From Myxococcales bacterium (lineage in GTDB: Bacteria; Myxococcota_A; Polyangia; Polyangiales; Polyangiaceae): a stretch of 33,452 nucleotides of DNA. Shown piece by piece: positions 1-33,452 of this stretch. The stretch covers positions 6,676 to 40,127 of the forward strand of contig JAAFHV010000056.1 of assembly GCA_013297655.1 (NCBI GenBank), in the 5' to 3' direction. The translations under genes and the position numbers were made by a program. Under the pieces are notes generated by a model. That model did not search any database and was not told the origin of the DNA. It saw only the letters and a program-made list of their open reading frames with translations. How positions within the stretch are numbered: position 1 is the stretch's first letter; each line of letters starts with the position of its first letter.

Positions 1-498
1 CCAGCTATACGTGTAGAGTGCACCTTCCGGGAGCGTCGCGTAGTGCTCGAGCGCGCGGAGGATGCAGGCGGTGAGGGTGCTCTTCGCGGAGCCGTTCGGC
101 CCGTGGAGCAGCACGAGGCGGTTCGGGCGCCCTTCGCGCGCGAAGTTCGAGAGCGTTCGGTAGATCTCCTCTTGGACGAACTCCTGCCCTACGAGGCCCG
201 CGCGGCGCGAGCCGATGGAGGTGCCCGCGGTGGTGTCGGCGTCGAACGGGAGATCGAAGAGGTTGTAGCGGGTGTACTCGCCCCAGGGGTGCTTCACCTT
301 GGACGAGCCGTAGTGGTCGAAGACGTCGCGCACGTAGCGGCTCGCGTCGCGCGCGTAGCGGACGGGATCTTTGGCGAAGAGCTCGAGGTATTCGTCGAAC
401 GAGAGGACCCAGCGACCCTCGTCGTATTTTCGTTGAACACTCTCGGCAACCTTCGCGAGCTCGGCGAGAGCCGAGGGCTCGCGATCGTCGTTGGTCAT
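1..498 (-). CDS. prkA: PrkA-family serine protein kinase, N-terminal part (cut by window edge)
   Basis: This gene encodes the first 166 residues of a PrkA/YeaG-type serine protein kinase, an AAA+-like cytoplasmic kinase. The C-terminal kinase part lies beyond base 1. The protein begins MTNDDREPS. It carries the YLELF segment and the family's HPWGEYTRYNLFD stretch, and a Walker A loop (GPNGSAKST) near residue 140. The ATG at 496-498 is chosen because it has no Shine-Dalgarno but has a -10-like TACCTT exactly 7 nt upstream. In many proteobacteria prkA sits next to yeaH and spoVR. Here those two lie at 16.6-19.4 kb on the same strand, so the set is split by about 16 kb. The family assignment is strong; the kinase target cannot be read from the sequence. 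Confidence 0.93.
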   Translation of the reverse strand, partial: MTNDDREPSALAELAKVAESVQRKYDEGRWVLSFDEYLELFAKDPVRYARDASRYVRDVFDHYGSSKVKHPWGEYTRYNLFDLPFDADTTAGTSIGSRRAGLVGQEFVQEEIYRTLSNFAREGRPNRLVLLHGPNGSAKSTLTACILRALEHYATLPEGALYTYSW

Positions 499-505
499 GC
501 TCGAA

Positions 506-511
506 AAGGTA
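506..511 (-). promoter_or_regulatory. Putative -10 element of a leaderless prkA transcript
   Basis: On the minus strand TACCTT lies 7 nt before the prkA ATG, and there is no ribosome-binding site between them. A transcript started from this hexamer would begin at or within a base or two of the ATG. No convincing -35 is seen. The same arrangement recurs at other genes in the window. Confidence 0.5.
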
Positions 512-624
512 CGGTACGAAAAACCCCCTACAAAGCCGAAACCACCAGAGCCCCGGGACCGTCTTCGATCGCGCGACGACGCAAGCAAAACGTCACGCTC
601 GCCCACCGCGAGCGACGAAGCAAC

Positions 625-760
625 GAAGCACCACGGACCAACCGCAGTGCCTCGAACACGCGAACCCAGGAAGCACCGCGAATGAATCCGCTCCCTCTCG
701 CGCTTCGCGAACCCACAAAAAGCAAGAAGCACCGCGGACCCAGACCGCGGTGCCTCGAAC
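625..760. repeat. Two hairpin copies of a GAAGCACC(A/G)CGG repeat, with a third partial copy
   Basis: The 35-bp unit beginning GAAGCACC and ending GTGCCTCGAAC occurs at about 625 and again at 726, 101 bp apart. A fragment (GAAGCACCGCG) lies near 670. In the second copy the arms are a perfect 9-bp inverted repeat. In the first they carry two mismatches, so it looks like a decayed copy. The 399 bp from 499 to 897 holds these repeats and the long hairpin at 774-896. No convincing gene is seen there on either strand. Confidence 0.6.
713..753 (-). terminator. Rho-independent terminator of the small exported-protein gene
   Basis: Read leftward, a perfect 9-bp stem (GCACCGCGG with CCGCGGTGC, 729-737 with 745-753) and a 7-nt loop are followed by TTCTTGCTTTTTGTG. 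That is a GC-rich hairpin with a T-rich tail. It lies about 145 bp after the stop codon of the leftward gene at 898-1215 and before prkA. Confidence 0.7.
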
Positions 761-773
761 CCTTGTCAAACGA

Positions 774-896
774 GAGAAGGCTGGATGATTTCCGTCAAGA
801 CCGAGCCCTGGCTAGGAGAAAGCGCGGAGCCGACTCCTGTCGGTGAGCACTTTTGACGACGCCAGGGCGAAGGTATTGGCGGAAACCAGCCTTCTC
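774..896. repeat. Long imperfect hairpin (123 nt) directly after a stop codon
   Basis: The stretch folds on itself almost end to end. The paired segments are 774-784 with 886-896 (11 bp), 789-794 with 880-885 (6 bp), 795-802 with 872-879 (7 of 8, one G-T), 805-812 with 861-868 (8 bp), 819-825 with 847-853 (6 of 7) and 829-834 with 839-844 (6 bp), closed by a TCCT loop. That is about 44 pairs. It begins 1 nt after the stop codon of the gene at 898-1215 and lies before that gene's terminator, so it would form its 3' untranslated region. It could be a structured RNA or a small mobile element of the MITE type. Confidence 0.75.
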
Positions 897-897
897 G

Positions 898-1215
898 TCA
901 GAAGCTGACTGTGGTCGTGAACGGCTCGCACTTGTCGCCCGAGCAGAGGGCGCCCTTGAGCTCGCAAGAGCCCGTGCCACCGGAGACGGCCGCGGAGGTC
1001 TCGGTGAAGGAGAACTTCGACTTATCGAGCACGGTGCCGCCGCACTTGGCCTTCCAGGGGAAGTCCTTGTTCACGTGCCAGGGGGCCTTGGAGGTGACGG
1101 TCACTTTGCCGCCGCCACCGGCGACCGAGTAGTTCTCGCCGCCGGCGCTCGCGCCAACCGCCACGAGAAGGCCCGTCATCGCACACGCAGCGCCCAGGAT
1201 TTTCGACAGTCGCAT
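898..1215 (-). CDS. Small exported protein of unknown function
   Basis: The protein is 105 residues. It starts with a clear signal peptide (MRLSKILGAACAMTGLLVAV, cleavage likely after GASA near residue 25). A short mature domain follows, with the segment KAPWHVNKDFPWK and four cysteines in the mature part (CGG, SCELKG, LCSGDKC), probably two disulphides. The start is supported by an AAGGAGA ribosome-binding site 8 nt before the ATG. The family is not one I can name; similar small proteins seem usual in polyangial genomes, but that is only an impression. It is a single-gene unit with an unusually structured 3' region. Confidence 0.8.
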   Translation of the reverse strand: MRLSKILGAACAMTGLLVAVGASAGGENYSVAGGGGKVTVTSKAPWHVNKDFPWKAKCGGTVLDKSKFSFTETSAAVSGGTGSCELKGALCSGDKCEPFTTTVSF

Positions 1216-1658
1216 CGTTCTTGTCTCCTTCGCCTCTCGAGGAAGCTTCGATGTTCTTAGCGTCCCCTCGGAAGGGGGCGTGGGTCAAGGGCCGTGATGT
1301 ACGGCGGCTTTCTACGGAAGGTAACCGCGAGCCCAGCAATCCTTCGGCCAACGATAGGAAGGGGACCTCGTAACGGCGCCACCTTCAGAAGCCATGCTCT
1401 CGAAGAAGCGCCATCGTCGGCGCATGGGGTCAGACGGACCTGTTCAGCGACGATTCAGCGCGATCTCGACTTCGATCGAAGATCGGTGGCACCTTCTCCC
1501 ACACGCGCATCTTCTCGAAGTCATTCAGGATTTTGTGGATCATCGGTCACCCTGGGTGGGGGAATTTTTGCCCATCCCTTGACGGTGACACGGCCGTCCT
1601 TGCGGCGCGTTCAGGTAGTACGCCCGCGTCTTGTTCGGGCGGTCGCGTGTGGCGCCGG
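1216..1658. other. 443-bp stretch without a convincing gene; short open frame at 1430-1543 (-)
   Basis: No known family is recognisable here. Part of it (about 1390-1570) is visibly poorer in GC than its surroundings. On the minus strand a 37-codon frame runs from an ATG at 1543 to a stop at 1430 (begins MIHKILNDFEKMRVWEK). On the plus strand a 62-codon frame overlaps it at 1394-1582. Neither has a strong ribosome-binding site. It may be a remnant of a decayed or transferred gene. The promoter of the leftward gene at 898-1215 must also lie in this stretch. Confidence 0.3.
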
Positions 1659-2366
1659 TCAGCGCGCGTAGATCTCGAGGACGGGGCCTTCGGTGACGCC
1701 GCGGGTTGGCGCGAGCGCGATGTAAAGAGGCGCGGCGGTGGTGTCGCTCGCGACGACGATCGCGACACCATGATCGTTCACGCGCTTGCTCGCCCAACCC
1801 GCGACGAGGGCGCGCACGTCGATCCGAACGACCTCCCCGCCGACGGGGAGCACGCGGGTCTCGGGGCCGAGCACGTCGGCGAGGCGCGGAGGGTGGCTCG
1901 CCGTGAGGAGCTTCGAGTCCCAATCTTCTTCGATGCGGTGCGCGCCGAGCACCACCGGGCCGACGGGAGGATCCGTGTTCGGGGCGCGGCGCAAGATCAC
2001 GTAGGCCTCGACGAGATCGGGCGGCACGACCACGTCGCCGAAGCGGAGGAGCAAGATCCCCTTCGACACGCCGCCGAAGCCGGCCACGTCCGGGACCGCA
2101 CCTCCGGACCGCTCGTCGTTCGCAAGCCACGCCAGATCGGTCGGGACGATGACCCGACGCTTCACGAGCGGCGCGCCAGCGTCGTCGACCTCGAAGAGAC
2201 GGACGGCGACCTTGGGAGAGACGCACCGGCCCGTCACGCAGGCGAGCCCCGCTTTGCACGGATCGTCGACCGCGCACATCCGCTCGCGCGGGGCGCACGC
2301 AGGCGAGGAGACGGCCGCGAGGGCCATGAACGCACCGAGACCCCATCGCCACACGGACCTTCGCAC
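1659..2366 (-). CDS. Exported protein with a DNRLRE-like domain
   Basis: Read from the GTG at 2364-2366 the protein has 235 residues. It has an N-terminal hydrophobic export signal ending SSPAC (Cys24, a loose lipobox), then a short Cys-rich stretch of the C...C..GLACV.GRC type. A beta-rich domain follows, with the pattern KGILLLRF ... VEAYVILRR ... [14 protein letters not shown] ... HGVAIVVAS. That pattern resembles the DNRLRE (disaggregatase-related) repeat of cell-surface proteins. An open frame continues upstream to 2564, but the GTG is preferred because TATGCT lies 6 nt before it and the upstream part is low-complexity Arg-rich. The function is unknown; a surface-exposed or periplasmic structural protein is an inference. 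Confidence 0.7.
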
Positions 2367-2372
2367 GACGCC

Positions 2373-2378
2373 AGCATA
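2373..2378 (-). promoter_or_regulatory. Putative -10 element of a leaderless transcript (gene 1659-2366)
   Basis: TATGCT stands 6 nt before the GTG start on the minus strand, with no Shine-Dalgarno in between. It is a close match to a TANNNT -10 hexamer. No -35 is evident. Confidence 0.5.
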
Positions 2379-2578
2379 TGCAAAGACACGCGCGCCCTGC
2401 CGTACAAAAGGCTCCGCCCGACCTCGACCACGGCCGACGGCGGGAGAACGAACGCGGAATCGACCAACGCCGCTGCTGGCCCTCACGAGGCCGTCCGCGC
2501 GGTCTACCGAGATTTTAGCCTTCGCACGGAGCGCGGGCTTCCCCGAACGCGCCGGCTCCCGCATGATACGCGCGCTTC

Positions 2579-3625
2579 ATGCTCGACGTCCGCGGCCTCA
2601 CCACCACCTTCGAGACCCAAGAGGGCCTCCTCCGCGCCATCGACGACGTGTCGTTCCACGTCCCCGAGGGCAAGACGCTCGGCATCGTCGGCGAGAGCGG
2701 CTGCGGCAAGAGCGTGACCGCGCTCTCCATCTTGCGCCTCCTGCCGGACGGCGTCGGCGCGATCGAAAAGGGCTCCGTGATGCTCTCCGGCAAAGAGCTC
2801 GTCACGCTCCCCGAGCGCGAGATGCGCGACGTGCGCGGCAACGACATCTCCATGATTTTCCAAGAGCCGATGACGAGCCTGAACCCGGTCTACACCGTGG
2901 GCGCTCAGATCGAAGAGGCGGTCGCGCTCCACCAGAACGTCTCGAGGAAGCAGGCTCGGGCGCGCGCGATCGAGATGCTCCGCCTCGTCGGGATCCACTC
3001 GCCGGAAGAGAACGTCGACGCGTATCCACACCAGCTCTCGGGCGGGATGCGGCAGCGGGTCATGATCGCGATGGCCCTCGCCTGCGAGCCGCGCCTGCTC
3101 CTCGCCGACGAGCCCACCACCGCCCTCGACGTCACGATCCAAGCGCAGATCCTCGAGCTCCTCCAGAGCCTGCAGACGAAGCTCGGGATGAGCACGGTCC
3201 TCATCACCCACGACCTCGGCGTAGTTGCAGAATACACGCACCACGTGGTCGTGATGTACGCCGGGCGCGTCGTCGAGAGCGCTCCGGTGAAGGATCTCTT
3301 TCGGGCGCCCAAGCACCCCTACACGCTCGGCCTCCTCGAGAGCCTCCCCGTCCACGTCGAGGGGCCCACGCCCACGCGCCGCACGCGCCTTCGAACGATC
3401 GAAGGCATCGTCCCCGATCTGGCCAAGCTGCCCCCCGGCTGCCGCTTCGCCGAGCGTTGTCCCCTCGTGATCGATCGTTGCCGCGAGTCGGAGCCTGCCC
3501 TCGAGCGTTTGGCGGGGGACGGCGAAGACGACGATATCCCGGGAATGGGGAGCCGCTTTTCACGCTGCTATCGCGCCGCCGACGTGGAGCGCCCCTCGCG
3601 CTTCGCACGGGAGGACCGCACGTGA
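2579..3625 (+). CDS. oppD: Oligopeptide/dipeptide ABC transporter ATP-binding protein (OppD/DppD type)
   Basis: This 348-residue cytoplasmic ATPase energises import of peptides, or of nickel or other solutes. Walker A GESGCGKS is at residues 38-45. The signature LSGGMRQRV is near 152, Walker B LLLADEP near 172, and the H-loop THDLG near 206. The C-terminal oligopeptide-transporter extension ([11 protein letters not shown]) is present, so the protein is full length. No permease or solute-binding gene is in the window, so the substrate is open. The start has no ribosome-binding site; TACGCG lies 6 nt upstream, which may be a leaderless start. The stop overlaps the GTG of oppF. Confidence 0.93.
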
Positions 3626-4665
3626 CCGAGCCCACCCGAGCCGCCGCGCCCACGCCCGCGCAAAAGCCCGAGGACGACAAGCGCCGCACCCTCGTCGCGA
3701 CCGAGCACCTGTCCAAGTACTACCCCGTCGGCGGTGGGCTCTTCTCACGAAGCGACCGGCTCCTTCGCGCGGTGGACGACGTGAACATCCGCGTGCGACG
3801 CGGGGAGACGCTCGGCCTCGTCGGCGAGAGCGGCTGCGGAAAGAGCACCCTCGGGCGACTCTTGCTCCGCCTCCTCGAGCCCACCTACGGGCGCATCGTC
3901 TACGACGGGAAAGACATCGCGCCGCTCGGCCAGGCGCAGCTCCGACCCCTTCGCCGGAAGATGCAGATCATCTTCCAAGATCCGTACTCGAGCCTGAACC
4001 CGCGCATGACGGTGCGCGAGATCGTCGCGGAGGCGATCCGAATCCACAGCCTCGCCGCGCGCGGGACCGAGGAGGAGGGCATGGTCTCGGATCTATTGAA
4101 AAAAGTGGGGCTCCGACCGGAGCACATGAACCGCTATCCGCACGAGTTCTCCGGCGGCCAGCGGCAGCGCGTGGGCATCGCGCGCGCCCTCGCGGTGCAG
4201 CCCGAGTTCATCGTCTGCGACGAGCCCATCAGCGCGCTCGACGTCTCCATCCAAGCGCAGATCGTGAACCTCCTCCTCGATCTACAAGACGAGCTCGGCG
4301 TCGCGTTTTTGTTCATCTCCCACGATCTGAAGGTCGTGCAGCACATCAGCCACCGCGTCGCGGTGATGTACCTCGGGCACGTGGTCGAGCAGGCGTCCGT
4401 CGAGAAGCTCTACGCGAGCCCGATGCACCCCTACACCCGCGCCCTCCTCGGCTCGTCGCCAGTGCCGGATCCGGAGCGTAAGCGCCTGCGTGTGCTGCTC
4501 GAAGGCGACGTGCCCTCGCCGATCGATCCGCCGCCGGGGTGCAGCTTTCATCCGCGTTGCCCACGCGCGATTTCCCAGTGCAAAAAGGAAGCGCCTCCCT
4601 TCGCCGAGGTGCACCTCGGATCGGGGCACAAGGTGGCCTGCTGGAACCCGCACGTCGAGGAATGA
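3622..4665 (+). CDS. oppF: Oligopeptide/dipeptide ABC transporter ATP-binding protein (OppF/DppF type)
   Basis: This 347-residue protein is the second ATPase of the heterodimer. Walker [10 protein letters not shown] is at 68-76. [14 protein letters not shown] is the usual Q-loop region of this family. The signature [15 protein letters not shown] is near 176, with Walker [13 protein letters not shown] and H-loop SHDLKVV. The C-terminus carries the [11 protein letters not shown] extension. The GTG start at 3622 overlaps the oppD stop (GTGA), so the two are translationally coupled. Its own stop overlaps the start of the Ser/Thr kinase gene (ATGA). The N-terminal 20 residues are Pro/Thr-rich and not conserved. 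Confidence 0.93.
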
Positions 4666-5816
4666 CGATGGACCTCGTGGGGCGCACGATCGGTCGCTAC
4701 GAGGTTACGCGGCTCCTGGGCGAAGGCGGCATGGGCCGCGTCTACCTCGCGACGGACACGGTGCTCGGGCGCAGCGTGGCGCTCAAGATCCTGCGCGACG
4801 ACCTCGGCCTCTCCAAAGATGCGCGCGCCCACCTCGACGCGCGGCTTCGGATCGAGGCGCGCGCGATCGGCGCCGTGAGCCACCCGAACGTGGTCGTCCT
4901 CCACGACATGGGCGACGATCCCGAAGTCGGCCTTTACCTCGTGCTCGAGCACGTCGCCGGCGAGTCCCTCCGCGCGCGGATCGCGGAGGGCCCGCTCGGC
5001 CTCGACGACGTCGCGCGCCTCGCAGTCGAGCTCGGGAGCGCCCTCGACGCCGCACACGACGCGAAGGTCCTCCACCGCGACGTGAAGCCGGAGAACGTGT
5101 TCCTCGCGCGATACGGCAGCAAAATCGGAGACTTCGGCATCGCGCGGGTCGCCGACATGAGCGTCACCCGCACCGGCATGGGCGTCGTCGGCACCCCCGC
5201 CTACGCCGCACCAGAAGCCCTCCGCGGCACCGGCGACGGCGTCGACACGCGCAGCGATCAGTTCTCCCTCGCTGCCACGATCTACGAGGCTCTCACCGGC
5301 GAGCGCGCTTTCCCCGGGGAAGACTTGCTCGCGGTCGCGGCGCAGATCGGCAGCGAGACGCCAAAGGCGATCGCGCGGGACGATCTCCCCGTGCGCACCG
5401 CCGAGCTCCTCCACGCCGTACTGGCGGTGCGTGGGATGGCCAAGGATCCCGAGCAACGTTACGGCTCGTGCACCGAGCTCGGCGAAGCGGTGGAGTCGGC
5501 GCTCCTCGGGGTGAGCCGCACGAAACCGACCACGAGCGACCCGTCACCGCGCGCGCGAAACGTGCTCCTCGCCCTCGCCCTCTTGGCGATCGTGGGTGTG
5601 CTCTTGCTCGCGCGAAGCTTCCGCGCAGTGACCGCCGTTCCCCCGCCCGCCCCCGAGCCGAGCACGACCACGACCACGACCACGAAGCCCAAGCCTCACC
5701 AAGCCAAGCCGCCCACGAAGCCGACCTCGTCTGCGAGCGTGACCGCTTCGAGCGCACCGCCGTCGCCTCCGCCGAGCGCGACCGACGCGAGCCTCCCCTC
5801 TCTCCCCGAGCCGTGA
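4662..5816 (+). CDS. Membrane-anchored Hanks-type Ser/Thr protein kinase
   Basis: The protein has 384 residues. The cytoplasmic kinase domain has the glycine loop GEGGMGRVY (20-28), ATP lysine K42 (VALK), catalytic loop HRDVKPEN (D140), DFG at 157-159 and APE at 183-185, so it should be active. A single transmembrane segment lies at about 300-318 ([18 protein letters not shown]). A Pro/Thr/Ser-rich external tail of about 65 residues follows, with no sensor domain recognisable. The start at 4662 is preferred because its ATG overlaps the oppF stop; a second ATG follows two codons later. Kinases of this PknB-like build are abundant in myxobacteria. The unusual point is its coupling to the transporter ATPases. 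Confidence 0.93.
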
Positions 5817-5866
5817 TCGCGCGGTCGCCGCGTGAGGCGAGCCGGGTCGTGCGTCACGGCGCGATC
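5812..5866. terminator. Inverted repeat between convergent genes, possible two-way terminator
   Basis: GATCGCGC (5815-5822) and GCGCGATC (5859-5866) are exact inverses around the 37-bp gap between the kinase and the thioredoxin lipoprotein, and they overlap both stop codons. There is no T-tract, so a terminator role is only suggested by the position. Confidence 0.3.
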
Positions 5867-6486
5867 GTGGGCAGGTGCGCCCGCTGCCAGCCGCTCAAGG
5901 TCGTGGCGATCTCGTCCTGCGCGGACGCCTTCACGTCGATCACCGCGTGCGACTCCGTCGGCCGCCCGCTCTGGCCAACGATCGCAAAATACGGAATATT
6001 TTTGAACACATATCCGAGAGATGCGAGCCGCTCGGTGTCGCGATCAGCGTCGAGGGCGACGAGGGTGAGGCGCCCGGATTGCGCGTCGAGACGGCCCTCG
6101 CTCGCGGCGGCGTGGAACCGTTTGCACGGCGGGCACCACGGGGCGCCGACGTAGACGACGAGCAGCCGCCCCTGTGCCTTTTGTTTCAACCGCTCGCTCC
6201 GCAAGAACGCGGAGAGCTCGAGATCGTCCGGAGGCGTCACGAACCGCAGACCTTCGCGTGAAGCGTCGGCCGGCGGCGCGGACGCGAGCGGCATCGGAGA
6301 AGACCCGGGCGTGGGGGGCGTCGTGGTCGTGACCGTCGAGGCCACCGGCGGCGGACGCGGATCCGGGACGAGCTTCTCGGTGCGCTCGTTCTCGCGCGCG
6401 CAGCCGACGAGCGCGACGTTCGACGCGAACGCGAACGCGAACGCGACGCTGAGCGTGCCAATCGCGCGGACCGACGGGGACCTCAT
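5854..6486 (-). CDS. Thioredoxin-fold lipoprotein
   Basis: The protein has 210 residues. A signal sequence with lipobox LVGC (Cys29) places it on the periplasmic side of a membrane. A Pro/Thr-rich linker (about 35-75) leads to a thioredoxin-like domain with the redox motif WCPPC (Cys118 and Cys121) and the buried-strand segment LLVVYVGAP. The second half keeps the fold's cis-proline region (NIPYFAIVG). It is the last gene of a leftward operon, and its ATG overlaps the cytochrome stop (ATGA). A likely role is reducing disulphides in periplasm, possibly of the apocytochrome encoded just upstream; that link is inference. The signal-peptide core is built on a hexanucleotide repeat (FAFAFA). Confidence 0.88.
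   Translation of the reverse strand: MRSPSVRAIGTLSVAFAFAFASNVALVGCARENERTEKLVPDPRPPPVASTVTTTTPPTPGSSPMPLASAPPADASREGLRFVTPPDDLELSAFLRSERLKQKAQGRLLVVYVGAPWCPPCKRFHAAASEGRLDAQSGRLTLVALDADRDTERLASLGYVFKNIPYFAIVGQSGRPTESHAVIDVKASAQDEIATTLSGWQRAHLPTIAP
6425..6447. repeat. GCGAAC hexanucleotide repeat, about 3.5 copies, inside a signal peptide
   Basis: Three perfect copies of GCGAAC (6425-6442) and a partial fourth encode the alternating Phe-Ala core of the thioredoxin lipoprotein's signal peptide. Gain or loss of a copy keeps the frame. A five-copy run of the same hexamer, read in the opposite sense, occurs at 27911-27940. Confidence 0.7.
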
Positions 6487-7742
6487 CGAGGGCGGCCCTG
6501 CGCGATCCACGAGTCGACGAGCTGGATGTCCTCCATCGCCACGGGAGCATACCCGAGGGGCATTCCGCGCACCGGCCCGGTGTCGGCGCCCGCTTCCTCT
6601 GCGTGGCGCGCGAGGAGCGCGGTCACGAGCCGAGGCACACCATCGGCCCCTGCGTTGAAGATGCTCTCGCGATCGTTCTTGTCGTTCAGGAAGCCCGCCG
6701 CGATGCCCGCGTAGTCGGAGAGGTTGAGGCCACGTGGCTTGAAACCGAACCCACCCGAGTTCCCCGGTCCGCCATCGCCGATCGCGTAGTCCGGCTCGGA
6801 GTGACAATGCCAACAGGTGCGATGGAACACGCGCTTGTCGACCTCCGCGAACGTGACCTTGCGCGTGAGGAGCGGGAGGCGGGTCGGGGGCGTCACGACG
6901 ACTTTCGGATCGAGCGTACGCGAGTGAAGGAACGCGACCACGTCGCGTCGCTCGTTGTCCGTGAGTGGAATCTTGGGCATCGCCGAGTCGGCCTTGATCG
7001 CCTTCGGATCGACGAGCCACGCCGCGGTCTGCGCCGACGTCTGCCGCTCGCGCACGTAACGAAGGTCCGGCGCGAGGCGTTTTCCGTGGAGCAGCTCGTC
7101 GCGGGTCACCGGGACCGGAATAGCGGAGGCCACGAGGCCCGGAACCCCGGTCATCGCGTGGCACGTGATGCAGCCCTTGCTCTCGATCACACGACGGCCC
7201 GCCTCGAGATCGCCCGTGACGGATGGCGCGGCGGATTCCTCCGGGACGAGGTAGGCGGTCAAATCGTCGATTTGCGTGGCCGAGAGCGCGAGCCTCGGCA
7301 TGCTCTGGGAGAGACCGGGCCTCACGTCATGAGGCTTGGCCAGGTAGCTTCGGACGAACGTGCGCGTGAGGCGCTTTCCGGCGGACGTGAGCGACGGCGC
7401 GTCCGTCAGGTCTTCCACGACCGGCTTCCACTTCGAGAGGAGCGCGGCGCTCGCCTTGAACTTCCCCCCGACGATGTCGGCGTGGCAGTGCACGCAGTGC
7501 TTGTTCTGCGGGGCCGGCGCGGCGTCGGTGCCGTCGTGGCAGCGGTTGCACTGGAGCTCCGCGATCAGCGTTTTTCCGTGCGCGGCGTCGCCCGCGAGCG
7601 CGACGGTAGACGGGGCGAGCGCGGACGCCACGGGGGCGGGCGGAGGCTCCCTCCGGGGCGGCTCCTTGCATGCCGCGACGCTCGCCGCGATGCCAAGAAT
7701 GGCGCCGATCCCGACGAGCCGCGAGAGCGGGTGCGTCGGCAT
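6483..7742 (-). CDS. Tetrahaem c-type cytochrome lipoprotein
   Basis: The protein has 419 residues. The signal sequence ends in SVAAC (Cys25), so it is probably lipid-anchored. Four CXXCH haem sites are visible: CNRCH (65-69), CVHCH (83-87), CITCH (191-195) and CWHCH (310-314). Met/His-containing segments such as SMPRL, SAMPKIPL and GMPLGYAPV are candidate sixth ligands. The layout suggests a closely spaced di-haem N-terminal module, a cytochrome-c-like middle domain, and a C-terminal single-haem domain. It would carry electrons in the periplasm; the partner is unknown. It starts 1 nt after the upstream TPR gene and overlaps the thioredoxin gene downstream. It is not a known named cytochrome that I recognise. 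Confidence 0.88.
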   Translation of the reverse strand: MPTHPLSRLVGIGAILGIAASVAACKEPPRREPPPAPVASALAPSTVALAGDAAHGKTLIAELQCNRCHDGTDAAPAPQNKHCVHCHADIVGGKFKASAALLSKWKPVVEDLTDAPSLTSAGKRLTRTFVRSYLAKPHDVRPGLSQSMPRLALSATQIDDLTAYLVPEESAAPSVTGDLEAGRRVIESKGCITCHAMTGVPGLVASAIPVPVTRDELLHGKRLAPDLRYVRERQTSAQTAAWLVDPKAIKADSAMPKIPLTDNERRDVVAFLHSRTLDPKVVVTPPTRLPLLTRKVTFAEVDKRVFHRTCWHCHSEPDYAIGDGGPGNSGGFGFKPRGLNLSDYAGIAAGFLNDKNDRESIFNAGADGVPRLVTALLARHAEEAGADTGPVRGMPLGYAPVAMEDIQLVDSWIAQGRPR

Positions 7743-7743
7743 T

Positions 7744-8439
7744 TCAGCGCGCGGCGAGGAGCGCCGTGACCGAGGTCGACCTTGGGTCGGCCGCCGCCGT
7801 CTTCGTCGCGCCGCAGACCGCGGGCGAAGCGGCCATTCCCTCGCACCGCTTCATCGCCAGCGCCGCTCCGGGGGTGTCGCCCTTTTCGGCGCGAAGCCGC
7901 GAAAGCGCAGCGTAGGCCGCGGGGCTGCCCATGAGATCTTTCTGCGCGAGGCCGTCGAGGATCTTGAACCCCTCGGCCTTCGTGTGCGGAAGCCGCGCGA
8001 GGGCCTCGCCGAGGTCGGCTTGGACGGCCGGATCGTTGGGACGCTTCTGGTCGATCTCGCGGAGCGATTGCACCGCCCACTCCAGGTTCGCGACGCGGGT
8101 CCAGGTCTGGTTTCCGCCGAGAGCGAGGTTGCCGTCGGCGCGGACCGCCGCGAGCGCGAACACGCGAAGTGCGCGTGTCTTCAGGGGATCTTTGCCTGCC
8201 TCTTCGCCCCGGATGCTCGAGAACGAGGCGAGCACCTTGCGCGCGGCAACCACGGGCTGTCCTTGCTCGAGCAGCTTCTCGGCCGCCGCGACCTCGAGGA
8301 CCGGGCTCGGCTTCACGCGGACCTGCTCGGTGGGCGCGAGGCGGACGGACATCCCACACGCGGAGGCCGCCGAAGGGACGAGCGCGAGCGCGAACGATGC
8401 GACGATGGCGAGCGAGGCGGCACGGGAGGTGGGCTTCAT
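7744..8439 (-). CDS. Exported TPR-like protein, first gene of the cytochrome operon
   Basis: The protein has 231 residues. It has a signal peptide (about 1-27, ending SAASA before Cys28). The rest is alpha-helical with degenerate tetratricopeptide-like repeats: EKLLEQGQPVVAARKVL, NLEWAVQSLREIDQKRPNDP and AALSRLRAEKGDTPGAALAM. The last repeats match the TPR pattern best. It probably works as a periplasmic scaffold for protein contact. An ordinary GGAG ribosome-binding site precedes the ATG. The cytochrome and thioredoxin genes follow with no gap, so a role in the assembly or function of that cytochrome is plausible but inferred. The family is not known to me. Confidence 0.78.
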   Translation of the reverse strand: MKPTSRAASLAIVASFALALVPSAASACGMSVRLAPTEQVRVKPSPVLEVAAAEKLLEQGQPVVAARKVLASFSSIRGEEAGKDPLKTRALRVFALAAVRADGNLALGGNQTWTRVANLEWAVQSLREIDQKRPNDPAVQADLGEALARLPHTKAEGFKILDGLAQKDLMGSPAAYAALSRLRAEKGDTPGAALAMKRCEGMAASPAVCGATKTAAADPRSTSVTALLAAR

Positions 8440-8794
8440 TTGGGGCTCCGAGTGGGGGAGAGGACGTCGTCGAACGCTTCGGCACGGCAAAGGCTTTCGC
8501 CTCGGGAAATTTTCTCGGCGGCTCGAGACGCGCGAAGCGGGCCAGACCTCTCTCCGTCGCAGAAGTTCCCGATGTCGTGACACCGAGGCGCGACGAATCG
8601 CCCGAACGCGCCCCCAACCGGCGAGCGCGACCCCGCCGCGAACGACGAAACGACACGCGACGGTCCTGAAATTCCCCACGAACCTCGCCGGTTTCGCAGA
8701 GCGTCATCGGTACGCCTTTGAAATTGCAGTCAGACTTGCGTTAAGTGGGCGGGCGCAACTCTCAACAGAGGCGCGCCGCAAAAAGGAGCCGCTG
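8440..8794. promoter_or_regulatory. 355-bp divergent intergenic region with the PDH operon promoter
   Basis: The region lies between the leftward TPR-cytochrome operon and the rightward pyruvate dehydrogenase operon. A sigma70-like promoter for the latter is TTGAAA (8718-8723), a 17-bp spacer, then TTAAGT (8741-8746). That leaves a leader of about 40 nt with an AAAAGGAG ribosome-binding site before the ATG at 8795. I see no clear promoter for the leftward operon and no gene in the rest. Confidence 0.5.
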
Positions 8795-9802
8795 ATGAGC
8801 GAATCGCCCCCTAGCCCCCGTCCCTCGGTGCTTCCACCACCGGCCCCCGAGCATTTGGCCGAGCTCTATCGGCAGATGTTCGTCATCCGTCGGTGCGAAG
8901 AAGAGGCCGCGCGCGCCTACGCGCAGGGCAAGATCGGCGGGTTCCTCCACCTCTACATCGGCCAAGAGGCGGTCGCGGTCGGCGCGTGCGCGGCCCTCCA
9001 ACCCGACGACTACGTGGTCACCACCTACCGCGATCACGGCATGGCGATCGCGAAGGGCATGAGCTCGAAGGCGATGATGGCCGAGCTGTACGGCAAAAAG
9101 ACCGGCTGCTCGAAAGGCCTCGGCGGCTCGATGCACATGTTCGACGCGGCGACGAACATGCTCGGCGGTTACGGCATCGTCGGCGCGCACATCCCGCTCG
9201 CGGCCGGCGCGGCGTTCGCGTCCAAGTACCGCAACGACGGTCGCGTCACGCTCTGCTTTTACGGCGAGGGCGCGGTGTCGATCGGCGGGTTCCACGAGGG
9301 AGTTTCGCTCGCGGCCCTCTGGAAGCTGCCGATCGTGTTCATCTGCGAGAACAACGAGTACTCGATGGGCACGCCGCTCTCGCGCAGCATGTCGGTCGAG
9401 GACACGTCGCTCAAGGCGCTCGGTTACGGCGTGGAGCGCGATCGTTTCTTCGCCGACGACGTGAACCTGGTCGAGCACCGCATCGCCGCCGCCGTGAAGC
9501 GCGCACGCGAAGAGTCGCAGCCGACCGTGATCGAGGTGCGCACGTACCGCTTCCGCGGCCACAGCATGAGCGATCCGGCGAAGTACCGGACGTCGAACGA
9601 GGTCGAGGAGCAGAAGCGCCGCGACCCGCTGCTTCTGGCGCGCCGCGAGCTCGTCGATGCGCTCGGCGAAGAGCGCGTGAAGGCGATCGACGCGGAGGTC
9701 GAGGCCGAGGTCGCCGACGCCGTGAAGTTCGCCGAAGAGAGCCCCGAACCGGACGCGAGCGTGCTCGAGCCCACCACCTACGACGGCCCGTTCGCCGCCT
9801 GA
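8795..9802 (+). CDS. pdhA: Pyruvate dehydrogenase E1 component, alpha subunit
   Basis: This 335-residue subunit makes the thiamine-diphosphate enzyme that decarboxylates pyruvate, together with the beta subunit. The N-terminus has the IRRCEEEAARAYAQGKIGGF and YIGQEAV segments typical of E1alpha, with TYRDHG (His81) near the active site. The thiamine-binding motif spans GEGA (157-160) to NN (186-187). The usual Asp of GDG is Glu here, as also occurs in branched-chain E1alpha. The loop RFRGHSMSD is present. Pyruvate rather than a branched-chain oxo-acid is favoured by overall sequence and operon order, but acetoin dehydrogenase cannot be fully excluded. The Shine-Dalgarno AAAAGGAG is strong. 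Confidence 0.92.
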   Translation: MSESPPSPRPSVLPPPAPEHLAELYRQMFVIRRCEEEAARAYAQGKIGGFLHLYIGQEAVAVGACAALQPDDYVVTTYRDHGMAIAKGMSSKAMMAELYGKKTGCSKGLGGSMHMFDAATNMLGGYGIVGAHIPLAAGAAFASKYRNDGRVTLCFYGEGAVSIGGFHEGVSLAALWKLPIVFICENNEYSMGTPLSRSMSVEDTSLKALGYGVERDRFFADDVNLVEHRIAAAVKRAREESQPTVIEVRTYRFRGHSMSDPAKYRTSNEVEEQKRRDPLLLARRELVDALGEERVKAIDAEVEAEVADAVKFAEESPEPDASVLEPTTYDGPFAA

Positions 9803-9815
9803 GAGGAAGACCCAG

Positions 9816-10802
9816 ATGCGAACGTTGAGGTACCGCGAGGCCCTGCGCGAAGCGATGATCGAAGAGATGGAGCGCGACGACCGCGTCTTTCTCATGGGCG
9901 AAGAGGTCGGCCACTACCAGGGCGCCTACAAGGTGTCCGAAGGCATGCTCGAGAAATTCGGAGAGCGACGCGTGATCGACACGCCCATCGCCGAGTCCGG
10001 CTTCGCGGGCATCGGAGTGGGCGCCGCGATGGTGGGCCTCCGCCCGATCATCGAGTTCATGACGTGGAACTTCTCCGCCGTCGCGTTCGACCAAATCCTG
10101 AACAGCGCCGCGAAGATACGCCAAATGTCAGGCGGCCAGTTCAGTTGCCCGATCGTGTTCCGCGGCCCGAACGCGAGCGCGAAACAAGTGGGCAGCCAGC
10201 ATTCCCACGCGATGGAGCACTTCTACGCGCACGTACCCGGCTTGAAGGTGCTCGCGCCTTCGTTCCCGGCCGACGTGAAGGGCCTCATGAAGGCCGCGAT
10301 CCGCGACGACAATCCGGTCCTCTTCATGGAATCGGAGACGCTCTACTCCGTGAAGGGAGAAGTCCCGGACAACCTCGAGCCGATGGAGATCGGCAAGGCG
10401 AACGTGGTGCGCGAAGGCACCGACTGCACGATCGTGACCTACTCGCGGATGACCCACGTCTCGCTCGAGGTCGCCGAGGAGCTCGCGAAAGAAGGCATCT
10501 CGGTCGAGGTCGTCGACCTTCGCTCGCTGCGCCCGCTCGACGAGGAGACCGTGATCCGCTCGGTGAAGAAGACGCACCGTTGCGTGGTCGTGCACGAGGG
10601 CTGGCCCTACGGGGGTGTCGGCGCAGAGGTGTCGGACCGTGTCCAGCGCCTCGCGTTCGACTACCTCGACGCTCCGATCTTGCGCGTGACGAACCTCGAC
10701 GTTCCGATGCCGTACAACGCGAAGCTCGAGCAGCACGTGATGCCGAACAAGGAACGCGTACTCGCGACCGTGAAGCGCGCGGTCTCGCGCGGGAGGAGCT
10801 AG
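9816..10802 (+). CDS. pdhB: Pyruvate dehydrogenase E1 component, beta subunit
   Basis: This 328-residue partner of E1alpha completes the thiamine-diphosphate site. Family segments visible in order are [40 protein letters not shown] (interface), the IEFMTWNF motif, [17 protein letters not shown], and the C-terminal domain with [15 protein letters not shown] and VVVHEGW. The length is normal. It starts 13 nt after pdhA with a GAGAGGAAG ribosome-binding site and ends 4 nt before the E2 gene, so all three are one operon. Confidence 0.94.
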
Positions 10803-10806
10803 TCCG

Positions 10807-12273
10807 ATGGCGAAGATTCTCGACATGCCGAAGCTCTCTCCGACGATGGAAGAGGGAGTGCTCTCCGCGTGGCACAAAAAAGCGGGCGACACGGTAGAGG
10901 TGGACGATCTCCTCGCCGAGGTCGAGACCGACAAAGCGACGATGGAATTTCGCGCGTTCGATCGTGGCACGTTGCTCGAGCTGCTCGTGCCAGCCGGCAC
11001 CGTCGTGAAGCTCGGCCAAGCGGTCGCGATCCTCGGCAACCCAGGAGAGGACATCTCCTCCCTCAAGGCCACGAGCAGCGGCGGCTCCGAGCAGACGGCT
11101 CCGGCGCAGCCTGCCCCAGCGCCTGAGGTGAAAGCACAGCCAGAGGCCCCCGCAGCCGAGGTCGATGCCGTGGCCAATCCACGCCCCGAGACCGGTTTGG
11201 AGAAGGCGCCCGCTCCGGCACCGGTGGAAGCGAAGGCGCCGCCTGCGCAGCCGCAGCCGAAGCCCGCGACGGGCACCAAGCCCTCTCGCCCGATCGTCCG
11301 GAAGGGCGGTCTCCTCGATCGCACCGAGTACGCTGCAGAGGAAGAAGCGCCCGAGGGCGAAGAGGTGCTCGCGTCTCCGTACGTTCGCAAGCTGGCTCGC
11401 GATCGCGGAGTCGACCTCGACAAAGCGAAGGGGACCGGGAAGCACGGTCGCGTGCTCCCCGAGGATCTCGACGCGATCGGAAAAGTCGCCGCCACGCCCG
11501 CGGCGCCGGCTCCCGCGACGGCTCTCGCGAAGACCGCGACGTCGTCCCTCGCCGCGCCGGAGGTGAAGCCGCTCTCGCCGATGCGAAAGACGATCGCGCG
11601 CAGGCTGGTCGAATCGAAGAAGACGGTCCCGCACTTCTATCTGACGATCGACGTGAACGCCGCGCCCCTCGCCGCGCTCCGCGAAGAGGTGAACGCGAAG
11701 TTCGCAGCGTCTGCCCCGAAGCCCAAAGAAGGCGACCCGCCGCCGCCGAAGGTGAGCGTCAACGACTTCCTCGTGAAGGCCGTCGCGCTCGCGCTCGTCA
11801 AGGTTCCGGAGTGCAACGCGCAGTTCACCGACGAGGCGATCCTCCTCCACCAACGGGTCGACATCTCCGTCGCCGTGGCGGTGCCCGATGGGCTCGTCAC
11901 GCCGGTCGTGCGAAACGCCGACACGCTCAGCGTGCTCGCGATATCGCAGCAAATCCGAGAGCTTGCACGCAAGGCACGCTCGAAGAAGCTCCGCCCGGAG
12001 GAGATGTCGGACGGCACGTTCTCGATCTCGAACCTCGGCATGTTCGGCATCGACACGTTCTCCGCCGTGATCAACCCGCCCGAAGGCGCGATCCTCGCCG
12101 TCGGCCGCGTGCGCGACGAGGCGGTGGTCGAAAACGGCGCGGTCGTCGCGGGCAAGCGCCTCGGGATGACCCTCTCGTGCGACCACCGAGTCATCGACGG
12201 CGCGATCGGCGCCGCGTTCCTCGCGGAGCTCCGCCAGCTCGTCGAAAATCCGATGCTCGTGCTCGCGGGCTGA
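10807..12273 (+). CDS. pdhC: Dihydrolipoamide acetyltransferase (PDH E2)
   Basis: This 488-residue core subunit moves the acetyl group to CoA. It has a single N-terminal lipoyl domain with the lipoylated lysine K43 in [10 protein letters not shown] long Ala/Pro-rich linker runs from about 90 to 185. The peripheral-subunit-binding domain follows ([15 protein letters not shown] ... GRVLPEDL, about 188-222). The catalytic domain has the active-site DHRVIDG (His460). The linker contains many Pro-Ala and Lys-Ala pairs, as usual for a swinging arm. No dihydrolipoamide dehydrogenase (E3) gene follows, so E3 must come from elsewhere. The lipoyl synthase gene is 9 kb away in the same window. Confidence 0.95.
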
Positions 12274-12274
12274 C

Positions 12275-12454
12275 GTTCGCGGCGTCGCTCGGTCCTGCGG
12301 ACCTTTGTCCCCACGGTCCATCGTGCCTTCCGTACGAGCTTCGCGCGTCCGGTTGGCACGGTACGTTCGTGACGTCGCTCGGTCCGTCGGACCTCCCTCC
12401 CCACGGTCCATCGGGCCACCGGTCCGAGCTGCGCTCGTCCCGTTGGCACCGTAG
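12275..12454. repeat. Tandem repeat, 2 x 90 bp, about 81% identical
   Basis: Unit 1 is 12275-12364 and unit 2 is 12365-12454, with 73 of 90 positions the same by my count. A 6-bp start of a third unit (GTTCGT) follows. Each unit holds a palindrome with conserved arms and a changed centre (GGTCC-TGC-GGACC at 12291-12303, GGTCC-GTC-GGACC at 12381-12393), then the invariant CCACGGTCCATCG. The array starts 1 nt after the E2 stop codon and ends just before the promoter of the next gene. The stretch has no ribosome-binding site or sensible gene. Confidence 0.85.
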
Positions 12455-12479
12455 GTTCGTCGTGGGCCGCCTTTTTCGC

Positions 12480-12485
12480 TACGCT
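12480..12485 (+). promoter_or_regulatory. Putative -10 element, leaderless start of the FGE-like gene
   Basis: TACGCT lies 6 nt before the ATG at 12492, and no Shine-Dalgarno is present. It matches TANNNT. No good -35 is seen at 16-18 bp upstream, where the end of the 90-bp repeat lies. Confidence 0.5.
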
Positions 12486-12491
12486 GCGCCC

Positions 12492-13454
12492 ATGCGTCGC
12501 GCGAAGAGGGCCGGCTCGCGGATGTCCGTGCTCGCCGCGGTCGCAGCATGCAGCGCTGCGGCCACGCTCTCGTCGCACGCCACGGCGGGCCTTCGTTGGC
12601 CCAACACCCTGCCCGAAGCGGGCAAAGCACGCGCCGACGTCCGTGACGTCGTGGTGCTCTCCGTTCCGCGCCCGAGCAAAGTTCGCATCGCGGGCGGTGT
12701 ATTCAACATGGGCTCCACTCCCCTCGAGATGCAGCTCGCCGCAAACGCGTGCCAAAACGAGGTCGGCCGCGACGACTGCCCGAGCCTCCTCCAAGCGCTC
12801 CGCGCCGAAGGTCACATCCACGAGGTCGAGCTCTCGCCGTACGATCTCGATCGGACGGAGGTCACGGTCGAGGACTACGACCGGTGCGTGTCCGCCGGCG
12901 CATGCGCCGCACCCGGATTTTCGAGGACGGATCCACGCTTTGCGCGCCCGCGCTTGCCCGTCACGCACGTGTCGTTCGACGACGCGCGTTCGTACTGCAC
13001 CTTCGCCGGCGGAAGGCTCCCCACCGAGGCCGAGTTCGAGCTCGCGGCGCGGGGCCCCGAAGGCCGACGGTACCCGTGGGGGCGGCTCTGGAACACGCAC
13101 CTCGCCAACCACGGCGCGCTCGCGGTCGACGCCACCGACGCACGCGACGGCTTCGCCGGGCTCGCCGAGGTGGGCTCCTTCCCGGACGGCGCCACGCCGC
13201 AAGGTATCCTCGATCTCGCGGGCAACGTGGAGGAGTGGGTCTCGGACTTCTTCCTCGTCGATGGCGACGGCTTCGGGTACAGCGGCGCGAAAGAGATCGA
13301 TCCGAAGGGGCCGCCGACCGGCACCGGCCACGTGCTCCGCGGCGGTTCGTACCACTCCCCGCCGTTCCTCGTGCGCGGGGCAGCGCGCGGCCGAACGCTC
13401 TCCACGCGCGCGAGCGACATCGGGTTTCGCTGCGCCTACGGGGCGAAAAAGTAG
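12492..13454 (+). CDS. Exported formylglycine-generating-enzyme-like (SUMF1-type) protein
   Basis: The protein has 320 residues. An N-terminal export signal (about 1-32, ending SHATA) is followed by a SUMF1/PvdO/EgtB-fold domain. Recognisable segments in order are GGVFNMGS, YDLDRTEVTVEDYDRCV, PVTHVSFDDARSYC, GGRLPTEAEFELAARG, YPWG, GNVEEWVSDFF and VLRGGSYHSPPFL ... GFRCAY. Proteins of this fold oxidise sulfatase cysteines to formylglycine, or serve other Fe- or Cu-dependent roles. In myxobacteria many copies are of unknown purpose and often accompany kinases. No sulfatase gene is in the window, so formylglycine formation is not supported. The following phosphoesterase is on the same strand but has its own promoter-like hexamer. 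Confidence 0.85.
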   Translation: MRRAKRAGSRMSVLAAVAACSAAATLSSHATAGLRWPNTLPEAGKARADVRDVVVLSVPRPSKVRIAGGVFNMGSTPLEMQLAANACQNEVGRDDCPSLLQALRAEGHIHEVELSPYDLDRTEVTVEDYDRCVSAGACAAPGFSRTDPRFARPRLPVTHVSFDDARSYCTFAGGRLPTEAEFELAARGPEGRRYPWGRLWNTHLANHGALAVDATDARDGFAGLAEVGSFPDGATPQGILDLAGNVEEWVSDFFLVDGDGFGYSGAKEIDPKGPPTGTGHVLRGGSYHSPPFLVRGAARGRTLSTRASDIGFRCAYGAKK

Positions 13455-13500
13455 CGTATTTTGCGCATGTTCTCCTGCCCCGAGGGCGACCCGTTCGGAG

Positions 13501-13506
13501 TAGTCT
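13501..13506 (+). promoter_or_regulatory. Putative -10 element, leaderless start of the phosphoesterase gene
   Basis: TAGTCT lies exactly 7 nt before the GTG at 13514. The GGGGA between them is too close to the start to be a normal ribosome-binding site. Confidence 0.45.
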
Positions 13507-13513
13507 CCGGGGA

Positions 13514-14431
13514 GTGAAAGTCGCCCACATCTCGGACCTGCACGTCCTCGATCTCGTCGGGGTCCCGAGGCTCGCCTACGCGAACAAACGGCTCCTCGGC
13601 TACGCGAACATTCGCTTCAAGCGCAAGCACGTGCACCGCGCCGACACGGTCGCCAAGATTTGCCGCGCGATCAGCGCCGCGAAGGTCGACCACGTCGTCG
13701 TCACCGGCGATCTGACGAACCTCGGCCTCGAGACCGAGTTCCGCGCCGCGCTTCGCATTCTGCATGACGAGCTGTCCCTCGCCCCGAGCGAAGTGAGCGT
13801 CATCCCCGGCAACCACGACGCCTACGTGAACGACACGCGCCTACGCCCGTTCTCGACGATGTACCAAGACTACACGTCGAGCGACCTTCCGGAGTTCGCG
13901 CTCCCGCTCGGAGGCGGGAATTTCCCCTTCGTTCGCCTCCGCGGTCCGCTCGCGATCGTGGGCCTCTCCAGCGCAGTCCCACGCTTGCCGTTCGTCGCGG
14001 CGGGCGTCCTCGGTGACGCCCAACGGCGCGCGCTCCGCAGCATCTTGCTTCACCCCGAGGTGCGCCGTCGCACGCCGGTGGTGCTCGTCCACCACCCGAG
14101 CCACGGCCCGGCCTCGAAGCTGAAGCTGCTCGTCGAGGGTCTCCACGACGGCGCCGGCCTCGAGCGCGACCTGGCCGAGTCGCACCCCGCCGTCATCCTC
14201 CACGGTCACCTTCACCGTCGGCTCCAGCGCTGCGAGCGCGGGAACACCGGGCTCGTCGTCATCGGCGCGACGAGCGCGTCGCTTCACCACGCCGATCCGG
14301 ACCGCAGCGCTGGCTACAACCTCTACGACTTCGACGACACGACAGGGCAGCTCTTGGCCACCTCCGCCCAGGTGCTCGCCGAGGACGGCTCGTCGTTCGT
14401 GTCGCGGAACGTCCCCGAAGGCTCCTGGTAA
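13514..14431 (+). CDS. Calcineurin-like metallophosphoesterase
   Basis: This 305-residue cytoplasmic protein has no signal peptide. All metal-binding blocks of the family are present: SDLH (Asp8, His10), GDLTN, the GNHD block (VIPGNHDAY), VHHP and GHLH (ILHGHLHRR). Such enzymes hydrolyse phosphodiesters, including cyclic nucleotides or nucleotide-sugar lipids (CpdA- or LpxH-like). The sequence seen does not decide which. The GTG start is used because the motif DLH must sit about 8 residues from the N-terminus, and TAGTCT precedes it by 7 nt. It ends a rightward run that started with the PDH operon. Confidence 0.9.
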   Translation: MKVAHISDLHVLDLVGVPRLAYANKRLLGYANIRFKRKHVHRADTVAKICRAISAAKVDHVVVTGDLTNLGLETEFRAALRILHDELSLAPSEVSVIPGNHDAYVNDTRLRPFSTMYQDYTSSDLPEFALPLGGGNFPFVRLRGPLAIVGLSSAVPRLPFVAAGVLGDAQRRALRSILLHPEVRRRTPVVLVHHPSHGPASKLKLLVEGLHDGAGLERDLAESHPAVILHGHLHRRLQRCERGNTGLVVIGATSASLHHADPDRSAGYNLYDFDDTTGQLLATSAQVLAEDGSSFVSRNVPEGSW

Positions 14432-14539
14432 CCGCGGCACGGCGGCGAAGGGCCTCGACAGTTGCGCGCGAAGGCGGCGATCGGTCAACCGGCCGATACG
14501 TGCACTTTGCACACGACGTGCTTGCCCCGCGCGGTCGAC

Positions 14540-14574
14540 AAAAAAGAGAGGCCCGCGGCGTAAAGCGGCGGGCC
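14540..14574 (-). terminator. Rho-independent terminator of cspA
   Basis: Read leftward, the inverted repeat GGCCCGC/GCGGGCC (14568-14574 with 14550-14556) is followed by CTCTCTTTTTTGTCG. The hairpin begins about 28 bp after the cspA stop. It also faces the convergent phosphoesterase gene, but the T-tract serves only the leftward transcript. Confidence 0.75.
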
Positions 14575-14602
14575 CGACTTTGCTAAGGTGAGGCGACGAC
14601 GC

Positions 14603-14833
14603 TCAGGACGGCGCGGCCGCTTCCATCGCTCCGTCTTGGCGGAGCACGTTCACGGCCTGGAGACCCTTCGGCCCTTCCTTGATCTCGAACTCGACGAGCT
14701 CGTCCTCGAACAGCCTGCGACGGCCGTCTCCCGAGATTTGTGAGTAGTGAACGAAGACGTCGGGACCTTCATCTTGCTTGATGAACCCCCAGCCCTTTTC
14801 GTCGTTGAACCACTTCACGCGACCAACTGCCAT
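14603..14833 (-). CDS. cspA: Cold-shock domain protein
   Basis: This 76-residue single-stranded nucleic-acid-binding protein of the CspA family acts as an RNA chaperone. It has the N-terminal VKWFN, RNP1 KGWGFI and RNP2 DVFVHY, plus the short acidic loop FEDELVEFE. The ATG at 14831-14833 is chosen because the family starts just before GRVKWFN and a GGAGG site stands 7 nt upstream; a longer frame upstream has no support. It is slightly longer than E. coli CspA (70 aa) because of an Ala-rich tail. It is monocistronic, with its own promoter and terminator. Cold induction is possible but not shown by the sequence. Confidence 0.95.
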   Translation of the reverse strand: MAVGRVKWFNDEKGWGFIKQDEGPDVFVHYSQISGDGRRRLFEDELVEFEIKEGPKGLQAVNVLRQDGAMEAAAPS

Positions 14834-14897
14834 CGAAAGCCTCCACTCGTGTTGCTTCGCACGGACGAGCCGACTGCTCTCGCTCAAGCGGAAAGCC

Positions 14898-14927
14898 ACC
14901 GTAGGCGGCCATGGACACCCCGGTCAA
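14898..14927 (-). promoter_or_regulatory. sigma70-type promoter of cspA
   Basis: On the minus strand -35 TTGACC (14922-14927), an 18-bp spacer and -10 TACGGT (14898-14903) are seen. Transcription would start near 14891 and give a 5' leader of nearly 60 nt before the ATG. Confidence 0.6.
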
Positions 14928-15006
14928 CCCCGAATCAGCGTGCACTTTCCATGCATCTCCGTCACACGCGAAGCCGGCGCCGGTCGACGAAACGCGCGCG
15001 CCGCGG

Positions 15007-16203
15007 CTACTTCTTCTTCTCGGTTTTTCCGGCTTTTTCGCTCTTTTCGAGCGCGTCGAGCTCTTCCAGGTTCGCCACCACGCGTGGGTCCTGGGGATCG
15101 AGCGCGCGCGCCTTTTCGAGCGCGGCGCGAGCCTCTGCGCGCGTCTTCGGATCTTTCGCGAGCGCCGTCGCGAGGTTGATCCACGCGCTCGCGAGCTTGT
15201 CGTCGAGGCGAATCGCCTCACGATAGCTCGCGACGGCTTGATCGCGCTTTCCTTGGAGCTGAAGGGCATATCCAAGATTGGAGCGGAAGGTCGCGCGACT
15301 CGGGTCGAGCGCGACCGCCTTTTCGAGCTCCCTCATCGCGCCGACAAAATCGTTCTTCGCGAGGAGGGCGGTGCCGAGATCCGAGCGCGCGCGAGCGTCG
15401 TTCGGGTCGATGCGCGCCTCTGCTTCGTATTCTTTCACCGCGTCTTCCACGCGCCCGCGCATGAAGAGCACGGTGCCCAAGTTGCCGTGCCGCGGCGCGC
15501 TTCCCGGATCGAGCTCCACCGCTTTGGCGAGCTCCGCGACCGCCTCTTCGCCCTTGCCGGAAGCGAGGAGCGCGACCCCGAGGGCAGAGCGCACCTCCGG
15601 TTCGGCAGGCAAGAGACGCGCGGCCTTGCGGAGAGGCTCGATCGCCAGCGGCGCGTCGCCGAGGAGCAACTGCGTGCGCCCCACCTCGGCGTGCGCGGGG
15701 GCGTACTCGGGCTCCATTTTGGCCATTCGCTCGAGGGTCTGGAGCGCGGTGCGCACCTTCGTGTTGCCCTTCGCGGCGGCGTAGTCGAGGCTCGGAGTGA
15801 GCTTGGCGACGTCGCACCGAACGTGCCCCACGATCGGCGCCGCGCGCTTGGGAAAAGCCTTCGCCGCGTCGAGGTAGATCTTCTGCGCGCCGGCGAAATC
15901 GTCCTTCGCGTAGGCCGCGTCGCCCTCTCGCAGCTTCGCGTCGAGGGCCGCGTCGCCCGTGCTCGCGAGCGGCACGATCGTCGGCTTCGGCGCAGGATAG
16001 GTGGTCTCGACCGGCTTCGGTGCCGCCGCATCGGCCACGATCTCGGCCACGGGAGGGCGCGGAGGATCTTCGTAAGCGACGGGCGGCGGCGGGGGCGGAC
16101 GCGCGGGCTCTTGCGGATCGCAAGCCGCACCGAGACTGGCGAGCCCGAGGGCGAGGAGCAGCACGAGGGGCCCAGGCCCGAGCACCACGCGTGCGCAGCT
16201 CAT
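15007..16203 (-). CDS. TPR lipoprotein, last gene of the yeaH-spoVR operon
   Basis: The protein has 398 residues. A lipoprotein signal (lipobox LGAAC, Cys28) and a Pro-rich linker (about 33-80) lead to a string of tetratricopeptide repeats filling the rest. Clear repeat cores include ALGVALLASGKGEEAVAEL, GTVLFMRGRVEDAVKEYE, GTALLAKNDFVGAMRELE and LGYALQLQGKRDQAVASYR. The C-terminus is Lys/Glu-rich. It probably provides protein-protein contacts at the periplasmic face of a membrane. Its ATG overlaps the stop of the HEPN-like gene, so it is expressed with yeaH, spoVR and that gene. A functional link to the PrkA/YeaH/SpoVR pathway is suggested by the coupling only. Confidence 0.85.
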   Translation of the reverse strand: MSCARVVLGPGPLVLLLALGLASLGAACDPQEPARPPPPPPVAYEDPPRPPVAEIVADAAAPKPVETTYPAPKPTIVPLASTGDAALDAKLREGDAAYAKDDFAGAQKIYLDAAKAFPKRAAPIVGHVRCDVAKLTPSLDYAAAKGNTKVRTALQTLERMAKMEPEYAPAHAEVGRTQLLLGDAPLAIEPLRKAARLLPAEPEVRSALGVALLASGKGEEAVAELAKAVELDPGSAPRHGNLGTVLFMRGRVEDAVKEYEAEARIDPNDARARSDLGTALLAKNDFVGAMRELEKAVALDPSRATFRSNLGYALQLQGKRDQAVASYREAIRLDDKLASAWINLATALAKDPKTRAEARAALEKARALDPQDPRVVANLEELDALEKSEKAGKTEKKK

Positions 16204-16640
16204 GATGGCTCGACCTTCCCCTGCTCGCGCGCAACGAGGGCATATGCGTGGGCGATGATGTCCCTCGCCGCCTCGACGAGCCGCGACGGAGCAGCCTTCC
16301 GACGAAGCACGACGAGCTCTTTCACCGGCTCTTCGTCCAAGAGGAGCAACGCCGCGGCGTCACGCACCGCCGCGGGAGCGCGAGTGTCTTCCCGGAGCTT
16401 CGCGAGGTGCTCCATGTAGGTGCGGCCCCACGAGGCGCGCGCGTCGTCGTCGACGATGAGCACGCCGTTCAAGGCCATTCCCGCCGCTCGGCGCGCCCCC
16501 GCGAGCCCCCCTCGACGATCGCCGCGGGCATAGGCCTCGTCGGCGCGTTTCGCCTCCCCCACCCCCGCGAACACCCACTCTTCCGGGGAGAACCGAAAGA
16601 GCCAATGGTCCTTTTGCCGCTCGAAGGCCACGACGCTCAT
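16200..16640 (-). CDS. HEPN-like small protein coupled to SpoVR
   Basis: The protein has 146 residues, probably all alpha-helical after a short start with aromatic residues (DHWLFRF, EEWVFAG). Features that recall HEPN domains are an Ala-rich central helix ([14 protein letters not shown]), a helix with [12 protein letters not shown], and a C-terminal helix containing R126-DIIA-H131. That last feature fits the RX4-6H motif of HEPN ribonucleases. This is a motif-level reading; the family is not certain, and it may simply be a helical adaptor. Its ATG overlaps the spoVR stop and its stop overlaps the next ATG, so it is firmly within the yeaH-spoVR operon. No nucleotidyltransferase partner is beside it. 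Confidence 0.6.
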
Positions 16641-18202
16641 GCCTTCGCGACGGTCTTCGAGGAGTGCTCACGACCATCGAAGCGGAGGTAAACCTCTTTG
16701 CCGTCGGCGATCGTTTGGATGATGACGGGCCGCTTCCACACCCGCGCGAGGCTCTTCAACACCTCTTTTGCGTAGTCGGCGCGGAGCTCGAGCCCTTGGT
16801 GATCGTGCCGAAGGAGGAGCTCGCCACGATTGTCGTGGTTCGAGTCGTCTACGTAGATGAACGGGTTGCCCGCGTTCGTGAGCTGGAACAGCATCTTCTC
16901 TTTTACGGCTTTGAACTCGCGCGACTCGATCTCGTAGCGATCGTTGCGGTTCGACCAGCCGAACGAAAAGAGCTTTTGATCGCGGCAGAACTCCGGCGTC
17001 AAGAACTCGTCGATGAACGTGACATCGTTGTAGAGTGCACGCACCTCGAAGAGCTTCTTTTTGCCGAGCCCGAGGCGCGTGTTCCAGTTCTTCTTCTCGT
17101 CGAGATCGTCGCAGTCTTCCCACTCTTTGCCGAACTGACCTTTGTCCCAGCGCTCTTCTACGTTCCGATAGAGCTCGACCCCGAGCTTGTACGGATTGAG
17201 CCTCCCACCGCTCGTGGCGAGCACGCCGGCCGCGTTGTCGGCGTAGTCGATGATCTCCGAAGCATCGAGGATCTTCTCGGTCATGAGCTTGGAGTGCCAA
17301 TACGTGGCCCACCCCTCGTTCATGATCTTCGTCTGCATCTGCGGCACGAAGTAGAGAGCCTCTTCGCGAATGACCTCCAGAACGTCGCGCTCCCAGCGCT
17401 CCAGCGGCGCGAACTCGAGCAAGAACCCGAGAACGTCGCGTTGGCGCTTCTCGGGGGTCTTCTTCGCCCGCTCTTTGGCGGCGATGCGCTTTTGCTTTTG
17501 CTCTTCGAGGTACTCCACCGGGTTGATGAAGGACTCCATGTAATCCTTCGACCGGAGGCGCGGCACTTCCTCTTCCTGGTCGCCGTCCTCTTCGTCCGGC
17601 GGCGGCGCGGACTTTCCCGAGAACGCGGCGTGCGGATCGATGAGGTTCTCGAGCGACAGGCAATGATCGATGAACTCTTCGACCTTGGTGATCCCGTGCC
17701 TCGCCACGTGCCTTCGCACGCGCGAGCCGTGATTGGCCATCTTGTCGATCCAGCGGCGATTCGGATCGTATCCTTCGGGTCGCACGGCGGGGTTGGCGGT
17801 GCGGCCGCCGGTGTCCAAGTCGGTGGAGCGGAAGCAGAAGTTGTTCTTGAAGAAGTCGACGTGGCCGTACACGTGCGCCATCACGAGCTTCTGGTCGGTG
17901 AGCGAGTTTCCCTCGAGCAGGTAGGCGTACGAGGGATTGTTGTTGATCACCATCTCGTAGATTTTCGAGAGGCCGTACTCGTAGCTCTTGGAGAGCTGCT
18001 CGTAGTCCATTCCCCACCGCCAATGCGGATACCGATTCGGGAACCCGCCATAGGCGGCGATCTCGTTCATCTGGTCGTAGGTGAGGATCTCGAACACCGT
18101 CGGGAAGAAATCCAGCCCCGCCGCGGCGGCGAACTTCTCGATCCGTTCCTGCTCGGTGCGGAGGTACTGCGGCAGCGCGGTCTTCAGCGCGAACTCGCTC
18201 AT
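16637..18202 (-). CDS. spoVR: SpoVR family protein
   Basis: The protein has 521 residues, the usual length (E. coli YcgB is about 510). It starts [13 protein letters not shown] and has the strongly conserved N-terminal blocks [41 protein letters not shown] and [12 protein letters not shown]. The middle has [12 protein letters not shown] and [15 protein letters not shown]. SpoVR is a cytoplasmic protein needed for spore cortex formation in Bacillus and of unknown activity in Gram-negatives, where it clusters with PrkA and YeaH. An acidic insert (about 195-215, [10 protein letters not shown]) is extra. It starts 49 nt after yeaH; a small hairpin (CCCGA/TCGGG) lies in that gap. Its end overlaps the HEPN-like gene. 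Confidence 0.96.
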
Positions 18203-18251
18203 ACCTACGAGGTTACCCGAGATTTCGGGCTCGTGTCGCGCTCCGGAAGCC

Positions 18252-19367
18252 TCATTTCCCCTTTCCGAGGAAATCTTTGATGCTCTGCATGATGGCGTCG
18301 CGATCGCGGATCTCGCTCGTGACGACGCGCTCGTCCTTGCCGAGGTGCTCGCGGAGATCTTTCACGAACTGGCCCGAGCCGTAGGGGCTCTCCACCTGCC
18401 CGTACGCGAACATGTTCACGCGCGGGAGCACCTTCTGCTTCAGGATGTCCATGCAGGCGAGGGTGTCGTCCATCGACCAGTTGTCGCCGTCCGAGAAGTG
18501 GAACGGGTAGATGTTCCATTCTTCCGGCGGGTAGTGGTCGTCGATCATCTGCGCGCACAGCTTGTACGCGCTCGAGATCATGGTGCCGCCGCTCTCCTTC
18601 GTGTGGAAGAACGTGTCGCGATCGACCTCCCGCGCCGCGGCGTCGTGGATGATGAAGCGGCTCTCGAGGCCTTTGTATTGCCGCTGGAGCCACGTATCGA
18701 GCCAGAAGCTCTCGATCCGCACGATCTCCTTTTGCTCGTCGCCCATGCTGCCGGACACGTCCATCATGTAGATGATGACGGCGTTGGCGACGGGCTCCGC
18801 TTCGGTCTTCCAGGAGCGGTAACGCTTGTCGTCCGGAATGGGCACGATCACGGGCTTTTCCGGGGAGTACGCGCCCATCGAGATTTGGCGCTTCAGCGCC
18901 TCGCGGTACGTGCGCCGAAAGTGGCGGAGCGACTCGGGGCCTACACGGCGGATACCGGTGTAGCGGTCCTTCGCGTCGATGATCTTCGACTTGCCCTTGT
19001 TCTGGATGTCGGGAAGGGAGAGCTCTTCCCCCAAGATGGTCGCGAGCTCCTCGAGCGTCACGTCCACTTCGAGGGTGTGATCGCCCGCGTCTTTGCCCGC
19101 TTTTTTCCCGTCACCGGCCTGATCGCCCTCTTCTCCGCCGCCCATCGGATCGCCGGGATCGCCCTCGCCCTGGCCCGCTCCGCCCTGCTGCTTGTCGCCG
19201 TAACGAAAGCGCGGAATGTCGATCTGCGGGATCGGGATCGACACGAGATCTTTGCCTTTTCTGCCGACGAGCTCGCCCTGCGAGATGTACCGCTTCAGGT
19301 TGTCGCGGATTTTGCCGCGGACGATGTTGCGAAAGCGGGAGTGGTCCTGGTCGATCTTGAGGGACAT
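18252..19367 (-). CDS. yeaH: YeaH/DUF444 family protein with VWA-like domain
   Basis: The protein has 371 residues. The N-terminal region ([19 protein letters not shown] ... DIPRFRYGD) is typical of the family. A Gly-rich charged stretch follows, then a von Willebrand A-like domain with the metal-site motif DVSGSMG and a second block [12 protein letters not shown]. The start ATG at 19365-19367 is chosen because the family begins here and AAAGGCG lies in front; the open frame upstream is a shadow. At 371 aa it is somewhat shorter than E. coli YeaH. It is the first gene of the yeaH-spoVR-HEPN-like-TPR operon. Together with PrkA/YeaG it is thought to act in stationary phase or starvation; the mechanism is unknown. 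Confidence 0.95.
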
Positions 19368-19500
19368 TTCGCCTTTGGTTTCCTGGCAAAAGCTCGCAGC
19401 AGCGCTCGATCCCAAGGGTACGAGCTTCGCGCCGGCCTTTCGAATACTTTCGTCCTCGAACGACGAAGCGCCGGCAGGTTCGAAGAGAACCGGCCGGCGC
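19368..19500. other. Upstream region of yeaH with an 8+5-bp hairpin at 19468-19500
   Basis: GCGCCGGC (19468-19475) pairs with GCCGGCGC (19493-19500), and inside it GGTTC pairs with GAACC around a five-base loop, with one mismatched pair between. It may end transcription from the leftward protease gene, after the large inverted-repeat element; the T content behind it (TTCGTCGTTCG) is modest. The yeaH promoter must also lie here, but I cannot point to it. Confidence 0.45.
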
Positions 19501-19514
19501 CGCGAGGTGGATGG

Positions 19515-19675
19515 GCTAGAGCACCGAACGCTTAATGACCGAGGATTTTCGCCGAGTTGCGAGCCGTGCGAGGCGCGACGACGAGTCCTACTGCTGCTAG
19601 CCGAGGAGGAGCAACGAAGCACGGCGAAGCAAATCGGCGAAAAGCCGACCGAATGAAGCGGTTCGGTGCTCTAGC
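19515..19675. repeat. 161-bp element with perfect 15-bp terminal inverted repeats
   Basis: The ends GCTAGAGCACCGAAC (19515-19529) and GTTCGGTGCTCTAGC (19661-19675) are exact inverses. Further inside, 19530-19533 pairs with 19656-19659, 19546-19555 with 19634-19643 (10 bp), 19557-19560 with 19629-19632, and 19563-19569 with 19619-19625. About 40 pairs surround a 12 x 12 internal loop and a 49-nt centre. No ORF fits inside. It begins 2 nt after the stop codon of the protease gene. It could be a MITE-like element, a structured RNA, or an elaborate terminator. No clear target-site duplication is visible. Confidence 0.8.
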
Positions 19676-19677
19676 GG

Positions 19678-21420
19678 TCAGCTCTTTTCGTCGAGGGCGA
19701 CACGCGCGAGCCAGATGCAGAGCGCCGCGTTCGCCGCCGCGAAGATGCGGAGCGGCACGTTGCCCATCACGAAGTACACGTCACCGGTGATCGCCATCTG
19801 CGCGAGGAACGCCGCGGTGCCGACCGCGAAGCCACCGATCGCCGGACGGAGCTTCTTCACGCCGAAGAAGAGGCCGAACGCGGCGAGCACGGGGAGCGCG
19901 TTCGCGAGGGGAAGGAACTTATGGAGCCCGGCGTCGATGCCGAGGTCCCACTCCCCGATGGGGTGCGTGAGGAGAGTCTCCGCGATGCCGCGCGCAGGTC
20001 CGAGGCGCGACACGATCCCGAGGAGCCCCGCGAGCGGGAAGAGGCCGAAGCCACCGACCATCACGCCGAGCCACGTGCCCGGGTTCGTGGAGAGCGCGCC
20101 GCGCTTCGAGCGAATGCGACGTCCGAGGAACACCATGAGCGCGATCACCGCGAGGAGGCGCGGGAGGAGGTGCTGCGTGAAGAGCGCCGACTGCACGGCC
20201 TTCGCGGCGTCGAGGATGCCCGCGCCGAAGAGCTTCGCGTCTTCCTTGGGTACGGCCGTACGCTCGAGCGTCGCGCGCACCGCGTCCGGATCGGTCACGC
20301 CGGCAGCGACGACCATCGCGGCCGCGCCAGCGACGTGAGGCGACGCCATGCTCGTGCCGTTGAAGACGCCGAACACCTCGCACTTGTCTTTGCCCTTGTT
20401 GCACACCGTCTGCTGGGTCACGGCGACGCCCGGCGCGCCGATTCCGACCTCCGGACCGCGCGACGAGAACCACGCGATCTTGTCGTTGCGATCGGTGGCG
20501 CTCACCGCGAGAACGCCCGGGTACGCGGCGGGGTAACCGACTGCGCGGCCCGAGTTTCCGGCCGCCGCGACGACGAGGGCGCCCTTCGCGTGGGCGTGGT
20601 TCACCGCGTCTTCGAGGATCTTGCTCTTGATCGGGCCGCCGAGCGAGAGGTTGATGACCTGCGCGCCGTGGTCGGCGGCGAAACGAATGCCCTCCGCGAC
20701 GTCGGCGGTGGAGCCGAAGCCGCCCGCGGAGAGCACCTTCACCGGCATGATCTTGGCGCAATACGCGAGGCCCGCGACGCCGAAGCCGTTGTTCGTGGTC
20801 TGCGCGATGGTGCCCGCGACGTGGGTGCCGTGGCCGTGGTCGTCCGCGGCGCGGTCGTTCTTGTCGACGAAGTTGTAGCCCGCGACGCAGCGCGTGCCGG
20901 CGAGGTCGGTGCCCTTGGTGAACCCGGCGTCGTCGTAACAAGCGACGCCCGTGTCGATGACGGCGACGGTGGCGCCGGTACCGCACGAGAGGTCCCACGC
21001 TTTCTCGGCGCCGACGCGCGTGAGGTGCCACTGCTCGCTGTACTTCGGATCGTTCGGCACCAAGCTTGCGCGGAGCTCACCCATCGGCTCGGCGCGCTCG
21101 ATCCGCGGATCGTGCGAGAGGCGCTCGAGGATGCCCGCGATCCGTGCATGTTGCACGTGAGCGACGGCGATGTTGGCGTCGTCCTTCTGCGCGGGGCTGT
21201 TGTCGTGAAGGTCGATCCCGTACTCGCGTCCGATCGCCTGGATCTCCGCGTCCGAGAGGCCGTCCTTCACGTCGACCGCGATGTCGTCCGCGAAGTCGGT
21301 GTACGAGGCGCCGATGTCCTCCGGCATGTTCTCCGGCAACGTCTCCGCGTGGGCAGAGGAAACCGTGAAGGCCGCGAGGGCGGTGACGAGCGCGAGAGGC
21401 AAAGTCCTCAGCTTGTGCAT
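19678..21420 (-). CDS. Subtilisin-like serine protease with multi-pass membrane C-terminus
   Basis: Read from the ATG at 21420 the protein has 580 residues. It has a signal peptide (1-25, ending SSAHA) and a propeptide of the inhibitor-I9 type (about 40-118). The S8 domain has its triad Asp156 (DTG), His197 (HGTHVAG) and Ser357 (GTSMASPH), with oxyanion Asn288 (AAGNSG), so activity is expected. The last 165 residues are hydrophobic, with about five transmembrane segments (near 418-433, 449-470, 505-520, 527-545 and 555-575). This ATG is favoured by its signal peptide and GGAG site; a start 21 codons upstream is possible. The protease would face the periplasm, tethered to the membrane. Substrates are unknown. 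Confidence 0.92.
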   Translation of the reverse strand: MHKLRTLPLALVTALAAFTVSSAHAETLPENMPEDIGASYTDFADDIAVDVKDGLSDAEIQAIGREYGIDLHDNSPAQKDDANIAVAHVQHARIAGILERLSHDPRIERAEPMGELRASLVPNDPKYSEQWHLTRVGAEKAWDLSCGTGATVAVIDTGVACYDDAGFTKGTDLAGTRCVAGYNFVDKNDRAADDHGHGTHVAGTIAQTTNNGFGVAGLAYCAKIMPVKVLSAGGFGSTADVAEGIRFAADHGAQVINLSLGGPIKSKILEDAVNHAHAKGALVVAAAGNSGRAVGYPAAYPGVLAVSATDRNDKIAWFSSRGPEVGIGAPGVAVTQQTVCNKGKDKCEVFGVFNGTSMASPHVAGAAAMVVAAGVTDPDAVRATLERTAVPKEDAKLFGAGILDAAKAVQSALFTQHLLPRLLAVIALMVFLGRRIRSKRGALSTNPGTWLGVMVGGFGLFPLAGLLGIVSRLGPARGIAETLLTHPIGEWDLGIDAGLHKFLPLANALPVLAAFGLFFGVKKLRPAIGGFAVGTAAFLAQMAITGDVYFVMGNVPLRIFAAANAALCIWLARVALDEKS

Positions 21421-21568
21421 GATGCTCCGTTTCTTGAGACCGAATACGTTCGACGCCACCGAATGATTTCCCATTCTGCGCACGAGTAAAGTCGCCCGCT
21501 ACACACACACGAGCCCACAATGGCCCAGGCCGCGTAATCGCAGGGGAAAACGGCGAATCCGGCCCGCC

Positions 21569-22621
21569 TCAGAGAGGCGGTGATTTTCGGAGGAGGGACG
21601 ACGCCGGGAGCAAATCGGTCGCCGCGCGGGCGGCGAGCTCGCTCGTGGTCCGGGGCGCTCCGCCGTGCGCTTCGGCCGCGGCTTGGGCGATCGCGAGACG
21701 CTCTTTCAAGAGCGCGTCGGCCGCCTCCGGATCGTTCGGCTTGAGGATCCCGCGCACGAACACCTCCGCCGCCTTGTAGCTGCTCCGCACGAGGGGGCCG
21801 CTCGCGACGTAGGTAAAGCCGAGCTTTTTGCCCTCTTCTGCGAAGAACGCGAACGTGTCCGGATCGACGAAACGATCGACCGCGAGGTGCTTCGGCGTGG
21901 GCCGCAGGTATTGGCCCAAGGTGACGATGTCGACGTTCGCGGCGCGGAGATCACGCAGGGTCTCGAGGACCTCTTCGTTCGTCTCCCCGATGCCCACCAT
22001 GATGGAGCTCTTGGTGAGCATCTCGGGCTTGCGCTCCTTCGCGCGACGGAGCACCGCGAGAGACTTGTCGTATCCGCAGCGCACGTCGCGCACGGTGCGC
22101 TGGAGGCGCCGCGGGACCTCGACGTTGTGGGCCCAGACGTGCGGGGCTGCGTCGACCGTGACGTCGACGTAGTCCATGTTGCCGCCAAAATCGCCGAGCA
22201 GCGTCTCGACGAGGAGATCGGGGCGAAGCTCGCGGAGGCGCGACACCGTCTTGCCGACGTGTGCAGCGCCGCCGTCGATGAGGTCGTCGCGATCGACCAT
22301 CGTGAGGACGACGTACTGGAGGCCCAGCTTCGAGATCGCGCGCGCGACGTGCTCGGGCTCGCGCACGTCGACCGCGCCGCGCGGATCGCCGGTGGTGACG
22401 GCGCAGAACCGGCAACCGCGCGTGCACACGTCGCCGAGCAGCATCACCGTCGCGGTGCCTTCGGACCAACACTCGCCCACGTTCGGGCAGCGCGCCTCTT
22501 CGCAGACGGTGTGCAGATCGAGGGCGCGGAACGTCTGCTTGAGGTTGCCGTAGGTCTCCCCGCCGGGGGCCCGGACCTTCAACCACGCGGGCTTGGGCTC
22601 GTAACGGGACGATGTGCTCAC
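21569..22621 (-). CDS. lipA: Lipoyl synthase
   Basis: This 350-residue (from the GTG at 22619-22621) radical-SAM enzyme inserts two sulphurs into octanoyl groups on lipoyl domains, such as that of the E2 at 10.8 kb. Both iron-sulphur sites are complete: the auxiliary cluster CEEARCPNVGEC (Cys40, 45, 51) and the radical-SAM cluster CTRGCRFC (Cys66, 70, 73). The late RSSYKA serine ligand is present. The protein has a C-terminal extension of about 50 residues (Ala/Leu-rich) beyond the usual end. The GTG is chosen since the open frame further upstream is poor and a TTGCAA-17-TAACGA promoter lies right before it. No lipB is in the window. Confidence 0.95.
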   Translation of the reverse strand: MSTSSRYEPKPAWLKVRAPGGETYGNLKQTFRALDLHTVCEEARCPNVGECWSEGTATVMLLGDVCTRGCRFCAVTTGDPRGAVDVREPEHVARAISKLGLQYVVLTMVDRDDLIDGGAAHVGKTVSRLRELRPDLLVETLLGDFGGNMDYVDVTVDAAPHVWAHNVEVPRRLQRTVRDVRCGYDKSLAVLRRAKERKPEMLTKSSIMVGIGETNEEVLETLRDLRAANVDIVTLGQYLRPTPKHLAVDRFVDPDTFAFFAEEGKKLGFTYVASGPLVRSSYKAAEVFVRGILKPNDPEAADALLKERLAIAQAAAEAHGGAPRTTSELAARAATDLLPASSLLRKSPPL

Positions 22622-22628
22622 GAGGTGC

Positions 22629-22657
22629 TCGTTAGCGTCGGCGGCACGCCGTTGCAA
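22629..22657 (-). promoter_or_regulatory. Putative promoter for a leaderless lipA transcript
   Basis: On the minus strand TTGCAA (22652-22657), a 17-bp spacer and TAACGA (22629-22634) stand before the lipA GTG, 7 nt from the -10-like box. It lies in the 43-bp gap after the preceding lipoprotein gene. The -10 is a weak match, so the call rests mostly on spacing. Confidence 0.45.
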
Positions 22658-22664
22658 GGGCGGT

Positions 22665-23597
22665 TCATTTTGGCGCAGCGTAAGGCGCACAGGTGGAGAC
22701 GCCAGCGCCGACCACCTTCACGCCGATGCGCTCCTTCACCTTCGTCGCGACGCCCGTCTTCGGATCGTACGACGTGATGTCGCTTCCCCCCTCCGCGCGA
22801 GGCAAAGTGCCGCTCGCGTTCGTGAAGATGAACAGCTTCGCGCCGTAGAACGCGAAGGCCCACGCGCTGCCGGCGTAGACCCCGGGGAGCTCCTTCGGGT
22901 TCAGGATCTCTCCGGTTCCCTTGGAGATTTCGGCGACCTGGGCCGGGCTCGTGACGAAAAATCCGTAGAGCTTGCCGTCGCCGCTGCCGGTGAGCTCGCT
23001 CGTCGCGCCGCGAAGATCGCCCGTGTAGGGGCCGATGAACTTCAACACCAAGTTCCGTGGGTCGAGCGACGCGAGGCCCTTCCCGAAGTGATCGCTCAGG
23101 TAGAGGCTCTCGGTCGTACCGCCGTTGCTGTTCGTGGAAAATCCCATCCCGAACTTCGCGAAGCTGGCTTGGCCGGAGACATAGTTGGTCGGCTTACACG
23201 ACGCGTCGCGGATGTCGACGTTCCACATCGTCTCGTCGCTGTAGAGCACCCACGCGACGCCGTTGCGGTCGATCGCCATCGAGGTCGGCATCGCGCCGCT
23301 CTTCTCGCATTGGAGAAAGCCGATGAGGTCGAGCGTGGCCGTCGCGGCGTTGAAGCGGTAAAAACCGCGCTCTTCGGTGACGACGTGGATGAGGCGCGTC
23401 TCCTCCGCGCATGCGGTTGCAGGTGTGCTGCCACCGTCGCCGATGATGCCGGCCTCGGAAGGCGGAAGGAGGCCTCCCTCGGTGACCGGTGCGCCGCCGT
23501 CGTCCTCGGCGCCGGGTGTCTTCGACGAGCATCCGCTCACCGAGATCGTTGCCGCCAAGACCAAGCTCGAAAGAAAAAGCGTCGTTCGACGGTGCAA
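22665..23597 (-). CDS. Lipoprotein with beta-propeller-like sequence
   Basis: Read from a TTG start at 23595-23597 the protein has 310 residues. The TTG is preferred since GGGAGG lies 6-8 nt upstream and the signal sequence starts there; the longer frame overlaps mtnA. The signal ends in SVSGC (Cys23, good lipobox), and a Gly/Asp/Pro-rich linker follows. The mature part (about 75-310) has repeated short beta-type stretches such as SMAIDRNGVAWVLYSD, ESLYLSDHFGKGLASLD and GKLYGFFVTSP. That is the pattern of a propeller of the kind found in surface or sensor lipoproteins. Function unknown. Its stop is 43 nt before the lipA start. Confidence 0.8.
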   Translation of the reverse strand: MHRRTTLFLSSLVLAATISVSGCSSKTPGAEDDGGAPVTEGGLLPPSEAGIIGDGGSTPATACAEETRLIHVVTEERGFYRFNAATATLDLIGFLQCEKSGAMPTSMAIDRNGVAWVLYSDETMWNVDIRDASCKPTNYVSGQASFAKFGMGFSTNSNGGTTESLYLSDHFGKGLASLDPRNLVLKFIGPYTGDLRGATSELTGSGDGKLYGFFVTSPAQVAEISKGTGEILNPKELPGVYAGSAWAFAFYGAKLFIFTNASGTLPRAEGGSDITSYDPKTGVATKVKERIGVKVVGAGVSTCAPYAAPK

Positions 23598-23682
23598 ATC
23601 ACACCTCCCGCCGGTCGAGGATACCTTGCCTCGCCGAGCCGCGCTTCCCGAAATGTTTCGCGCGCATCCGTATACCGGAGCT

Positions 23683-24765
23683 TCAGCCTGCCACGAGCTT
23701 CGCGAGCGACGCCTCGTCCAAAGGCGACGCGACGCCACGCTCGGTCACGAACGCGCTCACGAGCCGCGCGGGGGTCACGTCGAACGCGGGGTGGAGCGCG
23801 CCGACCCCCTCCGGCGCGATGCTCACGTGGCCGGACGGGAGCGCGATCTCGGTGACCTCGCTCCCAGGGCGGTGCTCGATCGGGATCGCGTCGCCGTTCG
23901 GAGTCGCGAGGTCGACGGTGCTCACCGGCGCGGCGACGATCATGCGCACCCCGTGCATGTGGGCGAGGCACGCTAGCCCGTACGTCCCGATCTTGTTCGC
24001 CACGTCCCCGTTGCGCGCGACCCGGTCGGCTCCGACGACGACACACGAGACGAGCTTCCGCGCGAACAGGTGGCCCACCATGTTGTCGGTCACGATCTTC
24101 ACGTCGAAGCCGTCTTTCGCGAGCTCCCACGCGGTGAGGCGCGCACCTTGAAGGTACGGTCGTGTCTCCGAGGCGAGCACGCGCAGCTTTTTGCCATGCT
24201 CACGTGCCGCACGCAGGAGCCCGAGCGCCGTTCCGTAGCCTCCCGTGGCGAGCGCGCCCGCGTTGCAGTGGGTGAGCACGGTGCCCTCGTCGGGGAAGAG
24301 CGCGACGCCGTGCTCACCCATTCGTTTGCACGCGGCGATGTCGTCCTCGTGGATACCGCGCGCGCGCTCGAGGCACGAAGCCGAGCGACGAACGGGCTCC
24401 TCCCCGGCGACCTTCCGCGCGTGGGCCAGCAGGTGCTCGACCGCCCAGGCGAGGTTCACCGCGGTGGGCCGGGTGACGACGAGGCCCCTCGCGGCCTCTT
24501 CCATCGCTCGTATGAAAAGCTCTGGCTCGCGTGGCGCGGTGAAGGCCGCGAGCACCATGCCGTAGGCCGCCGCGACCCCGATCGCTGGCGCCCCGCGGAC
24601 GCGCATCGTGAGGATCGCCTCTGCCATGTCTTGCCAGGTGGAGACGGTGTCGTACGTCTCCGTCCAGGGCAGCTTTCGTTGGTCGAGGACCTTCGCCACG
24701 GCGCCGCCGCTCGGGAACGAGACGGCCGAATAGGCGGGCGAATCCCAGGAATCGAGCGCGCTCAC
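23683..24765 (-). CDS. mtnA: Methylthioribose-1-phosphate isomerase
   Basis: This 360-residue enzyme isomerises 5-methylthioribose-1-phosphate to methylthioribulose-1-phosphate in the methionine salvage pathway. Conserved blocks are RVRGAPAIGVAAAYG (substrate phosphate region), THCNAG with the catalytic Cys167, TDNM with Asp227, and the signature GADRVARNGDVANKIGTY. The GTG start at 24763-24765 overlaps the stop of the small gene upstream (GTGA), so the two are translationally coupled. Paralogues include the eIF2B-like sugar-phosphate isomerases; the Cys and Asp pattern fits MtnA. No other methionine-salvage gene is in the window. Confidence 0.95.
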   Translation of the reverse strand: MSALDSWDSPAYSAVSFPSGGAVAKVLDQRKLPWTETYDTVSTWQDMAEAILTMRVRGAPAIGVAAAYGMVLAAFTAPREPELFIRAMEEAARGLVVTRPTAVNLAWAVEHLLAHARKVAGEEPVRRSASCLERARGIHEDDIAACKRMGEHGVALFPDEGTVLTHCNAGALATGGYGTALGLLRAAREHGKKLRVLASETRPYLQGARLTAWELAKDGFDVKIVTDNMVGHLFARKLVSCVVVGADRVARNGDVANKIGTYGLACLAHMHGVRMIVAAPVSTVDLATPNGDAIPIEHRPGSEVTEIALPSGHVSIAPEGVGALHPAFDVTPARLVSAFVTERGVASPLDEASLAKLVAG

Positions 24766-25007
24766 GACGGAGACTCCGTGCTCATGCGGCGGTGTCGCGC
24801 GGCGATCTCCTCGGCCGCCGTCTCGAGCTCCTCTGCGGCCTTGCCGTGGTGCCCGTCGAGGTACGCGCGGAGGCCGTCGAGGGCGACCATCGCGAGCGAC
24901 ACGTTGACCGCTTTTTCGGCGAGCACGGTGGCCACGTTCGGATCTTTGAGCAGCTTCTCGACGCCGGTAAGGGCAAGGTCGAGCTCCTCGCGAGGGGACG
25001 GCTTCAT
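24762..25007 (-). CDS. Small helical protein of unknown function, coupled to mtnA
   Basis: The 81 residues have no signal peptide or transmembrane segment. The protein is predicted helical, with an N-terminal stretch (EELDLALTGVEKLLKD), a hydrophobic middle (VNVSLAMVALDGLRAYL) and a C-terminal Ala/Glu helix (KAAEELETAAEEIAARHRR). It has no recognisable family. The stop overlaps the mtnA GTG, which supports a real gene. TAGAGT lies 9 nt before the ATG, a possible -10, and there is no strong ribosome-binding site. It may be an accessory or stabilising partner of the enzyme; this is only a guess from the coupling. Confidence 0.7.
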   Translation of the reverse strand: MKPSPREELDLALTGVEKLLKDPNVATVLAEKAVNVSLAMVALDGLRAYLDGHHGKAAEELETAAEEIAARHRRMSTESPS

Positions 25008-25065
25008 CGACGGCCGACTCTACCGCCGCGCGCTGCTGTGGTGGGAAATTTCCTTACGAATTGGG

Positions 25066-25923
25066 TCAAGGCGAATCGACGAGGGCGCGCTGCTTGGCCA
25101 CGTTCGCCGGCGGCGCACCGAGCGAAGCGGCGCGATCGAGCTCTCGCCGCGCCTCCTCGCGCCGACCGAGCTTCGCGAGCGCGAACGATCGTCCGAGGGA
25201 GGCCTGCGGGGAGCCGGGACGCGCCAGAACGAGCCGGTCGTAGGCCTCCAGCGCGGCGCGGTAGTCTTTGCGAACGAGCGCGACGGTCGCGAGGCCGAGC
25301 ACGCTGTCGAGGGCGTCGGGGTGGAGCCGCAGCGCGAGCCGGTACGTCGCCTCGGCCTCTTCGAGCTTGCCCGCGTGCACCCGCGCGAGCCCGAGGGCGT
25401 GGAGCGTCTCGGCGTCGGTCGCGCCGCGACGCACGGCCTCCTCGAGGCGCGGAAGCGCGAGCTCCACCTCGCCCCATCGCGCGGTTCGCAGGCCTCCGAT
25501 CCGCGGTCCATCCGGCGACGTTGGCGCGATCGCGGCGGCTTCGTCGTACGCCGCGATCGCCTTTTCGTAGTCGTGGCCGAGCTCGTAGGCGTGCCCCATT
25601 TCGATCGCGGGCCGCGGGCTCCCGGGAGGCAAGTGCTTCGCGAGCGCGTCGCACTCGGCCTTCGCCAGATCGGGACGCGACGCGAGCGCGTAAACACGGA
25701 CGAGCAGGCTCCTCGCCGTCACGTCGTCCGGGTGTGCGTCGAGGTGCGCACGAAGGGTCGCGATCGCCTTGTCGTTCTCGTTTCGGCGCACGTGCGCCTC
25801 GGCGCGCTCCACCGGGCCGAGCGTCACGCACGCCGGGGCCAGTGCGAGAAACGAAGCCACGAGAGCCGCTTGCCAGAACACGCCGCGCACGAACATGCGA
25901 GTGAAGCCGCAGGCGAACGACAT
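25066..25923 (-). CDS. TPR-repeat lipoprotein
   Basis: The protein has 285 residues. The N-terminal signal ends at APAC (Cys32), a loose lipobox. After it come several TPR units: NENDKAIATLRAHLDAHPDD, YELGHDYEKAIAAYDEAAAI, VHAGKLEEAEATYRLALRL, VRKDYRAALEAYDRLVLA and AKLGRREEARREL. It is a solenoid scaffold on the periplasmic side. The start at 25921-25923 is the first ATG; a second Met follows at residue 10. It is divergent from the hydroxyacyl-CoA dehydrogenase gene with a gap of 125 bp. No partner can be named. Confidence 0.82.
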   Translation of the reverse strand: MSFACGFTRMFVRGVFWQAALVASFLALAPACVTLGPVERAEAHVRRNENDKAIATLRAHLDAHPDDVTARSLLVRVYALASRPDLAKAECDALAKHLPPGSPRPAIEMGHAYELGHDYEKAIAAYDEAAAIAPTSPDGPRIGGLRTARWGEVELALPRLEEAVRRGATDAETLHALGLARVHAGKLEEAEATYRLALRLHPDALDSVLGLATVALVRKDYRAALEAYDRLVLARPGSPQASLGRSFALAKLGRREEARRELDRAASLGAPPANVAKQRALVDSP

Positions 25924-26000
25924 GCCTATGGCGACCGAGCGGAGCGAGGGAAGGCCATGAATGAGAACCTACACGCGTCGGCCCAAGGCATGGGCTTCTT

Positions 26001-26009
26001 TGCTATACG
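26001..26009 (+). promoter_or_regulatory. Possible extended -10 of the hydroxyacyl-CoA dehydrogenase operon
   Basis: TGCTATACG resembles an extended -10 box (TGN before TATAC). The ATG is 39 bp downstream, with a GAGGAG ribosome-binding site. No -35 is evident. Confidence 0.35.
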
Positions 26010-26048
26010 CGGCGCAGCCCGCGTCGTGCGGGATCGCGAGGAGACATC

Positions 26049-26930
26049 ATGGAGATTCGGACGATCGGGGTCTTGGGCGCTGGCCAAATGGGCGGCGGCA
26101 TCGCGCAGGTCGCGGCCACGGCGGGCTACGACGTGCGCCTCTCGGACGCGGGCCTCGCGCTCGCCGAGAAGGGCAAAGGAAAGGTCGGCGCCATCCTCGG
26201 CAAGCAGGTCGAGAAGGGCAAGATCACCGACGACGTCGCGAAGGGCATCGTCGCGCGCATCACCGCCGTCGAGAGCACGGCCGACTTTTCGGGCTGCGAT
26301 CTCGTCATCGAAGCCGCGACCGAGAACGTCGACCTCAAAATCAAGCTGATGAAGGCGTGCGACGAGGCGATGAAGCCGGGCGCGATCCTCGCTTCCAATA
26401 CGTCGTCCATCTCGCTCACGAAGCTCGCCGGTCAGACGAAGCGTCCCGATCTCGTGATCGGCATGCACTTCATGAACCCCCCGCCCCTCATGAAGCTCGT
26501 CGAGATCGTCCGCGCGGTGCAAACCAGCGACGAGACCCTCGCGACGGTGCGCGCTGCTGCTGAAAAAATGGGCAAAACGGTGACCGTGAGCCGCGACGCC
26601 CCCGGCTTTCTCGTGAACCGCATCCTCGTCCCGATGCTCGTCGAGGCGTGTTTCACGCTGCAAGAGGGCGTCGGCACGCCGGAGGACATCGACACCGGCG
26701 CGAAGCTCGGTTTGAACCACCCGATGGGCCCGCTCGAGCTCTCGGATCTCATCGGTCTCGACACCGTGCTCGCGATCGCGGACGTGCTCCACCGTGACCT
26801 CGGCGACTCCAAGTACCGCGCTCCGACGCTGCTTCGAAACCTCGTCGCGGCGGGTTGGCTCGGCAAAAAAGCGGGCCGTGGGTTTTATGTTTACGACGAC
26901 AAGGGTCAAAAAACGGGCCGCGCGGTCTGA
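26049..26930 (+). CDS. hbd: 3-hydroxybutyryl-CoA / 3-hydroxyacyl-CoA dehydrogenase
   Basis: The protein has 293 residues, the usual single-domain length. The NAD(P)-binding Rossmann motif is VLGAGQMGGGIAQ (residues 8-20). The catalytic region reads ASNTSSISLTKLA and HFMNPPPLMKLVEIV (His140), and the C-terminal domain includes GVGTPEDIDTGAKLGLNHPMGPLEL. It interconverts acetoacetyl-CoA and 3-hydroxybutanoyl-CoA, a step of beta-oxidation or of butanoate and poly-hydroxyalkanoate metabolism. The direction cannot be told from the sequence. It starts at the ATG after GAGGAG. It is co-transcribed with the crotonase, which follows after 10 bp. Confidence 0.95.
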   Translation: MEIRTIGVLGAGQMGGGIAQVAATAGYDVRLSDAGLALAEKGKGKVGAILGKQVEKGKITDDVAKGIVARITAVESTADFSGCDLVIEAATENVDLKIKLMKACDEAMKPGAILASNTSSISLTKLAGQTKRPDLVIGMHFMNPPPLMKLVEIVRAVQTSDETLATVRAAAEKMGKTVTVSRDAPGFLVNRILVPMLVEACFTLQEGVGTPEDIDTGAKLGLNHPMGPLELSDLIGLDTVLAIADVLHRDLGDSKYRAPTLLRNLVAAGWLGKKAGRGFYVYDDKGQKTGRAV

Positions 26931-26940
26931 GGAGCCAAAC

Positions 26941-27720
26941 ATGAGCGACATTCTTCTTCGCGAACGCGACGCCGGCACCGTCACCCTGACACTCAACCGA
27001 CCCGACAAGCTCAACGCCCTCAACGAGGCGCTCGTCACCGCCCTCCACGACGCGATCGTCGAGCTCGATCGTGACGCCTCGGTTCGGGTCGTCATCCTCA
27101 CCGGCGCAGGCGAAAAAGCCTTCGTCGCAGGGGCCGACATCGCCGCCATGGCAGGGATGGGCCCAATCGCCGCGAAGGCGTTCGCCGATCTCGGACACGC
27201 CGTCGGCGAGCGGATCGAGCGCGCGCATTTCCCCGTCATTGCGGCGGTCAACGGCTTCGCCCTCGGCGGCGGGTGCGAGCTCGCGCTCTCGTGCGACTTC
27301 ATCTATGCGAGCGAAAAGGCCAAGCTCGGGCAGCCCGAGGTGAACCTCGGCATCATCCCCGGCTTCGGAGGCACCCAGCGTCTCGCGCGGCGGGTCGGCG
27401 TCGCGAAGGCACGCGAGCTCGTCTACACGGGCGACACCATCGACGCCGCGGAGGCTCTCCGAATCGGTCTCGTCAACGCGGTCGTGGCCCCTGCCGAGCT
27501 CCTCACGAAGGTGCGCGACGTCGCAAAGAAGATCGAAGGCAAAGGCCCCCTCGCGATCGCCCAGGCGAAGCGTCTCGTCTACCGCGGCGAGGACCTCTCC
27601 CTTCAAGTCGCGAACGAGCTCGAGGCGCAGGCGTTCTCGGCGCTCTTCGGCTCGAACGATCAGAAAGAAGGCATGACCGCCTTCGTCGAGAAGCGAAAAG
27701 CGTCGTTCACCGGGACCTGA
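26941..27720 (+). CDS. Enoyl-CoA hydratase (crotonase)
   Basis: The protein has 259 residues, typical for short-chain enoyl-CoA hydratases. It has the N-terminal [18 protein letters not shown], an oxyanion-hole block (VAGADIAAM and [12 protein letters not shown]) and the two catalytic glutamates (Glu113 in GGCE, Glu133 in QPEVNLG). The C-terminal helix [22 protein letters not shown] is a hallmark of the true hydratases. It hydrates crotonyl-CoA to the hydroxyacyl-CoA that its operon neighbour oxidises. A GAGGAG site precedes the ATG. A hairpin lies 18 bp after the stop. Confidence 0.95.
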
Positions 27721-27738
27721 CCTCGCGTAGGTTGGAGG

Positions 27739-27766
27739 CGAAGCCGCTCCCGGCGGGGCGGCTTCG
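27739..27766 (+). terminator. Terminator of the hbd-crotonase operon
   Basis: A 9-bp perfect stem (CGAAGCCGC with GCGGCTTCG, 27739-27747 with 27758-27766) has a 10-nt loop and is followed by TCGTTTCG. It sits between two convergent genes and may work in both directions. Confidence 0.6.
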
Positions 27767-27800
27767 TCGTTTCGAACGCGACGCATGCAGAACGCATGGA

Positions 27801-28271
27801 TCAGAGCGGCTTCACCGACGACACGTACGTGCCCAAGCAGGCGACCACGAACGCCAAGCCGAACGCGGCGACGTACGCACGAAACGCTACTTTTTCGAGC
27901 CCCGCGTGCTCGTTCGCGTTCGCGTTCGCGTTCGCGTTCGTCGCGAGCACGTGCGCGAGCGCGCCTACGATCGCGAGGCAGACCGCGCCGAACGCGAGGT
28001 GCTCTTTTCGTTCGAAGAGCCACCCGACCGCGGGGCGCTCGGCGAAGAGGGGCGCGCGAACGCGCTCGCGATAAGGCCCGTACACGACGCCACCGAGGAC
28101 CGCAGCGAGCACGACCAGCGACGTCGACGCGAGCACCGCCACGCGCGCGCGCCGACCGGGGGTGCGCAAGAGATACGCGGGGTGCGCGAGGGCGGCGACG
28201 GCGAGCCATCCGAGGTGGCCGTGCACCCGCGCGAGCAGCGATCCGAGGCTCGGCGACACCCGAGCGAGCAT
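27801..28271 (-). CDS. Integral membrane protein of unknown function
   Basis: Read from the ATG at 28269-28271 the protein has 156 residues with about four transmembrane segments (HLGWLAVAALAHPAYLL, VAVLASTSLVVLAAVLGGVV, LAFGAVCLAIVGALAHVLA and VAAFGLAFVVACLGTYV). The histidines in HGHLGW, AHPAYLL and KEHLAFG sit at membrane borders as in haem-binding b-type cytochromes, but this is only a hint. A longer frame starts at 28340 but would overlap the delta' gene start, so the inner ATG is used. Its loop has an Asn-Ala repeat coded by five copies of a hexanucleotide. No family name can be given. Confidence 0.7.
   Translation of the reverse strand: MLARVSPSLGSLLARVHGHLGWLAVAALAHPAYLLRTPGRRARVAVLASTSLVVLAAVLGGVVYGPYRERVRAPLFAERPAVGWLFERKEHLAFGAVCLAIVGALAHVLATNANANANANEHAGLEKVAFRAYVAAFGLAFVVACLGTYVSSVKPL
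27911..27940. repeat. CGTTCG hexanucleotide repeat, five copies, coding Asn-Ala
   Basis: Five perfect tandem copies of CGTTCG (27911-27940) encode the Asn-Ala repeat between two membrane segments of the membrane protein. It is the same hexamer, in the opposite sense, as the run in the signal peptide of the thioredoxin lipoprotein (6425-6447). In-frame copy gain or loss would change protein length without frameshift. Confidence 0.85.
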
Positions 28272-28338
28272 GCCACGATTTGCAGCACGCGAGCGCCCGG
28301 CAGTTGACGGAGCGGCGCAAGTCTTCGATGGTGCCGCC

Positions 28339-29334
28339 ATGGGCGCGCTGCTCGAGACGGTCCTCGGTCAGACCACCGCGATCGAGACGCTCCTTCGTGG
28401 TCTCGCCGCGCGAAAGACACACCACGCGTACCTCTTCGAGGGACCGTCCGGGGTCGGGAAAGAGCGCGCCGCGTTCGGCCTCGCGCAGGCCCTCGTCTGC
28501 GAGGCGCGCACCGAGCAAGGCACCGCGTGCGGCACCTGCAGCGCGTGCGAGCGAGCGGTCCCGCTCGACGGCGCCCTCCCCCGCCACCCCGACGTCATCG
28601 TCCTCCAACGTGGCTTGTACGACCCTTCTCAAATTGGTCGCAAATCTCCGGAATCACGGGAAATCTCGATCGATCAAGTGCGCACCCTCGTGTTGTCGCG
28701 GTCGGCGTTTCCCCCGCACGAGGGCCTCGCGAAGGTCTTCGTCATTCGCGACGCGGACGAGCTCTCGGTGTCGTCCGCGAACGCGCTCTTGAAGACGCTG
28801 GAGGAGCCCACGTCGCGCACCCACTTCGTGCTCCTCACCGCGCGAAAAGCGGCGCTGCTCTCCACGATCCTCTCGCGAACGTTGGCGCTGCGGTTCGGTC
28901 ACCTCGCGAGCTCCGTCGTCGCGAAGATCCTCGTCGGCCGCGGCGTCGAACAAGCGGCCGCGGAGGCCGCCGCGGAGCTCTCCGGTGGGAGCGTGGAGGT
29001 CGCGCTCGCGCTCACCGATCCGGACGCGCGGAGCGAGGTCGAGTCGTTCGTGGCGCGCATGCACGAGGCGCGTGTGTCCCCCGACGCGGGGCTGGGTTAT
29101 TCGCTAGCGGAAGAGGGAAAGAAGGGCAAATCCGAGCTCCCCTCGTTGCTCGCGGGGCTGTCGATCTCGCTCGCGAAAGCGGCGAACGACGCGACCCGCG
29201 CGGGCGACTTCGAGGAGGCCGTGAAGAGCACCGTGCGCTTCGATTTGGTCGAGCAGGCGATCGTCAAGCTTCGTGGAAACGGCTCCGCGCAGCTCGTGAT
29301 GGAAGCGCTCGTGATCGGTCTCCGCGCGACCTGA
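28339..29334 (+). CDS. holB: DNA polymerase III subunit delta'
   Basis: This 331-residue clamp-loader subunit has an AAA+ domain with Walker A GPSGVGKE (about residues 35-42), a zinc-binding cluster of cysteines (CEART ... CGTCSACE), and the sensor segments VFVIRDADEL and ANALLKTLEEP, which also occur in tau/gamma. RTHFVLLTARKAALLSTILSR follows. As in many delta' proteins the P-loop is present but altered (Lys-Glu instead of Lys-Thr/Ser), which suggests it does not hydrolyse ATP. The ATG is at 28339; upstream Mets are not in a convincing context. It lies alone between two leftward genes. Confidence 0.92.
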   Translation: MGALLETVLGQTTAIETLLRGLAARKTHHAYLFEGPSGVGKERAAFGLAQALVCEARTEQGTACGTCSACERAVPLDGALPRHPDVIVLQRGLYDPSQIGRKSPESREISIDQVRTLVLSRSAFPPHEGLAKVFVIRDADELSVSSANALLKTLEEPTSRTHFVLLTARKAALLSTILSRTLALRFGHLASSVVAKILVGRGVEQAAAEAAAELSGGSVEVALALTDPDARSEVESFVARMHEARVSPDAGLGYSLAEEGKKGKSELPSLLAGLSISLAKAANDATRAGDFEEAVKSTVRFDLVEQAIVKLRGNGSAQLVMEALVIGLRAT

Positions 29335-29350
29335 CACGCGCACGCCGCTC

Positions 29351-30025
29351 TCAGGCGTCGAGGGTGCTCTTGCCGGAGGGCAGCACGTCGACCATGCCGG
29401 CCTCGAGCATGTCGCCGTGGAACGCGCGCGCGCGCCCGCCGTGCTGCACGACGACCATCCGCTCGGTGCCTGGCGAGCCGTACTCTGCGACGAGCACCTC
29501 TTCGCCGAGGTCGGGTGCGCCGGTGCCGATGCGTTTGGCGCGAAGAGGGAGCCGGCGCTTGCGCTCGAAGCGCACCCCTTGATGCTCGAGCGCCGACGGA
29601 GGCTCGGCCGCGGCGACGAGAGACTTTTCCTCCACTGGACGGAGCCAGAAAAAGGGAGCGTCGGGCTCGCGGCGTACGTAAATCGCGCGGTCGTGGCCGG
29701 CATCGGGGGCGATGAAGAGCACCGAGACCGGCACGTCCTCCGAGAAAACGACCGCCCCGGCGAGCCACGCTTCATCCCCGCCCGGGCGCGTGAGCACGTC
29801 GCCGAGCTGGCACGGGAAGCCATCGAGGCTCGTGGTGGACGGCTTCGCTTCTTTCTTCTCGGGCTCCTTCACGGGCTCCTGAGCGGCTTCTTTTGCCTTC
29901 GTTTCGTCTTTTTTGAGCGCATCTTCGGGCTTGTCGGTTTTGGGCACGAGGCTCTTCGCGATCATGCGGCCGAGGGCCATTCCACCGAGGACGAGCGTAG
30001 TCGAGACGACAAAAGTGACGATCAT
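29351..30025 (-). CDS. Membrane-anchored DUF4178-like protein
   Basis: The protein has 224 residues. It has one N-terminal transmembrane segment (about 3-19), a Lys/Glu-rich linker (about 30-65) and a beta-rich domain. The domain starts at FPCQLGDVL and includes WLAGAVVFSED, FFWLRPVEEK and ALEHQGVRFERKRR, which resemble the DUF4178 pattern. I rate that assignment as tentative. The ATG overlaps the thiE stop (ATGA), so it is the last gene of the Rsm22-thiE unit. Function unknown. Confidence 0.7.
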   Translation of the reverse strand: MIVTFVVSTTLVLGGMALGRMIAKSLVPKTDKPEDALKKDETKAKEAAQEPVKEPEKKEAKPSTTSLDGFPCQLGDVLTRPGGDEAWLAGAVVFSEDVPVSVLFIAPDAGHDRAIYVRREPDAPFFWLRPVEEKSLVAAAEPPSALEHQGVRFERKRRLPLRAKRIGTGAPDLGEEVLVAEYGSPGTERMVVVQHGGRARAFHGDMLEAGMVDVLPSGKSTLDA

Positions 30026-30684
30026 GGAAGCCTCGCGGCCCGATCATACGCGCGCGATCGCGCCGCGACCGCGGAAATGGTCGATCGCGCGTCCGACACC
30101 TCACCCGCGGCGGGCAAGATGCCCGCGATGACGGCGACGAACGACGCGCCCGCCGCGAACACCTGCGGCGCGCGCTCGATCGTGATCCCCCCGATCGCGA
30201 CGAGCGGAAGCGCGCGCGAAGAGACGACCGCCGCCATCTCGCGGAGGCCCGCGAGCCCGACGACGGGCTCCGGGTTTTCCTTCGACGCGGTGGGGAACAC
30301 GGGACCGAACGCGACGTAGCTCGGCCCCGCGAGCGCCGCCTCGTCGAGCTCGGCGCGGTCGTGCGTGCTCACGCCGAACGGGATCGTCGCGGAGACACGA
30401 CGGATCGCGCGAGCAGGCAAATCCCCCTGCCCCACGTGCACCCCCGCTCCCACCGCGAGCGCGACGTCGACCCGATCGTTCACGTAGAACGATGCATCAT
30501 ACATCTTCGCGATGCGCGCGAGCCCTTCCGCGAGGGCGAGAAACGCGGGGATCGCGAGGTGCTTCGCGCGGAGCTGGATCATGGTCGCCCCGCCCTCGAG
30601 CGCGCCTTCTGCCACCGCGTGCGGCTCGAGCGACCTCGTCGCGCATGCGTCCACGTCGACGACCGCGTAGAGCCCGCGCCTCAC
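30022..30684 (-). CDS. thiE: Thiamine-phosphate synthase
   Basis: This 220-residue enzyme joins the pyrimidine and thiazole phosphates in thiamine synthesis. The family order is intact: LYAVVD, GGATMIQLRAK, FYVNDRVDVALAVGAGVHVGQGDLP, GVSTHD, YVAFGPVFPTASKENPEPVVGL and PLVAIGGIT. It is a TIM-barrel. Its product becomes thiamine diphosphate, the E1 cofactor of the PDH operon in the same window. The GTG start (30682-30684) overlaps the stop of the Rsm22-like gene (GTGA), and its stop overlaps the next ATG. No other thi gene or THI-box is seen nearby. Confidence 0.95.
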   Translation of the reverse strand: MRRGLYAVVDVDACATRSLEPHAVAEGALEGGATMIQLRAKHLAIPAFLALAEGLARIAKMYDASFYVNDRVDVALAVGAGVHVGQGDLPARAIRRVSATIPFGVSTHDRAELDEAALAGPSYVAFGPVFPTASKENPEPVVGLAGLREMAAVVSSRALPLVAIGGITIERAPQVFAAGASFVAVIAGILPAAGEVSDARSTISAVAARSRAYDRAARLP

Positions 30685-31853
30685 GATCGCGCCTCGACGA
30701 GGTCGACCTGGATGTCGGCTTCGAGCCGCTCGCCCTCGAGAGGCGGGAGGGCCACGAGATCTCCACGTCGAATTCGGTCCCACGCCGCGTTCGCTTCGGT
30801 GAGGTGCCTGTCGAGGCGACGAAGCTTGATGCGATCGGGAGCGCCCGCGAGCGCGCCACACACGTGCGCTTCGAGCTTTCCTTTCGAGCGCATGAGGTCG
30901 GACACGACACGGACGCGCGCCGCCGGAAGCACGTCGCGGAGGCTTTTTTTGTCCTTCCGAAGCACGAGGTAGCTGAACGAGAGCCCCTCGTGTCGCAGGC
31001 CCGCCGCGCGCGCGACCGGCACGAGCCAAGCCGGGAGGTCGACCGCCAGATCTTCGTGACACCAGTCGTCCTCCCGCGTGAGCATCGGGCACGGGGCCGC
31101 GTGGAGACACGGGGCGAACGGGACGATGCCCACGTTCGCGAGCGCGTCGCGGAGGAGCTGGAGGTGGCGCGTGCGATCACGGAGCGCAGGCTCCACGATC
31201 ACCAGCGCTCCGTCGGGGGCGAGCGAGTCGAACACGCCCGTGAGCCACGAGGCGTGCGCCTCCACACGCGCCTCAGGGGCCGCATTTTCGTCGAGCTCGC
31301 TGAGCACTTGCCCCACGAAGATCAGATCGTAGGGGCCCGTGGGCACGGGCTTCGGGGCTTCGTGAGGGGCGGTCCGCGCGTCGATCGTCACGCTTCGCTC
31401 GGAAGGAGCGGCGGCGAGATCGCGCGCGATCGTCAGCACGCGCGGATCGGCGTCGACGAGCGTCGCAGCGACCACCCCACGCCAGCCCGCGGCCTCCAGC
31501 GCGCCGCGCAGCCCGTGCGTCATCGCACCGAGCCCAGCCCCGACGTCGAGGACCCGAAGTCGCTCGCGACCCTCGAAAAATCCTGTTCCGACGAGCTCAC
31601 GGACCGCGCCGGCCCCCTTCGGAACGTCGCGCGGGAACGAAAACGCGAGGCGCGCGCCGAGGTGAGCTCGCGCCTCACGCGAGGGCAATGGCCCCCCCGC
31701 GGCACGCCGGTTGTAGACGTCCGAGAGCTTGCGAACCGCTTCTCCGAGGGCCTTCGTGTCCGCCGACGTGATCAGCCCGTGCTGCTTCGCGACGGCGTCG
31801 AGCACCTCGCGCGACGACCCATCGAGCGGCCTTACCAAAGACAAAAACGCCAT
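30681..31853 (-). CDS. Rsm22-type small-ribosomal-subunit methyltransferase-like protein
   Basis: The protein has 390 residues, a SAM-dependent methyltransferase of the Rsm22 family (PF09243), known from mitochondrial and bacterial ribosome maturation. The SAM-binding loop is VLDVGAGLGAMTHGL; YDLIFVGQVLSEL and GALVIVEPA are the usual post-motifs. A Cys/His cluster (PCLHAAPCPMLTREDDWCHE) fits the family's iron-sulphur-binding site. The start is the ATG at 31851-31853, with TAAAGA 7 nt upstream; a longer frame reaches 32066 but overlaps the divergent Nudix gene. It leads a coupled unit with thiE and a DUF4178-like gene. Ribosomal RNA as the target is inferred from the family. Confidence 0.88.
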   Translation of the reverse strand: MAFLSLVRPLDGSSREVLDAVAKQHGLITSADTKALGEAVRKLSDVYNRRAAGGPLPSREARAHLGARLAFSFPRDVPKGAGAVRELVGTGFFEGRERLRVLDVGAGLGAMTHGLRGALEAAGWRGVVAATLVDADPRVLTIARDLAAAPSERSVTIDARTAPHEAPKPVPTGPYDLIFVGQVLSELDENAAPEARVEAHASWLTGVFDSLAPDGALVIVEPALRDRTRHLQLLRDALANVGIVPFAPCLHAAPCPMLTREDDWCHEDLAVDLPAWLVPVARAAGLRHEGLSFSYLVLRKDKKSLRDVLPAARVRVVSDLMRSKGKLEAHVCGALAGAPDRIKLRRLDRHLTEANAAWDRIRRGDLVALPPLEGERLEADIQVDLVEARS

Positions 31854-31860
31854 CGCGGCT

Positions 31861-31866
31861 TCTTTA
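31861..31866 (-). promoter_or_regulatory. Putative -10 element, leaderless start of the Rsm22-like gene
   Basis: On the minus strand TAAAGA lies 7 nt before the ATG (31853), with no clear Shine-Dalgarno. The last base does not match a strict TANNNT. No -35 is seen. Confidence 0.4.
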
Positions 31867-31927
31867 TCAGCCACGAGTCGCGCGCGGTAACGGGAACAAC
31901 GATCGACACCCGCGCGCGGACGCGGCG

Positions 31928-31933
31928 TACGAT
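31928..31933 (+). promoter_or_regulatory. Putative -10 element, leaderless start of the Nudix gene
   Basis: TACGAT lies exactly 7 nt before the GTG at 31941 and covers the ATG at 31932. TCGACA (31903-31908) stands 19 bp upstream as a possible -35. This favours the GTG as the true start. Confidence 0.5.
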
Positions 31934-32330
31934 GACGGGGGTGCGTGAGCGTATCCTCGCCGTCTCGGCGGTGCTTACCCGTGGCGCCGGCAACGTGCTC
32001 CTCGTGCGTCGCGGGCAGCCTCCACACGCAGGTCGCTGGTCGCTCCCGGGTGGCCGCGCGCTCCATGGCGAGAGCCTCGCCGCATGTGCCGCACGCGAGC
32101 TCCTCGAAGAGACGGGTCTCGTCGTCGCGCCGCTACCGGAGCTGCCCCTCGTCGCGCGGCTCGAGGTGGGCTCCTACGATCTTCACGTGGTGTTGGTCGG
32201 GGCCTACGCGCCGACCCACGGCGTGCCCGTCGCGGGCTCCGACGCTCTCGAGGCCCGCTTCCACGCCCTCGCGAGCTTGCGCGAGGACGATGTCACGCCC
32301 GGCCTCCTGGACGTCCTTCGTCACTTCTAG
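31932..32330 (+). CDS. Nudix hydrolase
   Basis: This small soluble protein of 132 residues (129 if the GTG at 31941 is used) has the complete Nudix box, running from GRALHGE through REL to EETGL (pattern GX5EX7REUXEEXGU). VLLVRRGQPPHAGRWSLPGG lies upstream, as in MutT- and ADP-ribose-pyrophosphatase-like members. It hydrolyses a nucleoside diphosphate linked to another group; the substrate cannot be read from the sequence. It is divergent from the Rsm22-like gene; the starts are 80-90 bp apart with back-to-back promoter-like boxes. The sequence after the stop leads into the regulatory region at 32.4 kb. Confidence 0.9.
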   Translation: MTGVRERILAVSAVLTRGAGNVLLVRRGQPPHAGRWSLPGGRALHGESLAACAARELLEETGLVVAPLPELPLVARLEVGSYDLHVVLVGAYAPTHGVPVAGSDALEARFHALASLREDDVTPGLLDVLRHF

Positions 32331-32334
32331 GGGA

Positions 32335-32364
32335 TCAGAACGATCCGCCGCCTTGCGTTGCCAT
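32335..32364 (-). CDS. Possible 9-residue micro-ORF with a strong ribosome-binding site
   Basis: On the minus strand ATG at 32362-32364 is followed by eight codons (MATQGGGSF) and a TGA. A near-perfect GGGAGGAGG lies 6 nt before the ATG, better than most real genes here. A sigma54-type promoter lies about 47 bp before the ATG. After the stop the transcript would run antisense to the Nudix gene. It could be a leader peptide, a small secreted or signalling peptide, or a remnant. No homolog is known to me. Confidence 0.4.
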   Translation of the reverse strand: MATQGGGSF

Positions 32365-32410
32365 GGTGCCCCTCCTCCCGTTTGATTCGTTACACACGTG
32401 TTCCACTAAA

Positions 32411-32426
32411 AGCACTGATGGTGCCA
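32411..32426 (-). promoter_or_regulatory. sigma54 (-24/-12) promoter
   Basis: On the minus strand TGGCACCATCAGTGCT reads as a -24 TGGCAC and a -12 GTGCT, with the key GG and GC separated by exactly 10 bp. It differs from the TGGCAC-N5-TTGCW consensus at one of the listed positions. The start of transcription would be near 32400, with a leader of about 36 nt to the micro-ORF. A palindrome at 32500-32518 lies about 110 bp upstream, where an enhancer-binding activator would be expected. Confidence 0.6.
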
Positions 32427-32499
32427 GCCGAATCGTCGGTTTTTGTGCGAGGATCAAATGTGCATGTGTCCACGTTCGTTGACAGACGAGGCTCGTTCG

Positions 32500-32518
32500 C
32501 TGTCCGAAATTCGGACAG
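32500..32518. promoter_or_regulatory. 19-bp perfect palindrome, likely operator or activator site
   Basis: CTGTCCGAA-A-TTCGGACAG is a perfect 9+1+9 inverted repeat. It stands about 110 bp upstream of the sigma54-type start on the minus strand and 77 bp before the ATG of the lipoprotein gene on the plus strand. It could bind a dimeric regulator of either gene. The 264 bp from 32331 to 32594 is otherwise non-coding and partly AT-rich for this genome. Confidence 0.65.
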
Positions 32519-32581
32519 GCCTACATGCCCCTCCTGCGTCATGGGGACTCTGAGGAGGCGCCGAGAGACGACCGGCGCTGC

Positions 32582-32587
32582 TATAGA
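32582..32587 (+). promoter_or_regulatory. Putative -10 element, leaderless start of the final lipoprotein gene
   Basis: TATAGA lies 7 nt before the ATG at 32595. No ribosome-binding site is seen. No -35 can be named. Confidence 0.45.
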
Positions 32588-32594
32588 GGCGGCC

Positions 32595-33452
32595 ATGGTT
32601 CGTCGCGCGCTGACTCTGGCCACGCTGTCGTTCACGCTCTCGGGCTGCGGCCTGTTCTCCGTCGCGCCCCCCCCATCGCAGGTGCCAACCGGTGACCAAG
32701 CGCTCGCGCGCATCGCCGAGGTGCAGGCGTGCGGCCACGGCGTGCGCGCGAAGGCGACGATCGACCACTTCGGCAAAGAGGGCCGCATCCGCGGAGACCT
32801 CATGCTGTACGGCGTCGCGCCGGATCTCCTTCGCATGGACGCGGTGAGCCCCTTCGGCGCCAACCTCGCCACCCTCGCGAGCGACGGGAAAAACTTCTCC
32901 CTCTACGACATCCGCGACAAACGCTTCCTCTACGGGCCAGCCCTCCCGTGCAACATCGCGCGCCTCACCCAGGTGCCGCTCCCGGGGCACGTGCTCATCG
33001 GGCTCCTCCGCGGTCTCCCGCCCGAGCTCGTGCACACGAAGGGCTCGGCCACGATCGCGTGGAGCTCGTCGGGGTACTACGTGGTCACCCTCGTCGGCTC
33101 GCGGCAAGCGCGTGAAGAGCTCACGATCGGCGTGCACCCGGACGACTTCGGCAAGCCCTGGAACGCGCAGCGCCTCAGGCTCCTCTCGGCGCGGGTCGAT
33201 CAGAACGACGGCACCCTCTTCCGCGCCGAGCTCGACGAGCACAAGGCCGCCCCGATGGCCAAGGCGTGGGAAGATCCGGACGGCCTCCCCGGGGAGAACA
33301 TCGCGCCCTCGGGCCCGGTGTGCGAGGCCGAGCTCCCGCGCAACATCCACCTCGAGGTGCCGCCCGCAAAGTCGGACGTGCTCTTCCGCTACGACGAGGT
33401 CGTATGGAATCCGCCGCTCCCGCCGGGCACCTTCACTCAGCCGAACCCGCCC
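32595..33452 (+). CDS. Outer-membrane-type lipoprotein, DUF4292/LolB-like (cut by window edge)
   Basis: The first 286 residues are visible and no stop is reached. The signal ends at LSGC (Cys18). The body has a beta-rich LolA/LolB-like pattern: VRAKATIDHFGKEGRIRGDL, DLLRMDAVSPFGANLATLAS, DGKNFSLYDIRDKRFLYG and IGLLRGLPPELV. This is typical of DUF4292-like lipoproteins that handle lipids or help outer-membrane assembly. That role is inferred from the fold. The late part becomes Pro-rich (PPLPPGTFTQPNPP). The ATG at 32595 is preceded by the TATAGA box 7 nt upstream. It is divergent from the sigma54-type unit at 32.4 kb. Confidence 0.85.
   Translation, partial: MVRRALTLATLSFTLSGCGLFSVAPPPSQVPTGDQALARIAEVQACGHGVRAKATIDHFGKEGRIRGDLMLYGVAPDLLRMDAVSPFGANLATLASDGKNFSLYDIRDKRFLYGPALPCNIARLTQVPLPGHVLIGLLRGLPPELVHTKGSATIAWSSSGYYVVTLVGSRQAREELTIGVHPDDFGKPWNAQRLRLLSARVDQNDGTLFRAELDEHKAAPMAKAWEDPDGLPGENIAPSGPVCEAELPRNIHLEVPPAKSDVLFRYDEVVWNPPLPPGTFTQPNPP

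Follow-up and report, generated by a model that had tools for sequence, protein, structure and literature searches.

We analyzed a 33,452-nucleotide stretch of DNA (hereafter, the window), which forms the final 33 kb of contig C499 in a genome of 9.9 Mb (G000). Near its end, the gene for a LolB-like outer-membrane lipoprotein diverges from a minus-strand unit made up of two putative activator sites, a sigma54 promoter, a Shine-Dalgarno sequence, and an open reading frame (ORF) of nine codons (Table 1). The lipoprotein gene, present in 104 of 108 genomes of the family, serves as the anchor of the locus and is at most a putative part of the unit. The protein has no Pfam or NCBIfam match, and its predicted fold resembles LolB (Z 14.7, 201 residues, rmsd 3.6); myxobacterial LolB proteins may escape profile libraries. 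The last 42 codons of the gene within the window (33327-33452) are a 100% match to G000:C545:30719-30844. Thus, the two contigs probably overlap, with the gene continuing on C545. The Rsm22-type gene is syntenic in many relatives. No sigma70 promoters or terminators were found by a scan of the region.

Table 1. Positions of the unit and of its neighboring genes within the window.
Feature	Position	Strand	Remarks
Rsm22-type methyltransferase gene	30681..31853	-	PF09243, 2.4e-16; neighbor only
Nudix hydrolase gene	31941..32330	+	Convergent; PF00293, 1e-19; neighbor only
Micro-ORF MATQGGGSF	32335..32364	-	Octapeptide at the same place in 11/11 bearers; purifying selection
Shine-Dalgarno sequence GGGAGGAGGGG	32369..32379	-	
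Sigma54 -24/-12 promoter TGGCACCATCAGTGCT	32411..32426	-	GG-N10-GC; transcription start expected near 32400
Activator site 2, weaker half-conserved palindrome TGTCAACGAACGTGGACA	32467..32484	-	TGTCA spacing kept across bearers
Activator site 1, perfect palindrome CTGTCCGAATTTCGGACAG	32500..32518	-	Core TGTCC-N7-GGACA; conserved in bearers
LolB-like outer-membrane lipoprotein gene	32595..33452	+	Divergent, runs off the window; lipobox; locus anchor

The unit is conserved in 11 genomes (the bearers) of the window's family (Polyangiaceae/Labilithrix-type metagenome-assembled genomes), which represent five genera. Seven belong to genus g5, and one each to g1 (the window's genus), g65, g31, and g11; every titled bearer is a metagenome assembly. 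We examined the gap upstream of the lipoprotein gene at 30 loci, of which 11 have a minus-strand sigma54 site followed by an ATQG(G/A)Gx(F/L) ORF. At these 11 loci, the perfect palindrome coincides with the peptide, and none of the 30 loci has one without the other; the upstream sequence is short at a few of the 19 palindrome-free loci (for example, 183 bases at L051). Blind searches with the peptide alone (108 genomes) and with the palindrome and sigma54 box alone (183 genomes) were concordant in 10 genomes. Whole-region blastn against 59 relatives gave no significant match beyond the window's own genome, which indicates that the parts of the unit are conserved islands within diverged DNA. 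Seen in the window alone, a palindrome and an ORF could be chance; at the level of sequence, conservation settles the matter. The earlier note would have dropped its reading had the promoter, palindrome, and ORF not been conserved in relatives, and all three are conserved in the bearers.

As far as we searched, the micro-gene family is confined to one bacterial family. Among 317 genomes of the class, the peptide pattern followed by a stop matched once outside the family, in a sequence that reads TGG and has no stop. The palindrome together with the second site retrieved only three already-known bearers from 377 genomes of the phylum, and the tandem octapeptide pattern was absent from viral contigs. 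We found no paper containing the peptide or the palindrome, the latter sought in four versions. Other families of the order (G142, G147, and G048) also have QGGG repeats, which were set aside as long low-complexity runs with different spacer sequences. On the lipoprotein tree, the distribution of the unit requires eight changes (gains or losses), at least six of them by well-supported branches; the unit is probably old and often lost, judging by this pattern. It is present in just one in ten family genomes or thereabouts, and is therefore dispensable. In one further genome (G082; L135/L154), the coding end of an ATQGGGAF peptide lies upstream of the lipoprotein gene, with neither palindrome nor promoter, perhaps as the remnant of a decayed unit.

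The promoter region has the organization of a sigma54 promoter under an enhancer-binding protein (EBP). The earlier note, made from the letters alone, had described a palindrome, a sigma54 promoter about 110 bp away, a strong ribosome-binding site, and a nine-codon ORF starting with ATG. Each of these parts was found where it had been placed; the second activator-like site had been overlooked. The promoter TGGCACCATCAGTGCT scores 10/12 against TGGCACGNNNNTTGCW (consensus TGGCACG-N4-TTGCW), those of relatives score 9 to 11/12, and it is the best GG-N10-GC site on either strand of the window. Site 1 (CTGTCCGAA-T-TTCGGACAG) is the sole perfect palindrome in the window with 9-bp arms and a center of 0 to 5 nt, for which 0.36 are expected per center length, and TGTCCG-N5-CGGACA occurs without mismatch in all 11 bearers. 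Its center lies 84 bp from the GG of the -24 element, and about 110 bp from the expected transcription start. The distance to the -24 GG is 82 to 85 bp in nine bearers, and 93 and 95 bp in two; these longer spacings add about one helical turn, which would keep the phase. From the start of site 1 to the TGTCA of site 2 there are 33 bp in 10 bearers and 32 bp in one. Judged by base positions, such spacings would place two activator dimers on the same face of the DNA. The -24/-12 element and the phased inverted-repeat sites, for which ~80 to 150 bp upstream is the range expected of this promoter type, are accompanied by activators encoded in the genome, where PF00158 matches mark about 70 full-strength sigma54-activator genes.

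This arrangement resembles that of NmpR, an NtrC-type activator of Myxococcus xanthus that uses two inverted-repeat sites (GCGCA-N5-TGCGC) at a preferred spacing of 14 to 15 (PMC11841059). As in NmpR targets, the two sites of the unit are about three helical turns apart and upstream of GG-N10-GC. The sites lie 16 bp apart edge to edge, as against the 14 to 15 preferred by NmpR; furthermore, the site sequence is TGTCC-N7-GGACA, and the target is a micro-ORF.

The window's ORF (ATG GCA ACG CAA GGC GGC GGA TCG TTC TGA; 32364-32335) represents the shortest form of a peptide that varies in length. Across bearers, the ORFs at this locus encode one to six ATQG(G/A)Gx(F/L) units. Peptides with a single unit are MATQGGGSF (G000), MFATQGGGTF (G081), MTATQGGGTF (G030), and MTYATQGAGTL (G010); others are MLVSIATQGGGSF (G092), MKNYEGRGVRSTTATQGGGMF (G094), MVSFVSATQGGGMFAGSTQGGGSF (G089), MFLIQSATQGGGTFATQGGGTFRVRA (G090), and MRKYTGSGATAATAASAATQGGGMFATQGGGMF (G096), while G091 and G086 have six units each, including ATRGGG or STQGGG variants. 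The part preceding the units is unconserved (1 to about 22 residues), and in 8 of 11 ORFs the stop follows immediately after the F or L of the terminal unit. Secretion signals are absent from the peptide. Eight of the 11 bearers have a purine-rich Shine-Dalgarno sequence ahead of the ATG; in the other three, the expected 5' untranslated region is only ~1 to 3 nt long.

We find that selection acts on the coding sequence. Counting one unit per locus and excluding the variable seventh codon, pairwise differences between octapeptide codons number 10, 10, and 181 of 385 at positions 1, 2, and 3, respectively. The octapeptide thus appears to be translated and selected as a peptide. Since the loci were also recovered without the peptide pattern, this codon bias does not come only from selection by peptide. 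The micro-peptide proposed in the earlier note is borne out in that amino acids are kept while third positions drift, always under the same promoter. The nine-codon stretch is very probably a real, unannotated gene controlled by sigma54 through the promoter described above.

The element could instead act as DNA or RNA: as an antisense transcript over the Nudix gene, as a small RNA, or as a leader peptide that acts on the gene following it. A transcript in the window would indeed enter the Nudix gene in antisense, and in G092, alone among the bearers, the Rsm22 gene follows close by on the same strand. However, genes downstream of the unit vary among bearers and are mostly convergent, which speaks against both a leader peptide and a conserved Nudix antisense. 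By tblastn, no Nudix gene lies near most units, so that the antisense transcript suggested earlier is not supported as the conserved function. A leader-peptide attenuator was rejected, there being no conserved same-strand gene directly downstream. The earlier suggestion of a regulatory RNA also loses ground as far as structure is concerned: the fold z-score of +2.2 is worse than that of shuffled sequences, and Rfam at a permissive threshold gave nothing credible. Together with third positions that drift while residues stay, this leaves an action as DNA or RNA very improbable; antisense, leader-peptide, and structured-RNA functions do not explain the conservation.

Here, we establish conservation of the unit, its promoter geometry, coding selection, and the lack of a conserved gene downstream. 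To account for them, we propose that an NtrC-type EBP would bind the palindrome, and that cooperative binding would extend to the weaker site 2, three helical turns from it. Through DNA looping, the bound activator would contact sigma54-RNA polymerase at the -24/-12 promoter, and activation would yield a short monocistronic mRNA. Translation would give a peptide in which ATQGGGxF occurs one to six times. In the window's own genome, methionine aminopeptidase would trim MATQGGGSF to the bare octapeptide ATQGGGSF; elsewhere, tandem copies might raise the dose or valency of the octapeptide. From the DNA, we infer this course of events, including the identity of the activator, cellular translation, trimming, export, and the target. 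Our leading guess, which we hold tentatively, is that activity resides in the octapeptide itself, which would serve as a signaling or regulatory ligand. Its near constancy across genera would be unusual for a species-specific pheromone.

The peptide could also remain in the cytoplasm, as a ligand, inhibitor, or self-assembling filler on a conserved protein. A near-invariant ATQGGGxF in one to six repeats would suit a multivalent ligand, but no partner gene was found and most family members dispense with the unit, which makes this role doubtful.

Comparison with known short peptides reveals partial likenesses. Like the SHP and ComS pheromone ORFs of Rgg systems (PMC5167397), the ORFs are short and easily missed, with a variable N-terminus and a conserved C-terminal peptide; unlike them, they have no adjacent Rgg or ComR gene and encode no hydrophobic signal. 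Multicore precursors of ribosomally synthesized and post-translationally modified peptides (RiPPs) share the tandem identical short cores, but the unit has neither a leader nor a neighboring modification enzyme.

A second peptide locus bears on the possibility that the ORFs encode a multicopy RiPP precursor or a protease substrate, with cores trimmed or modified by an enzyme encoded elsewhere. In five g5 genomes (L169-L173), an ATQG(G/A)G(A/T)F micro-ORF without the palindrome lies directly downstream of another lipoprotein gene, and encodes MLHSITTAAATQGGGAF (two genomes), MLFPNTVRQATQGGGAF, MSHIEATQGAGTFATQGAGTF, or MMLTDSLPTTVHTASPSTTTRSATQGGGAFVSPAVL. This lipoprotein, found in 11 of 108 family genomes, has a predicted fold resembling YiiX-type cysteine peptidases (3kw0, Z 8.0; 2if6, Z 7.6; next match 2.9), and its H143 and C270 are invariant. 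Such a protein could be the processing enzyme, and the exact eight-residue tandem repeats with variable N-termini would fit a precursor or substrate. However, the lipoprotein is missing from the window's own genome, no modifying enzyme lies beside the unit, and there is no conserved leader, the N-terminal part being reduced in the window to a single methionine. We consider this explanation unlikely.

The leaderless communication peptides (LCPs) of the SIP/RopB type provide another comparison. In RRNPP-type systems, peptides are bound by TPR domains; one of these peptides is SIP, which has eight residues and no leader (PMC10518010). We therefore considered an intracellular peptide-sensing circuit. 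LCPs are mostly 8 to 10 residues long and are encoded, as a bare peptide without leader, by ORFs of 8 to 10 codons (PMC10518010); ORFs of this length occur in the window and in two to three other bearers, and those of the remaining bearers are longer. LCPs are hydrophobic and variable between species, whereas ATQGGGxF is glycine-rich, nearly constant over five genera, present in tandem copies, and under sigma54 control. Moreover, the unit has no adjacent RopB-type TPR receptor, its neighbors being the LolB-like, Nudix, and Rsm22 genes.

A candidate regulator or receptor is nevertheless encoded in the window's genome. By Pfam, a 771-residue protein (G000:C445:50772-53087, minus strand) combines TPR repeats, a sigma54-activator AAA domain with GAFTGA, and a helix-turn-helix of the Fis type. 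An intact TGTCC-N7-GGACA site, TGTCCACATTTCGGACA, a near copy of the palindrome, ends one base before its ATG (G000:C445:50772-53105), and autoregulation is possible. The core is rare: it is absent from 1.88 Mb of relative G010, which makes the coincidence notable. The association is a single site in one genome, spotted post hoc; no Shine-Dalgarno sequence precedes the ATG, and no orthologue of the activator was found in the same 1.88 Mb (22%) of G010. That the peptide is a leaderless communication-type signal, sensed intracellularly by this TPR sigma54 activator in a positive feedback on the peptide gene, is improbable given these points and the differences from LCPs. Still slightly less probable is a sigma54-based intracellular circuit of Gram-negative bacteria, in which a TPR EBP would sense the leaderless octapeptide, activate the peptide gene, and regulate itself through TGTCC-N7-GGACA.

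To our knowledge, few peptide signals are known in myxobacteria, and the unit raises the possibility of octapeptide signaling or peptide-based control in these bacteria. It also demonstrates that a nine-codon gene, below the limit of every gene finder, can be recognized by conserved promoter geometry and codon pattern. The new peptide family has a clear predicted activator site, which makes its regulator, conditions, and target directly searchable.

The earlier note had also proposed a search for the palindrome ahead of other sigma54 promoters of the same genome. Site 1 has no other exact copy in the 9.9 Mb, and one weak promoter-like case was found (L028; G000:C65:11831-11847), in which CGTCCGAATTTCGGACG is followed 70 bp on by CGGTCCGCACCTTGCA, upstream of an uncharacterized ORF. 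This is a possible second target. Among family genomes, the search with the palindrome and sigma54 box also yielded other matches, several before apparent RND adaptor genes. At L114, L115, L127, L128, and L130, in several family genomes, TGTCCG palindromes with extra GGACA/TGTCC half-sites and sigma54-like boxes precede apparent RND efflux adaptor genes.
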